From contig JANWJR010000137.1 in the NCBI GenBank assembly GCA_025451835.1, positions 1 to 64,000 on the forward strand: a stretch of 64,000 bases of DNA, written 5' to 3'. The translations under genes were made by a program, and so were the position numbers. Shown piece after piece: positions 1 through 64,000 of this stretch; the first letter of the stretch is position 1; each line of letters starts with the position of its first letter. The notes below the pieces were generated by a model. That model was not told where the DNA came from. It made no database searches and saw only the letters and a program-made list of their open reading frames with translations. This stretch comes from Candidatus Acidiferrales bacterium. GTDB taxonomy: Bacteria > Acidobacteriota > Terriglobia > Acidiferrales > UBA7541.

Positions 1-511
1 CGAATTTTGCAAATGTATCGAAGAAATGATCGTGACCGCTGACGCCTGCGTCGGGAACAAACGAGCGCATCGAAAATGAGTCGACGAGTTCATCGTAGAG
101 ATGCTGATCCTGGAAAGCCTTGGATGCAGGCGCCTGGCCATCTTTGCACGCTGGCTTCGATGCGTTTGCCGCATCCGGTGCGGGAGTGCGGGCGAACGCG
201 AGTGTGGCGAGGTCCACGCAGAGCCCGTCTTCCGCGCCGGCGCGAATCCACGATTCCGCGTACACCGCTCCGCTCAGGTGATTGTGCAGATCCCCGCCCT
301 TCGGCATGCGGACGAGGAAGGCGTGAAGATCGAGCGGGTTGGCACGGGCGGATTCGAACGCGCGCTCGGCGCGTCGCTCGTGCGTGCCTCGGTCTTTATC
401 TTGCGATTTTGCTCCGTTTGTCTGTGCGTTACCGAATGGTGCCGCTAAAAATACGAATCCCAGTACCGCGCCGAGCATGATCCAAAGTCTCAGAGGCCGA
501 ACTCTTCGCAT
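1..511 (-). CDS. Adenosine deaminase-family protein with signal peptide (N-terminal part; gene runs off the window start)
   Basis: Manual reverse-strand translation from ATG at 511: MRRVRPLRLWIMLGAVLGFVFLAAPFGNAQ...FLVRMPKGGDLHNHLSGAVYAESW. It is open to base 1. The LxxMPKGxDLHNHLSG segment is typical of adenosine deaminase-like hydrolases. Missing from the ORF track because it is truncated. Confidence 0.8.
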   Translation of the reverse strand, partial: MRRVRPLRLWIMLGAVLGFVFLAAPFGNAQTNGAKSQDKDRGTHERRAERAFESARANPLDLHAFLVRMPKGGDLHNHLSGAVYAESWIRAGAEDGLCVDLATLAFARTPAPDAANASKPACKDGQAPASKAFQDQHLYDELVDSFSMRSFVPDAGVSGHDHFFDTFAKF

Positions 512-599
512 ACTTTCTCCTGTTGCCAATCGACGTCGCGGAACTCTACCACAATCGCTTTGCCATGAATTCGAGGAATGAACCACGACGGCATAGGCT

Positions 600-2345
600 T
601 CATACCAGCCCGGCATGCCTTGACCATATTCGCCTTAGGGACGCGAAAACGAGGAAACCGATCAGAAAAGAAATCGAGATGGCCGCTCCCGCGGTGCGGT
701 CCCATGTGCGGCGAAAGCCGATTGCAATTTGGTGATGCCCCGCGGGTAGGGTCAGCAAGAGTTGACCGGTATCGTCATCGCAATCGCCTGGAACGGTGGC
801 GCCATCCACCGAAATCGTCCACACCGGATAGCAGAACAATCGAATGGCGAGCGTCGCCTCCTCATGCGAATCCACGTGAAAATTCTTACGCTCGGCGGTC
901 CATTTGTCGATGCGGACGAGATCGGAGGGATTCCGCGTGTCGTCTTGTGAAAGGGTCACGGGCGGAACCGGGAGTGCGGTTTGTGGCAAGTTGTATCGGT
1001 CTGACCTGAGGGGCTGATATTCGTCGGCGCCCTCGTATCCTCTTCCGGACTCGACAGCGGCGACCAAAGACGGAATGTCTTGAGAGTCCCAAGGCGCGTC
1101 ACGCGCGATGCTGACACCGATGAGGGTGATTAAGGCAACCACGGCCAGCCACGAGATACGCTGCTTTCGCACCGGAAATGGGACAGCTGCCGCCACAAAA
1201 AACGCGAACACCAGCCCGAGAGGACCCAGCCAACGCCACGGAAACTGCACGAATCGCATCTCCGGAAGATGAAGCCACAAGATTGCACTCGGAGAAAACA
1301 TCAACAGCGTGGACGCGGCAGCGAGCGCGAGGAACATCCACCAGGCGGCGCCGAATTCGCGCCGCCGCCGCGCGACAAAAACTGCGGCGATCCATACGAT
1401 CAGCATCATGCACGCCGCCACACATGAGACTTTCCAGTTGAACAAAAGGAAGTCAGGAGCGTTCGTGTGCGTGAAGATGAAATTGTGTTCGAGACTGTAC
1501 TCGGCGGAAAACGCATCGCCGATTTGGACCCACCGCTGCTCCCATGCGGCGGGCAACATGTAAAAGGCCGCGAGGCCGAAGCCCGTCACCATGCAGACGC
1601 TTCCGAGGGCAAGCGGCCGCAAACTCCGCCGCAAGATACAGCCGGCGACGAGCAGCAGCGCGAGGGAATACGTGGCAATCACAGCCGCGGGCGCGTTCGC
1701 GAGCCAGATCGCCGCGAACACCAGCGCGAGCTTGAGCGCTTCGCGCGAAGCGCCACGAGCCACCTGGATTGCCGCCAATACGAGAAGTGGGAATAGCGCG
1801 CTCGCCAGCAGTTCGGCGAAAGCGCTGCGGTAGTAAACGACTACGAGATGATAGGGGTTGATTGCGAAGAAGACAGCGGCAGCGGCCGCCTCCGTGCCGG
1901 AGAGCCATTCTTTCGCCAGCAACCACGCAGACATTCCGGCAAGCATGAGAGTCAGCCACACGTAAGCGGCGGGGACGGCGGTCCACGGAAGGATTGCTCC
2001 CAGGGAGGCGCCGATGATCCATGACGCCGGCGGATAAAAGATAAAGCGCGGCTCACCGAAACCCCAATTGGCCCACTCAGCCCAGCGAGGGAAGGAGATG
2101 CCTTCATGCCATTGGCGGAAAACGTCCATCCACGATGCCAGATGAAACAGAAAATCATGGCCGGAAGCGCTGCCGAGAAAAAGCATGGGTGCGATAACAG
2201 CAGTAGCCGCTACGAGCACGAGAACGAAAGCCGTTCGGCAGCCGGGCTGATAGTCGGTTGCAGAATATTCTGGTGTTTCTTGTGGCGTCTGCGCTGCGTG
2301 AATCGCGAATCTCCCGGAACGAATCCGACGAGGATACATAAACAC
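600..2345 (-). CDS. Polytopic membrane protein (YfhO/6-pyruvoyl-tetrahydropterin synthase-related type)
   Basis: 581 aa ORF with many hydrophobic segments and [44 protein letters not shown] near the N-terminus, typical of this membrane family. Confidence 0.7.
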
Positions 2346-2529
2346 GCCATTGCTTCGCTATAGCGTCCTTTGCCCTAGTGCCACAGGCAAAGGAAGTGAA
2401 CCGACGCGGCTTGCCAATCAACCCGCGCAGCGGCTACAGTGCTTTGCGGTTTGCGAAAACGATTCGCGCGCAATCGCAATAGCGTCACATGCGAGCGAGT
2501 ACGCGGAATATGAGGCTAAGGGGCCAGGA

Positions 2530-5187
2530 ATGACCGACGAAGAGGAGCGACTGCAGGCAAGCGCAGGACGGAGCGTTCACTGGAAACGATGGGGACCATA
2601 TCTCTCCGAACGCCAGTGGGGAACGGTTCGCGAAGATTACAGCCCTGACGGAGATGCGTGGCGCTATTTTCCGCACGACCACGCGCGATCGCGCGCGTAC
2701 CGCTGGGGCGAAGACGGGATCGGCGGTTTTTGCGACCGCCATCAACATATCTGTTTCGCGCTAGTGTTGTGGAACGAAAAGGACTCGATCCTCAAGGAGC
2801 GATTGTTTGGTCTGACGAACCAGGAAGGAAACCACGGCGAGGACGTGAAAGAGTATTACTACTATCTCGACGCGACACCGACGAGCTCGTACCTGAAATA
2901 CCTCTACAAGTATCCGCAGACGCGCTATCCCTACGAGCAACTCGTCGAGGAAAACAAGAAGCGCACGCGGTCCGACACCGAGTACGAGCTGGTAGACACA
3001 GGCATTTTCAAAGAGAGCCGCTATTTCGACGTTTTCGTCGAATATGCGAAGGCGTCCGCGGAAGACATCCTCGTACAAATCACGGCCTGGAACCGCGGGC
3101 CGGAAGAAGCGCGCCTTCATTTGCTGCCAACGCTGTGGTTTCGGAACCGCTGGTCCTGGGGAGACGCGATAGAAGTGCCTCACGTGGTGCGCAGCGAAGG
3201 ACCCGCGGGAACGTCGCTCTTCGAGCTGACCGAATTTCATTACGGCGAGCGCTGGCTGCTTGCGGCAGGCGCGCCCGAGATGCTATTCACCGAGAACGAC
3301 ACTAACATGGAGCGGCTATTCAAGGAAAAAAGCCGTACGCCGTACGTGAAGGATGCATTTCACCGCTACATTGTCGGGGGAGAAAGCGGCGCCGTGAATC
3401 CAGCAATGAAGGGCACAAAAGCCGCGGCGCATTACGAGGCTGAGATCCAACCGGGAAAGAGCTGGACCATTCGCCTGAGACTGATGGAACGCGACCCATC
3501 GGAAAGTAAGGCGTCAGCGAGTGAATTCTTCGGGAGAGCGTTCGATTCGATTTTCGCCAGGCGCCAGGCCGAAGCAGACGATTTCTACGCGAAGCGGATC
3601 GCTCCGGAGTTGAGCGACGACGCGAAGATGGTGCAGCGCCAGGCGTTCGCTGGGCTTCTGTGGGGCAAGCAGAGTTATCACTACGACGTGCGGCGTTGGC
3701 TTGACGGCGATCCCACGCAGCCGCCGCCCGCTCCCCAGCGGCGCGTAGGCCGTAACCACCATTGGATCCATCTCTACAATGCGGACGTGATTTCCATGCC
3801 GGACAAGTGGGAGTACCCCTGGTATGCGGCGTGGGACCTGGCATTTCATTGCGTTGCCATGGCGCTGATCGATCCGGACTTCGCGCAGGAGCAGTTGGTG
3901 CTGTTTCTGCGCGAGTGGTACATGAATCCCAACGGCCAATTGCCCGCCTACGAATGGAACCTCTCGGACGTGAACCCACCCGTCCATGCGTGGGCTGCAT
4001 GGCGCGTTTACAAGATCGCCGGGCGTATCAGCGGCAAACCCGACCGCAATTTTCTGGAGAAGGTGTTTCACAAACTCCTTATGAATTTTACATGGTGGGT
4101 GAACCGCAAAGACCCGGAGGGAATGAACGTCTTCGAGGGAGGGTTTCTCGGACTCGATAACATCGGCGTGTTCGATAGGTCAAAGTCGCTGGGCCCGGAA
4201 AGCTTTATCGAGCAATCGGACGGTACGAGCTGGATGGCCATGTTTTGCCTGGACATGCTGGCCATGGCCATGGAGCTCGCGCACGAAGACCCGGCATATG
4301 AGGACGTGGCCAGCAAATTCTTCGAGCATTTCGTTTACATCGCGCAGGCAATGAATGATATCGGCGGAGAGGGAATCGGGCTCTGGGATGAGGAGGACGG
4401 TTTCTACTACGACGTGCTGCATTTGAACAAGACTTCCCACATTCCCATGAAAGTTCGCTCGCTGGTTGGTCTGATTCCGTTGTTTGCCGTCGAGACGTTC
4501 GAACCGCAAGACCTCGAGCGCTTGCCCAGTTTTCGCAAGCGCATGGAATGGTTTCTCGTGCACCATCCCGACGTGGCCCAACACGTGGACATGAGCCGCC
4601 GAACGGAAGAAGGCGTGCGGCTGCTGCTGACGATCGCAAACCGCCAAAAGCTGGAGCGGATATATCGCTACCTTCTCGATGAAAACGAATTTTTGTCTCC
4701 TTACGGAATACGCGCACTTTCGAAATACCACAAAGATCATCCGTTCGACGTGCATGTCAACGGCTCGACCTACTCGGTGGATTACGAGCCTGGCGAATCG
4801 AACACGGACATGTTCGGAGGAAATTCCAACTGGCGCGGGCCGGTGTGGTTTCCGATGAATTTTCTGCTGATCGAATCGCTGCAGCGCATCCACTATTACT
4901 ACGGCGATGAATTCAAGGTGGAGTGCCCGGCGCACTCGGGCCAGAAGAAAACGCTGTGGGAAGTGTCGTCTGAGATTTCGCGAAGATTGACGCACATTTT
5001 CCTCCGGCTGGACGATCGCCGGGCGGTGTACAGCGATAACGCGCTATTTCAAAACGATCCTCACTGGCGCGACTTGATTCTGTTCTACGAATACTTTCAC
5101 GGAGAGACCGGCGCAGGCCTTGGGGCAAGCCACCAAACCGGCTGGACGGCGCTCGTCGCCAAGCTTATCGAGCAGAGCGGTGAATAG
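2530..5187 (+). CDS. Glucosidase / MGH1-like (GH63-type) glycoside hydrolase
   Basis: ORF 2350-5187; internal ATG at 2530 (MTDEEERLQ) is the more likely start. Long glucosidase-like sequence ([49 protein letters not shown]). Confidence 0.8.
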
Positions 5188-5244
5188 CACTTTCCCGCAC
5201 CCGTGAATTTGTCTTGTTAATGTGGGCTCGCGGCACGGCCAAAC

Positions 5245-5832
5245 TTAGCGTTTTATTTCGACCAGTTCGATGAGGACTTTTTGGCCGCCAGGCGCAGGCA
5301 CCAGGAAGAAATTCACGCGCGTTCCGTCCGCACCGTTTCGCGTGGCTGGGTAAATAGATTCGATTGCGAACCGCGTCCGGAGAATTTCGGCGGCGCGGTC
5401 AACGTTTTGGACCAGGAACTCGACCTGCTGGATGCCTTCGCCAAATTTCTCCAAGTATCGTGCGATGGCCGCGCCAGCGGCGGTGTCGCGCGCGGTCAGA
5501 ATGTCTAGCTGGATTCCGCCAGCGAAGTGCAGCTCAAATTCCAGCGCGTCCTGATCTGGCGGAACGTCAGCGAGTCTCGGCGTTCCGTTGGCAGTTCGGA
5601 TTTGGTTGAAGGATTCCGGCCGGACGGCAATGCCGACCGTGGCCAGGGGCGCGCCTGTGTCGTTGCGAACGAACAGATTTGCGATATCCGAATCCGCCAG
5701 CCATGGGGCAATCCCTGCCATGGCGGCTGCACGTCCCAGATGGAAAATTTCCGTGGCCGCGCGGGCGCGGGCAGCGGGATCGCCGCTAGCCAGCGAGCGT
5801 ATGAGCGCGTCACTCTTGAAATCAGGCGGCAT
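5245..5832 (-). CDS. VOC/glyoxalase-like domain protein
   Basis: 195 aa ORF; C-terminal GIQQVEFLVQNVDRAAEILRTRF resembles VOC/epimerase-type domains. Confidence 0.5.
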   Translation of the reverse strand: MPPDFKSDALIRSLASGDPAARARAATEIFHLGRAAAMAGIAPWLADSDIANLFVRNDTGAPLATVGIAVRPESFNQIRTANGTPRLADVPPDQDALEFELHFAGGIQLDILTARDTAAGAAIARYLEKFGEGIQQVEFLVQNVDRAAEILRTRFAIESIYPATRNGADGTRVNFFLVPAPGGQKVLIELVEIKR

Positions 5833-5856
5833 GCGAGCCTCAACTGAGGAAAAGCA

Positions 5857-6705
5857 TTACTGCGCGGGTGCCGGCGGAGGCACAGCATTTGCGTTCGTCA
5901 GCGTGACGTAGGTGGTCTCCCCGGCACGCACGGCAATGGGTTCGTTCCATCTTGGACGCGCGTCGCCTACATCCGCGGATACGTCGAGCGTGCTAAGCCA
6001 ATAATTTCCTGGCGCGATGCCACGAAGCAAGGCTTGTCCCTGAAGGTTGGTTTGCGTGCTTCCCGCAAGGTATTTGGAGCGAGCCATCTCGAGAATTCGC
6101 CGCTCGATTTCCGGCTGGCGCTTCGCTTCGAGCGTTCCCCACTTCGCGCTTGGATCGATGTCCATGAGATCCAAGTCCATCCCGGTCTTGGTTTCAGGAT
6201 GGTCGCCGATGAAGCGAAGGATGGCCTCCTGGTATTGCTGATCGAGCTTCGCGTACTTCTCGGGATTTTTCGTTTTATCGGACGCCTTGTACTTCGGTTT
6301 CGGAAAATTGATGCTCTGATCGCCGGCGTTTCGCTCCATGTACGCCTTGTAGAACTCGGGGACATCCTGTATCTCGGCCGGTGTCAGCGAATGAATGAAG
6401 TCCTCGCCGGACAGCCGCACTGTGTGACGTTTTTTCATCCAAGCCTTTAGTTCCTTGGAGACATCCAGTTTGTCGACGAACGCATCCAGGTCCGGCTTGG
6501 GATAACTGGCGTCCGCCTCCCGGGAGATTTCATCGAAACTCTTGGTGAGCAAATAGAAAGGAAATCCACGAACCGGCTCTTCCAATCCGGCAGAAGGGGT
6601 AACTCGGACCGTGAAATCGACCGATCCGGATTGAGGGACGGCGCGCGGAGAAGCTAAGATAGCCGTTGATAAAAGTAATGCTGCTGGAATTACGAATCGT
6701 TTCAT
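5857..6705 (-). CDS. Secreted hypothetical protein
   Basis: 282 aa with signal peptide MKRFVIPAALLLSTAILASPRAVPQ; no family recognised with confidence. Confidence 0.6.
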   Translation of the reverse strand: MKRFVIPAALLLSTAILASPRAVPQSGSVDFTVRVTPSAGLEEPVRGFPFYLLTKSFDEISREADASYPKPDLDAFVDKLDVSKELKAWMKKRHTVRLSGEDFIHSLTPAEIQDVPEFYKAYMERNAGDQSINFPKPKYKASDKTKNPEKYAKLDQQYQEAILRFIGDHPETKTGMDLDLMDIDPSAKWGTLEAKRQPEIERRILEMARSKYLAGSTQTNLQGQALLRGIAPGNYWLSTLDVSADVGDARPRWNEPIAVRAGETTYVTLTNANAVPPPAPAQ

Positions 6706-6819
6706 GCTGGGTATCCTAGCAGACCGGAGTGCGTGCTGATACGGGGCGGTCCTGATGGTAAACAGCGGGAACCTCTTCGAGAAATAAGCGCACGTGGATC
6801 CAGCGGAGTCGCGCGCGAT

Positions 6820-8010
6820 CTAGTAAAGGCGGAAGGTGACTTCAACAGGCACAACGACCGACGCTGGCCTGCCGTCGGGGCCGATTGCCGGTTTAAACCG
6901 CCAAGTGCGGACGGCCTCGATTGCCTTCTCGTCGAGGCCCAGACCGAGTCCCTTGGAGACGTGTATGTTTGTGGCGCGACCATCAGGCGTGATGACGGCC
7001 ATCAGGAGGACAGTTCCCTGATATTTGGCCTTCATGGCCTCATCGGAGTAATCGGGACGCGGGCAATACAAACAAGCTGGATAGCCGTAACCGCCGGTTC
7101 CCGCGCTGGGAGTGCCGCCGCCGGTACCGTATTGACTGCCGGGACCAAGTCCGCCGCCTTCGCCGCTTCCAACGCCGCCGCCGTTTCCTGAACCAATGCC
7201 GCCTCCGCCGCCGGTGCCGCTCGAATCGTTAATCACCTTAGCAAGTGGATCTCCCCAGTTCTGGGCGTTCGACTCAGGAACCTTCAGTTGCGGCGGTCCC
7301 AAAACCGTGGGCGTCACGGCCAATCTCGGATTCACCATGGGTTTGACCATGGGCGGCGTTATTTGCGTCCAATCGAACTTCGGAGCCTTGCCACGGCTTG
7401 CCGCCAGAACCGCATGTTCGCCGCCACCTCCGCCGCCTCCGGCTCGTTTCGCAGCGGGTGCCAGTTTCGGCAAATAGGGCGACGTGAGATCGAGCGGTGT
7501 TACGTTCACGTTGCTGGCTTTAGTGGTTGGCGGCGACAGAATTTCCGGTAAGAGTGGGACAATCAGGAGAACGATGACCAGGACGTGGAAGGCAATCGAG
7601 AGTGCCTGCACGCGGGTGAACTGCGTGTTCTTCGACCAGATTTCCGGCACGTCCACCGGTTTGCTGGTAACTTCCAGTGGCGGAAGCTTCGGAGGAAAGA
7701 TGGCGTCGTGAATATTCCGCCAAAAGCCGCTAACACCTCCGCCCCAGTCCACAAGTAGATCGGACTGTATTTTACCGCGCGGAGTAGGGCGGAATAGTTC
7801 CCTTAGGTTTTCCCGCATCGTTCCGCCGAATTCCGGTGTGGCAAAGGCCGTCGGGCCGCTGCGGAATTTAACGGAACGTTCGTTGAGAAAATCGTGAAGA
7901 TTCGACAGGAAGGTTTTCAGCCGAGGCTCGCGCAAAGGTGAAGCGTAGCGCCCGATGGGGCGCTGAGGCTGAGTTGCGGTCGTATTTGTGTTTTCGATTC
8001 CCGCGCTCAT
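6820..8010 (-). CDS. TonB-family energy transducer with glycine-rich linker
   Basis: 396 aa; one TM segment (ALSIAFHVLVIVLLIVPLL), Gly-rich linker, and TonB C-terminal motif GTVLLMAVITPDGRATNIHVSKGLGLGLDEKAIEAVRTWRFKPA. Confidence 0.85.
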   Translation of the reverse strand: MSAGIENTNTTATQPQRPIGRYASPLREPRLKTFLSNLHDFLNERSVKFRSGPTAFATPEFGGTMRENLRELFRPTPRGKIQSDLLVDWGGGVSGFWRNIHDAIFPPKLPPLEVTSKPVDVPEIWSKNTQFTRVQALSIAFHVLVIVLLIVPLLPEILSPPTTKASNVNVTPLDLTSPYLPKLAPAAKRAGGGGGGGEHAVLAASRGKAPKFDWTQITPPMVKPMVNPRLAVTPTVLGPPQLKVPESNAQNWGDPLAKVINDSSGTGGGGGIGSGNGGGVGSGEGGGLGPGSQYGTGGGTPSAGTGGYGYPACLYCPRPDYSDEAMKAKYQGTVLLMAVITPDGRATNIHVSKGLGLGLDEKAIEAVRTWRFKPAIGPDGRPASVVVPVEVTFRLY

Positions 8011-8198
8011 ATTTGCCGTCGAAACCCGCCGGACCGCGCGTGCGCAGCTCTACGGATTATTAGACGCTCATCCGCGAAAAAGGATGTCTGGACCGGGCAC
8101 GGCTGACACGCTACAGGATTCATTGTAACATACAGCGTTCAACTGAAAATTCGAGTTGCACAAGTTGTTTCGACTGGAAAGGGCACTCATTCCCGCTA

Positions 8199-11024
8199 AT
8201 GGCCAAATTCACGGACCTGAAGAGCACTCTGAATCTTCCCAAGACCGAGTTTCCCATGAAAGCGCGCTTGCCCGAACGCGAGCCACTTCAACTGGCTGCA
8301 TGGGAGGAAATGGGACTTTATCGTCGCATTCTGGAATCGCGCGCCGGGTCGCCGCTTTTCGTGCTGCACGATGGGCCTCCTTATCCTACAGGCGAAATCC
8401 ACCTCGGCACCGGGCTTAACAAGATTGTGAAAGACATGATCGTGAAGTCGAAGACCATGGCCGGTTTTCGTTCGCCCTACATTCCGGGATGGGATTGCCA
8501 CGGCCTTCCCATCGAGACGAAAGTTGAGAAGGAGCTGGGAGGCAAAACTTCCAAAGTCAGCGCGGCGGAATTTCGCCGGATGTGCCGCGAGTATGCGGCG
8601 CGGTACGTCGAGGCCCACAAACGAGATTTCAAGCGCCTGGGAGTTTTGGGCCAATGGAACAAGCCATATCTCACGATGGATCCGAGCTACGAGGCGTGCG
8701 TTGCTGATGCGTTCGTCACTTTTCTTGAGAAGGGCTACGTATATCGTGGACTGAAGCCGGTCTATTGGTGCATCTATGACCGTACCGCACTTGCGGAAGC
8801 CGAAGTGGAATACGAAGATCACACCAGTCCGTCGATCTGGGTGAAATTTCCGGTCGTGGCCGATGCGAGATCGAGCAGGCTGGGCCGGGACGTGAACGCG
8901 CTGATCTGGACGACAACTCCTTGGACGCTGCCAGCCAACCGCGCGCTGGCGTTCCATCCCGAATTTGAATACGTGGTCGCAGATACTTCCGCCGGAAAGT
9001 TGCTGCTCGCGAAAGGTCGTCTGCCACAGCTTGCCGGCGAACTCGGCGTTGAAGTTCGCTCGACCGATGGTTCGTGGCCGGGCCGGGAACTGGAAGGCAT
9101 CCAGTTTCAGCATCCGTTCCTGAAATTTCAAGTGCCCGGCGTACTTGCCGATTACGTGACGCTCGATCAGGGCAGCGGTATCGTGCATACCGCTCCAGGC
9201 CACGGCACGGAAGATTTCTACACCGGACAGAAATACGGCCTCGAAGCGTACGCGCCGCAGGACGATGATGGACGCTTCGTCGAAGGCTTGCCCGAGTACA
9301 GGGGGAAGACGGTCTTCGAAGCAAACCCGATTGTGATCGAGTTGCTGAAGAAGCGCGGAATGCTGGTGGGCGAACGCAAACTTACGCACAGCTATCCGCA
9401 TTGCTGGCGCTGCCACAATCCGGTGATCTTCCGGGCGACGGAGCAATGGTTTATCGAACTGGATCACGACAACATGCGGCAGCGAGCGCTCGAGGAAATT
9501 ACCAAGGTTAAATGGACGCCCGAATGGGGTGAAGAGCGCATCCACAACATGGTCGCCGAGCGGCCCGATTGGTGCATTTCGCGCCAGCGTTTCTGGGGCG
9601 TTCCTCTGATTATTTTTTATTGCCAAGCGTGTGGAAAACAGCTCAAGGATTTTCCGGCGCTGCGGAATGTGGTGCGCTGGTTCGAGCGGGAAGGCGCGGA
9701 CGCGTGGTATACGCATACGGCCGAGGAATTGCTTCCGGCAGGGACGAAATGCTCGTGCGGCGCGTCCAAATGGCGCAAGGAAAAGGACGTGCTCGATGTG
9801 TGGTTCGATTCCGGCTCAACGCACCTGGCGGTGTTGAGCGAAAAAGACGGGACCTGGCCCGCCGACGTCTACGCGGAGGGAGCGGATCAGTATCGCGGCT
9901 GGTTCCACAGCTCGTTGCTCGTTGCGATGGGCATCAAAGGACGCGCCCCGTATCGCCAGGTGGTGACGCACGGCTGGACGCTCGACGAGAAGGGCGCGCC
10001 GATGTCGAAGTCACTCGGCAACGCGATCGGGCCTGGCGAGATTTGCGAGAAGTGGGGCGCGGATTTGCTGCGCGTCTGGGTGGTATCGCAGGATTACACG
10101 ACGGATGTGCGCCTGTCCGAAGCGATGATGATTCAGCTTGCGGAGGCTTATCGCAAAATCCGCAACACGTTCCGGTTCGCGCTTTCGAACCTTTTTGATT
10201 TCGATCCGGCCAGCGCTGCGGTGGCTGATTCGGAATTGTGGGAAATGGACGCATGGATGCTGGCGCGGACGGGGAAGCTGGTTCGTGAGTGCCGCGAGTG
10301 GTACGAGAAATTCGAGTTCCATCGCGTGTACCACGCCCTGCACGATTTCTGCGTTGTAGATCTCAGTGCATTTTATTTTGATGTTCTGAAAGACAGGCTG
10401 TATACATTCGCTCCGAATTCGCGCGGAAGGCGATCGGCGCAAACGGCCATTCATCGGATCGCCGATGCGCTCGTGCGTCTGATCGCGCCGACACTCGTGT
10501 TCACTGGCGAGGAAGTGTGGACACATTTGCCCCGCGCAGCCGGGGACCGGGGGAGCGTCCACATGGCTCTCTTTCCATCGGCGAAGGATCTGGAAGCGGC
10601 GTCGGATGGGCAGCACGCAAAAAATTGGGAGCAGTTGCTAACCGTGCGGGAAGAGGTGTTGAAGGCGCTCGAGGCTGCGCGCGGCGCCAAGACAATTTCC
10701 GGTGCCCTCGAAGCGCGAGTGGTCATTCGCGCTGGCGGTCCTCTCCTCGATATGCTTAAAAGCTATTGTTCCTCGCTGCCTGCGCTTTTCATCGTCTCGA
10801 AAGTGGACGTGCTTCCATTTGGCACCTCCAATGCGTCAAACACTCAAGCGCCGATTCGCGTTGAAGTGTTCCATGCGGACGGAGCCAAATGCGAGCGTTG
10901 CTGGAATTATTCCACGCACGTCGGCGAGAGCGCGGAATATCCCATGGTCTGTGATCGCTGCGTCGCAGCGCTTGCGGAAATCGAGCGCGACAGCGCCAGC
11001 GCGATCGGGAGCGCAAAATCGTGA
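8199..11024 (+). CDS. ileS: Isoleucyl-tRNA synthetase
   Basis: 941 aa; HDGPPYPTGEIHLGTGLNKIVKD, PIETKVEKELG, MSKSLGN and C-terminal zinc motif CERCWNYSTHVGES...CDRC. Confidence 0.97.
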   Translation: MAKFTDLKSTLNLPKTEFPMKARLPEREPLQLAAWEEMGLYRRILESRAGSPLFVLHDGPPYPTGEIHLGTGLNKIVKDMIVKSKTMAGFRSPYIPGWDCHGLPIETKVEKELGGKTSKVSAAEFRRMCREYAARYVEAHKRDFKRLGVLGQWNKPYLTMDPSYEACVADAFVTFLEKGYVYRGLKPVYWCIYDRTALAEAEVEYEDHTSPSIWVKFPVVADARSSRLGRDVNALIWTTTPWTLPANRALAFHPEFEYVVADTSAGKLLLAKGRLPQLAGELGVEVRSTDGSWPGRELEGIQFQHPFLKFQVPGVLADYVTLDQGSGIVHTAPGHGTEDFYTGQKYGLEAYAPQDDDGRFVEGLPEYRGKTVFEANPIVIELLKKRGMLVGERKLTHSYPHCWRCHNPVIFRATEQWFIELDHDNMRQRALEEITKVKWTPEWGEERIHNMVAERPDWCISRQRFWGVPLIIFYCQACGKQLKDFPALRNVVRWFEREGADAWYTHTAEELLPAGTKCSCGASKWRKEKDVLDVWFDSGSTHLAVLSEKDGTWPADVYAEGADQYRGWFHSSLLVAMGIKGRAPYRQVVTHGWTLDEKGAPMSKSLGNAIGPGEICEKWGADLLRVWVVSQDYTTDVRLSEAMMIQLAEAYRKIRNTFRFALSNLFDFDPASAAVADSELWEMDAWMLARTGKLVRECREWYEKFEFHRVYHALHDFCVVDLSAFYFDVLKDRLYTFAPNSRGRRSAQTAIHRIADALVRLIAPTLVFTGEEVWTHLPRAAGDRGSVHMALFPSAKDLEAASDGQHAKNWEQLLTVREEVLKALEAARGAKTISGALEARVVIRAGGPLLDMLKSYCSSLPALFIVSKVDVLPFGTSNASNTQAPIRVEVFHADGAKCERCWNYSTHVGESAEYPMVCDRCVAALAEIERDSASAIGSAKS

Positions 11025-11533
11025 ACTCGGCAGGGCCGCAATCGAGCTGGAAGTTTCTCGCAGTCCTATCGCTCCTCGTGTTCGTCGTTGACCAGGCCAC
11101 GAAATTCGCTGTCGACGCGTATACTTCCGCAGGTTCGCTTCGCGTGGTCATTCCGGGTTTGCTGAATCTTGCGCACACCAGCAATCCGGGTGTCGCGTTC
11201 AGCTTATTGGCCGATTCCGAGTCGGCGTGGCTCGCGCCGCTGCTGATTGCTTTTTCTGTCGGCGTGATTGCGCTGCTGGTTTGGCTCCTGGTGACCGGCC
11301 GCGCCGGCGGCTGGCTGGGGCAGGTGGGCCTTGCGTTGATTCTCGGCGGAGCGCTGGGCAACGTGCTTGATCGGGTGCTTCGCCGCAGCGTCACGGACTT
11401 CATCGATTTTCACATTGGCCGCTACCATTGGTACACGTTCAATCTTGCCGATTCGGCGATTGTGATCGGGGCTGCCCTGGTCGTCCTCGAGCTTTTCCGC
11501 GATTGGAACCATCCCGCACAGGAGCGCGCGTAG
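11021..11533 (+). CDS. lspA: Lipoprotein signal peptidase (signal peptidase II)
   Basis: 170 aa membrane protein with VVDQATKFAVD, HTSNPGVAFSLL, GGALGNVLDRV and VTDFIDF; GTG start overlaps the ileS stop by 4 bp. Confidence 0.95.
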   Translation: MNSAGPQSSWKFLAVLSLLVFVVDQATKFAVDAYTSAGSLRVVIPGLLNLAHTSNPGVAFSLLADSESAWLAPLLIAFSVGVIALLVWLLVTGRAGGWLGQVGLALILGGALGNVLDRVLRRSVTDFIDFHIGRYHWYTFNLADSAIVIGAALVVLELFRDWNHPAQERA

Positions 11534-11537
11534 CGCG

Positions 11538-12362
11538 ATGTATCCGCGTCTCGTTCAGGTCGGAGGGATCTCGATTTATACTTACGGCGTTCTGGTCACC
11601 GCTGGCGTCCTGCTCGCACTGTGGTTCGCGCGACGGCAGGCCCCGCGTGCCGGACTGAACCCCGACAAGATTTGGAACCTCGGGATTTACAGCGTCCTGA
11701 TTGCGCTGGTTGCTTCAAAGCTGTGGCTGATCCTTTCGGCGTGGGATTATTACTCCGCGAACCCGCGCGAAATTTTCAGCTTGAGCACGTTTCAATCTGG
11801 CGGAACCTTTTATGGCGGCGTTCTGGGCGCCGTCCTGACGATTGCCGTCTACACCTATATTTACGATCTGTCTATCCTTGCGGTGATGGATACGTTTGCC
11901 GCAGCCGTTCCTCTGGGCCATAGCATAGGCCGCCTGGGATGCTTTGCGGCCGGCTGCTGCTATGGAAAACCGACCGCACTTTCGTGGGGCGTCACGTTCC
12001 GCGATCCCCTGGCGGGACAACTCGCTGGGACGCCTCTCGGAGTTCGCTTGCATCCGACACAGCTCTACGAAGCAGGGGCGGAATTTCTCAATTTTCTTTT
12101 TCTGGTGTGGCTCGGAAGGCGGCAGCGATTTAGAGGCCAATTGATCGGCACGTATTTCCTGCTGTACGGTTTCGAGCGCGGCACGATCGAATTCTTTCGG
12201 GGCGATCCGGGGCGCACGCTGATGTTTCACGACAGCATTTCGCTGATGCAGATCGTCAGCGTGCTACTGATCCTGGCCGGAACATTTCTCTGGTGGCGAG
12301 GATTGCGCGGCAAGACGGCCATTCCACCGGCAACCGCGGCACGGGCTGTGGCGGTTCGATAA
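11538..12362 (+). CDS. lgt: Prolipoprotein diacylglyceryl transferase
   Basis: 274 aa; SIGRLGCFAAGCCYGKPT, HPTQLYEA and YGFERGTIEFFRGDPG; directly follows lspA. Confidence 0.95.
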   Translation: MYPRLVQVGGISIYTYGVLVTAGVLLALWFARRQAPRAGLNPDKIWNLGIYSVLIALVASKLWLILSAWDYYSANPREIFSLSTFQSGGTFYGGVLGAVLTIAVYTYIYDLSILAVMDTFAAAVPLGHSIGRLGCFAAGCCYGKPTALSWGVTFRDPLAGQLAGTPLGVRLHPTQLYEAGAEFLNFLFLVWLGRRQRFRGQLIGTYFLLYGFERGTIEFFRGDPGRTLMFHDSISLMQIVSVLLILAGTFLWWRGLRGKTAIPPATAARAVAVR

Positions 12363-12471
12363 TGGGAGCTTCCCGCATTGGCAAAAGTTTTCACATCACC
12401 GCCTCGATACCGGGATCTGCATTTTCGCGTTTCCGGCGTCGAGGGTGCCACTCCTGCGTTAGCATCTTGCT

Positions 12472-13476
12472 GTGAGAACTACCGCTGATAACCTGAGTTT
12501 CAGGGTGGCCGCCGAGGATGCCGGACTTCGCCTGGACCGGTTTCTCTCCGCCCAACTTCCCGATTTGAGCCGGACCCGGATACAGGGACTGACCGATCAA
12601 GGTCGGGTGCTCGTGGACGGCGTCGCCAAGAAACAATCGCATCGTGTCGAGACAGGCGAGACGGTGACCATCGAAGTTCCTCCACCGCCCGTTGCCGGCG
12701 TGACCGCAGAAGCAATCCCGCTCGAAGTTCTATATGAAGATGAAGATCTCGCGGTCATCAACAAGCCTGCAGGAATCATAGTGCATCCCGGCGCCGGAGC
12801 TGACACCGGGACGCTTGTAGCTGCGTTGCTGCATCGTTTCGGCGGGATGACCGGGCTTTCGGCGATTGGCGGTCCTATGCGCCCAGGAATCGTGCATCGG
12901 CTAGACAAGGGCACATCCGGCGCGTTGGTGATCGCACGCACAGACGCTGCACATCGGGAGTTCGTCGCCCAATTCCGCGACCGCCGCGTACAGAAGACGT
13001 ACATCGCATTGCTTCACGGGAAAGTGAAGGGCGAGACAGGAACCATCGACTTGCCGGTGGCGCGCGACCTCCGCCGCCGGACGCGAATGACGGCTCGTCG
13101 CCGGGAGGGACGCCCCGCGCGGACGGATTGGCGCGTGCGCCTGCGGCTTGATAATTTCACGCTAGTGGAAGCCGACCTGCACACGGGCCGCACGCACCAG
13201 ATACGAGTCCATTTTTCCGCGCTGGGATGTCCTGTGGTCGGCGACACGCTCTACGGCGCGCCCGCTCAGGAACGGCTGGCATCGGGGCCGCTTCCATCGT
13301 TCACGCGAAATTTTCTTCACGCGGCGAAAATCGGTTTTGATCACCCACGCACTGGGAAGAGGCTGGAGATTCGAGCGCCGCTGCCAGAGGATCTGGTTAG
13401 CTACCTCGCGGCAGTTGGGGCCGCGACGAAGGCGGAACCCGGCCGCATTGACGCCGCACTGAGAGAGTTCCTATAA
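12472..13476 (+). CDS. RluA/RluD-family 23S rRNA pseudouridine synthase
   Basis: 334 aa, GTG start; S4-like N-terminus and HRLDKGTSGALVIART, HTGRTHQIRVH motifs. Confidence 0.93.
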   Translation: MRTTADNLSFRVAAEDAGLRLDRFLSAQLPDLSRTRIQGLTDQGRVLVDGVAKKQSHRVETGETVTIEVPPPPVAGVTAEAIPLEVLYEDEDLAVINKPAGIIVHPGAGADTGTLVAALLHRFGGMTGLSAIGGPMRPGIVHRLDKGTSGALVIARTDAAHREFVAQFRDRRVQKTYIALLHGKVKGETGTIDLPVARDLRRRTRMTARRREGRPARTDWRVRLRLDNFTLVEADLHTGRTHQIRVHFSALGCPVVGDTLYGAPAQERLASGPLPSFTRNFLHAAKIGFDHPRTGKRLEIRAPLPEDLVSYLAAVGAATKAEPGRIDAALREFL

Positions 13477-13483
13477 TTCTTGT

Positions 13484-14524
13484 GTGGCGCGTTCCCGGAT
13501 ATTAGCCTTTGTCGTCTGGCTGCTTTTTTTTGCGGTTGCGAGCGCGTGCGCACAGCAAACCCTGCCGCGAATCCCGCCACCGCCGCCCGGCGTGACGCCG
13601 GGGCAGCAGAAGACCGCTCCTCCGATTCAAGTAACAACCGGCTTCGTGCATCTCGTCGCGACCGTCACCGACCGACGCCATAACTTCATCACCAATCTGG
13701 ATCAGGGCGACTTCAAAATTCTCGAGGATGGCGTGCCGCAGCAGATTAAGTATTTTGGCCGTGAAACGGATTTGCCGCTGCGCATCGCGCTGCTCCTGGA
13801 CACGTCCAACAGCATTCGTCAGCGCTTGCAATTCGAGCAGGACGCAGCCATCGATTTCCTCAACAGCGTGATTCGCCGCGGCTTGGACGATCGCGCTTTC
13901 TTGATGACCTTCGACAATGAACCCGAAGTGATCCAGGATTACACGGGCGACCTCGACCTGCTGACGAAGGCAATCCGCGACCAGCGTGCGGGAGGCGGTA
14001 CCGCGTTGAACGACGCCATCTGCATGGCTGCCGACAAGCTGGCAAAAGCTCCTATGCCCAAAGGACCTGGCCCGGAGGTCCGCAGGGTGCTCGTGGTGAT
14101 CAGCGACGGCGATGACAACTTGAGCGATCACGCCCTGAGCGACGCGATCGAAGCGGCCATTCGCGCCGAGGCGTCCATCTACGCGATCAGCACCAACACT
14201 GAATGGCTCACCACGGACACGGATTCGCCGCGCAAGTTTCATATCGAAGCTGGGGATAAGGTGCTCGAACAGTTTGCCGAGCAGAGCGGAGGACGCGTCT
14301 TCTATCCGTATCGCGTGGAAGATCTCGCGCAGTCATTCATGGATATCGGCGCCGAATTGCGCAGCCAGTATTTCTTCGCGTACGCGCCGACAAATTCCCA
14401 GATGAATGGGCAGTACCACAAAATCGAAGTCGATACCAATCGCAAAGGCCTGGTCGTTCGCACACGCAAGGGTTATTACGCTATTGCGCCCACTGCCGCG
14501 ACCCCTGTTCCCGCAAGCAAGTGA
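13484..14524 (+). CDS. VWFA-related protein, acidobacterial type (copy 1)
   Basis: Signal peptide, LLDTSNSI MIDAS-like motif and C-terminal QYFFAYAPTNSQMNGQYHKIEVDTNRKGLVVRTRKGYYA, typical of the TIGR03436-like family. Confidence 0.85.
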   Translation: MARSRILAFVVWLLFFAVASACAQQTLPRIPPPPPGVTPGQQKTAPPIQVTTGFVHLVATVTDRRHNFITNLDQGDFKILEDGVPQQIKYFGRETDLPLRIALLLDTSNSIRQRLQFEQDAAIDFLNSVIRRGLDDRAFLMTFDNEPEVIQDYTGDLDLLTKAIRDQRAGGGTALNDAICMAADKLAKAPMPKGPGPEVRRVLVVISDGDDNLSDHALSDAIEAAIRAEASIYAISTNTEWLTTDTDSPRKFHIEAGDKVLEQFAEQSGGRVFYPYRVEDLAQSFMDIGAELRSQYFFAYAPTNSQMNGQYHKIEVDTNRKGLVVRTRKGYYAIAPTAATPVPASK

Positions 14525-14581
14525 ACGCCGCGGCAAAGTCGCGAATTAGCTCCGGGATCCCAGCGAAAGACAATCTGTAGT

Positions 14582-15643
14582 TCAATGTCTCGGGGCGTAG
14601 TAGCCCCTGCGCGCGAGAACTTTCACGTCCGGCTGATCGACCTTCACCTGAATCTTCCGGAACGTGCCGTCGCGCTTCGTGTTTGTCGGGTAATAGCCAA
14701 GCACGTACTGCGAGCGCAGCTCTTCGGAAATTTGGTCGAAGGCTTTTTCAAGCGAGTCTTCGTTCCGAACATCGATTACGCGTCCGCCGGTTTGCTCGGC
14801 CATTCTATTGGCCACGCCCCCGCCGTATCCCATGGTTGCACTGCGGTCGCGGATCAGCAGCACATGGATGACGGCATCGGCGCGTTGCGCGGCTTCGATG
14901 GCGTCTTGTTCGCTCATCTTGCTGCCGGTATCCTCGGCGTCCGTCAGCAGAATCAGCGCCTTGCGGCCCGCTTCGCTGGCCATCTGATCGTGGCAGGCGA
15001 GATAAATCGCATCGTAAAGATCGGTTCCACCGTTGCTGGATGCGATCGTGCCAGGCGTGCCGCCAATGCCGCTGGCGTCCACATTGATCGTGGCGCGGTC
15101 GATGGCCTGGTCAAGAACCGAGGTATCCTCGGTGAAGTCAGCGAGAAGATTCACATCCGTGTCGAAGCCGATGACCATCGCTTCGTCCCTCTTCCGCATC
15201 ACTTCCTTGAGAAAGCGCGCTGCCGCGCTCTTCTCGGCGTCGAGGATGTGGTACATGCTGTAGCTCGTGTCCATCAGCATGCCGAGCGTGATGGGCATGT
15301 CCACTTCCTTCGAAAAAAACGCAACCTTCTGATCTTGTCCGTCTTCAGAAATCTTGAAGTCATCTTTCGTCAGGTTGTTGACGATCGCGTGGTGCTTATC
15401 GCGAACGGTGGCGAACACATTGACAATGGATACCTGCACTTGCAAGGGGCGTTGCTCTTGCGGCGGAGATTGCTGCTCCTGTTGCCCTTGTACCGCCCTG
15501 GGTGATTCATTTGCGGCTGAAGGCGAGCGCATCGGTCCGGCCTGCTGCACGGGATTCGTGGCGGCCCGTGCCGCGGATTTGGTGGCCGGAATCGTGCCGA
15601 GAGCGAGTGTCAGAATGCCTGCGGCGATAGTGATTGGTCGCAT
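14582..15643 (-). CDS. VWFA-related protein, acidobacterial type (copy 2)
   Basis: ORF 14582-16147; likely start at 15643 (MRPITIAAGILTLALGTIPA, signal peptide). LMDTSYSM and YVLGYYPTNTKRDGTFRKIQVKVDQPDVKVLARRGYYAP. Confidence 0.85.
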   Translation of the reverse strand: MRPITIAAGILTLALGTIPATKSAARAATNPVQQAGPMRSPSAANESPRAVQGQQEQQSPPQEQRPLQVQVSIVNVFATVRDKHHAIVNNLTKDDFKISEDGQDQKVAFFSKEVDMPITLGMLMDTSYSMYHILDAEKSAAARFLKEVMRKRDEAMVIGFDTDVNLLADFTEDTSVLDQAIDRATINVDASGIGGTPGTIASSNGGTDLYDAIYLACHDQMASEAGRKALILLTDAEDTGSKMSEQDAIEAAQRADAVIHVLLIRDRSATMGYGGGVANRMAEQTGGRVIDVRNEDSLEKAFDQISEELRSQYVLGYYPTNTKRDGTFRKIQVKVDQPDVKVLARRGYYAPRH

Positions 15644-15785
15644 TGTATAATCTCCGGGAAGTGAAACCAGTCCGATTGTTACGATGCAGCGGACGCGCCG
15701 CCGGATGTTCGCTGCTAGTCTATCGCGCGCCGGCAAGGTTCCTGACGGCAAGAGTGATGGCCCCGGAAGAAAGCGAGAAACTCCA

Positions 15786-16916
15786 ATGACGCGATTTTTC
15801 CAAGCGCTCGCAGCGACGCTAGTTCTTATCGCGCCCTGTGGTCTCCGCGCGCAGATCAAGCCGCAACAGCCGGCGCGGCCACAAACGACACCGGCGGTTA
15901 CTGCACCGCCAGAGAGATCAACGCCGCCTCCGCCGACTGCCGCAACGGCGCAAAGGCAAAACCCCGCGCCCATCCGCGTTCGCACCGATCTGGTGCTCGT
16001 GCCAGCCACGGTGAAAGACCACAATGGAGAGTTGGTGGGCGATCTCCAGCGCGATGACTTTCGGATATTGTGTGATGGCGTGCAACAGCAAATCCTCCAA
16101 TTTTCGGCAGACCCGGTTCCCCTATCGGCCGTCGTTATCGTTGACAACGATTTATCGGAAAAAGAGGCCGCTCAGGTGCAGAAAAGTCTACGAGCGGTTG
16201 CCGCCGCGTTTGGTCAAAACGACGAAGTGGCGCTGCTGACTTACGACGAATTTCCGCACATTGTATCCAACTTTTCCTTCAACAACGACACGCTCTTCAC
16301 CCAACTCAAGCGCCTCGAACTCGATTCGCATTCCCAGACGGTGCTCGCGGATCCCACCACGGCCGGTCCCATGATCAACGGCCAACCGCTACCCAACGGG
16401 CAAGGCGTGCCGCTGCATGGCTCGGGACGTTATGCGAACAACAACGATATTGATGACGCGCTGTACGCAGGCGCGCAGATGCTGAAAGCCCGCGAACGCG
16501 AGCGCCGCAAGATCATTTTTCTGATTACGGATGGAGCCGACTCGCGCCACGATCAGCATGGCGTCGACGAAACTCTGCACGCTCTGCTCGCCGCGGATAT
16601 TTCCGTGTATGCGATCTCCGTCAGCCATTCCGTTCCGATCGGCAAATCTCTTCTCCAGCACGGAGAGAGCAAAGTCGACAAGTACGCGAGACAAACCGGC
16701 GGCGATACTTTCTTCGCATCCAAGGACGCTGATCTCGGGCGATTGTATCCGGAAGTCACCGAGCAGGCGCGGAACCAATACACGCTCGCGTTCTCTCCCA
16801 AAGATCTCAATAAGACGCGCGATTATCACACCATCGAAGTGCGCGTGGAGCGTCCGGACCTTAATATTTTCACGCGGCAAGGGTTTTACCAGAGCGCGGT
16901 GGGCTCCGCGCGTTAA
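15786..16916 (+). CDS. VWFA-related protein, acidobacterial type (copy 3, altered MIDAS)
   Basis: Likely ATG at 15786 (MTRFFQALAATLVLIAPCGLRAQ, signal peptide); same architecture as copies 1 and 2 but VDNDLSE replaces DTSxS. Confidence 0.85.
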   Translation: MTRFFQALAATLVLIAPCGLRAQIKPQQPARPQTTPAVTAPPERSTPPPPTAATAQRQNPAPIRVRTDLVLVPATVKDHNGELVGDLQRDDFRILCDGVQQQILQFSADPVPLSAVVIVDNDLSEKEAAQVQKSLRAVAAAFGQNDEVALLTYDEFPHIVSNFSFNNDTLFTQLKRLELDSHSQTVLADPTTAGPMINGQPLPNGQGVPLHGSGRYANNNDIDDALYAGAQMLKARERERRKIIFLITDGADSRHDQHGVDETLHALLAADISVYAISVSHSVPIGKSLLQHGESKVDKYARQTGGDTFFASKDADLGRLYPEVTEQARNQYTLAFSPKDLNKTRDYHTIEVRVERPDLNIFTRQGFYQSAVGSAR

Positions 16917-16965
16917 AAATTGCGATTTTGCTTTTGCGGGTCCGATCGGCAAAAAAGTTTTCCTC

Positions 16966-17156
16966 TTGACTTCATACATCGCGGCATTTATAGATAAACC
17001 AGGCGGGCGAATGATGCGTGAAAACTTTGCGCGGGTTCGCCAGCGGGAGAAAGCTGCACAGTAGTTCATGCGCGTAGCGACTAAGGCTCCGAAGGAGCCG
17101 GAGGCAAGAATGAACGGGACCTTCCCGACGCTTGGGAGCGTCCCGTTTTTTATTTT
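16966..17156 (+). ncRNA. Candidate small RNA cassette (promoter, stem-loops, intrinsic terminator)
   Basis: TTGACT (16966-16971), 17 nt spacer, TATAGA (16989-16994); stem GTTCAT/ATGAAC (17064-17069/17110-17115) enclosing GGCTCC-GAA-GGAGCC (17085-17099); terminator stem plus T-run at 17114-17156. No convincing ORF inside. Confidence 0.5.
17113..17156 (+). terminator. Rho-independent terminator
   Basis: ACGGGAC...GTCCCGT inverted repeat (17114-17120 / 17140-17146) followed by TTTTTTATTTT. No A-run on the 5' side, so it acts on the + strand. Confidence 0.85.
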
Positions 17157-17172
17157 GCCCTGATCGCGTACG

Positions 17173-20100
17173 TCATTTATCCGTTGGTCCACCGTTCGAA
17201 CCCGGGCGAATTGGGATCAGTTGCTCGTGAGCGGGGCAAAGCGGCTTGAAGTCGCAATATTTGCAGCCGTAGCCCGCCTTGGGAGCGAATTCGCCCGCGC
17301 GAATCGAATCGGCCACTTCGGCAATTCTCTGCTTTGCCTCCGTCAGAGCCTTTGCATCCCGCGTTGCGGCCACGGCTTCGTTGGTGGTCAGGTTGTAGAA
17401 GATGAGTCTCGCCGGCTCCAGCTCGAGAATTTCCCGCGCCGCCAGCGCATACGCGCTCAACTGAAGATCTGTCGCCGCGTTCTTCGCATCTTTTGCTTTT
17501 CCGGTTTTGTAATCCACGATCTCGACTTCGTTCTTGCTAATCCGGTTCACCTGGTCGATGCGGCCCGTGAGGATCACGTCGTGTTCCAGCGGCAATTCGA
17601 ATCGCTTCTCCTGGAAAAGGACGTCGGCCGGTGCGGCGCTATAAGTTCGATGGAAGGCTTCGAGCTGTTCGCGGCCGGCCTCGCGATATTCCTCCTCGTG
17701 GAATTCGTCGCCGTATCCCGCGGATTGCCATTCACGATCGTAAATCAAGAAAAGTTCTTCGAGCGGCAAGCTCCCGCGCTTGTGAACTTCGCTGACAAAT
17801 TCCTTGATGGTCGTATGCATCACGCTGCCAAACGTCGCACCGGCGTGGGGTCCGGGACGCAGTCCCCACCCGTATTGAAAGAGGTATCGCATCGGGCAGC
17901 GGTCGTATGCGCCGATCGCCGAGGGGCTTAGTTGCAATGGCTCCGGGCGCGGCGGGTGAAACGCCTTGGCCCAGACGGCAACCTGCGAATACGCTCGCGC
18001 GTTGTCGCCGGTTCCTGAACCGAGCAGTTGCACGGGATCCGCTGATTCCGGCGCAGGCCCAGCCGCCTCGACGAGAGCAGGCACGGAGACCTTCGGTCCG
18101 AATTGGTCAGCATCGAAGGTCTTGATCTTCGGATTCATCAAAAAATCATCGAGGAAGAGAGAAGGTTTTTTACGCTTGTTGATGACGGCGGAGAGCGTCA
18201 GATTCTGCCGCGCGCGCGTGAGGGCCACGTAGAAGAGCCGGCGTTCCTCCTGGATTTGAAAATCGCCCGAGGGCTGCTCTTCCTTCATCAGCTCGGGAGG
18301 AAATTCAAACACCGGAGCCCGCGGCTTCGAGGGGAAATCGCTTTTCGAAAGCCGCAGGATAAACACGTGGGGAAATTCGAGCCCTTTCGCTGAATGTACG
18401 GTCATCAATTGTACGGCATCACCCGGAGGTTCTTCTTCGAGGCAAATGTCTCCGCCCGCTTCGTTGAAATAGTGGATATATTCCAGAAAATCGCGAAGAC
18501 GCGTGCCTTCGCTCTTCTTCTCCCAATCGCGGACGAATTGCACGAAGCGTTCCAGATAATGGCGGTCGGCCTCATAGGGAAGCGGCGCGACTTCGAGCGA
18601 TCCGATCAATTCGTTGAGGAGCTCGCTCGCGGACATTTTCCTCGCGCTTTTTCGCAAGCGTTCGAGCATCGAGGCCAGTTCTGCAAGGCGCACTCCCTCG
18701 CGCGTGAACGGAGCTTCGTGCCGCGCCGTTACGATCTCATCGGATAACGGCCGGCGGTGATTCTTCGCCGCCCGTTCGGCTAGGCGCACCAGATCGCGCG
18801 GTTCGAGACCCCAGTATGGGGCTGCGAGCACGCGCGCGCAGGCGACGTTGTCTCCCGGTTCGCCGATCAGGCGGAGATAGGCGAGCAGGTCTCGCACTAG
18901 CGTGCTCGTAAGAATCGAAAGCTTCTTGATGACAAAAGGAATCGACCGCCGCCGAAGCGCTTCCACGAGGTGCGTGCGGTGGGTGTGTTTGCGATAGAGG
19001 ACTGCCACGCTGCGCCAGGGCGCGCCTGCTTCGTGCAGGCGTTCGACCTCCGAGACGACCCAGCAAGCCTCCTCCTCCGGCGCGCCGAATTCGACGACGC
19101 GAACCTTTTCGCCTTCGCGATTCTCCGTGGTCAGCGCCTTCGGCGGCAGCAGCGGCGACCGCTCGTTGTGCGAGATCACTTCCCCGGCCACGCGCAGTAT
19201 CTTTCGGGTCGAGCGGTAATTCCGCGATAGCGAAACGAGAAATTGCTCCGCGGCGGGACCAAGCCTTGGCTCGCGCACGCCGCAAAATCGTTGCAAGAAA
19301 ATTGTGAAGCTGCCGAATGACGCGCCTCGGAAGCGGTAGATTGCCTGGTCGTCGTCTCCGACCGCGACGATGTTGCCGCGCTCCCCCGCCAGCAGCCACA
19401 ACAGTTCGAGCTGCGCGATGTTGGTGTCCTGAAACTCGTCCACCAGGATGTAGCGGAACTGCTCCCGCAGTCGCCGGAGCAATTCGCCCTCGGTGCGGAG
19501 CAATTCCACCGCGTGCATGAGTTGCACGCCGAACGTAAAGAGATTGCGTTCGCGCAGCAATCGGTCGCTGACGCGATAGACGCGCGCCAATTCCTCCTGC
19601 CGCGCGAGCGCGTCTTCCGCGATCGCCAGAGCGTCCGGTTCGAGCGATTTCCTTCGCGCTTCGTGCTTCCGGCGCAACTCCTTGGCGTAACGGTCGTAGT
19701 CGTCGGGCGTCACCAGTTCGTCCTGGCAGCGCGAAAAGAATTTCACGAAATCATTCAGAAACTCGCCGGGGTCTTGCAGTCGCCTGAAGACTTTCAGATC
19801 CAGTTCGGCGATATTGCGACGCAGAAGAATCCAGTGATCGATGTCTTCGAGCGCCTGTATCTCGGGATTCGCCGCGCGGAGCACTTTTTCGAGACAGAAT
19901 TTATGGAAGGTGCTCAGCCACACGCCTTCGGCGCGCTCGCCCATCGCTTTCACGACGCGATACTTCATCTCACCGGCGGCCTTGTCCGTGAACGTGAGGC
20001 CAAGAATGTTTTCGCCGGAAAGATCGGGGTCGGCCTCGAGCAGCGTGCGGATGCGCTCCGTGATGACGCGCGTTTTGCCTGTCCCGGCTCCGGCCACCAC

Positions 20101-20187
20101 AAGCAATGGACCATCGCGGTGCGCGACGGCGATGCGCTGTTCAGCGTTCAGCCCGGGAGCGTCTCTCGTAATTGATTTCGGATTCAT
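17173..20187 (-). CDS. UvrD/Rep-family helicase with C-terminal PD-(D/E)XK nuclease and Cys-rich Fe-S-like motif
   Basis: 1004 aa; LLVVAGAGTGKTRVITERI (Walker A), VDEFQDTN, GDDDQAIYRFRGA; C-terminal GRIDQV...VEIVDYKTGKAK and GCKYCDFKPLCP. Confidence 0.92.
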   Translation of the reverse strand: MNPKSITRDAPGLNAEQRIAVAHRDGPLLVVAGAGTGKTRVITERIRTLLEADPDLSGENILGLTFTDKAAGEMKYRVVKAMGERAEGVWLSTFHKFCLEKVLRAANPEIQALEDIDHWILLRRNIAELDLKVFRRLQDPGEFLNDFVKFFSRCQDELVTPDDYDRYAKELRRKHEARRKSLEPDALAIAEDALARQEELARVYRVSDRLLRERNLFTFGVQLMHAVELLRTEGELLRRLREQFRYILVDEFQDTNIAQLELLWLLAGERGNIVAVGDDDQAIYRFRGASFGSFTIFLQRFCGVREPRLGPAAEQFLVSLSRNYRSTRKILRVAGEVISHNERSPLLPPKALTTENREGEKVRVVEFGAPEEEACWVVSEVERLHEAGAPWRSVAVLYRKHTHRTHLVEALRRRSIPFVIKKLSILTSTLVRDLLAYLRLIGEPGDNVACARVLAAPYWGLEPRDLVRLAERAAKNHRRPLSDEIVTARHEAPFTREGVRLAELASMLERLRKSARKMSASELLNELIGSLEVAPLPYEADRHYLERFVQFVRDWEKKSEGTRLRDFLEYIHYFNEAGGDICLEEEPPGDAVQLMTVHSAKGLEFPHVFILRLSKSDFPSKPRAPVFEFPPELMKEEQPSGDFQIQEERRLFYVALTRARQNLTLSAVINKRKKPSLFLDDFLMNPKIKTFDADQFGPKVSVPALVEAAGPAPESADPVQLLGSGTGDNARAYSQVAVWAKAFHPPRPEPLQLSPSAIGAYDRCPMRYLFQYGWGLRPGPHAGATFGSVMHTTIKEFVSEVHKRGSLPLEELFLIYDREWQSAGYGDEFHEEEYREAGREQLEAFHRTYSAAPADVLFQEKRFELPLEHDVILTGRIDQVNRISKNEVEIVDYKTGKAKDAKNAATDLQLSAYALAAREILELEPARLIFYNLTTNEAVAATRDAKALTEAKQRIAEVADSIRAGEFAPKAGYGCKYCDFKPLCPAHEQLIPIRPGSNGGPTDK

Positions 20188-20207
20188 CGGGCTAGTCGGA
20201 AGTCGAT

Positions 20208-20245
20208 AGTATAACAGAAATCATTGTAGGCGAACGTAAGGCGAA
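20208..20245 (-). promoter_or_regulatory. Putative promoter and SOS-like element upstream of the UvrD-like gene
   Basis: Minus strand: TTCGCCTTACGTTCGCC (TTCGCCTTAC at 20236-20245) followed by TATACT (20208-20213) before the ATG at 20187. Confidence 0.4.
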
Positions 20246-20316
20246 GAGCATTCCGAAACCTCTTCGTGGCTCAGAGAATGATGTTCCGCGGGAACTTTGC
20301 TCGGTGGTTGAGTAAT

Positions 20317-20345
20317 TTGCTGGGTTCTTCGGCTGCGCTTATACT
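20317..20345 (+). promoter_or_regulatory. Putative sigma70-type promoter for the thiolase gene
   Basis: TTGCTG (20317-20322), 17 nt spacer, TATACT (20340-20345), 38 bp before ATG. Confidence 0.5.
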
Positions 20346-20383
20346 GTGTTTGCGTCCTGTGTGGGCCCGAAGGAGGATTTTCC

Positions 20384-21568
20384 ATGGAACAACCAGTCAT
20401 TCTAAATGCCGTGCGCACGCCGATCGGCAAGTTCATGGGCGGCCTTTCGCCGCTTCAGGCGCCGGAGCTTGGCGCAAAGGTAGTTGCGGAAGTGGTACGC
20501 CGGGCGGGCATTGACGCAAAGGAAGTGGACGAAATCATCATGGGCAACGTGGTGCAAGCCGGACTCGGACAAAATCCGGCGCGGCAAGCCGGCTTGCGAG
20601 GCGGGCTCGACCCTCGCGTGGCCGCGATGACCATCAACAAGGTTTGCGGCTCGGGGCTGAAAGCCGTTGGACTCGCGGCGCAGGCGGTCTCGCTTGGCGA
20701 ATCGGAAGTCGTGATCGCGGGCGGCATGGAGTCCATGTCGAATACTCCCTATCTTCTGAAGGGCGCGCGAACCGGCTACCGCCAAGGCAACAGCGAAATT
20801 TTCGATTCGATGATTACTGATGGCTTATGGGATGTTTACGAAAACTACCACATGGGCCAGACGGCCGAACTCGTGGCCGACAAGTACAAGATTTCGCGCC
20901 AGGAGCAGGATCAATTCGCGCTCGAAAGCCATCGCAAGGCCGTCCGCGCGATCAAGTCGTGCTTTTTTGGCGAGCAGATCGTGCCGGTTGAAATTCCAGC
21001 GAGGAAGGACGGGCCGGTGATCATCAGCAAGGATGAATCGCCGCGCGAAGACACGTCGCTTGAAGCTCTCGGCAAATTGAAGCCCGCGTTTAAGAAGGAC
21101 GGCACCGTTACGGCAGGCAATGCGCCCGGAACGAATGACGGCGCCGCGGCGTTGGTCGTAACCAGCGAGAAAAATGCCTCGCGCATGGGTAAGGCGCCGA
21201 TGGCGCGAATCGTCGCGCAGGCCGTGAGCGGCGTCGAGCCGAAATGGGTAATGATGGCGCCAGTAGAAGCCGTCGAAAAGCTGCTGAAAAAGACGGGATG
21301 GGACCGCGACAAGGATGTTGACCTCTACGAATTGAACGAGGCATTCGCCGTTGCGGCGATTGCCGTCACGCGCGAACTGAAGCTCAACCCCGAAAAAGTG
21401 AACGTGAATGGCGGAGCCGTCGCGCTGGGCCATCCGATCGGCGCATCTGGGGCGCGCGTGCTCATCACGCTTCTTTTTGAAATGCAGCGCCGCAATTTGA
21501 AGCGTGGCATCGCCGCGCTCTGCCTCGGCGGAGGAAACGCGGTCGGTTTAGCCATCGAACGTTACTAG
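20384..21568 (+). CDS. Acetyl-CoA C-acyltransferase (thiolase)
   Basis: 394 aa; [46 protein letters not shown] and [14 protein letters not shown]. Confidence 0.96.
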
Positions 21569-21703
21569 CGGGCGTCGACCGCCAGCACAAATTGCGAAGA
21601 GAGATCTCTTATTTCGCCGCCGGCGTTGAAGCGGATTTTTCAACGGCCTGCTGAATCGTTACTAGCTTCCCAATTTCCATCATCTGAGTTACTCTCCGCT
21701 TTC

Positions 21704-22366
21704 ATGTTCTGCCCAAATTGCAGAGTCGAATATCGTCCCGGATTCAGCGAGTGCTCCGATTGCCAGGTCGCGCTCGTCGAAACTCTTCCGAACAACGGCG
21801 AGGCGCAGGGTCGCGAGGGGAATTCCGCCGATCTGGAGGGTGCCGAAAGGCTTTGGAGTGGCGCTGACCCGCGGGTGCATGCGGCCATCCGCTCCGCGCT
21901 TGACGGCGCGGAAATCCCGTACGAGGCAGAAGCGCCCGGCTCGGCGCTGTTTGGAACTCAGACTTGGGCGTCTTTCGAAATTTGGATTCGAAAGATGGAC
22001 CACGACGCCGCACAGAGGGCCTTGACGGGCATTTTCGGCGACGATACTGGTGAATCCGCGTCCCGCGACGTCTTGCAGCACTCCGATCATCACCTTAATG
22101 CGGCTCTATCGGACGACGAAATGGGCGATGACGAACAAGCCGACGGCATTGTCGAAGATTTCGATCCCGAGGATGCAACCGCCGAAGTCTGGTCCGGTGA
22201 AGACAAGCACGTGGCGCAGATATTGAAGGATTGCCTGCGCGAAAATGGCATCGGATGCGTGATCCGCGAAAACGACAATGGGTCATCCATCAGTGTTCTT
22301 CCATCGTCGGAGACGCGTGCTCGCGAAATCATTCGCGAAGTTGTCGAAAACGCGCCGTCGGAATAA
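21704..22366 (+). CDS. Zinc-ribbon / DUF2007-like signal-transducing protein
   Basis: In-frame ATG at 21704: MFCPNCRVEYRPGFSECSDCQVALVETLP, then two repeated segments (WSGADPRVHAAIRSALDGAEIPYEAE; WSGEDKHVAQILKDCLRENGIGCVIRE). Confidence 0.65.
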   Translation: MFCPNCRVEYRPGFSECSDCQVALVETLPNNGEAQGREGNSADLEGAERLWSGADPRVHAAIRSALDGAEIPYEAEAPGSALFGTQTWASFEIWIRKMDHDAAQRALTGIFGDDTGESASRDVLQHSDHHLNAALSDDEMGDDEQADGIVEDFDPEDATAEVWSGEDKHVAQILKDCLRENGIGCVIRENDNGSSISVLPSSETRAREIIREVVENAPSE

Positions 22367-22426
22367 GGGAGCGCCAAGGCACGTTCAATTTTAGGTCCGA
22401 AGACCGGGGCTCCAATCGGTGACGGC

Positions 22427-23284
22427 ATGGAAGAACACACGATCAAGACGGTAGGCGTGCTGGGCGCGGGGACGATGGGCAACGGCATCGCGCACCTGTT
22501 TGCGCGCTCGGGCTACAACGTGATCTTGCGCGATGTCGAGAAGCGTTTTCTCGATCGAGGGCTCGACACGATCGGGGAAAATCTCGATCGCGAAGTAAAA
22601 AAAGGAAAGATCGCGGAGGCCGAGAAGCCTGCGGTGCTTGCGCGTATTCAGCCCTCCACGGACGTGGCCGCACTCGCGACGGCCGATTTCGCCGTCGAAG
22701 CGGTGCCGGAACAGCTCGATTTGAAATTGCGGGTGCTGAAGGACGTGGACGCCGTGCTCCGCCCGGGCGTGATTCTCGCGAGCAATACATCTTCGATTTC
22801 CATCACGCAGCTCGCCGCGCAAACCAGTCGCCCGGAAGATTTCATCGGCATGCACTTCATGAATCCCGTGCCGGTGATGCAACTCGTGGAAGTGATTCGA
22901 GGTCTGGCGACCAGCGACGCGACGTTCCAGGCGACGATGTCGCTCTGCGAAAAGCTCGACAAGAAGCCTGTGGCCGTGAACGACGCGCCGGGATTCGTCT
23001 CAAATCGCGTATTGATGCCCCTGATCAACGAAGCGGCGTTCGCGGTGATGGAAGGCGTGGCCACGCCCGAAGCCGTTGACGCCGTAATGAAAATGGGCAT
23101 GAACCATCCAATGGGCCCGCTCGAACTCGCGGATTTCATCGGATTGGACATCTGCGTAAATATTCTCGAAGTGCTGCAGAAGGGTTTCGGCGACCCGAAA
23201 TATCGCGCTTGCCCGCTGCTCAGGAAATATGTCGCCGCCGGCTGGCTCGGCCGCAAGTCCGGCCGCGGCTTTTATAAGTATTAG
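22427..23284 (+). CDS. 3-hydroxybutyryl-CoA (3-hydroxyacyl-CoA) dehydrogenase
   Basis: 285 aa; VGVLGAGTMGNGIAHLFARSGYNVILRD, ASNTSSISITQLA, HFMNPVPVMQLVEVIRG, GFVSNRVLMPLINEA. Confidence 0.95.
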   Translation: MEEHTIKTVGVLGAGTMGNGIAHLFARSGYNVILRDVEKRFLDRGLDTIGENLDREVKKGKIAEAEKPAVLARIQPSTDVAALATADFAVEAVPEQLDLKLRVLKDVDAVLRPGVILASNTSSISITQLAAQTSRPEDFIGMHFMNPVPVMQLVEVIRGLATSDATFQATMSLCEKLDKKPVAVNDAPGFVSNRVLMPLINEAAFAVMEGVATPEAVDAVMKMGMNHPMGPLELADFIGLDICVNILEVLQKGFGDPKYRACPLLRKYVAAGWLGRKSGRGFYKY

Positions 23285-23345
23285 TAGTGAGTGGAGTGCA
23301 GGCCGACAAGTCGATACCCGGGGCTCAAATAGTCTTTGCTTTTTG

Positions 23346-23360
23346 TTCGCCTTATGCTAG
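23346..23360 (+). promoter_or_regulatory. Candidate SOS/LexA-like operator overlapping the recA promoter
   Basis: TTCGCCTTATGCTAG (contains -10-like TATGCT); matches TTCGCCTTACACTAG upstream of lexA. Confidence 0.45.
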
Positions 23361-23462
23361 ACTGCCACTCCAGAATTGAGCGGGATAGCACGGGACACTC
23401 TTTGGTACACTCTAGCCGCCTGCATCCCGCAGGATACAAAACGAACGCCCTCTCGAGGTGCT

Positions 23463-24569
<1,107 letters not shown>

Positions 24570-24831
24570 GTCAGCGGAGTTCGATCCGAAGAATCGCACC
24601 TAAACAGCGCGCGGGAAGCGTATGTAGCCCCGTGCTTCAAACCAAGCCACGTCATTTTCCCGCAATCGCAGAAAACGCCCTGTCCGACGGTACAGGATGT
24701 CCTATCTGTACTGTTTGCCCCTGCTTAACAGAAACTTAGCCCTCATTTACCATTGCGCCGCACCGTATCAGTTTCTTACACTCATGACCTGGAGCATGTA
24801 TAAGGAAAACAATCTTTTGCGGCCAACGATT

Positions 24832-25923
24832 ATGCTAAGAAAGCCAGCCATACGAGAAGTTATAGCCCTATTTTGTCTTTTATTTGCGGGTGCCATTGGG
24901 ATTGCCTCAGGCGCCCGGCCTCCGAGACGCAGTCATCGCCGGCACGCGCGCGGCGTGCCAAGTTACTCCGACCCAACGCAGTACGATCAAACTCAATTCG
25001 ACGACCCAGTGGTCCGACAGATCGCCGTGAATGCATTGGGGCACGCGAATGGCTCCGTCGTGGCGGTTGATCCGGAAACCGGTCGGATCCTGACGATCGT
25101 TAATCAGAAGATGGCATTTTCGGCGGGTTTCGAACCGTGCTCGACTATCAAGCCGGTGATCGCGCTGGCGGGACTCAAAGAAGGTGTCATCACGCGCGAT
25201 TCCATGATTAAAGTGGGACGCCGCCGCTACGTGGATCTCACCGAGGCAATGGCGCACTCGAACAATGAATTCTTCGCGCAGGTCGGTGCACGGCTTGGTT
25301 TCGCGCGAGTTGAGGAGTACGCCAGGCTTCTGGGCCTGGGCAGTCGTGTCGGGTACAACATTCCCGAAGAGCAGCCGGGGGCGCTCCCGCTTGCACCTCC
25401 CCTTTTCGGCGGCATTGGGCGTATGTCGAGTTTTGGATCGGGCATTCGCATCACGCCGTTTCAGCTCGCGTCGCTTGCTTCGACTCTCGCAAACGGGGGC
25501 ACGGAATATTATTTGCAATACCCGCGCACGGTGGCGGAACGTGAAAATTTCACTCCGCGCGTGAGGCAGCAGCTTAACATCGCTCCGCTGCTGCCCGACC
25601 TTCGAGAGGGAATGCTAGCCGCGGTTCTCTACGGGACTGCGAAGCAAAGCTATGATCCCGATGGCGAGCAGACGCTGGGAAAAACGGGCACATGCAACGA
25701 CGAATCGCTTGGCGGGCGTCTCGGCTGGTTCGTATCGTACGCGGACGAAGCTCATCCCCGCATTGTGGTGGTCGTCCTGATTCGCGGCGGAAGTCGTTAC
25801 GTCAGCGGTCCTCACGCTTCCGAAATTGCAGGCCGAATGTATCGCGAGCTCAGCGTCCGGAATTATTTTGTCGAAGAACCCCGGAATTCGCGGTACGCCG
25901 CTTCCGCAGGCGCCTCCCAATAG
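24832..25923 (+). CDS. Penicillin-binding protein-type transpeptidase domain protein
   Basis: ORF 24697-25923, probable ATG at 24832 (MLRKPAIREVIALFCLLFAGAIG). Active-site motifs STIK, SNN and KTGT. Confidence 0.8.
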   Translation: MLRKPAIREVIALFCLLFAGAIGIASGARPPRRSHRRHARGVPSYSDPTQYDQTQFDDPVVRQIAVNALGHANGSVVAVDPETGRILTIVNQKMAFSAGFEPCSTIKPVIALAGLKEGVITRDSMIKVGRRRYVDLTEAMAHSNNEFFAQVGARLGFARVEEYARLLGLGSRVGYNIPEEQPGALPLAPPLFGGIGRMSSFGSGIRITPFQLASLASTLANGGTEYYLQYPRTVAERENFTPRVRQQLNIAPLLPDLREGMLAAVLYGTAKQSYDPDGEQTLGKTGTCNDESLGGRLGWFVSYADEAHPRIVVVVLIRGGSRYVSGPHASEIAGRMYRELSVRNYFVEEPRNSRYAASAGASQ

Positions 25924-26058
25924 ATTCCGCCATACGATCGCGCCGACCCGAGGTTTTGTCGACCGGCGAGACGTTCGCGCGATGACTTGCTCTTTCGCGG
26001 CCTTGCTTCGGTGGGCTATTCTGCGGAAGCCTCAAAAGAGAGCCGGGGCGGCCGGATA

Positions 26059-27354
26059 ATGAAAACTCCTCTCAGGATTGCTTTTTGGGTTGCGTTCTTA
26101 ACCGCGGCCGCCGCCTGCGTCGGAGCTTCCTACTCCGCACGCCGCTCCGCCGAGGGGCAGATATTCGTGCAAGCCTCGAACGCGCGCCAGGACGCGCGGA
26201 AAATTCAAGATCAGCTTGTCCTATTTACTCAAAGAATTGTCCCTGCAAGGCTTCCTTTTCAGTCGCTGCTGCAAAGCTTTGGGATCAGTGCCGGCACGGC
26301 CGCGCGCTTGTCCGCTGCGGCGCAGCCCGTATTTGATTTACGTCATCTTCGCGCCGGGAACCGCCTTTCGGTCGGGCGATCGGTCCTCGGGGACCTGCGA
26401 GCGGTAAAGTACCAAATCGATGTGGATCGCGTTCTTTTCATCACGCCGAGCGGCAGTGACTTCCATTCCGAGATTCAAACCATTCCATCGCAAATGCAAA
26501 CGGTGAGCGTGGGCGGCAAGATTCACGGCTCGCTCTTTGAAGGCGTGGTCGATGCGGGAGAAAAACCGGAACTAGCGATCCGGCTAGCGGAGATTTTTGG
26601 TTGGGATTTGGATTTTTACACCGATCCGCGACCCGGCGATACGTTCCGCGTCGTCGTCGAAAAGAAAATGCTCGCGAATGGCTCGATGGCATCATACGGG
26701 CGCATCCTCGCCGCCCAGTATGACAACAATGGACGCGCGTATCGCGCCGTCCTGTTTCACGATCCGTCCGGCAATCCGGCGTATTACACGCTCGATGGGA
26801 AATCGATGAAGAAGGCGTTTCTCCACTCGCCCCTTAAGTTCGCCGCGGTGATCACTTCGCATTTCAGCGAGCATCGCTTCCATCCGATTCTCAAGGAATA
26901 CCGTCCGCACCTCGGGATCGATTACGCTGCTCCAACCGGAACGCCGGTGCAAACGATCGGGGATGGCCGCGTGACGTTCGCGGGACGAAAAGGCGGTGCG
27001 GGGAATCTGGTCGAAATCCAGCACACCAACGGTTACACCACCTATTACATGCACCTCTCACGGATCCTCGTGCACAGCGGCGAGCGAGTGCAACAAGGGC
27101 AGCAAATCGGGCTCGTCGGCATGACGGGACTCGCCACCGGCCCACATCTCGATTTCCGGATTCAGCGGCGCGGAGAATTCCTGAATTTCGAGCGGCTGCC
27201 TCTGCCGCCGTCCCAACCTGTGGCGAAGCGCGATTGGGATGAATTTGCAGCGGCCCGCGACCACGCGCTCGCGTTCATGCCGCAATTGGCTGCGCCACGG
27301 GGCGCAACACTCGCAAAAAACGCCGCCCCCACCGCTGCACGGGCCCTCCCTTAG
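26059..27354 (+). CDS. M23-family peptidoglycan endopeptidase (LytM/NlpD-like)
   Basis: ORF 25987-27354, probable ATG at 26059. HLGIDYAAPTGTPVQTIGDGRVTFAGRKGGAGNLVEIQHTNGYTTYYMHLSRI and GMTGLATGPHLDFRI. Confidence 0.92.
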   Translation: MKTPLRIAFWVAFLTAAAACVGASYSARRSAEGQIFVQASNARQDARKIQDQLVLFTQRIVPARLPFQSLLQSFGISAGTAARLSAAAQPVFDLRHLRAGNRLSVGRSVLGDLRAVKYQIDVDRVLFITPSGSDFHSEIQTIPSQMQTVSVGGKIHGSLFEGVVDAGEKPELAIRLAEIFGWDLDFYTDPRPGDTFRVVVEKKMLANGSMASYGRILAAQYDNNGRAYRAVLFHDPSGNPAYYTLDGKSMKKAFLHSPLKFAAVITSHFSEHRFHPILKEYRPHLGIDYAAPTGTPVQTIGDGRVTFAGRKGGAGNLVEIQHTNGYTTYYMHLSRILVHSGERVQQGQQIGLVGMTGLATGPHLDFRIQRRGEFLNFERLPLPPSQPVAKRDWDEFAAARDHALAFMPQLAAPRGATLAKNAAPTAARALP

Positions 27355-27396
27355 CAGCAAATGCGCCGAGAGCTAATTTCGTGTCCTACTGAACCT

Positions 27397-30300
27397 TTAA
27401 TTCACTGCGTGCACAGAATGTGGCGGAATTAACACGAACATGCAACCCGTAAGTTCGGGCTCGCAATCGAGAACTCCCCGGCGAACAATTTGAGCCGGGC
27501 CGGCGTCAGGAAAGGACACTTTGTATTTTGCGACTGCGAGAGCTTTCCCGGCATCCCGGAGTTCATTCGATCCACTGATAAATTTCGAATCAACAACCTT
27601 AGAACCCGACCCGAACAACACAAAAAATTCAGCGCTGGCGTGCTTCGCGGTGAGCCGGCCTAACTTTATTGTTCGAAGATCTTGTAGGGCGACCGGATTG
27701 GAGCCTTCCCCGCGCATGTACTTGCCCTGAGGTCGTATCGCATCCAAACGTTCCTGGGTTTCCTTCGGAGCTTTGCCCGCCGAAAGGGCCTGTGAATAGG
27801 CAACGGCGGCCTCGTGTTTTTTGCCTCGTTTGTCATAGACCTGCCCAAGATGGTCTGCCGTTAATGGGTCAAAGGTCAGAAGCCATGCTGCATTCAGGTA
27901 TTTTTCCGCAAGGTCATAGTCTCCCAATCGGAAATGAACCCAGCCGAGGGTATCCCAATAAGCTCCCAATTGGGACATTCGTTCGAGGTCCTGGAGAGAG
28001 AGTTTATCGAGCGAGATTTTGTTTGTTGCTTCTTCAGTTTCCTTAACAGCGCTTTCTCCATAACGAAGCGCATCATCCATGTCGAGGCTGCTGTCGGCCA
28101 GGAAGTATGCCGCGTCATTTAATGTGAGAGCTGAGGGATCGATTTCAGCGGCTCTTTTTAGGGTAGCCACTGCTTTTTCCTTATCCGCCGTGTGACTGTA
28201 GGTTTCGCCGAGCTGCAGAAGCAGGCCAGCGTTGTCCGGCTTGCGCTTGAGGGCTGACTCCAATTCGGTTGCTGCCTCGGAATATTCTTTCTGCTCGATG
28301 AGGATCGCCGCGATGTTATGCGGCGCATCGCTATCCTGAGGGTCTGCTTTCTCCAGCTCTCTCCATGTTTCAAGAGCATCCTGTTCGCGGTGGAGATATT
28401 GCAGAGTTGCAGCCAGGTATTTATAGGTGTACGGCTTGCCGGGATCGAGGACGATACCCTTCTTCATTTCCTCGATGCCCTGATCCACGTCGCCCATCGT
28501 CATATGTGCGCTCCCGAGCGAAAACCAGCCGAGCCCAAACTTCGGATCTTTGTTCACCGATTGCTGGAAATCGTCCAACGCGGCTGGCATGTTACGTTGT
28601 TGCCACGCCTCGCGTCCTTGTTCGTAAAAGGACTGAGCTTCTGGGTTTGCGGACACTTGTGATGACGCCGAAGCACCGCCGTAAAGCTGTGTGAAGGTGT
28701 CCTCGTCATCGGAAATCGCTTTCTGGAACTTGCGGTATGCCTCGATGTTTCCGGCTGCGACTTCGCGCGATTTGATCGCCAGCGTCCGTTCGGCATGCAG
28801 TACCCCATTCGAAAAGGAATAAGTGGCTTTGTAATCCGCGAATTTTTCGTGCAGGTCGATCGCGGGAGGCAAATGCGGATCTGCACCGGCGGGCAGCTTC
28901 ACGATGGCTTCATACGATAGTTGCGAGGGCGAGCCGAGCTTGATGGGTTTTGAGTTCTTGTCTGTGTCGTTGGGAATCGCCGGTAGAAAAATCGGCGGCA
29001 ATGGCGGCGTGATTTGTTTGTTCGACCAGTCGGAGTATTCTTTTCGCTTGTATGAATATTCGATGTGAAAAGGCGCGTCTGTCGCATCAGGGGAAGTCAA
29101 CGTAACGTCGCTAACAGTCCCTCCAAATCCGAGATTTGACGAAATCCGTTGCATCACGTCCTTCCATTGAGGCTCCGCTGCCTGCCGGAAAACGGTTCGA
29201 TACACAATCTCGTCGTCGCCTCGAAGGCTCATCAACATCTTGCTTGTTAGCGTTCCCGTGTCGTCTAGTGTGGCGTCGGCGTGAAACGTTGTGACAGGCT
29301 TGAACGGCGGATCCGCAGGCGTTTGGACGAAGCGGGCCGGAGAGTCATCGGGAATCACCAGCGCTTTCTTGTCGCGCAAACTTGGAACCAGATAGCCAAA
29401 AGGAGCCACCTCGGCCGTAGTGTCCAAGAAAACAAAGTCTTTGCCATGTGGCAGCGCTGTGATTACGTGATCGAATTGTCCGGGAGAAGGAACATCCGGA
29501 TCGATGTCATTTCCCGAACTGATAAGCGCCGGGTAGGCTCTCAGGCCCGCTGCCGCAAACAAGGCGACGACAAGCGTATGTTTGTCCTTGCAGTCACCGT
29601 AATCATTGCTCAATACCTCGGCGGCGGGATGGGGTTGGTAACGCCCGATTCCCAAGGAAATCCCAATATACCGAAATCTTGTGGAAACGAATTTATAAAT
29701 GGCCGCGGCTTTTTCAGAGTCGCTTTTTGCACCGGCCGTAAGCTCTTTGGCTTTAGCCTGCACTTCGAGCGTCGGTACGGCTTGCGGCGCAGCGAGGCTG
29801 TGGAACCATTGTCCAACTTCATTCCAGCTTTGGAACGTGGTTACCTGTATGGACGGATGCTTGGTCTCGTCCTGCGGGCCGGAGTTTTTGTCTTCGAGGT
29901 TGGCAGTCTTCCAGGTGTACAACCGGTATGCAGTCTTTTTTTCAATAGTTGGCTGTACGCTCGAGCTTTTTACGTTGACGTATCGTGCGTCCGGCACGCT
30001 GATCTGCAACTCCTCCTGCAGGACGATACCGCTTCGGAGGAAATTGTAAGAGAACCAAAATTGGCCGGGATCGAGCGGCTTTGTTATTTGCGCGTGGTAC
30101 GAATATTCAAGCGTGTCTCCGATCTCAAGGCCTTTTACGGCAACCTGCTCCTCCTTTAAGTCGCTATAGAATGGTGCTTGGCGCGTGATGTCGGCTGGCA
30201 TATCCAGGAAGTTTTCGGGAGGCGTCTGCACCACCTTATCGCCGGGCTTGATGACGCGCACGTATCGGATCTCCATCGTGGAAGTTGCCCCAGCGTATGA

Positions 30301-30552
30301 AAAATTCAGAACCCCGAACGCTTGCAACGCCGACTGCGCTTGAATACGCACTCGCGCCGAGACGTCCACGGTGTAGGTTCCATCGTTTTCAAAAGCGAGG
30401 TTGCTCCTGATCGAGTCAAAGACGAATGGCTCTTTCGAGTAATCGGGTGCCTTCGCGTTTGCCTCGGAGATCGTCTGCGCGGAAACGGGGCCAGACGCCG
30501 CAGAACAAGCCAGCAGCCACAGGATGATGATCCCATTTATCTTTTTTCCCAA
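27397..30552 (-). CDS. DUF3857 / transglutaminase-like / TPR protein (copy 1)
   Basis: 1051 aa, signal peptide, DUF3857-like N-terminus, transglutaminase-like core (YGDCKDKHTLVVALFAAAGLRAYPALIS) and TPR repeats. Confidence 0.88.
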   Translation of the reverse strand: MGKKINGIIILWLLACSAASGPVSAQTISEANAKAPDYSKEPFVFDSIRSNLAFENDGTYTVDVSARVRIQAQSALQAFGVLNFSYAGATSTMEIRYVRVIKPGDKVVQTPPENFLDMPADITRQAPFYSDLKEEQVAVKGLEIGDTLEYSYHAQITKPLDPGQFWFSYNFLRSGIVLQEELQISVPDARYVNVKSSSVQPTIEKKTAYRLYTWKTANLEDKNSGPQDETKHPSIQVTTFQSWNEVGQWFHSLAAPQAVPTLEVQAKAKELTAGAKSDSEKAAAIYKFVSTRFRYIGISLGIGRYQPHPAAEVLSNDYGDCKDKHTLVVALFAAAGLRAYPALISSGNDIDPDVPSPGQFDHVITALPHGKDFVFLDTTAEVAPFGYLVPSLRDKKALVIPDDSPARFVQTPADPPFKPVTTFHADATLDDTGTLTSKMLMSLRGDDEIVYRTVFRQAAEPQWKDVMQRISSNLGFGGTVSDVTLTSPDATDAPFHIEYSYKRKEYSDWSNKQITPPLPPIFLPAIPNDTDKNSKPIKLGSPSQLSYEAIVKLPAGADPHLPPAIDLHEKFADYKATYSFSNGVLHAERTLAIKSREVAAGNIEAYRKFQKAISDDEDTFTQLYGGASASSQVSANPEAQSFYEQGREAWQQRNMPAALDDFQQSVNKDPKFGLGWFSLGSAHMTMGDVDQGIEEMKKGIVLDPGKPYTYKYLAATLQYLHREQDALETWRELEKADPQDSDAPHNIAAILIEQKEYSEAATELESALKRKPDNAGLLLQLGETYSHTADKEKAVATLKRAAEIDPSALTLNDAAYFLADSSLDMDDALRYGESAVKETEEATNKISLDKLSLQDLERMSQLGAYWDTLGWVHFRLGDYDLAEKYLNAAWLLTFDPLTADHLGQVYDKRGKKHEAAVAYSQALSAGKAPKETQERLDAIRPQGKYMRGEGSNPVALQDLRTIKLGRLTAKHASAEFFVLFGSGSKVVDSKFISGSNELRDAGKALAVAKYKVSFPDAGPAQIVRRGVLDCEPELTGCMFVLIPPHSVHAVN

Positions 30553-30728
30553 CGGCTCTCCATGATCTATAGGAAGGTACGTAATCAGATCGGCATTTTA
30601 GCCAAAAGAGTACTGAGTTTATATACGTGGCCGATTATTCGGAGCGAAAACGATACCGGCAGATCTTTCGGCGGGGTTTGGTTCTTGTTGACGGATCCCA
30701 GCGGCGGATGCACTCAACGACTTTGCCG

Positions 30729-31763
30729 TTACGCGCGGACTTCCCAGGTGTCGCCAGCGTGCAATAATTTGCCGAGGTCACCCTTGCCGCGTCTCTCTTG
30801 CACTTCGCGAATTTGAGCGGCGATCAGGGTTTCGTAGCACGGCGCTTCGATCGCTCGAAAGACGCCGATCGGGGTCGGGAATCCAGGCAGGGTATGCATG
30901 CGCGAGAGTGCGAAGGCGTAGGACGCATTCGGATTTTTCTCGTCGTGTACGAGCAAATCCTTTTCGCTAATGCCATTGCCGAGCGCGACAACTTCGAGTT
31001 CGAGGCCGTTCATCCGTATGCCTTTGTCGCGATTCTTGCCGAAGATGAGCGCCTTGCCGTGTTCGAGCTGGACGATATGTTCGCTGCGGGCATCGCGTTC
31101 GGTCAGGCCAGCCCACGCACCGTCGTTGAAGATATTGCAGTTTTGCAAAATCTCGGTGTAGGCGGAGCCCTTATGCGCCGCCACTTTCTTCAAGGTTTCT
31201 TTCAAGTGCTGCTGGAAGACGTCAACCGAGCGGGCGATGAATGTGGCCTCGGCTCCCAGCGCGAGCGAAAGGGGATTGAACGGGCGGTCGAGCGAACCGT
31301 AGGGAGTTGATTTCGCTTTCTTCCCAACTTCGGACGTGGGCGAATACTGGCCTTTGGTCAGGCCGTAGATGCGATTATTGAACATCAGCACCTTCAGCCC
31401 GACGTTGCGGCGCAGCATGTGAATCGTGTGGTTTCCGCCGATCGAAAGCGAATCGCCGTCGCCGGTAATCACCCACACGTCAAGGTCAGGCTGAACGAGC
31501 TTCACGCCGGTGGCGATGGCAGGCGCGCGGCCGTGAATCGTGTGAAATCCAAAAGTGTTCATGTAATACGGAAAGCGGCTCGAGCACCCGATTCCGGAGA
31601 TCACCGCGAATTTTTCGCGCGCAATGCCCAGCTCTGCAAACACGGATTGCACCGCGGAGAGGATTGCGTAATCTCCGCAACCAGGGCACCAGCGAATTTC
31701 CTGATCGGTTTGAAAGTCCTTTTTCGTGTAAACCGGCAAAGTATCGGTTGCCATGTCTCTCAC
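30729..31763 (-). CDS. korB: 2-oxoacid:ferredoxin oxidoreductase, beta subunit
   Basis: 344 aa; DQEIRWCPGCGDYAIL, GIGCSSRFPYYMNTFGFHTIHGRAPAIATGVK and GDGDSLSIGGNHTIH (TPP site). Confidence 0.95.
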   Translation of the reverse strand: MRDMATDTLPVYTKKDFQTDQEIRWCPGCGDYAILSAVQSVFAELGIAREKFAVISGIGCSSRFPYYMNTFGFHTIHGRAPAIATGVKLVQPDLDVWVITGDGDSLSIGGNHTIHMLRRNVGLKVLMFNNRIYGLTKGQYSPTSEVGKKAKSTPYGSLDRPFNPLSLALGAEATFIARSVDVFQQHLKETLKKVAAHKGSAYTEILQNCNIFNDGAWAGLTERDARSEHIVQLEHGKALIFGKNRDKGIRMNGLELEVVALGNGISEKDLLVHDEKNPNASYAFALSRMHTLPGFPTPIGVFRAIEAPCYETLIAAQIREVQERRGKGDLGKLLHAGDTWEVRA

Positions 31764-31786
31764 CTTTGGGCAGAAACCCGCATCGA

Positions 31787-33640
31787 CTAGCCGAGAATTT
31801 CCTCGATCTTGTTTTCGATCTCCGACTGCTTGAATGGCTTGCCTTGAATCTTGTTGTAGCCTTGCGCGTCCACCAGATACCTGGCTCGCAGCACCATGAC
31901 GAGCTGACCCATGTTCATTTCCGGCACGAGAATCTTGTCGTAGCGCTGCAAGACGTCGCCTAGATTTCTGGGCAGCGGGTTCAGATGGCGCAGGTGCACG
32001 TGCCCTATGCGCCGGCCCTTGGCGCGCTGCGTGCTCACTGCCGCCGTGATGGGACCGTGCGTCGAACCCCAGGCGACGATCAGCAATTCGCCCGACGGAT
32101 CACCCGCGGGGACTGCATCGGGAATATCGTCCGCCACCGCCTGCACTTTTGCAGCGCGCAATTGAACCATGTGCTCGTGGTTCAGCGGCTCATAGTTCAC
32201 GTTACCGGTCACGTCCTTTTTTTCGATTCCGCCGATGCGGTGCTCGAGTCCTTTCGTGCCGGGAATTGCCCACGGCCGCGCGAGAGTTTCCGGATTGCGC
32301 TTGTAGGGCTGGAAACCTTCTGGATTGGTTTCAAAATGCACGGGAATCTCGGGCAAGTCGGAGACACTGGGAATGCGCCATGGTTCCGCGCCATTCGCGA
32401 GAAACCCGTCGGACAGGATGATCACCGGAACCATATATTTAATCGCGATGCGGCTGGCTTCGAGCGCGATCCAGAAACAGTCGCCGGGCGACGAGGGAGC
32501 CAGCACTGGAATCGGCGCCTCGGAATTTCTTCCGAAGAGCGCTTGCAAGAGATCCGCCTGCTCGGTCTTTGTCGGCAGGCCCGTCGAAGGGCCGCCGCGC
32601 TGAATGTCGCAGACGACGAGCGGCAGTTCGACCGCCACGGCAAGGCCGAGGGCTTCTGTTTTCAACGCCATGCCGGGGCCGGAGGTTGTGGTGATGCCCA
32701 GCGCGCCCGCGTAAGCGGCGCCGATGGCCGACGTAATCGCTGCGATTTCGTCTTCAGCTTGAAATGTCATCACGCCAAAATCTTTGTAGGACGAAAGCTC
32801 GTGCAGAATGTCCGAGGCCGGCGTGATCGGATACGAGCCGAGGAACAGCGGGATGCCGGCTTGTTGTGAGGCCGCAACGAAGCCGATCGCCAGCGCCGAA
32901 TTGCCGCTGATATTGCGATACGTTCCTGGCTTTAATTTTGCCGGCGGGATTTCGTAGGTGATCTGAAAAGCTTCGGTAGCTTCGCAATAGCTGTAGCCGG
33001 CTTGCATCGCCAAGTGATTGGCGCGTGCCAGACTTGGCTTGCCCTTGAATTTTTCGTCAAGCCACCGCAGCGTATGATCCATCGAACGGTTGTAAAGCCA
33101 GTAGCACATGCCGAGCGCAAAGAAATTCTTACAGCGATCGGAGCTTTTTGCATCGAGGCCGAGTTCCTTGAGCGCAGCGCGAGTCAGCTTGGCGAGTTCG
33201 ATTTTAAAAACGCGGTAGCCATCGAGCGAATGATCCTCGAGAGGATTCGAGGTCATTTGCGCCTTGCGGAGATCCATTTCCTCGAAGTTATCGAGGTTGA
33301 CGATCAGGATTCCGTTGGGCTTGAGGTCCGTTAGGTTCATTTTCAGCGCCGCGGGATTCATCGCGATGAGGGCGTCGACGCTGTCGCCGGGCGTGTAAAC
33401 GTCGCTCGAGGAAAATTGCACCTGGAAGCCGCTGACTCCCGGAAGAGTGCCGGCCGGAGCGCGAATCTCGGCAGGGAAATCCGGAAAGGTCGCCAGGTCG
33501 TTGCCATAGAGCGCGACCGTGTTCGTAAACTGGCTGCCGGTGATCTGCATGCCGTCCCCGGAATCGCCGCAGAAGCGGATGACGGCCTTCTCAATCACTT
33601 CGGGCTGGCGTTTCAATAGTGAATCAGAGGTTGTCGCCAT
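31787..33640 (-). CDS. korA: 2-oxoacid:ferredoxin oxidoreductase, fused gamma-alpha subunit
   Basis: 617 aa; gamma-like N-terminus (IRFCGDSGDGMQITGSQFTNTVALYGNDLATFPDFPAEIRAPAGT) and alpha domain (GSYPITPASDILHELS, TTSGPGMALKTEALGLA). Confidence 0.95.
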   Translation of the reverse strand: MATTSDSLLKRQPEVIEKAVIRFCGDSGDGMQITGSQFTNTVALYGNDLATFPDFPAEIRAPAGTLPGVSGFQVQFSSSDVYTPGDSVDALIAMNPAALKMNLTDLKPNGILIVNLDNFEEMDLRKAQMTSNPLEDHSLDGYRVFKIELAKLTRAALKELGLDAKSSDRCKNFFALGMCYWLYNRSMDHTLRWLDEKFKGKPSLARANHLAMQAGYSYCEATEAFQITYEIPPAKLKPGTYRNISGNSALAIGFVAASQQAGIPLFLGSYPITPASDILHELSSYKDFGVMTFQAEDEIAAITSAIGAAYAGALGITTTSGPGMALKTEALGLAVAVELPLVVCDIQRGGPSTGLPTKTEQADLLQALFGRNSEAPIPVLAPSSPGDCFWIALEASRIAIKYMVPVIILSDGFLANGAEPWRIPSVSDLPEIPVHFETNPEGFQPYKRNPETLARPWAIPGTKGLEHRIGGIEKKDVTGNVNYEPLNHEHMVQLRAAKVQAVADDIPDAVPAGDPSGELLIVAWGSTHGPITAAVSTQRAKGRRIGHVHLRHLNPLPRNLGDVLQRYDKILVPEMNMGQLVMVLRARYLVDAQGYNKIQGKPFKQSEIENKIEEILG

Positions 33641-34324
33641 AATTCCTCAGAAATTCGGGACGCACGAGCCGACGGTTCCCGTATCGCCGTTCCCTGATAA
33701 AGATAAGAATACTCCCAATCGCGCTGCCCGACTCAAAAAACCTAGTCCCGAAGATATTGGGGGAAGCGACCAGGTTGGAATTCGGATGGCGGGCACGGAC
33801 GCAAGATTTAGGGCCGCTCCAGGCCGGGGAACTGAGAAAGCAGGTGGATCGCTGCTGCCGCCAATTTTCATGAAGTCCGGCGGGCAGCAATGGCCTCAAA
33901 AATTGTCGATTAGACAAGGTGCCAACCCTTTGTTTCGAGTAAGTTACGGCGGTTTCTAATCCCTGTTGTGCCGATTAGAAAATAGCCGCTGGCGTGCAGT
34001 TTTTGTTGTTGCGAACCTTCAGCACTCGGACGTTGCGGTCCTGAGGCGCGTATGTACCGGCCCCGTGTGTTCTTGCCCATGCTCGATCTGGTCTCGCCGC
34101 CCATGCCGTGGCGAAGTTATCACACGGCGGGCCAGTTTCAAGCGAGACGCGATGTGGAGGTTCTGGAGGTTAGGGGCTCGATGCTAGAGGCTGGAAGGGA
34201 ACGGCGAAAAGGCAAGAGGGACGAGGGAAGAGGCAAGAAGGAAAAGGGAGCCAGACGCCCTAGCGCCAAGAGCCAGAAGGCCCCGGAGGTCCCGCGATGT
34301 CCGAGAAGAAACGCGGGAACGCAG

Positions 34325-34813
34325 TTATAGGAGCGCTAGTTCGAGGAAGCGCGCGCCGGGAACGGGATTGAAACGGTAGGGCGGCACGTCCTGGAAGCCG
34401 AGCGAGCGATACATCGCCTGGGCCTGCTCCATCTCGGGCAATGTGTCGAGGCGCATTCGACGATAGCCTGCTTGCCGGGCGGCGTCGATTGCAGCCAGGC
34501 TGAGGGTTCGTCCAATGCCGCGCCCGCGAAATCCCCGGCGCACGTAGAGGCGCTTCATTTCACAGATCGCGCCTTCGAATTTTCGCAGCGCGACGCAGCC
34601 GGCCGGGCTGGCGCTCGGAGCGCGTTGTGGGTCGTCCACAAACGCCAGCAGTAGCCGGCCATCCGGCGGCGCATACTCGCCCGGAAGTTCCGCGACCTCT
34701 ATGTCGAAATCCTGGAAGGACAAATTCACGGTGAGGCTTGCGGCGTACTCGCGGAAAAGCGCAGACACGTGATGGAGGGCGTCCTTTGAATCGGCAGGTA
34801 CGATGCGAAGCAT
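34325..34813 (-). CDS. GNAT-family N-acetyltransferase
   Basis: ORF 34325-34933, likely start 34813 (MLRIVPADSKD). CEMKRLYVRRGFRGRGIGRTLSLAAIDAARQAGYRRMRLDTLPEMEQAQAMYRSLGFQ. Confidence 0.88.
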   Translation of the reverse strand: MLRIVPADSKDALHHVSALFREYAASLTVNLSFQDFDIEVAELPGEYAPPDGRLLLAFVDDPQRAPSASPAGCVALRKFEGAICEMKRLYVRRGFRGRGIGRTLSLAAIDAARQAGYRRMRLDTLPEMEQAQAMYRSLGFQDVPPYRFNPVPGARFLELALL

Positions 34814-35047
34814 GACTCCTCGATTGCCGCAAGCGAGTTGATAATGTGAATTGCTAGTGTGGGAGGAATCGCGGAGGTCGCCAAGGCCCAAAATGGATGC
34901 AACCAAATTGGATGGGCTTTTCAATCGACGCACCTAAACAGCAATCATGCCGAGGGCGCCGAAGGACGGGCGGGTGATGTCATGCTAATGTTTTCCGAAT
35001 GCTATTGATCTTCCGTTGCGCGAATATAGCGAGCCTGGAGAACTGCA

Positions 35048-36262
35048 ATGGCGCTGGACAAGCCCATAGAAGAGATAAACGAAGTGGACCTCACGTCTCT
35101 GATAGATGCAGGCACGCCCGAACTGAAGACGTTGGATTACAAGCAGTCGCTACCTGGGAATTCTGACGACGACCGCAAGGAGTTCGTCGCAGATATTTCG
35201 TCGTTTGCGAATGCGGCTGGCGGCCATCTGATTTATGGGATGCGTGCGGACGAAGGTGTGCCCGTGGAGCTGTTAGGAGTGGATGCCGAAGGCGACGGAG
35301 CGATTCTCCGCTTGGAAAGCTTGATACGAGATGGAATTGATCCTAGGATTACAGGCATCCATTCCACCGCTATCAAGCTAGCTAACTCCCGGACGGCTAT
35401 TCTCATCCGCGTTCCGAAGAGCTTCTCATCTCCACACATGGTTAGATTTAAGAATACGTCGCGCTTTTACTCTCGTGCCTCCAATGGGAAGTATCAATTG
35501 GATGTTCATGAGATTCGGGCGGCGTTTCTCGGCTCCGAGACAACAGCGGAACGCATACGGAATTTCAGGCTCGATCGCGTTTCGCGCATTCGGGCGCGGG
35601 AGACTGGGATCCCGTTGCGTGCTGGTCCGTGTACAGCACTCCACATCATCCCGCTTACCGCCTTTGGAGGCAGCGCGATATACGATGTGATCGCGCTAAA
35701 GCGGAGTGTCGCCATCAACCAGACTCTGGCACCCTTGTTTCACGATCTTGCGAATCATTCCAGGATTAACTTCGACGGTCTACTAATCGTAGCAAATAAC
35801 TAGAATCCAGAGGGGTTCTTACAGCTCTACAGAAATGGCATCCTAGAAACGGCAGACGCCACGTTCATTTCGATTGCCGAGAGTTTCGAGACGGGGAAGA
35901 AGATTTCCGGTTTGTCGCTTGAGGTATGCCTGTTCAGGTCCATCGGGAGACTACTACCAGTTCTCCAATCGCTTGGAGTTGATCCTCCTCTGCTGCTGAT
36001 GTTCGCTTTAATTGATGTTCGGGGTCACACAATGTATCCAAGAGATTGCTTCGGTTTTACCCGCGGAGGAGCGCCTTTCGATCAGGAGGTGCTAATGCCT
36101 CAGGAAGTACTGATCGACACATATTCCGCAGATTTGCCCTTGGTCATGAAGCCCATTGTCGATGAGATATGGAATGCCGCAGGTTTCGAATGCTCATTTT
36201 ATTATAAAGATGGCAAATGGATCGGCGAGGAGGTTGCTTCTCAACGCGGCGGCAGACTCTGA
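35048..36262 (+). pseudogene. AlbA_2 (Schlafen AlbA_2-like) ATP-binding protein interrupted by one in-frame TAG
   Basis: ORFs 35048-35803 and 35912-36262 share a frame; the 35804-35911 stretch is also open. Only TAG at 35801-35803 interrupts. N-terminal LDYKQSLPGNSDDDRKEFVADISSFANAAGGHLIYGM is the AlbA_2 signature. Confidence 0.65.
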
Positions 36263-36381
36263 GGATACGTTCCGCCAACCGCGAGTATGCCAACACGCGG
36301 CAGGGTCGTCGCTCCTGTGAGTCCAGTATTCTAACCAATGCACACTGCAGACGCAGCGAAGTACAGTGTCCCAGCGTACCA

Positions 36382-36413
36382 TTGACTTTCGCTTTTGATT
36401 CGCCTTACACTAG
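36382..36413 (+). promoter_or_regulatory. Putative lexA promoter with overlapping SOS-like operator
   Basis: TTGACT (36382-36387), 18 nt spacer, TACACT (36406-36411); TTCGCCTTACACTAG at 36399-36413 shared with recA. Confidence 0.5.
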
Positions 36414-36427
36414 GACGCGATCCGGGA

Positions 36428-36496
36428 TGACGATTCGACCTGCGATCTGGGTGACGATCCGACCTGCTGCGACGGTCTGGTCCGGGGTGACGAGCG
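36428..36496 (+). repeat. Short direct repeats in the lexA 5' leader
   Basis: TGACGATTCGACCTGC (36428-36443) and TGACGATCCGACCTGC (36452-36467), plus partial TGACGAGCGA from 36488. Confidence 0.6.
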
Positions 36497-37120
36497 ATGA
36501 CACTGACGAAGCGGCAGAAAGAAGTGCTGAACTACCTGGTGGGGTTCCTCGACAAGAACGGGTACTCGCCAAGCTTTGAAGAGATCGCTCACGCGCTGAA
36601 GCTGACGTCGCTTGCGACAGTACACAAGCATCTCTCGACGCTCGAGAAAAAAGGATTTATCCGGCGCGGGTATAACCAGAGCCGGTCGATTGAAGTGACG
36701 CAACTGCCGAAGCCGGTGCGCGAGGAGATTCTCGACCGGCACGTAGTGGAGTTGCCGTTGGCTGGACGGATCGCGGCGGGGCGTCCTTTGGAAGCGGTGG
36801 AAGATCGCGAAACAATTTCTCTGGCGGATTTTGCGCGCGGGCAGAACACGTTCGTGCTACAGGTGAAAGGCGAATCGATGCGCGACGATCATATTCTCGA
36901 TGGCGACTACATCGTGGTCGAGCAGACTCAGGTGGCGAATCCCGGAGAAACCGTGGTCGCGCTGGTGGGCGAGGACGAAGCGACGGTAAAGCGTTTCTAT
37001 CGCGAGCCGGGAGGAAAAATTCGCTTGCAGCCCGCGAATTCGCAGATGGCGCCAATTGTTGTCCCCTCAGCGGACGTGAAGATACAGGGACGCGTGGTGG
37101 GGGTTCTGCGCAAGTACTAG
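36497..37120 (+). CDS. lexA: LexA repressor
   Basis: 207 aa; MTLTKRQKEVLNYLVGFLDKNGYSPSFEEIAHALKLTSLATVHKHLSTLEKKGFI wHTH, then VELPLAGRIAAGRPLEAVE and GESMRDDHILDGDYIVVE. Confidence 0.96.
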   Translation: MTLTKRQKEVLNYLVGFLDKNGYSPSFEEIAHALKLTSLATVHKHLSTLEKKGFIRRGYNQSRSIEVTQLPKPVREEILDRHVVELPLAGRIAAGRPLEAVEDRETISLADFARGQNTFVLQVKGESMRDDHILDGDYIVVEQTQVANPGETVVALVGEDEATVKRFYREPGGKIRLQPANSQMAPIVVPSADVKIQGRVVGVLRKY

Positions 37121-37275
37121 CTTCCTCGGAGTATTTTGAGTGTTGGATGAATGGAAGTCCAATTAGCCTGCGAGATGCGATTGCCTTGAAACTCAGAAGT
37201 CCGCTGGGCCCCGCGTAGCACAGCACACATTGCCGTAACTGAACGCCCGCAGATTGGTTCGCTTGCGGAGAGCTT

Positions 37276-39681
37276 CTAGGGTTCTTCAGAACTGAGCGCT
37301 TCGCGTACTTTTCGGAGGAGAACCGAGCGGGTAAACGGCTTTGAGAGCAGTAGAGTGTTCGGATTCAATACTCCTCGCCGGGCAATCACGTCGTCGGTGT
37401 AGCCAGACATATAGAGTATGCGTAGATCCGGCGAAAGCTTCTTGAGACGGGTTGCCAGCTTCCGTCCATCCATCTCAGGCATGACAACATCGGTCAAAAG
37501 CAGATGAATCTTGCACGCGGGATTCTCGACCAACCGGATTGCTTCCCCGGCTCCGCTGGCTTCCAGCACTTCGTAGCCGCTAGCCTCGAGCAGTTCGCGC
37601 ACCAACTCTCGTAAGGCTGCCTCATCCTCCACGACCAGTATTGTTTCCCGGCCTTTCGGGAATTCTTCTCCAGGAGGAGCGGGCTCCGCCGAAGCTGAGG
37701 CTTTCTCGAAGCGCGGGAAATATATTTTGAAGGTCGTGCCCTGCCCGGGCTCGCTGTACGTCATCAGGTATCCGCCATTCTGTTTGACGATGCCGTAGAC
37801 GGTCGAAAGGCCCAGCCCGGTACCCTTGCCGGGTTCCTTGGTCGTGAAGAAAGGCTCGAAAACGCGGGCCAGTGTCGTCGCTTCCATCCCCACGCCCGTA
37901 TCGCTCACGGAAACCATCACATAGTGTCCCACTCGCGCGCCCGGATGCTGGCGCACATATACCTCGTCGACCTCGACGTTGGCCGTTTCGACGATTAGCT
38001 TTCCCCCCTGGGGCATCGCGTCGCGGGCATTGACCGCCAAATTTATAAACACTTGTTCGAGTTGCGCCGGATCGGCTTTCACCAGGCCCATGCTGGCGTC
38101 CGGACGGAGGACCAGTTCCACATCCTCGCCGATCAATGGACGGAGGAGCATTTCGGTGTTGCGTATCGACGCGTTCATATCCAGGATGCGCGGCTCGATA
38201 ACCTGTTTGCGGCCGAATGCCAGGAGCTGTCGCGTAAGGTCCGCGGCGCGACCGGCCGAATGCCTAATGGTCTCCGCTCGCTTGAAAAGAGGCTCATTGC
38301 CGCTCAGCTGCTCTTGGAGAATTTCAATTTGTCCCAGAATCACGCTGAGGAGATTATTGAAATCATGAGCGATGCCACCCGCGAGCTGTCCGACCGCCTC
38401 CATCCTTTGGACCTGGAGAATCTGCTTTTCCAAACTGCGCCGTTCCGTCACGTCTTCAGCGAAAACCTCGAGGCACGGCTTGCGGTCCTCGTCGTTCTCC
38501 GCCCAACGGCCACTCATGCGCACGGCGATGATTTTGCCGTCCTTCCGCTTCCATTCTGCTTCGATATCCCTGAACTCTCTGTATGCCCAGTATTCGGCAA
38601 CTAGCTTCCGTCCAAATTCCGGATCGCGATAAATATCCCCGACGATGTCGTGTTCCATCAGCTCGGCTTCCGACGAGTATCCCAGCATCTTCACCATCGC
38701 CGGATTCAAGGCCAGGAATTTCCCGCCCAGGGTGGCGCGGTAGATTGCGAAGGGTGCATCTTGAATGAGAGAACGAAAGCGCGACCGTGATTTAAGGAGT
38801 GCATCCTGGGCTTGAATGCGATCCGTAATGTCGTGTGAGACGGAAAGCATGCATAGCTGGCTGCCGATCAAGACGCGCGTCGCCGACACTCGCGCGTGCC
38901 TGATTTCTCCCGTCTTGGTCCGGAATCGGAATTGCTCTTCGCGGACTTCGCCGGTCCGGCCCAATTTCTCAAGCACCTCGCGATGCGGTCTTTCTTCCAC
39001 CCATATATCAAGTTCTGCGGGGGTCTTGCCTATCACTTCTTCTGGTTTATATCCGGTTAGGCGAGTAAACCCTTCATTTATTTCTATGTACCGCCGGTCC
39101 GGGAGAGTTCGGAGCGTGATAGCGTCGGGGCTTGACTGAATCATTTTTGCGTATTTTTCTTCGGATTGCCGGAGTTCCTGAGTAGCATGATGGAGTCGCG
39201 AAATATCTCGGATTATGCCGGTAAAAATGCGCGTTTTCGGCATGACGTGTTCGTCGACAGAAATCTCAAGAGGGAGTTCCTTGCCGGATTTATGCAAGCC
39301 TTTTAGTTCGAGTGCTGCCCACGAAGACTGTTGCCGGCCAGTTTTCAGGTATTGCTCGAAAGCGGCTCGATACGGCTCGTGAAGATATCGGGGTATAAGC
39401 ATCGTAATTTCCTGGCCGACAACTTCGGAGACACCGTATCCGAAGATTCTCTCCGTCGCGGGATTTGCAAAGAGGATTTGACTTCGCTCGTCCATCGCGA
39501 TGATGGCATAAGAGGTCCCTACGGCCAGGGCGTGAAGCACGTGTTCCAGGGCCGCGTCGCGGTCTTTGGGTACTGCACCCGTCATTTCATCCCGAGGCTT
39601 TGTCATAAGATGGCGCCGGTTCCCCAGCACCGGACGGTTTCCACCGGTGGACTTCCGGAGAGAAGAAGCGGGGTCGTCCAC
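37276..39681 (-). CDS. Multi-PAS hybrid sensor histidine kinase with C-terminal receiver domain
   Basis: 801 aa; repeated PAS segments, [22 protein letters not shown]-box, [18 protein letters not shown] ATPase, and receiver [19 protein letters not shown]...[13 protein letters not shown]. Confidence 0.93.
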
Positions 39682-40171
39682 CGGCTATCAGACACATCGT
39701 CTCCAGCGTGAGCCGGTTGCCTATAAAGCCATCCTACCAGTGTTTAACGTCTCCAACACGAGGACTGTCGCCCCAGACTCCCACGGCAATCTGGCTATCC
39801 CGGTTGATGTGCCGACCACAGGTCTCGCTAACTTGGGCATCGTCCATGGGCATCATCCGCTTGACAAACGGGCCGTGCGCCTGCAACATCTTGCTCCAGC
39901 CCTCATAACACTTGCCAAGCAGTATCGCCAACTTGCTATTCAAGATAGAGCTGCAAGCCAGTCGCTTGCGCCCTTTCTTGGGCGGCGCCTGATCTGCACT
40001 GAAACGCGCTGATTTAATGCTGCGCGTCTGAGTACAGGTTTTGAACAGTTAGCTGAACGGGCACATGCGGCCTATTTTGGATTTGGAACGCGTGCGGCGG
40101 GGGAATAGATTGAATGTCCCGGTCCTAATTATACAAGCTGGTTCCGGCGCACCTGGGCCCAAGGAGGGTAA

Positions 40172-40747
40172 ATGTGGGGAGACAAAAAACCGGACACTCC
40201 ATATAAGAGTCCGCTCCCGCAGCAGCAGCCAACTTCAACCGCAACATTCGCACCGGCGACGCCGAGTGCAACAGCTTATCCTGGGGAGGTTAAGAAAATG
40301 GCACCACTCGATTCCGCATATCCAACGACGACTTCTTCCGCTAGCGGCACTGCCCGGCTGGGAGCAAGCCTGCACGTAAAAGGCGAGATTACCGGCAACG
40401 AAGACCTGCACATTGATGGCAGCGTCGAGGGGCTGGTGCAGCTCGAAGACCGGAAGCTGACGGTCGGCGCAAGCGCTCGCGTGACGGCAGACATCATCGC
40501 CCGCGAAGTGGTTGTGTATGGGAACGTAAAGGGAAATCTGCGCGCGCGCGACCGCATCGAGATCAAGAAGGACGGCTCGGTGGTGGGCGACCTGACGACG
40601 GCGCGGATCATGATAGAAGACGGCGCGTATTTCAAAGGCTCGATCGAAATCGACAAGGCTGGCGATGCCAGCGATAGCGATTCTGATAAGCCGTCTTTCT
40701 CGCGCGCGGCGCGTAGCACCGTCGGAACAAGTTCCTCCTCGGTTTAG
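40172..40747 (+). CDS. Bactofilin family cytoskeletal protein
   Basis: 191 aa; LGASLHVKGEITGNEDLHIDGSVEGLVQLEDRKLTVGASARVTADIIAREVVVYGNVKGNLRARDRIEIKKDGSVVGDLTTARIMIEDGAYFKGSIEI. Confidence 0.92.
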   Translation: MWGDKKPDTPYKSPLPQQQPTSTATFAPATPSATAYPGEVKKMAPLDSAYPTTTSSASGTARLGASLHVKGEITGNEDLHIDGSVEGLVQLEDRKLTVGASARVTADIIAREVVVYGNVKGNLRARDRIEIKKDGSVVGDLTTARIMIEDGAYFKGSIEIDKAGDASDSDSDKPSFSRAARSTVGTSSSSV

Positions 40748-40883
40748 TCCCCGTATCCGAACCGGCTGGCGGGTCACCCGCGGGTGCGTCATCGCTGCTA
40801 AGGCGGAACGCGAACGAGGGTGCCTCGCCACGAAGTTGCTACTCTATGCCGGCTCGGACCCATATGGTCTTTATTCTCTTCAA

Positions 40884-40912
40884 TTGACATGCTGGGGTTC
40901 GTCCCTTAAACT
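40884..40912 (+). promoter_or_regulatory. Putative sigma70-type promoter for rplM-rpsI
   Basis: TTGACA (40884-40889), 17 nt spacer, TAAACT (40907-40912). Confidence 0.65.
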
Positions 40913-40949
40913 CAGAGTTTGTCTTCACAGGAAAGGTGTGACTGGGCAG

Positions 40950-41399
40950 ATGCGGACGTATGTGGCAAAGGGCCGAGAGGCTGAAGAGCTGTCGGTTGGG
41001 AAGAATTGGTTCGTGGTTGACGCCAACGGGCAGGTGCTCGGGCGGCTGGCGACGCGCGTCGCGCGTCTGCTGATCGGGAAGGACAAGGCGAATTTCACCC
41101 CTCACCTTGATTGCGGCGATCACGTGGTGGTGATCAACGCGGAACGCATCAAGCTGACTGGGAACAAGATCGATCAGAAGATTTACTACCACCACAGCGG
41201 TTATCCGGGCGGATTGAAGGAAACGCCGATTCGCCTGTTGTTGCAACGCCGTCCCGAAGAGGTTGTGCGCGAAGCCGTGCTGGGTATGCTCCCGAAGAAT
41301 AAACTTCGCGCGCGAAGAGCAAAGAAGCTGCGTGTTTATGCCGGAAGTGAAGCGCTCGCCCGCCACGCCGGACAAAATCCTCAGCCACTCGCGCTGTAA
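40950..41399 (+). CDS. rplM: 50S ribosomal protein L13
   Basis: ATG at 40950 within ORF 40665-41399; KNWFVVDANGQVLGRLATRVARLLIGKDKANFTPHLDCGDHVVVINAERIKLTGNK. Confidence 0.96.
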   Translation: MRTYVAKGREAEELSVGKNWFVVDANGQVLGRLATRVARLLIGKDKANFTPHLDCGDHVVVINAERIKLTGNKIDQKIYYHHSGYPGGLKETPIRLLLQRRPEEVVREAVLGMLPKNKLRARRAKKLRVYAGSEALARHAGQNPQPLAL

Positions 41400-41487
41400 C
41401 CCAGGGAATCGAGTTTCGAAAAAACCCGCGTCTGGCGGATAAATTCGCGCGGCCGCGATCCAAGCAGATGTTGAAGCAGGAGGAAAC

Positions 41488-41910
41488 TTGAGTTCAGCTT
41501 CGAGCCCGATTGAAAGCGTTGCAGGAAAGCAGTTTTACGGCACGGGCCGCCGGCGGGAAGCCGTGGCGCGCGTGTACATCAAAATGGGACCGGCGAAGTT
41601 CACTGTGAACGGGCGCCCGGTCGAAGAATATTTTCGTAACATCGCATGGCACACAGCCGCCGTTGAGCCGCTGAAGTTCACGCAGATGGCCGATCAGCTC
41701 CAGGTGAAAGCGACGGTCAAGAGCGGCGGAGTGGGCGGTCAGGCTGGTGCAGTGCGCATGGGCCTTTCGCGCGCCATCGCGCTGCTGAATCCCGATTTGC
41801 GCCACAGTCTGCGCAAGAATGGTTTCCTGACGCGCGATTCGCGCATGAAGGAACGCAAGAAGTACGGACAGAAGGGCGCGCGCCGTCGCTTCCAGTTCAG
41901 CAAGCGATAG
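41488..41910 (+). CDS. rpsI: 30S ribosomal protein S9
   Basis: 140 aa, TTG start; FYGTGRRREAVARVYI...GGVGGQAGAVRMGLSRAIALL...LTRDSRMKERKKYGQKGARRRFQFSKR. Confidence 0.97.
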   Translation: MSSASSPIESVAGKQFYGTGRRREAVARVYIKMGPAKFTVNGRPVEEYFRNIAWHTAAVEPLKFTQMADQLQVKATVKSGGVGGQAGAVRMGLSRAIALLNPDLRHSLRKNGFLTRDSRMKERKKYGQKGARRRFQFSKR

Positions 41911-42091
41911 CTTCGCGAGAACCGGGGCGCGGCAGGTTCGCTCGGAGTCACGCCGCTTCTGCGCAGCAAGGCTTTAGCTACGGCTTCGATCTTCCGCAGC
42001 TAGGGCCAAATTCACGGCCGGCATGGAGCCGGCGGAAAAGGATGCTGGCGCGACCAGCGCTACGAAGCATCCCTCTAAAGGAGGAGGTACT

Positions 42092-42994
42092 TTGGGAGTA
42101 GAAATTACGATGAAAGAGTTGCTGGAGGCCGGCGTTCATTTCGGCCACCAGACGCGGCGCTGGAATCCGAAGATGAAGGAATACATCTTCGGCGAGCGCA
42201 ACGGAATCCACATTATTGACCTGCAGAAAACCCTCAAGATGTTTCGCGAGGCAGCACGCTATGTAGCGGAGCAAGCCGGCCAGGGCCGGAGCGTGCTTTT
42301 CCTGGGAACCAAGCGCCAGGCGCAGGAAGCTATCGCCGAAGAAGCCAATCGCTGCGGCATGTTTTACGTTAACCATCGCTGGCTAGGCGGTACTCTGACG
42401 AACTGGGTGACGCTGCAAAAATCAATCAAACGATTGAAGCTGCTGAAGGCCATGGCGGACGATGGCCGCATCGCTCAATTTTCGAAGAAGGAAGGCGCGC
42501 GTCTGGATCGCGAGCTGAAACATCTCAAGCAGAATTTTTCCGGCGTGGAAAATATGGCGACGCTCCCGGACGTGATGTTCGTGATCGATCCGAATGCGGA
42601 ACTGATCGCGGTGCGTGAGGCGCGGCGGATGGGTGTGCCCGTCGTCGCCATCGTGGATACGAATTGCGACCCGAATCTTGTCGACTGGGTCATTCCCGGC
42701 AACGATGATGCGTTGCGCGCCATTCGATTGTTCACGTCAAAGATATCCGATGCAGTGCTCGCGGGCCGCCAATCTTACGAACAGACGCAAATCGCCGACC
42801 AGAAAGCCGCCCAAGGACTGGGAGAGGAAGGCGTTGATTACGTTGATACCAGCGCCTACGAGGTTTACGAAAAACAGGAAGGAGACTTCGTGGAAGCCGA
42901 GGCGAGCGCGTTCGTAACCGGCGAAGAAGCAGCGCCCGTTGAGGAAGCAGCCCCGGCTGCAAACGAGGACAAAAGCGTTTCGAGCAAACCGTAA
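42092..42994 (+). CDS. rpsB: 30S ribosomal protein S2
   Basis: TTG at 42092 after SD-like [52 protein letters not shown] and [26 protein letters not shown]. Confidence 0.96.
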
Positions 42995-43076
42995 CCGCTG
43001 GTAACGCACCCCTGGCTTGGGCGAACCTTCCGGCCGGGCCCGCAAGAGAATTCACCGAAAAGGAATTGAGTCATTT

Positions 43077-43751
43077 ATGGCCACACCTGAAAAAGCGAAT
43101 GTACCGGCGCAGCTTGTGAAGGACCTGCGCGACCGCACTGGCGCGGGCTTCACGGCGTGCCGTGAAGCTCTGCTCGAATCCGCGGGCGATATCGAACAAG
43201 CGATCAACATTCTGAGGAAGAAAGGGCAGGCGGCGGCGGCAAAAAAAGCGCAGCGCGCAACCTCGGAAGGACTGGTCAGCTGCTACATTCACGCCGGAGG
43301 GAAAATCGGTGTGCTCGTGGAAGTGAATTGCGAAAGCGATTTCGTGGCGCGCACGGAGGATTTTCAAAAACTGTGTCACGACGTGGCGATGCACATTGCG
43401 GCGCTGGATCCGCGTTTCCTGCGCCGCGAAGAAGTGACGCAACAGGTGCTCGATCGCGAACGCGAGATTTATAGCGAGCAAGCGAAACAAACCGGCAAAC
43501 CGGAAAACGTGATCGAAAAGATTGTGAATGGCAAGATGGAGAAGTTCTACGAAGAAAACTGCCTTTACGAACAGCACTTCATTAAGGACGAAGGGACGAC
43601 CGTGAAAGAGCTGATCGATCAGGCGATCGCCAAAGTGGGCGAGAATATCACCGTCCGCCGTTTTTCTCGGTTTAAGGTCGGAGAGATGGACGGCATCGCG
43701 CCCGCTGCCCCTGCTTCGGAAGAGCCGGATGCGGTGGTTCCGGCTACATAG
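43077..43751 (+). CDS. tsf: Elongation factor Ts
   Basis: ATG at 43077; [55 protein letters not shown] and [17 protein letters not shown]. Confidence 0.97.
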
Positions 43752-43893
43752 CTAGAGGTTGGAATTTTTCGGGGCGCATGCTGAAGCGCTCGGATACTGG
43801 GAACTTCGCGCATCTCACTGCGCGGCCATCGCGTGAGCTTGCGCGAGTTCTCTGTTAGAATGCCGCCGAGCGTGCAGCTCGCTCAAACACTCC

Positions 43894-44652
43894 ATGATGA
43901 CTTCAGACCCGGCAATAAGAACCAGCGGCACAAACGGAAGTTCGGTCTACCAACGCATCGTTCTAAAATTATCTGGCGAATCACTTTCCGGGCCGCTTGA
44001 ATCAGGCATTCACGCGGAAACCATCCAGGGTATCGCCCAGGAAGTAAAAGGTGTGAACGATCTGGGCGTGCAAGTGGCGATCATGGTGGGAGGCGGGAAC
44101 ATTTTTCGCGGGACGCGGCAGAAGCAGCTCGCGATCGACCGTGCGACCGGCGATTACATGGGCATGCTCGCGACGGTAATCAACGGCCTCGCCTTGCAGG
44201 ATGCGCTCGAAAAAGCCGGCTGCCACACGCGCCTTCTGAGCGCGATTGAGATGCATCAGGTGGCGGAGCCGTTTATTCGGCGCCGCGCCACGCGGCATCT
44301 CGAAAAGCAGCGTGTGGTGATCTTTGCAGCCGGCACGGGCAACCCTTATTTTTCGACCGACACAGCGGCAGCGCTGCGCGCCATGGAAATCAAGGCGCAA
44401 GTGATTCTGAAGGCAACGCGGGTGGATGGCGTGTACGATGCGGACCCGGAAAAGGTGTCAAGCGCCAAGCGCTTCGACACGATTACATATCTGGACGTCC
44501 TGCAAAAGGGCCTTGCAGTGATGGATTCGACGGCTATCTCGCTCTGCATGGACAACAAAATGCCGATCATCGTATTCAACATGAATGTGCCGGGCAACCT
44601 GAAGCGCGTGCTGCTGGGCGAGCGAGTCGGCTCGACCGTCAGCGCCGCGTAA
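43894..44652 (+). CDS. pyrH: Uridylate kinase
   Basis: 252 aa; [13 protein letters not shown]...[19 protein letters not shown]...[20 protein letters not shown]...[21 protein letters not shown]. Confidence 0.97.
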
Positions 44653-44678
44653 AGCGAATTAGTGGAGGCAATGCTTCG

Positions 44679-45254
44679 ATGACTGCTATCGCGAACAGCA
44701 AAGACGCGCTGCTACAGGCCAAAACGCGCATGGAAAAGGCCGTGGAGGATTTTCGAAAGGAACTTTCCGGTGTGCGAACCGGTCGCGCAAACGTGTCGTT
44801 GCTCGATCACATTCGCGTGGACTATCACGGGACGGAGATGCCGATCAACCAACTCGGGACGCTCACGGTGCCCGAGGCGACCATGATTGTGATTTCTCCG
44901 TGGGACCCAGGCGCGGTGCCCCCAATCGACAAGGCGATCCGAACATCCGACCTCGGACTGAATCCGACGAACGATGGGAAGGTGGTTCGCATCCCGATTC
45001 CGGCGCTCACGGAAGACCGGCGGAAGGACCTGGTGAAACACATTCACAAGGTGCTGGAAAATCATCGCACGGCAGTCCGCAATATCCGCCGAGACATCAA
45101 AGAAGCCGTCGAGAAACTAGAAAAAGACAAGAAAATGAGCGAAGACGAGAAGAAACGTTCTCTTGATGAACTCGAAAAACTGACGCACTCGGAAACGAAA
45201 AAGATCGAAGATCTGTCTGCCGCTAAAGAAAAGGAAGTCCTCGAACTAAAGTGA
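44679..45254 (+). CDS. frr: Ribosome recycling factor
   Basis: 191 aa; FRKELSGVRTGRANVSLLDHIRVDYHGTEMPINQLGTLTVPEATMIVISPWD. Confidence 0.97.
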   Translation: MTAIANSKDALLQAKTRMEKAVEDFRKELSGVRTGRANVSLLDHIRVDYHGTEMPINQLGTLTVPEATMIVISPWDPGAVPPIDKAIRTSDLGLNPTNDGKVVRIPIPALTEDRRKDLVKHIHKVLENHRTAVRNIRRDIKEAVEKLEKDKKMSEDEKKRSLDELEKLTHSETKKIEDLSAAKEKEVLELK

Positions 45255-45410
45255 TGATCCGTCCGCGGTTGTTATCCTGAGAAGTGCGCATTTGGCGCAT
45301 CGAAGGATTGCCCCGTTGCTTTTGGTCCAATCGGCCAAATCGTGTTTTGATTTCTCGTTAGTAGACCGGCCAGCGTCACAGAATGACCATCCGGCCTGAA
45401 AATTTACGCG

Positions 45411-48400
45411 TTAGTTCGCCCCGCGGACGTCTTCCGGAAGAGCGAGGACGAAGGTACACGTGTCTGCGCCGGTTGAACACGACAGGGTACCGCGACGGAC
45501 AATTGCTGCAGGCGAGATATCTGGGAAAACCGCCCCGTATTCAAGTAACCGAAGCCGATGGGCGAACGGCCGCAATTTCGGGCTTCCGCTCAGGAAGCGC
45601 ACGGCATCGACCTTCGTGTTTGCTCCGCCCGGCGAGAATAGAAGCGCGAAATCCGCTTCGGCATTTTCGTTCAATAGCGGGCCGGCCTTGATTGTGCGCA
45701 ATTCGCGCAACTTGGGACGAACTCTCGCCACAAGCGCGTCGATCTGCTTATCGTTCGGATGGATTCCCAAAATCGACGCAAGGCGCCGGCGCGCATCCGA
45801 ATTTGTTTCGAACGCGGCGACTGCAAGGGCGTACGCATGGATCGCGTCATCCGTCTTCGCTCGCTTTTCGTAAATTTGCCCCAAGTGGTCCGCGGCATCA
45901 CCGCTTTCATCAAGCAACCACGCCGAACGTACATATCGTTCCGCACGATCGAGGTCGCCGTTCTGGAAATAGGCCCAACCGAGCGCGTCCCAATAGGTTC
46001 CAAGGTGCGCGACTTCGGCGAAATCAGCGGGCGTCACGCGAGAGAGATCCACTTCATGCAGCTTTTTCGACGTTGCATCGACGGCGGACTGTGCGTATTC
46101 CATCGCTTTGTCCAGACCCAAGCGATCGCTGCTGAGGTCGCGCGCAACAGCATTCCACACCGCAGGCGACCGAGACATCTCCGCGCTTTTCTCGAATGCC
46201 GAAAGCGCTTTGTCACCTTGGCCGTCTCCAAAGTACGCTTGCCCCAGGCTGATTTGCAAAGCGGCGTTATCGGGAGAAAGAATCGTGGCCTTGTCGAGCT
46301 CGGGAATGGCCTCCGCATACCTGTGCTGCTCAAGCAGGATGTCGCCGAGCGCGGCGTGCGCGACGGTATCCAGCGGGTTGAGTTCGATTTGTGCGCGGAA
46401 TGCGGAGGCGGCTTCATCGCTCTTGTGCCGCTCTTGAAGGGCAGCGCCGAGATAATTGTGAACCTGCGCATCGTGCGGGTTCACGTCGATTTGTTTGCGG
46501 AACGCGCGCGTAGCTTCTTCCGGTTTCCCGGCGCGAAAGTAGGAGAGCCCTAGATCTTTCCAGGCTTCATCGTGCTTGGGATCGAGGTTCACGGCGCGTT
46601 CGAGCAGCAAAATCGCAGAGCGAAGGTTGCCGGCATTCATCGCTGCGGCTCCCGATTCGAACAACTCGCCGGCTTGGGCGGATGCGGGGACCATGAGAGC
46701 GCCATTTGCCGCGTTCTGGGCGATGAGTGGTTGCGATTCATCGGATTCAACCGCGGCAGTGAATGCGAGATAGTCATTCGTTCGATCCACGGGAAGTTCG
46801 CGCATTTTAAAATTCAACGTGCGTTCTGCGGTGAGGGTGTGATTCTCGAAGCGATATCTCGACTGGAAATCGGCGAAGTCGCGCTGGATGGCCGTTCCCA
46901 CGGGCGGCTGGACCGCGAAAGCCGCAGGCAGAACAAGCTTCAGGCTGACGTTCACATCGAGCGGGCTTCCGAGGTGAATCGGGGCCGCATTATCGGCGCC
47001 GATTTGCGGCAGCCCGATGGTCAGCAGAGGCAGCGCAACTTTCGATTTCTTCGCCGACCAATCGAGAAAATTCAGTTGCGAGTACTCGATATTGAGTTCG
47101 AACGGAGCTCTTGTATCCGTAGGATCGCCCGGTTTCACGGATGCCACTTCGCCCTTGATTCCGTCCAGCGAAAGAAGAGTCTGGCCGAGTTGCTTCCACT
47201 CAGACTGCGGCGCCTGTTGAAAAGCCAGACGAAGCGCGAACCCGTTGTCCCCACGGAGAAAATAGCGAAGATTCGCGGTAAGCTTGCCGAGGTCGCTCAC
47301 CTGGCCCTCGATTTCGACCCGTTGAGTCGACAGAAACGGAGGGTCCGCGGGAGTCTTTACGATTTGCTCCGAGCCGTCGGGCGCAATCAACAAGGCCTGT
47401 CGATTGCGCAAGGAGCCGGCGAGGAATTGAAAAGGCGCGACTCCCGTTGTCGAGTCCATCCAGATGAATTCTCCGGCGTTGCGGACAGCCGTGATAACGT
47501 GACCGAATTGTGCTGGTGATGGAAGCGTGCGGTCCAGGCTCTGCAACGATGGAACCAAAACGGTATCAGAAGGAATGCCGGCCGACTCGAGCATCGCTGC
47601 GAAGAGAGTTTGCTTGTCTTTGCCGTCGCCATACTGGTTTTTAAGAACTTCAGCGGCCGGATGCGGCTGGTAACCAGCAACGCCGAACGGAAGGCTGACG
47701 AAACGGATGTTTTTTGCGACGTAATCGTAGAGAGCGCGAACTCTGTCGATCTTGCTGGAGCGGCTTGCAATTAATTCTTGCGTCTTGGCGCGAATCTCGG
47801 CATCCGGTTCGATGCGGCTCTTTTCTAAGCTAGCGTACCAGTGAGACATCGCGTTCCAGCTCGCAAACGTAGTGACCTGAACTGACGGAGCCTTGCTCTC
47901 GGCTTCTTCGGGTTTCTCTTGCGAAGCCTCTTCGTGTAGATGTGCGAGGTTCGCGTGTTTCCAGCGGTAGATCGTCCGGCCATTGGCCTCAGTCTTCTCG
48001 TACGCGAAATCTGGAGATTCGAGCATCACAGTGCGGCCTTGAGGCAGGTCGATATAGAGGCGTTCATCGAGGACGATCGCGTCACTGATAAAAGTCTGCT
48101 CGTACCAGAATTCATTGGGTGCGAACGGCGTCGAAATGAGTACTGTAATGTCGTATTCGAGAGTGTCGCCTGGCTGAAGTCCAGGCGCGACAACGTGTTT
48201 TTCTTTGTAATTTGAGTAAGCCGGAGCGTCGCGAACGGACGGTGGCGTAACATCTTTTGCGGCCTTGGCGCCGGCGGCGATTACGGTTCCATTTGGTTTG
48301 CGCACGCGAACGAAATGAATATCGACCGATTCGTTTGCGGCATTGTATGCAAAGACCAATTCCTTCAATTGCTGCACGCCTGAATCGTCTTGGACAACAA

Positions 48401-48626
48401 TCCGTGCGGACTGGCTGCGCTCCCCCGTGCCGTCATTCTGAAATCGGACCTGTGTGTAAAACTGCTGGACGACAAAAGGCTCGTGGGAGTAATCGGCCGA
48501 TGAGTTTTTTGACGCGCTGGCGGGCGCTCCCTTTTGCGCTTGTTGAGATACAGCCGGATGCGGTGAGGGCGGCGCCGCCTGCATTAGCCCGAATAGGCAC
48601 AACAACAGAACCGAGAGGTCGCCCAT
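45411..48626 (-). CDS. DUF3857 / transglutaminase-like / TPR protein (copy 2)
   Basis: 1071 aa; same architecture as 27397-30552 (YGDGKDKQTLFAAMLESAGIPSDTVLVPS, TPR repeats, similar C-terminus). Confidence 0.88.
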   Translation of the reverse strand: MGDLSVLLLCLFGLMQAAPPSPHPAVSQQAQKGAPASASKNSSADYSHEPFVVQQFYTQVRFQNDGTGERSQSARIVVQDDSGVQQLKELVFAYNAANESVDIHFVRVRKPNGTVIAAGAKAAKDVTPPSVRDAPAYSNYKEKHVVAPGLQPGDTLEYDITVLISTPFAPNEFWYEQTFISDAIVLDERLYIDLPQGRTVMLESPDFAYEKTEANGRTIYRWKHANLAHLHEEASQEKPEEAESKAPSVQVTTFASWNAMSHWYASLEKSRIEPDAEIRAKTQELIASRSSKIDRVRALYDYVAKNIRFVSLPFGVAGYQPHPAAEVLKNQYGDGKDKQTLFAAMLESAGIPSDTVLVPSLQSLDRTLPSPAQFGHVITAVRNAGEFIWMDSTTGVAPFQFLAGSLRNRQALLIAPDGSEQIVKTPADPPFLSTQRVEIEGQVSDLGKLTANLRYFLRGDNGFALRLAFQQAPQSEWKQLGQTLLSLDGIKGEVASVKPGDPTDTRAPFELNIEYSQLNFLDWSAKKSKVALPLLTIGLPQIGADNAAPIHLGSPLDVNVSLKLVLPAAFAVQPPVGTAIQRDFADFQSRYRFENHTLTAERTLNFKMRELPVDRTNDYLAFTAAVESDESQPLIAQNAANGALMVPASAQAGELFESGAAAMNAGNLRSAILLLERAVNLDPKHDEAWKDLGLSYFRAGKPEEATRAFRKQIDVNPHDAQVHNYLGAALQERHKSDEAASAFRAQIELNPLDTVAHAALGDILLEQHRYAEAIPELDKATILSPDNAALQISLGQAYFGDGQGDKALSAFEKSAEMSRSPAVWNAVARDLSSDRLGLDKAMEYAQSAVDATSKKLHEVDLSRVTPADFAEVAHLGTYWDALGWAYFQNGDLDRAERYVRSAWLLDESGDAADHLGQIYEKRAKTDDAIHAYALAVAAFETNSDARRRLASILGIHPNDKQIDALVARVRPKLRELRTIKAGPLLNENAEADFALLFSPGGANTKVDAVRFLSGSPKLRPFAHRLRLLEYGAVFPDISPAAIVRRGTLSCSTGADTCTFVLALPEDVRGAN

Positions 48627-48854
48627 CCATACTCCTTATGAGAGCGAAACTGCAAGTGTAGGTCTACCAGAGGCGGCGGTAAAGCGCGCAAGAAATAATT
48701 CTCGTATGAGATTTGCACGGCGGTTGCTGCGATTGACTTCGCTCAGGTACTCTCCTAACCTAACTCATTCATCCAGATGGCGTGTGCGTCGCTCGCTGTG
48801 TTCACGATATGATTCGCCGCGAAGTGTTAGTGCGCAAGGGAAATCGGGGGAAGC

Positions 48855-50321
48855 ATGCCGGATATGAAGTTGCCCACGCGGGCCGAGGATTATTCGGAAT
48901 GGTATAACCAGCTCGTCCTGCGGGCGGAACTCGCCGATTACGCGCCAGTGCGCGGCTGCATGATCGTGCGGCCGTACGGCTGGGCGCTGTGGGAGAACAT
49001 CACGGCGGCACTCGACCAGCGTTTCAAGGCGACCGGCCACGTGAACGCCGCATTCCCTCTGCTGATCCCGCGCAGCTTCATAGATAAAGAAAAATCGCAT
49101 GTAGCGGGATTTTCGCCCGAGCTGGCGGTGGTGACGCACGGCGGCGGCGAGGAGCTGGAGGAGCCGTTGGTGATCCGGCCGACGTCGGAGACGATCATCG
49201 GACACGCATACGCGAAATGGATCCAGTCTTACCGTGACTTGCCGGTGCTCATCAATCAATGGAACAGCGTGGTGCGCTGGGAGCTGCGCACGAAACTTTT
49301 CCTTCGCACCCTCGAATTTTTCTGGCAGGAGGGCCACACGGCGCATGCAACTGCCGAAGAAGCGGAATTCGAGACGCGGCAGATGCTCGACATTTACACG
49401 GACTTTGCCGTGCGCGAGGCCGCAATTCCGGTGATTCCAGGGCGCAAGTCGGCGTCGGAGCGATTCGCGGGCGCCGACCAGACCTATTCGATCGAAGCAA
49501 TGATGGGAGACGGCAAAGCTTTGCAGTCGGGTACATCCCACAATCTGGGACAAAATTTCGCCAAGGCCTTCGAGATTCGCTATCTCGATAAAGGCGGTGT
49601 CCTGCAGCATTCCTGGACTACCTCGTGGGGGCTTTCGACGCGCTTCGTCGGCGCGATCATTATGGTGCATGGCGACGACCAAGGGCTGATCATGCCGCCA
49701 CGGCTCGCGCCCTATCAACTCGTGATCGTACCAATTTATAAGACCGATGAAGAGAAGGCTACGGTCATGACGAATGCACGGAAGCTGCGCGTCGAGCTCG
49801 CCGATGCCGGGATTCGCGTGAAGATGGATGAGCGCGAGGGCATGAGTCCGGGCTTCAAGTTCAACGATTGGGAAATGCGCGGCTTGCCGCTGCGGCTCGA
49901 ATTGGGGCCGAAGGACGTCGCCAAAGCATCGGTTGTCCTCGCGCGGCGCGACCGGCCGGGCAAAGAAGGGAAGTCGTTCGTGCCGCAACAGGGAATCGCC
50001 GGCGCTGTGAAGCGAATGCTGGAAGAGATTCAGAAGGCGCTCTACGACCGCGCGCTGGCTTTTCGCGAAGCGCACACCGCCGAGCCCGCCGATTATGCCG
50101 GGTTCAAGACGGCTGTCGAGACAGGATTCGCCCTGGCCTGGTGGTGCGGCAGCGAGAGCTGCGAGGAGAGAATCAAGCAGGAAACGAAGGCGACCATGCG
50201 CTGCATCCCGCTCGATCAGTCACTGGGCGCAGACGGCTCGGCGCAGGCGAACCGTTCGGGCAAGTGCATCTATTGCGACGATCCTGCCAAGGAAAAGGGC
50301 ATTTTCGCTCGCGCGTACTAG
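48855..50321 (+). CDS. proS: Prolyl-tRNA synthetase, archaeal/eukaryotic-type architecture
   Basis: 488 aa; LVIRPTSETIIGHAYAKWIQSYRDLPVLINQWNSVVRWE, GTSHNLGQNFAKAFEIRY, and C-terminal CGSESCEERIKQETKATMRCIP...GKCIYCDDPA zinc-type module. Confidence 0.94.
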   Translation: MPDMKLPTRAEDYSEWYNQLVLRAELADYAPVRGCMIVRPYGWALWENITAALDQRFKATGHVNAAFPLLIPRSFIDKEKSHVAGFSPELAVVTHGGGEELEEPLVIRPTSETIIGHAYAKWIQSYRDLPVLINQWNSVVRWELRTKLFLRTLEFFWQEGHTAHATAEEAEFETRQMLDIYTDFAVREAAIPVIPGRKSASERFAGADQTYSIEAMMGDGKALQSGTSHNLGQNFAKAFEIRYLDKGGVLQHSWTTSWGLSTRFVGAIIMVHGDDQGLIMPPRLAPYQLVIVPIYKTDEEKATVMTNARKLRVELADAGIRVKMDEREGMSPGFKFNDWEMRGLPLRLELGPKDVAKASVVLARRDRPGKEGKSFVPQQGIAGAVKRMLEEIQKALYDRALAFREAHTAEPADYAGFKTAVETGFALAWWCGSESCEERIKQETKATMRCIPLDQSLGADGSAQANRSGKCIYCDDPAKEKGIFARAY

Positions 50322-50498
50322 CTCGGATCGCAGCGGCACGCTACCTCTCTCCAGAGCTAATTTGAAGCCTGCGACAGTCGGCATACACGGATTGCCACGC
50401 GTATCTGCATGATGTGCTGTATCGAACGGTGTGGCGTCATGTGATATTTGAAAGTAGACGGCGGGTGCTCAAAGCAAGACGGCCAAGGTAAAGGAGCC

Positions 50499-50675
50499 AT
50501 GGAAGAGAAAAAACAGGAACTCCACGACATATCGCGCTCTTCAGCGAGTTCATCCACAAACGCGGGGAGTCCCGCGAACGGAACTGGCGGCAACGCGACG
50601 GACGTTGATTTCGATGATTTGCTCCGCCGTGCGCATTTGCTGCTCTCGGCTGGCGGAAGATCCGAAGCCGAATAG
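50499..50675 (+). CDS. Possible small protein (58 aa)
   Basis: AAAGGAG just upstream of ATG at 50499; MEEKKQELHDISRSSASSSTNAGSPANGTGGNATDVDFDDLLRRAHLLLSAGGRSEAE. No homology known to me. Confidence 0.35.
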   Translation: MEEKKQELHDISRSSASSSTNAGSPANGTGGNATDVDFDDLLRRAHLLLSAGGRSEAE

Positions 50676-50874
50676 AGGTAACGATCGGAACTGCCCCGCC
50701 CGCAGGAGTGTCACCCTGTTGCGCTCTTGCCGCGCCGGCGCTGGCGTTCTTGACCTGCGACCCACGGTACCTGACCTCAATCGACAAGAGTTTCAACCTG
50801 CCCGTATCCCCACGCTGTAGCTTACTAACTGGTGGGAGGCGGGGAGCGCGGCCTCCCCGCTGCCTCGGATTTAG

Positions 50875-51510
50875 TCAGTCCTGGGGCTGCTGAGGCGTTT
50901 TCTTCTGGGCGGCAGCCGTCCAAGGGGGAACGACGCCGTTCATGCGCGCGTAAGCGATCGACTGACCGAGATGCTCATGCGCATGGGTGACCAGGAGATA
51001 AACTACGTCGCCGTAGTTGGCATCCGGGCCGAGCTTCTTAAGCGGCTTTGCGAAATCCGCATTTGTCATTCCCTCCACCGCCGCTTCAGCCGACTCAAAC
51101 GACTTGTTCAACTGATTAATGACCTGACTCTTGTCAGTGGTCGATTTTTCGAGGGTCTTCAGGTCCAGCCCCGCAGGAATCGGAGTGCCCATGAAGCCTG
51201 GGATGGCGTAATTGGCTCCCGCTACGTGCAAGAAGACTTCGCTCACCGAGCGCACGCCGTTGCCAGGACGCCAAGTGTATTTCTCTTGCGGGATTGCGTC
51301 GGCAAGATCAACGAATTTTTTCTGCAGGCCTTTCAGGTCGAGCAGCGCCTGAGGCTTCATGTCGTAGCTGGGCGCGGTTTTGTCAGAAGACTGCGCCGAT
51401 TGCGCAGGCGCAGCGGAATCGGCGGACTGCGCAGATGCTTGCGTTGCCCCGAAGGCCATCCACAATAATGCGGCGGCCGTAGCTGAGAGAAAAAGGTTCC
51501 TCATTTCCAT
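50875..51510 (-). CDS. Secreted DinB-superfamily protein
   Basis: Probable start 51510 or 51504; signal peptide MRNLFLSATAAALLWMAFGATQASAQ, DinB-like core with HVAGAN and THAHEHLGQSIAYARMNGVVPPW. Confidence 0.8.
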   Translation of the reverse strand: MEMRNLFLSATAAALLWMAFGATQASAQSADSAAPAQSAQSSDKTAPSYDMKPQALLDLKGLQKKFVDLADAIPQEKYTWRPGNGVRSVSEVFLHVAGANYAIPGFMGTPIPAGLDLKTLEKSTTDKSQVINQLNKSFESAEAAVEGMTNADFAKPLKKLGPDANYGDVVYLLVTHAHEHLGQSIAYARMNGVVPPWTAAAQKKTPQQPQD

Positions 51511-51958
51511 TCTCCTTGAGAGCGAATTTCCGTCTCCTTCTGAACGCCAACTGGTGCAACGTCTCGAACGCGACGCATTGCATGCCGCGTTATCGGCGTT
51601 GCCTGCCTGTTGATTGGCTGCCTGCCCCGGAAATGACACGCGTCTGACGAGCCCTTCACGTGGCCCGTGAGGACGTGCTTTCCCGCTTAGACGGACGCCA
51701 AACGAAAAGGCTTTCCGGGATCGGTGGTTTTTGCGCGGGTGTGGAGCTGCAAATGGACCGCTCGAAATCCGCCTGAAACCGCGCACGGGAGACCGGAGAG
51801 CCGGCCTGATGCGCGGGGTTCAGTTCAGCAACCAGCCCAACAACCTCAGCCCAACAAGAGCCAAATGACTGCCGATAACCCTTTGGGCTCACTCAGAAGC
51901 CGGAGGCCGATTCCGAGCCGCCCTGTGAGCAGAGACGCTGCTATACTGTCGCTCCAAA

Positions 51959-52861
51959 ATGAGCGCATCCGATCCTAACAAAACAGAAACTCCGGCGCCG
52001 AAAGTCCCGGTATGGGGACGCACCGAGCGTAACCGGTTACTCACCTGGCTTGCAATCAGCTTTTTCCTCCCCGTGCCTTTTCTGTTGATATTGCATGCCC
52101 CGTTTAAATCGAATAGCCCCATCTTCACGGTGTGGAGAGAATTACCGGGCAAAGCCGTCGCTGCATTTTTCGTCGTATTTGCGACCTGGCTCGTATCCCG
52201 CATGGAGAAACGCCCCCTCGATGATTACGGCATTCCACCGCGCCAGGCCTTCGGGCGGCGATTTTGGGAGGGCTTCGTCTGGGGCTTCGCTGTGCTGTCA
52301 GCTATTCTGCTCGTTCTTGGGTGGTCCGGTCATTTTCGAATCGACTCCGTAGCTCTCACCGGAGGGAGCGTTTTCCGATACGCTCTTGGCTGGGCCGCCG
52401 TATTTCTTGCTGTGGCGATAAACGAAGAATTTGCCTTTCGCGGCTACATGCTGTTCTCATTCGCGAAACGCATGCGTTTCTGGCCCACCGCGATATTTCT
52501 CTCTCTCCTGTTTGGCGCGGCGCATCTCGGCAATCCGGGAGAAAACGTTCTCGGCATTCTGCATGTTGTCATGATTGGCATGGTTTTCTGCCTGACGATC
52601 CGGCGAACCGGAAACCTGTGGTTCGCGGTCGGCTACCACGCAGCCTGGGACTGGGCGGAAACCTTTTTCTACGGCACGCCCGACAGTGGACTTCTTGGCG
52701 TCGGCCGATTCCTGAACACGTCAGTTCATGGCCCGAATTGGCTCACTGGCGGTTCAGCCGGACCCGAAGGCAGCATCGTCACCCTATTCACCGTGCTTCT
52801 TCTCGCGCTGCTCATTCATTTTCGATTTCCGACGGCTATCTACCCGGATCGTCCCTCCTAG
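51959..52861 (+). CDS. CPBP-family intramembrane metalloprotease
   Basis: 300 aa polytopic; NEEFAFRGYMLFSF, LFGAAHLGNPGENVLGILHV, AVGYHAAWDWAETFFYG. Confidence 0.88.
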   Translation: MSASDPNKTETPAPKVPVWGRTERNRLLTWLAISFFLPVPFLLILHAPFKSNSPIFTVWRELPGKAVAAFFVVFATWLVSRMEKRPLDDYGIPPRQAFGRRFWEGFVWGFAVLSAILLVLGWSGHFRIDSVALTGGSVFRYALGWAAVFLAVAINEEFAFRGYMLFSFAKRMRFWPTAIFLSLLFGAAHLGNPGENVLGILHVVMIGMVFCLTIRRTGNLWFAVGYHAAWDWAETFFYGTPDSGLLGVGRFLNTSVHGPNWLTGGSAGPEGSIVTLFTVLLLALLIHFRFPTAIYPDRPS

Positions 52862-52868
52862 AATTGGC

Positions 52869-53396
52869 TTAGATGTCGTCGGGAACTTCCGGCAACTCGG
52901 GGAGATCGCCGTGCGTAATGCCGCGCAGTTCGGCGCGGATGATATCAGAGGAAAAGCCAGCGCGTAGCAGGCTGCGGTAGAGTGAGGCGATCTTGCGTTG
53001 GTCGAGCTTCCCGCGGACACGGGAGAGGCGTCTCTTGAGGCGCGTACGGGCCGACGCAGATTCGTCGGTTTCGGCGAACACCGCTTCCAGGGCGGCTTCG
53101 ATGTGGCGATCGGGGACGCCACGGCCGCGAAGTTCGCGCGCAATCCGGAAACGTCCCTGGCGGCGCAGTTGTGCGTGCTGGCGAGCATAGTTGAGGGCGT
53201 AGCGGGCGTCGTCGAGATAGTCGAGTTCGCGGAGGCGCGCGATGACCGGCGGAACCAGGTCTTTGTCTTCGACGCGACGCTCGAGATACTTCTTCATTTC
53301 GTGAATCGAGTGCGCGCGGCGCATCAGCGCGCGCAAAGCCGATGTGTACAGTTGCGGTCCGTCAGAGAATTTGCGCGGAGCAGAGCGAGAACGCAT
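52869..53396 (-). CDS. recX: RecX family regulatory protein
   Basis: 175 aa; ALRALMRRAHSIHEMKKYLERR...LRELDYLDDARYALNYARQHAQLRRQGRFRIARELRGRGVPD. Confidence 0.88.
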   Translation of the reverse strand: MRSRSAPRKFSDGPQLYTSALRALMRRAHSIHEMKKYLERRVEDKDLVPPVIARLRELDYLDDARYALNYARQHAQLRRQGRFRIARELRGRGVPDRHIEAALEAVFAETDESASARTRLKRRLSRVRGKLDQRKIASLYRSLLRAGFSSDIIRAELRGITHGDLPELPEVPDDI

Positions 53397-53530
53397 GGCA
53401 GACGAAGAATAACAGCTATAGGACGCTTACGAACTCGGTAAATCGCGGGGTAGGGAATAGCCGGCCAGATGTATTGCGACTGAGCTCCGGCCAAGTCGGC
53501 GTTATCACGCGGAAGACCTGCAGGCTCGCG

Positions 53531-54676
53531 CTAGCGCTTGCCGAGGCTGTCGAACTCGGTCATGGCGCGCTCCATTTCTTCGCGCGCGGAATCGGCGGAA
53601 GAACGGATGCCCTGGATGCGCAGGCGGAAGTCGTCGGGATTGGACGCGCGCAGCAAAGCCTCTTCGATGGTGATTAGCCCGCGCGAGTAAAGATCGAAGA
53701 GCGACTGGTCGAACGTCTGCATGCCGTACTGGCTGGTTCCGGCGGCGATGGCGTCGCGGATCATGCGCGTCTTGTCGGGATTGATGATGCAATCGCGGAT
53801 GTAGCTGGTGGAAACCATGATTTCGACGGCGGGTACGCGGCCCTGCCCGTCGCTCTTGCGCACCAGGCGCTGGCTGATCACGGCTTTTAGCGTGCCGGCA
53901 AGCTGCAAGCGAATCTGTTTCTGCTCTGGGGGCGGAAAGACGGCGATGATGCGCTGAATCGTTTCGGTGGCGTCGAGGGTGTGCAGTGTTGAGAGCACCA
54001 GGTGGCCAGTTTCGGCGGCCAGTAGCGCCGTGGAAATGGTTTCCAGGTCGCGCATTTCGCCAACGAGGACCACGTCCGGATCCTGGCGAAGCGCGGCGCG
54101 AAGGGCCGTGGAGAACGATGCCGTGTCGACTTCCACCTCGCGCTGATTGATGAATCCTTTTTTGTCGCGGTGCAGATACTCGATCGGGTCTTCAATGGTG
54201 ATGATGTGCTCGGCGCGGAGCGAATTGATCCGGTCGATCATGGCGGCAAGCGTCGTGGATTTACCGGAACCAGTCGTTCCGGTGGTAAGGATCAAGCCGC
54301 GTTGCTCTTCGCAAATCTGCGCAAGGATGCGGGGAAGCTCGAGCTCTTCAATGGTGCGGATTTTCGTCGGAATTACGCGTAGTACCATGCCGACGTTGCC
54401 GCGCTGCTGAAAGACGTTGACGCGAAACCGTCCCAGTCCCGCCACACCGTAAGCCATATCCAACTCGGCAGTCTCTTTAAATTTTTGCTTTTGCCGATTG
54501 GTCATCATGCTGAAAGCCATCGAAAGCATTTCCTCAGGCGTGATGCGAGGCACGTCGGCGATGGGGTTCAGAATGCCGTCAACGCGGAGATAGGGGTGGT
54601 TCCCGACTTTAAGGTGCAAGTCGGATGAGCGCGTTTCAACAGCCCGCCGCAAGAGATCGTCAACGTTGATGGCCAT
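53531..54676 (-). CDS. pilT: Type IV pilus PilT/PilU-family retraction ATPase
   Basis: ORF 53531-54709, likely start 54676 (MAINVDDLLRRAVETRSSDLHLKVG). GTTGSGKSTTLAAMIDRIN, ITIEDPIEYLH, VGEMRDLETISTALLAAETGHLVLSTLHT. Confidence 0.92.
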   Translation of the reverse strand: MAINVDDLLRRAVETRSSDLHLKVGNHPYLRVDGILNPIADVPRITPEEMLSMAFSMMTNRQKQKFKETAELDMAYGVAGLGRFRVNVFQQRGNVGMVLRVIPTKIRTIEELELPRILAQICEEQRGLILTTGTTGSGKSTTLAAMIDRINSLRAEHIITIEDPIEYLHRDKKGFINQREVEVDTASFSTALRAALRQDPDVVLVGEMRDLETISTALLAAETGHLVLSTLHTLDATETIQRIIAVFPPPEQKQIRLQLAGTLKAVISQRLVRKSDGQGRVPAVEIMVSTSYIRDCIINPDKTRMIRDAIAAGTSQYGMQTFDQSLFDLYSRGLITIEEALLRASNPDDFRLRIQGIRSSADSAREEMERAMTEFDSLGKR

Positions 54677-54906
54677 GGCAGAAGCTCCAGACAAGAAGCG
54701 TCTAGTCACGCTAGCATGCGCGGAAGTGGTGGGGCAAGGGAACCGGAAGAGACGATTGCTTAATCGGCAACTTCCGGACGGAGGGAGTTGCCGCCGCTAT
54801 TCCTGGCGCCGTGGATTGCAACATCGACTGCAACGTCACATGTGCTACCGACAAAGGCTGCTTACATCGTTGCAAAATAGAATTGAGTTAAGTACCCTTG
54901 CCCGCA

Positions 54907-56013
54907 ATGCTGAAGCCCTTTATTGGCCTAGCGCTCGTCCTCCTTTCAGTCCGGGGTTTGGTGAATTCTGCCCCCACGAGAATCGACCTGCCTGCGCAAG
55001 AGGCTCGACCACACCTTACTGTCCAGGATGTTTCGCAACGGCAAGGAGCGGCCAGCGGCGATTCCGCATCAGAGTTGGAGCTGGCCGAGGCTTATTGGCG
55101 TGGAAGTGGAGTTCCAGAGAATCGCGCAAAGGCCGTCGAGTGGTACGAGAAAGCTGCTGAACACGGCAGTGCCGAGGCCCAGGACTTTCTAGGCGAGATT
55201 TATATGACTGGCGACATCATGCCCAAGAACGAGAAAGCGGCGGTGAGCTGGTATAAAAAGGCCGCCCGTTCGGGGAATGTGAACGCAATGTTTAATCTTG
55301 GCGTGTACTACTACAACGGTGATGGCGTTGGGGTTAACGATGGACTCTCTTACGCTTGGTTTACGCTGGCAAAAGAAGGAGGCGCCAAAGAGGCCGCGGC
55401 AGCGGTTCAAAGAGCTGAATCAGAGCTCAAGGATTGGCAAATAACGGACAGTCTGAAACAAATTGCCCAAATGTACGAGAAGAACGGTGACATGCCTGAG
55501 AATCAGGCCGAAGCGGCGCGTTGGTGGCTGAAGGCCGCCGCACGAGGGGACCAGGACGCTCAACTTCAAATTGCCAACAAGCTTCCCAACGGACAGGGAG
55601 TCACGCAGGATTTTACCCAAGCCCGCCACTGGTGCGAAGAAGCTGCGAAAGTGACCGTACGCGGCGAATACTGCATTGGATTCATCTATCAGCGTGGACT
55701 CGGTGTCACAGCCGACGCGAAGGAAGCCCGTAAACGATATGAGTTTGCCGGCAAAAGAGGCGATGGTCCATCGGCAAAGGCCCTGGCTCAGATGGAACTT
55801 GCCGGCGAGGGCGGGAAAGTAGACCGCATAGATGCATGCGTACAGTACGCTAGACTCGCGTGGATGGGAGACAACGACGCTATACAAACGCTGCGTCACC
55901 TTAAGAAGCAAATGAGCACGAGGGATTGGAAGAAAGTACAGGAGCAATTGCGTACCTTCCGAATCGACCCGAAGAAGTTGGATGCGATGCTGATGAACGT
56001 TGCTGGCCAGTGA
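54907..56013 (+). CDS. Secreted Sel1-repeat protein
   Basis: Signal-like MLKPFIGLALVLLSVRGLVNS and several Sel1-like units (AEAYWRGSGVPENRAKAVEWYEKAAEHGSAEAQDFLGEIYMTGD). Confidence 0.88.
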   Translation: MLKPFIGLALVLLSVRGLVNSAPTRIDLPAQEARPHLTVQDVSQRQGAASGDSASELELAEAYWRGSGVPENRAKAVEWYEKAAEHGSAEAQDFLGEIYMTGDIMPKNEKAAVSWYKKAARSGNVNAMFNLGVYYYNGDGVGVNDGLSYAWFTLAKEGGAKEAAAAVQRAESELKDWQITDSLKQIAQMYEKNGDMPENQAEAARWWLKAAARGDQDAQLQIANKLPNGQGVTQDFTQARHWCEEAAKVTVRGEYCIGFIYQRGLGVTADAKEARKRYEFAGKRGDGPSAKALAQMELAGEGGKVDRIDACVQYARLAWMGDNDAIQTLRHLKKQMSTRDWKKVQEQLRTFRIDPKKLDAMLMNVAGQ

Positions 56014-56062
56014 GTCGTGAGTCTCACCGACTTGACCGTCTTTGAATTTGGGAGAAGTTGTT

Positions 56063-56764
56063 TCAGAGAGCGGAGCGATCGCGAAGGAAGATGCGGTCGT
56101 AGATCACTGCGGCAACGATGCCGCCGAACAGCGGGCCCACCCAATACACGCCGTTGTTGGTCCAATGGTGCGCGGCGATAGCGGGGCCAAAGGCGCGAGC
56201 GGGATTCATTGCGGCGCCGGTGAACGGGCCGCCAGCGAGGATGCCCACCGTAAGCATGAGGCCAATGGCGAAGCCACTGACTTTCTTGAATGCGCCGTTG
56301 GCGTCGACGGCGGTCGCGAAGAAAACAAAAACCAGAAAAAACGTCAGCACTGCTTCAAGAGCCATGCCGTGCATGCGCGTGAAATCGAGCGCGAGGTCCG
56401 GAGTGCCCAAGCCGGCCGGGCGCCAAACCGATTCGGGAATTATTGCCGCCAGCGAGTACGCCGCAGCAATTGCGGCGACGATCTGCGCGCTCCAATAGGC
56501 GAGCGTGTCGAGTGTGCTGAGACGCTTGGTCACCCAGTAGCCGATGGTCACTGCGGGATTGAGGTGCGCGCCGGAGACGTCTGCCAGGGCCGAGATCAAA
56601 ATCGCGTAGATAAGTCCATTGGCGACGGCAATGCCGAAGAGCCCGATGCCGCCTGCCCCGCTTGCGCGAAGATATTGATCGGCGCAAACGGAGCCCGCGC
56701 CGAAAAAGATGAGTGCGAAAGTACCGATAAATTCGGAAACCAGCTTCTGCGACAGGTTGTACAA
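56063..56764 (-). CDS. aqpZ: MIP-family aquaporin
   Basis: 233 aa membrane protein with two NPA boxes (HLNPAVTIGYW, AMNPARAFGPA). Confidence 0.93.
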   Translation of the reverse strand: MYNLSQKLVSEFIGTFALIFFGAGSVCADQYLRASGAGGIGLFGIAVANGLIYAILISALADVSGAHLNPAVTIGYWVTKRLSTLDTLAYWSAQIVAAIAAAYSLAAIIPESVWRPAGLGTPDLALDFTRMHGMALEAVLTFFLVFVFFATAVDANGAFKKVSGFAIGLMLTVGILAGGPFTGAAMNPARAFGPAIAAHHWTNNGVYWVGPLFGGIVAAVIYDRIFLRDRSAL

Positions 56765-56856
56765 GCTCGGCCCTCCGGTGGCCGCGCGGATTCTATCGGA
56801 CTTTGCAGGAGGAAGTCGAGGATGTTGGTAAGACGACGGCCAGGGCGAAACCGAAG

Positions 56857-57810
56857 CTAGCGGACGGCGGCGCCGGCGCCCGCGGAAGCCGTGGCATACG
56901 ACAGCCAGCCGTAAGGATCGGGCTTTGCGCCTTTGGCAATCGCGAAATATTCATCCTGGATGCGTTTCGTGACTGGGCCGCGCGAGCCATTGCCGATCTT
57001 AATCCGATCGATCGAACGAATCGGTGTGACTTCCACGGCTGTACCGCAGAAAAAGACCTCGTCGGCGATGTAAAGCATTTCTCGAGGAATGATCTTTTCC
57101 GCCACGGGAATATCGAACTCGCGGCAGATGGTGATGACGCTATCGCGCGTGATGCCGGGAAGGGCAGAGCAGGTGAAGGGCGGCGTAATTACGTTCCCAT
57201 TGTGGACGATAAAAATATTTTCGCCCGACCCTTCGCTGACGTAGCCGTTGACGTCAAGCGCGATGCCTTCGGCATAGCCGTTCGCGGTGGCTTCCATGCG
57301 GATCAGTTGCGAGTTCATGTAATTGGCCGCGGCCTTGGACATTTGAGGCAACGTGTTTGGCGCGGGGCGATTCCACGAGCTGACGCAAACATCGACGCCG
57401 GACTTCAGCGCTTCATCGCCGAGGTAGCGGCCCCATTCCCAGCAGCCAATGTAAACCTCGATGGGAGCAGCATGGGGGTCCACTCCGCCGCTGCCGTATC
57501 CCCGCAAAATGATGGGACGCATGTAGCAGGATTTCAGTTTATTCAGCCGGATCAGTTCGAGGTTGGCTTCGCAGAGCTCGTCGAGCGGGAACTTGACGGC
57601 CATGCGGTAAATGTATGCGGAATTCAGCAGGCGCTGCATGTGCTCGCGATTGCGGAAAATCGCCGGACCTTGCGGCGTCTCGTATGCGCGAATTCCTTCG
57701 AAGACCGCCGAACCGTAGCTCACGACGTGCGACATGACGTGGAGCTTTGCGTCGTCCCAATCGATGAACTTGCCGTTGTGCCAGATTTTATCGGTCTTCG
57801 GGAAGGGCAT
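56857..57810 (-). CDS. ilvE: Branched-chain amino acid aminotransferase
   Basis: 317 aa; WHNGKFIDWDDAKLHVMSHVVSYGSAVFEGIRAYETPQGPAIFR and EVFFCGTAVEVTPIRSIDRIKIGNGSRGPVTKRIQDEYF. Confidence 0.95.
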   Translation of the reverse strand: MPFPKTDKIWHNGKFIDWDDAKLHVMSHVVSYGSAVFEGIRAYETPQGPAIFRNREHMQRLLNSAYIYRMAVKFPLDELCEANLELIRLNKLKSCYMRPIILRGYGSGGVDPHAAPIEVYIGCWEWGRYLGDEALKSGVDVCVSSWNRPAPNTLPQMSKAAANYMNSQLIRMEATANGYAEGIALDVNGYVSEGSGENIFIVHNGNVITPPFTCSALPGITRDSVITICREFDIPVAEKIIPREMLYIADEVFFCGTAVEVTPIRSIDRIKIGNGSRGPVTKRIQDEYFAIAKGAKPDPYGWLSYATASAGAGAAVR

Positions 57811-57955
57811 GTTGTGTCTCCACTCTTCTGAAAAGAGTTCTCAGAGCGCCGCCAAAACGAAGTATAGCACACGGCATTTCACGGCCTTGCAAGGCCCGGG
57901 ACTTCGACCCGGATAGCTCGATACCAAATTGGACCGCCAAGAATTGAATTTGAAG

Positions 57956-58393
57956 TCAACGGCCGAGCGCCACATCTCCGCGAAGGGTCATACAGGTACA
58001 CGAAGAACGGGCCACCAGTGCTCCCTTCGAATTCGTGATATCGCACTCGGCCAATCCGACGGTTTTGCCGCCTTGAACTACTTTTCCAACAGCGACGAGC
58101 TTATCGTTCCAGACCGGTCGCAGAAAATTGATCTTGAGCTCGAGCGTGGTAAATGATTCATCGTCCGCAAGCGTTGTAGCATAGGCGATTCCCATCGCCG
58201 CATCGGCAATATCGCAAAGGATGCCGCCATGGAGCGTGCCCATCGGGTTGGCGTGAGATCCACTAGCTTCTAGCTCGACGACGGCTTCGCCGCGACGAAC
58301 TGATGTGAGCCGAAACCCGATCAAGCGTGCGATGGGCGGAGCAGGAAGTTCGCCGCGAATCACCTTGGCCAGGGATTCCATCCGCTTTGTCAT
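57956..58393 (-). CDS. PaaI-family hotdog-fold thioesterase
   Basis: Probable start 58393 (MTKRMESLAKVIRGELPAPPIARLIGF); ANPMGTLHGGILCDIADAAMGIAYATTL. Confidence 0.85.
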   Translation of the reverse strand: MTKRMESLAKVIRGELPAPPIARLIGFRLTSVRRGEAVVELEASGSHANPMGTLHGGILCDIADAAMGIAYATTLADDESFTTLELKINFLRPVWNDKLVAVGKVVQGGKTVGLAECDITNSKGALVARSSCTCMTLRGDVALGR

Positions 58394-58457
58394 CGCTGCC
58401 GGAGCCTCCTCCGTTGCCACCGGGTTACCCGGCGACTTGCATATTGAAATCGAATCG

Positions 58458-59585
58458 CTAGTGGTCGTCGGCGGCTTCGTCTCGCTGCGATTGCACGGCG
58501 AATCCGGAAATGCGGCTCCAGGCGCTGGTTTTCCAATTATCGGCGATTTCTTCCGCCAGAATCCACGGCGGAAGCTCCATGTAGAGGAACGCAGCGAGCG
58601 CCACGACATAAGGCTCGTACATATTCCGAAGCCTCGCGAGCTTGGAAATCATCTCGGGGCTGTCACTCGATGGAAAACCTGTTTGCGAAAGAACTGCACG
58701 CAGGCGGGCAAAATCTTCGGGCGGCAAGCGATCGTGGGGTACGGCCCGAGGCGCCGCAGCGAATACCTGTGCTAAGTCCACGATCGCGTGGCGGCACATG
58801 GCGAACGTCAATCGCGCCTGCCGGGAACACACTTCGTCCGCGTGGACGATCATTAGTGCACTGGTGTCCAGGATGGCCGTGAGCGCGGCGAGCCAGGATT
58901 CATTGTTATGCTGCGAGCGAAAGTAGCTCAGCACCGGATACGAAATGTGACTTTCAAGGAGATCCGCGGACCAGCGCTCCCAGTCGCTAAGGAGCTGTTG
59001 CAATGCCTCGTAACCGTGAGGACCTGTCTGCCGGCGAAGAAGCTCCGCAGCCGTAGGCGGTGACCCGGCCCGTGCATCAAGAAGAACGATATTCACCTCG
59101 CGGCGCGAGAAAGCCTGGTAGATCACAGGCAGGTAGCTAATGATCAGAGCAAGAAAGCCGAAGCCCAGGCCGCTCTCGACAACCGCGAGGAACCGCTCGA
59201 TCGAAGTGTGCGGCAAGACGTCGCCCAAGCCGAGCGTGAAAAAGTTAGTGCCGCTCATGTAAAAGCACGTACCGAGCGCGGGGGAAAAGCCGTCGCGGCG
59301 TGAAGCGTCATAATAAAGCAGGCCAAAACCGATGATCAGCGCGACGGCCCATAGAACGAAAAGCACCAGCAGCGAGAGCGGGCCGTAGATACTCAGGAAT
59401 GTCTCGCGCCTCTTCCTGGCTCGGATCATATGTGCGATCCAGCGCCACGGAAGCCACGTCGAGCGATAAACCAGCACCGTGAAGCGAAAGCGCCGAGTCA
59501 CCCGGCGCGGAAGGATGATCGTTTCAAACGCTTCCCACAGTACGACCAGAACGATAATCAGGCCGCCGATTGCCGGCACGATCAA
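58458..59585 (-). CDS. Two-TM ion channel (potassium channel-like) family protein
   Basis: 375 aa; FYMSGTNFFTLGLGDVLPHTSIERFLAVVESGLGFGFLALIISYLPVIYQAF pore-like region. Confidence 0.8.
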   Translation of the reverse strand: MIVPAIGGLIIVLVVLWEAFETIILPRRVTRRFRFTVLVYRSTWLPWRWIAHMIRARKRRETFLSIYGPLSLLVLFVLWAVALIIGFGLLYYDASRRDGFSPALGTCFYMSGTNFFTLGLGDVLPHTSIERFLAVVESGLGFGFLALIISYLPVIYQAFSRREVNIVLLDARAGSPPTAAELLRRQTGPHGYEALQQLLSDWERWSADLLESHISYPVLSYFRSQHNNESWLAALTAILDTSALMIVHADEVCSRQARLTFAMCRHAIVDLAQVFAAAPRAVPHDRLPPEDFARLRAVLSQTGFPSSDSPEMISKLARLRNMYEPYVVALAAFLYMELPPWILAEEIADNWKTSAWSRISGFAVQSQRDEAADDH

Positions 59586-60013
59586 GCGGCTTGCTCCAAA
59601 TGAATGGCGAGCGTGATTTCCGCTTTCAGCAGCCGCGAAATGGGGCAGTTGGCTTTGGCGCTGGACGCAGCCGATTCAAAGGCTTCGGCCGTGATTCCGG
59701 GAATCTTTGCGGCCAGGTCCAGGTGCACCTTCGAGACGGTCCAGCCAGCATCGAGTTTCTCCAGTGTGACAGTGGCCGTGGTGCGCAGGCTTTGCGGCGT
59801 GAAATTCATCGTGCCAAGCTGCGCGGAGAGCGCCATCGTGAAGCATCCGGCGTGGGCCGCGGCAATCAGTTCTTCCGGGTTCGTGCCTTTTTGATTTTCA
59901 AAGCGCGTCGCGAAGGAATATGGTGTGTCCGAAAGGACGCCGCTTTGGGTTGAAATCGCGCCCTTACCGTCTTTCAAAGCTCCCTGCCAAACTGCGGTGG
60001 CCGTTCGTTGCAT
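59582..60013 (-). CDS. OsmC/Ohr family peroxiredoxin-like protein
   Basis: 143 aa; NPEELIAAAHAGCFTMALSAQLG...CPISRLLKAEITLAIHLEQ. Confidence 0.92.
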   Translation of the reverse strand: MQRTATAVWQGALKDGKGAISTQSGVLSDTPYSFATRFENQKGTNPEELIAAAHAGCFTMALSAQLGTMNFTPQSLRTTATVTLEKLDAGWTVSKVHLDLAAKIPGITAEAFESAASSAKANCPISRLLKAEITLAIHLEQAA

Positions 60014-60133
60014 GTGAGCCTCCAGTGAAAGATTTGGACGAACGAAAATAGATTGCGAGCCCGCTTGCGAGTGTTCGGCGTCACGACTGTTTTACTTCCA
60101 GCCACGCCAAAAAGCCATGGTCAAGCACGATTG

Positions 60134-61033
60134 CTATCGGACGCCAAGGCCTTTGTACGAGCCTCCGCGGATATCATCGAGAAGGCTGTGCTGGATAGGC
60201 GACCAGCCCACGCGTTCACGCGTCCGTTCCGAGGACACCTGCTGGTCAAGCGCCAGCGCATCGGCATATGGTCCCAGTTTTTTTCGCGCTTGTTCGAGAG
60301 GCCACGGCTCAACCTTGTTCCTCAGGTCAAGTATCTCGCCCATCGCTTCGGCCACTTCGCGGACACGCACAAATCCCTTATTCGTGCCATGAAATACAGC
60401 CCCCAGGGGGGCATCGTCGAGGACGCGTACGTAAAGATCGGCAAGGTCGGAGACGTGAACGGTCGGCCAATGATTTTCACCATTGCCGACGTAAACCACG
60501 ATTCCGCGCTCCTTGGCCCATTCAATCATCGAGGCCGGAATTCCTGCGCCGCGTCCGTAGACGATACCCGGGCGGATGACGCCAGCGCGAACGAGCTTAT
60601 TGGCGGCGGCGAGAACTTTCTTTTCGCAGTCGGCGCGCCACGCAACCAGCGGTATGGGGTTCGCGACAGACTGTTCGTCGGCGACGCGATCGCCGGTACG
60701 GCCAAGAACCCATATCCCACTCGTGTACAGGAAGGGTTTACTCGTGCCTTTGAATTCCGCCAGGATTGCATCGAGCACGATGTTGTCGAGCTCGGCGGAT
60801 GTTGCGTCGTTCGGTGAGGCCGCGTGAATCGCGGCGTCCGCGCTGCTAGCCGCGGCCCGCAGGGATTCTTTATCACGAAGGTCGCCGTGATGCGGTTCGA
60901 TTCCGCGACTTCTGAGCTTTTCGGCGGATTCGGTGGAACGAGCAAGTCCGATGACGTAGTGGTTCGACTTCTGCAGCGCATCCGCAATCGCGGCGCCGAT
61001 GTATCCCGTAGCGCCGGTCAGAAACACTTTCAT
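60134..61033 (-). CDS. NAD(P)-dependent epimerase/dehydratase (extended SDR)
   Basis: ORF 60134-61075, likely ATG 61033: MKVFLTGATGYIGAAIADALQKSNHYVIGLARS; later YGRGAGIP and GVFHGTNKG-type segments. Confidence 0.9.
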   Translation of the reverse strand: MKVFLTGATGYIGAAIADALQKSNHYVIGLARSTESAEKLRSRGIEPHHGDLRDKESLRAAASSADAAIHAASPNDATSAELDNIVLDAILAEFKGTSKPFLYTSGIWVLGRTGDRVADEQSVANPIPLVAWRADCEKKVLAAANKLVRAGVIRPGIVYGRGAGIPASMIEWAKERGIVVYVGNGENHWPTVHVSDLADLYVRVLDDAPLGAVFHGTNKGFVRVREVAEAMGEILDLRNKVEPWPLEQARKKLGPYADALALDQQVSSERTRERVGWSPIQHSLLDDIRGGSYKGLGVR

Positions 61034-61213
61034 GATACGGCTCCTTTCCCTTATACCCGGCACGCCATCTTTCACGAACAGCGTTACGGACCAACCCCGC
61101 GACTACCGCAACCAGATAATTCCGCCGCAATTATATCGCCAGCTTCCGGCACGTCCGCGCAATCGGTTTGTTCCGAACAAGTGGACTGAGCCGACATCGC
61201 GAGGGACGCGCTC

Positions 61214-61453
61214 CTATGCTTTTCGAACCCCGCAAGCGGCCTCGTACCCATACTCGGCGCCTTCTGCGTGCTGCCCGATAATTTTGATGCGCTTGCCGAT
61301 CAGAAAGCCCGGCGATACAGGTATTGGCTTGCTGTCGGCCCCCATCGAAACGCTATTCGCAGCGTCCGCGGGTTTTCTGCACCCAGCCGACTCCAACGCG
61401 ATCGCCAACTTTGCGGGTGGACTATTGACGGCGGGACCTGCGGCAGCGCGCAT
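61214..61453 (-). CDS. Possible small protein (79 aa)
   Basis: ATG at 61453 preceded on the minus strand by AGAGGAGAAATCAT (SD-like AGGAG); lies downstream of the ABC permease on the same strand. No family recognised. Confidence 0.4.
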   Translation of the reverse strand: MRAAAGPAVNSPPAKLAIALESAGCRKPADAANSVSMGADSKPIPVSPGFLIGKRIKIIGQHAEGAEYGYEAACGVRKA

Positions 61454-61530
61454 ATGATTTCTCCTCTCTGCATTCGATGCAGCCGAGGTAAGTTCGACTT
61501 CGGATAATTGCGTTGCGATCTGTCCGCGGA

Positions 61531-62427
61531 TCAGCGCGACCGCGGCACGGGCGGCATGGATAGCTGTCCAGTGATGTGTTGGAAATCATGTTGAATGCGG
61601 GCCAGACGCGTACCGCCGGCATTTTCGTATGCGCCAAAGGCGAGGAAAGGAACCAGCACGGCGAGCACCCAGAGTTTGGCGCGTCGCGGCACTTTTGCTT
61701 CCGGTTCCCAGCGGAAAATCTGGCGCGAGATTTCGAACGCGGCATACAATCCGATCGCGAGCGCCAGGACGTCGGTGAGAATCTCGCCGGTGCTCACCAG
61801 GTTCGTCGTGGCCGCTTCCAGGCCCGTGGCAAGATAAGTCGCGGGATTGAAAAGGGCGCAACGCTGTATCCATTGCGGAAAAATGGCTAGCGGAAAGCTC
61901 GCGCCGGAGAGAAACAGAAAAACAGTCCAGACCAACTGATTGATGATCTGGGTTTCTTGCATGGTGTTCGTGATGCTCGCGACGATTAATCCGAACGCCG
62001 AAAATGTGGCCGAGCCAAATGTGACCAGGACGATGATGGCCCAGAGATTGCCCCATGTTTCCATGTGGAAGGCCCAGCGGCAAACGAACATCTCAACCAA
62101 GACGCTGGGAATGATTAGAAAATAATTCGAAAGAATGCTCGATGCCAGCAGGGGTCCTGCGCCCACCGGTGCGAGACGGAACCGGCGAAGAATTCCCTGT
62201 TCGCGGAACGTGACCAGTTGGACGCTAAGTCCCCAGAAGCTCCCCATCACCGTGACCGTCAGAATCGCACCGAGAATGTAAGCCACCAGTCCCGGCGATC
62301 CTTTCGAAAAGATCATCACGCCGAACACCAGAAACCCCAGAGGCATCACCAGGCTGAAGAACAGGAACATGCGATTGCGCATGGCGAGGCGCATGCGCAT
62401 CTTAGTCAGCGTCCAGGTGCGGCTCAA
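61531..62427 (-). CDS. ABC-2 type transporter permease
   Basis: 298 aa; MSRTWTLTKMRMRLAMRNRMFLFFSLVMPLGFLVFG and NQLVWTVFLFLSGASFPLAIFPQWIQRCALFNPATYLATGL. Confidence 0.92.
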   Translation of the reverse strand: MSRTWTLTKMRMRLAMRNRMFLFFSLVMPLGFLVFGVMIFSKGSPGLVAYILGAILTVTVMGSFWGLSVQLVTFREQGILRRFRLAPVGAGPLLASSILSNYFLIIPSVLVEMFVCRWAFHMETWGNLWAIIVLVTFGSATFSAFGLIVASITNTMQETQIINQLVWTVFLFLSGASFPLAIFPQWIQRCALFNPATYLATGLEAATTNLVSTGEILTDVLALAIGLYAAFEISRQIFRWEPEAKVPRRAKLWVLAVLVPFLAFGAYENAGGTRLARIQHDFQHITGQLSMPPVPRSR

Positions 62428-62457
62428 CGCGTTTTCTCCTTCTTTATCTACCCGGCT

Positions 62458-63381
62458 TCATTCCCGCAAACGCCGGCCGGTCAGCTCGATGAAGACGTCT
62501 TCGAGCGACGGCGAAAACATTTCGAGGCTTTGCAATTCATTCTGCTCCGCCTCAAGTTCCTTGACCAGCGCGACGATGGTCACTGTAGGACGCGCCGAGT
62601 GCAGAACGAACGTTCCGTCGAATTCACGGCAATCCGCCACCCCGTCGAGCCGCGCAAGAGCGCCATCCTTAGGCATGTGCGCAAGCCGGACTTCGATGCG
62701 AGTAGTTCCTGCTGATCGGTGCTTGAGTTCGCGCGGCGAGCCAATCGCAATCACGCGACCGTGGTCTATGATCGCCACGCGATCGCAAAGGCGTTCTGCC
62801 TCCTCGATATAGTGCGTGGTCAGCAGGACGGTTTTCTTGTCGCGCCTCAATTCCTCGACGATGTCGTAAATTTCCCGGCGCACTTGCGGGTCCAGGCCGG
62901 CCGTCGGCTCGTCGAGAAAAACAACTTGCGGATTATTGACGAGCGCCATCGCCAGCGCGAGCCGCTGCTTCTGGCCGCCGGAAAGCTGGCTGTAGAACGC
63001 GTTGCGTTTTTCTTCCAGCTGAAACCGGCGAAGAAGCCCCTCGGTATCGGCGCGATTGCGGTAAAACTTCGCGAACAGCTCGATCGCCTCTCTGACGCGA
63101 ATCTTGTCGGGCAAAGACGTGGATTGGAGTATCGCCCCTATTCGCTCTTTATATTTTTCGCCGCTCTTTTCGGGATCGAGCCCGCAGACGCGAGCCACTC
63201 CCCGGTCGCGGGTGCGCAGGCCTTCCAGGATTTCGATGGTGCTCGTTTTGCCCGCCCCATTCGGTCCCAGCAGGCCAAAGATTTCCCCTTCGTCAACCGC
63301 AAAGCTAACGCCGCGCACGGCTTCAACCGCGCCATAACTCTTATACAGTTCGTCGACTTGGATGATCGAATCGGGCACCAA
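62458..63381 (-). CDS. ABC transporter ATP-binding protein
   Basis: 307 aa; LLGPNGAGKTSTIEILEGL, QLSGGQKQRLALAMALVNNPQVVFLDEPTAGLDPQ. Confidence 0.96.
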   Translation of the reverse strand: MVPDSIIQVDELYKSYGAVEAVRGVSFAVDEGEIFGLLGPNGAGKTSTIEILEGLRTRDRGVARVCGLDPEKSGEKYKERIGAILQSTSLPDKIRVREAIELFAKFYRNRADTEGLLRRFQLEEKRNAFYSQLSGGQKQRLALAMALVNNPQVVFLDEPTAGLDPQVRREIYDIVEELRRDKKTVLLTTHYIEEAERLCDRVAIIDHGRVIAIGSPRELKHRSAGTTRIEVRLAHMPKDGALARLDGVADCREFDGTFVLHSARPTVTIVALVKELEAEQNELQSLEMFSPSLEDVFIELTGRRLRE

Positions 63382-63644
63382 ATAATCCCTGTGCTAAGGT
63401 CAACAGCAGTCGGTTAAAGAGGAACAGTCTATATCACATCCGTATCAGCCGCGAAGCGAAGGGCCCGGGCTGTCCGGCCGATTTCAGTTGACTTTCTGCA
63501 GGGCGGTAATTAGTACTTGTTCTCCGGGCCCAAGCAGCAGCGATGAGGCATAGCGTCGCTCGTGGTACGGCATGCGACGTGGATGCCGGGCTGCGAAATG
63601 GGAAGTAATGTCGTAGTTTGCGATCGTTGCAAGGAGAAACATTC

Positions 63645-64000
63645 GTGGGCTGGTGGCACACGCTTTGGCATTCGGCCGAACGGCTGTCGGAAGTGACATA
63701 CCGCCTGCAAGTCATCGCGGTGATCTGTGCCGTGTGCGCGGGTGGGTTCACACTCGTCGCATTGATTGCCGGACGGCGGAGCAGGACTCTCGAAGCCGCC
63801 GCCACGGAGAACCAGCAACGAAAGTGGGAAGCAGAACGAAAGCGGCTCGAAACGGAGGCTGCCACCGCGGCCCTTTCTGCGGAGAGCGCGACAAAACTGG
63901 CAGTACATGCGAAAACCAACCTCACCGTAACTCAGCAGGAGCTGAATGAATTACGGCAGAACCAGGAACCGAGGGAGCTTAGCCGGCAGCAGCGGTCGCT
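63645..64000 (+). CDS. Membrane-anchored coiled-coil protein (N-terminal part; runs off the window end)
   Basis: AAGGAG SD-like sequence then GTG at 63645; open to the window end. VGWWHTLWHSAERLSEVTYRLQVIAVICAVCAGGFTLVALIAGRRSR plus a Glu/Lys/Gln-rich helix. Confidence 0.6.
   Translation, partial: MGWWHTLWHSAERLSEVTYRLQVIAVICAVCAGGFTLVALIAGRRSRTLEAAATENQQRKWEAERKRLETEAATAALSAESATKLAVHAKTNLTVTQQELNELRQNQEPRELSRQQRS

Follow-up and report, generated by a model that had tools for sequence, protein, structure and literature searches.

For the Acidobacteria, a 2022 review lists four annotated small RNAs or small-RNA families (PMC9029176), and two noncoding motifs of these bacteria, Acido-1 (RF01686) and Acido-Lenti-1 (RF01687), were reported in the Weinberg 2010 survey (PMC2864571). 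The element described here resembles these motifs in being structured, apparently noncoding and acidobacterial, but their covariance models match neither the window (the whole 64,000-nucleotide stretch of DNA that we analysed) nor 20 homologous loci. It also shares several traits with the Hfq-class, trans-acting and intrinsically terminated small RNAs, namely its own sigma-70-type promoter, hairpins with a constant loop word, a GC-rich terminator with a U-rich tail, a single intergenic copy and an Hfq gene in the same genome; in contrast to these, it has no sequence relation to any Rfam family, and its targets and Hfq binding are putative. A third comparison is with dual-function small RNAs such as SgrS/SgrT and VcdRP (PMC4021124, PMC8672173), where the likeness lies in a small stand-alone RNA to which some lineages add a short open reading frame (ORF) and a ribosome-binding site. 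The difference is that the ORF is here 13-18 codons long and lysine-rich, occurs in three genera only and is missing from the window copy, and that the regulator itself is a predicted one. Since at least 10% of small RNAs contain coding ORFs by one study's estimate (PMC5521070), the kind is known, and what is new, by the evidence of the searched libraries, is the family.

Read together with its relatives, the sequence between positions 16966 and 17156 comprises a predicted promoter followed by about 155 nt of folded RNA, which closes with an intrinsic terminator (Table 1). The original prediction had named the elements TTGACT-17 nt-TATAGA, GGCGAA/TTCGCC, GGCTCC-GAA-GGAGCC and a GC-rich stem followed by a T-run, and all are present as described. 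Transcription from the sigma-70-type promoter would yield an RNA with P1, the word GGGAGA, P2 (whose loop and 3' arm hold the word AUGCGCG), P3 and the terminator with its U-rich tail, in this order. A mechanical scan of the window lists the terminator on the + strand. The promoter is absent from the corresponding list because that scan requires a final T in the -10 hexamer, which TATAGA lacks; the promoter call therefore rests on conservation. We consider it very probable that this is a real, conserved small-RNA gene, and give roughly 60% to the fuller reading, in which a stand-alone gene of an undescribed family, belonging to one Candidatus Acidiferrales family of uncultured soil Acidobacteria, would encode an RNA that acts in trans by pairing.

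Table 1. Features of the element and its neighbours (positions in the window).
Feature	Positions	Strand	Remarks
Upstream neighbour, VWA-domain protein (NCBIfam TIGR03436, acidobact_VWFA)	15684..16916	+	conserved neighbour in relatives
-35 hexamer TTGACT	16966..16971	+	relatives: TTGACTTCA in g1, TTGACA/TTGACT elsewhere
-10 hexamer TATAGA	16989..16994	+	spacer of 17 nt, as in almost every relative; G001 has 18
Predicted transcript, ~155 nt	17001..17156	+	putative start 7 nt past the -10, from promoter and terminator
P1, 5' hairpin	17006..17041	+	basal stem GGCGAA/UUCGCC, arms 17006-17011 / 17036-17041; GCGA/UCGC in relatives; from fold and covariation
Linker word GGGAGA	17045..17050	+	near-invariant in g1; GGGGAGA or GAGGGGAGA in other genera
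P2 hairpin GCUGC/GUAGC	17053..17078	+	arms 17053-17057 / 17074-17078; GUUCC/GGAAC in relatives
P2 loop word GUUCAUGCGCG	17064..17074	+	proposed seed
AUGCGCG within the P2 loop word	17068-17074	+	found in almost every copy, whatever the genus; one g4 copy reads UUGCGCG
P3, GGCUCC-GAA-GGAGCC	17085..17099	+	other noncoding genera: same place, different sequence
Intrinsic terminator	17115..17156	+	CGGGAC...GTCCCG, GC-rich stem 17115-17145, then T6-A-T4 to 17156
Downstream neighbour, convergent, UvrD-like helicase with PDDEXK_1 nuclease domain (AddA/RecB-like)	17173..20187	-	conserved neighbour in relatives

A few short words of the region recall the glycine aptamer, and on one reading the element would be a decayed glycine riboswitch or belong to some other Rfam family. 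Searches against Rfam 15 gave no match at gathering score in the whole window, and none in 20 homologous loci searched up to E = 1. The element region, searched up to E = 10, gave five chance-level matches, the best with E 1.1, and none of them came near its gathering score. The candidates Acido-1, Acido-Lenti-1 and 6S are accordingly rejected. The faint glycine resemblance noted at the outset did not hold up: Rfam offers no match, and a riboswitch would lack a gene to regulate, as the next one downstream is indeed on the minus strand, as had been pointed out. We regard the resemblance as coincidence. Membership of a known family is thus refuted within the limits of Rfam 15.

Within the window genus (g1), whose records are metagenome-assembled genomes, a homologous element was found in 12 of 20 genomes by DNA search, pattern and covariance model. 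The count, window included, is 12 to 13 depending on how two partial copies in G006 are handled, and at E < 1e-7 the covariance model gives 12. When 60 related genomes were searched by DNA, matches came from this genus only, and a consensus-like query and a pattern search added further copies there. Covariance-model E-values are 2.7e-13 for the window copy, which is among the most diverged of the genus, and down to 3.5e-21 for others, these copies having also built the model. All parts of the unit recur in the g1 copies: after the promoter comes a 5' hairpin with GCGA/UCGC as its closing stem, then the core GGGAGAAAGUUCCACUGUAGUUCAUGCGCGGAACCACUCC, and then a hairpin of the form GGGCUUC..GAAGCC ahead of the terminator. 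When the elements of g1, g10 and g13 are taken together, the hexamer positions of the promoter are about 86% identical versus 48% for the spacer. The two G006 copies (L007 on C330, L011 on C120) are slightly different from each other, lie at contig ends and each adjoin only one of the two usual neighbours; they probably reflect a strain mixture, not a duplication.

More diverged homologues occur in seven further genera (g2, g3, g4, g7, g8, g10 and g13), and about 30 copies were read in all. A covariance-model search of 399 genomes of the class returned strong matches only in the window genus, along with a few borderline ones; those outside the family (L071, L072, L073) have neither promoter nor terminator and look like chance. 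Borderline model matches in g3 lie at the equivalent place, carry a promoter and a terminator and were also recovered by synteny. We also took the helicase gene as a landmark in 29 other genomes and read the adjoining strand. The seven genera share one anatomy: a promoter with 17-nt spacer, a 5' hairpin, GGGGAGA, AUGCGCG at a distance of 13-20 nt, a hairpin or an ORF, and a terminator. The words GGGAGA and AUGCGCG hardly vary from one genus to the next, and with the window genus eight genera have their own promoter, TTGAC(A/T)-17-TATAGA or similar. Complete copies end in a terminator stem and T-run whose sequence differs between genera, with stem energies in relatives of about -14 to -34 kcal/mol. 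A gapped pattern of promoter, GGGRA and AUGCGCG, run over 89 genomes, matched at the locus in seven genera, once per genome, versus a single match for the reversed-pattern control; three off-locus matches (G076, one of two in G098, and G109) look like chance. The independent transcript of about 150 nt originally proposed is strongly supported as a prediction, because eight genera keep promoter, folded body and terminator together, even though the flanking DNA and the sequence of the terminator change.

The predicted structure is likewise conserved in part. The sequence from 17000 to 17156 folds at -65.7 kcal/mol (z = -3.35, with 0 of 200 shuffles as good), much of which is due to the terminator; without it, z is -2.45 for the window and on average a modest -1.3 over 29 copies. 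The basal stem of P1 is 91.8% paired over 17 sequences from two genera (g1 and g3) with seven double-change cells, for pairs chosen by eye and counts uncorrected for relatedness, and only one of 500 shuffles, and none of the slid controls, attained its covariation score. In P2, two pairs carry compensatory changes on both sides in the window copy as compared with its GUUCC/GGAAC relatives. With a core that barely varies, the covariation rests on a small number of double changes. Two of the stems first drawn fell away, since relatives do not keep the pairing of CAGC/GCTG (17042-17056) or of GTTCAT/ATGAAC (17064-17069 / 17110-17115); what is conserved is GCUGC/GUAGC. An enclosing GGAG/CUCC pairing appears in most g1 folds and is missing from the window copy.

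The element is present in one copy per genome and, where traced, lies between the VWFA gene and the convergent UvrD/PDDEXK helicase gene. Upstream in the window stand three adjacent acidobact_VWFA (TIGR03436) genes, at 13484-14524 (+), within 14582-16147 (minus) and at 15684-16916 (+), together spanning 13484-16916. Such a fixed neighbourhood, with the terminator adjoining the helicase stop codon, would suit a cis element, a 3' untranslated region or leader left from, or serving, one of the two genes. We find this very improbable, as the element has its own terminator and, past the end of the VWFA gene's coding sequence, its own conserved promoter; moreover, the helicase gene is convergent, and some relatives possess both neighbours without the element. 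This last arrangement occurs in 7 of the 20 genomes of the window genus (G002, G018, G009, G004, G012, G015 and G019; loci L079-L083, L099 and L108), which fall on more than one tree branch, and the element is therefore dispensable. On the helicase tree, whose deep branches are poorly resolved, the element is spread across the family's deep branches and has been lost several times, more than once inside the window genus.

Food for debate is whether the RNA encodes a peptide. In g13, g10 and g2, an AGGAG(A) ribosome-binding site is followed by AUGCGCG-AUG and a lysine-rich ORF of 13-18 codons, whose peptides read MKKVPKKEKKKGK in g13, MAKKAKKAAK(T/S)AKKGSK(C/S) in g10 and MKKATKKAKKGSKKGC and MKKATKKAPKKGKKG in g2. 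The two g13 species differ at five ORF positions, every one a third codon position and every change synonymous (chance about 1e-4 to 1e-3). Neither of the two changed codons of the g10 pair is synonymous, so this pair adds conservation and no coding signal of its own, and the g2 pair, with three of seven synonymous, is uninformative alone. Across these three genera the ORF with its Shine-Dalgarno sequence thus appears to be under coding selection, the signal coming from the g13 pair. One g2 species has AUG-UAG and lacks the lysine-rich ORF, as do g1, g3, g4, g7 and g8. In the helicase tree, the ORF form occurs in three deep lineages apart from one another, at a depth where the branching is poorly resolved; low-complexity lysine runs could have arisen more than once, and coding could be the older function. 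A pattern search for the lysine ORF elsewhere in the class found none outside the locus, with a pattern that was not sensitive, since it also missed the g2 and g13 copies. The ORF loci (L088/L126, L096/L125, L090/L113, L097/L127, L092/L131 and L130) have AUGCGCG-AUG as an unusual start context, and their ORFs are likely too short for annotation. In one g13 copy (L126 in G112), around AUCUCCGAGGGGAGAUCCCAGCUAGGAGAU, AUCUCC can, by eye, pair with either GGGGAGAU or the Shine-Dalgarno stretch GGAGAU, and this choice of partners would give the lysine ORF a simple on/off switch.

The g13, g10 and g2 copies, with AGGAGA shortly before AUGCGCG-AUG, could suggest that the element is a small mRNA in every lineage, which in the window genus would translate a peptide from the AUG of AUGCGCG itself (MRGTTPGF in most copies, MRVATKAP in the window). 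Several g1 differences in this frame are synonymous. The variable bases nevertheless coincide with unpaired positions between helices, and GGGAG ends 18 nt before the AUG with the 5' arm of P2 in between, leaving no Shine-Dalgarno sequence at usable spacing. The frame also ranges from seven codons to read-through of the terminator, and the start is not universal, with UUGCGCG in one g4 copy and AUG-UAG in the g2 species above. We rejected MRGTTPGF as a peptide of the window genus for its ragged ends and missing Shine-Dalgarno sequence, and translation in every lineage seems improbable. The window copy reads AUGCGCGUAGC here, with no second AUG and no Shine-Dalgarno sequence, and all frames crossing the region on either strand, long shadow ORFs included, are interrupted in relatives, in agreement with the initial remark that the region has no good ORF. 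On these grounds we take the window copy to be the noncoding form; in g13, g10 and g2 the RNA may double as a small mRNA or dual-function RNA.

How would the noncoding RNA act? Constant words in a changing scaffold suggest that contacts are made by those words. An Hfq gene is present in the genome (PF17209, 31.5 bits versus a curated cut-off of 27), no CsrA gene (PF02599) was found there at 79.5% completeness, and the RNA would end in a U-rich tail; for these reasons we favour a trans-acting, base-pairing regulator. Its constant words, and (GUUC)AUGCGCG in particular, would pair with target mRNAs, probably helped by Hfq. For the pairing mechanism taken by itself we see an even chance. A target search with CGCGCATGAAC, the 11-base exact complement of the g1 loop word, over all genomes of the genus gave no shared set of start-codon targets; this was the only query, a seed as short as AUGCGCG being beyond the method. 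Matches, fetched and checked in 12 genomes, lie mostly inside coding sequence. The one that recurs at a plausible start codon, in two genomes, is at the start of a protein that we take from its N-terminus to be murC-like, and is probably due to chance.

The main rival to base-pairing is a structured RNA that binds a protein or the ribosome through GGGGAGA and AUGCGCG, as 6S, CsrB or decoy RNAs do, instead of pairing with mRNA. Two short near-constant words in a variable scaffold would suit such an RNA, as would the empty-handed target search, and the anti-Shine-Dalgarno end of 16S rRNA is a conceivable pairing partner for GGGGAG. There is no 6S match in Rfam, however, and the missing CsrA gene, within the stated completeness, led us to reject a CsrB/RsmZ-like sponge; overall, we judge this rival unlikely.

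Returning to the base-pairing RNA and its coding relatives, we tentatively propose, at somewhat less than even odds, that the family has switched between a coding state, as a small mRNA or dual-function RNA whose product is a lysine-rich peptide of 13-18 residues, and a purely noncoding one. The noncoding state would have kept the promoter, P1, GGGAGA, AUGCGCG and the terminator, and lost the ORF with its ribosome-binding site. If true, this would be a traceable passage from a coding RNA to a noncoding regulator, or the reverse, and the locus offers a natural comparison of one small transcript in its coding and its noncoding form. Few bacteria are commoner in soil than the Acidobacteria, and the element would add to them a new RNA family at a fixed locus.
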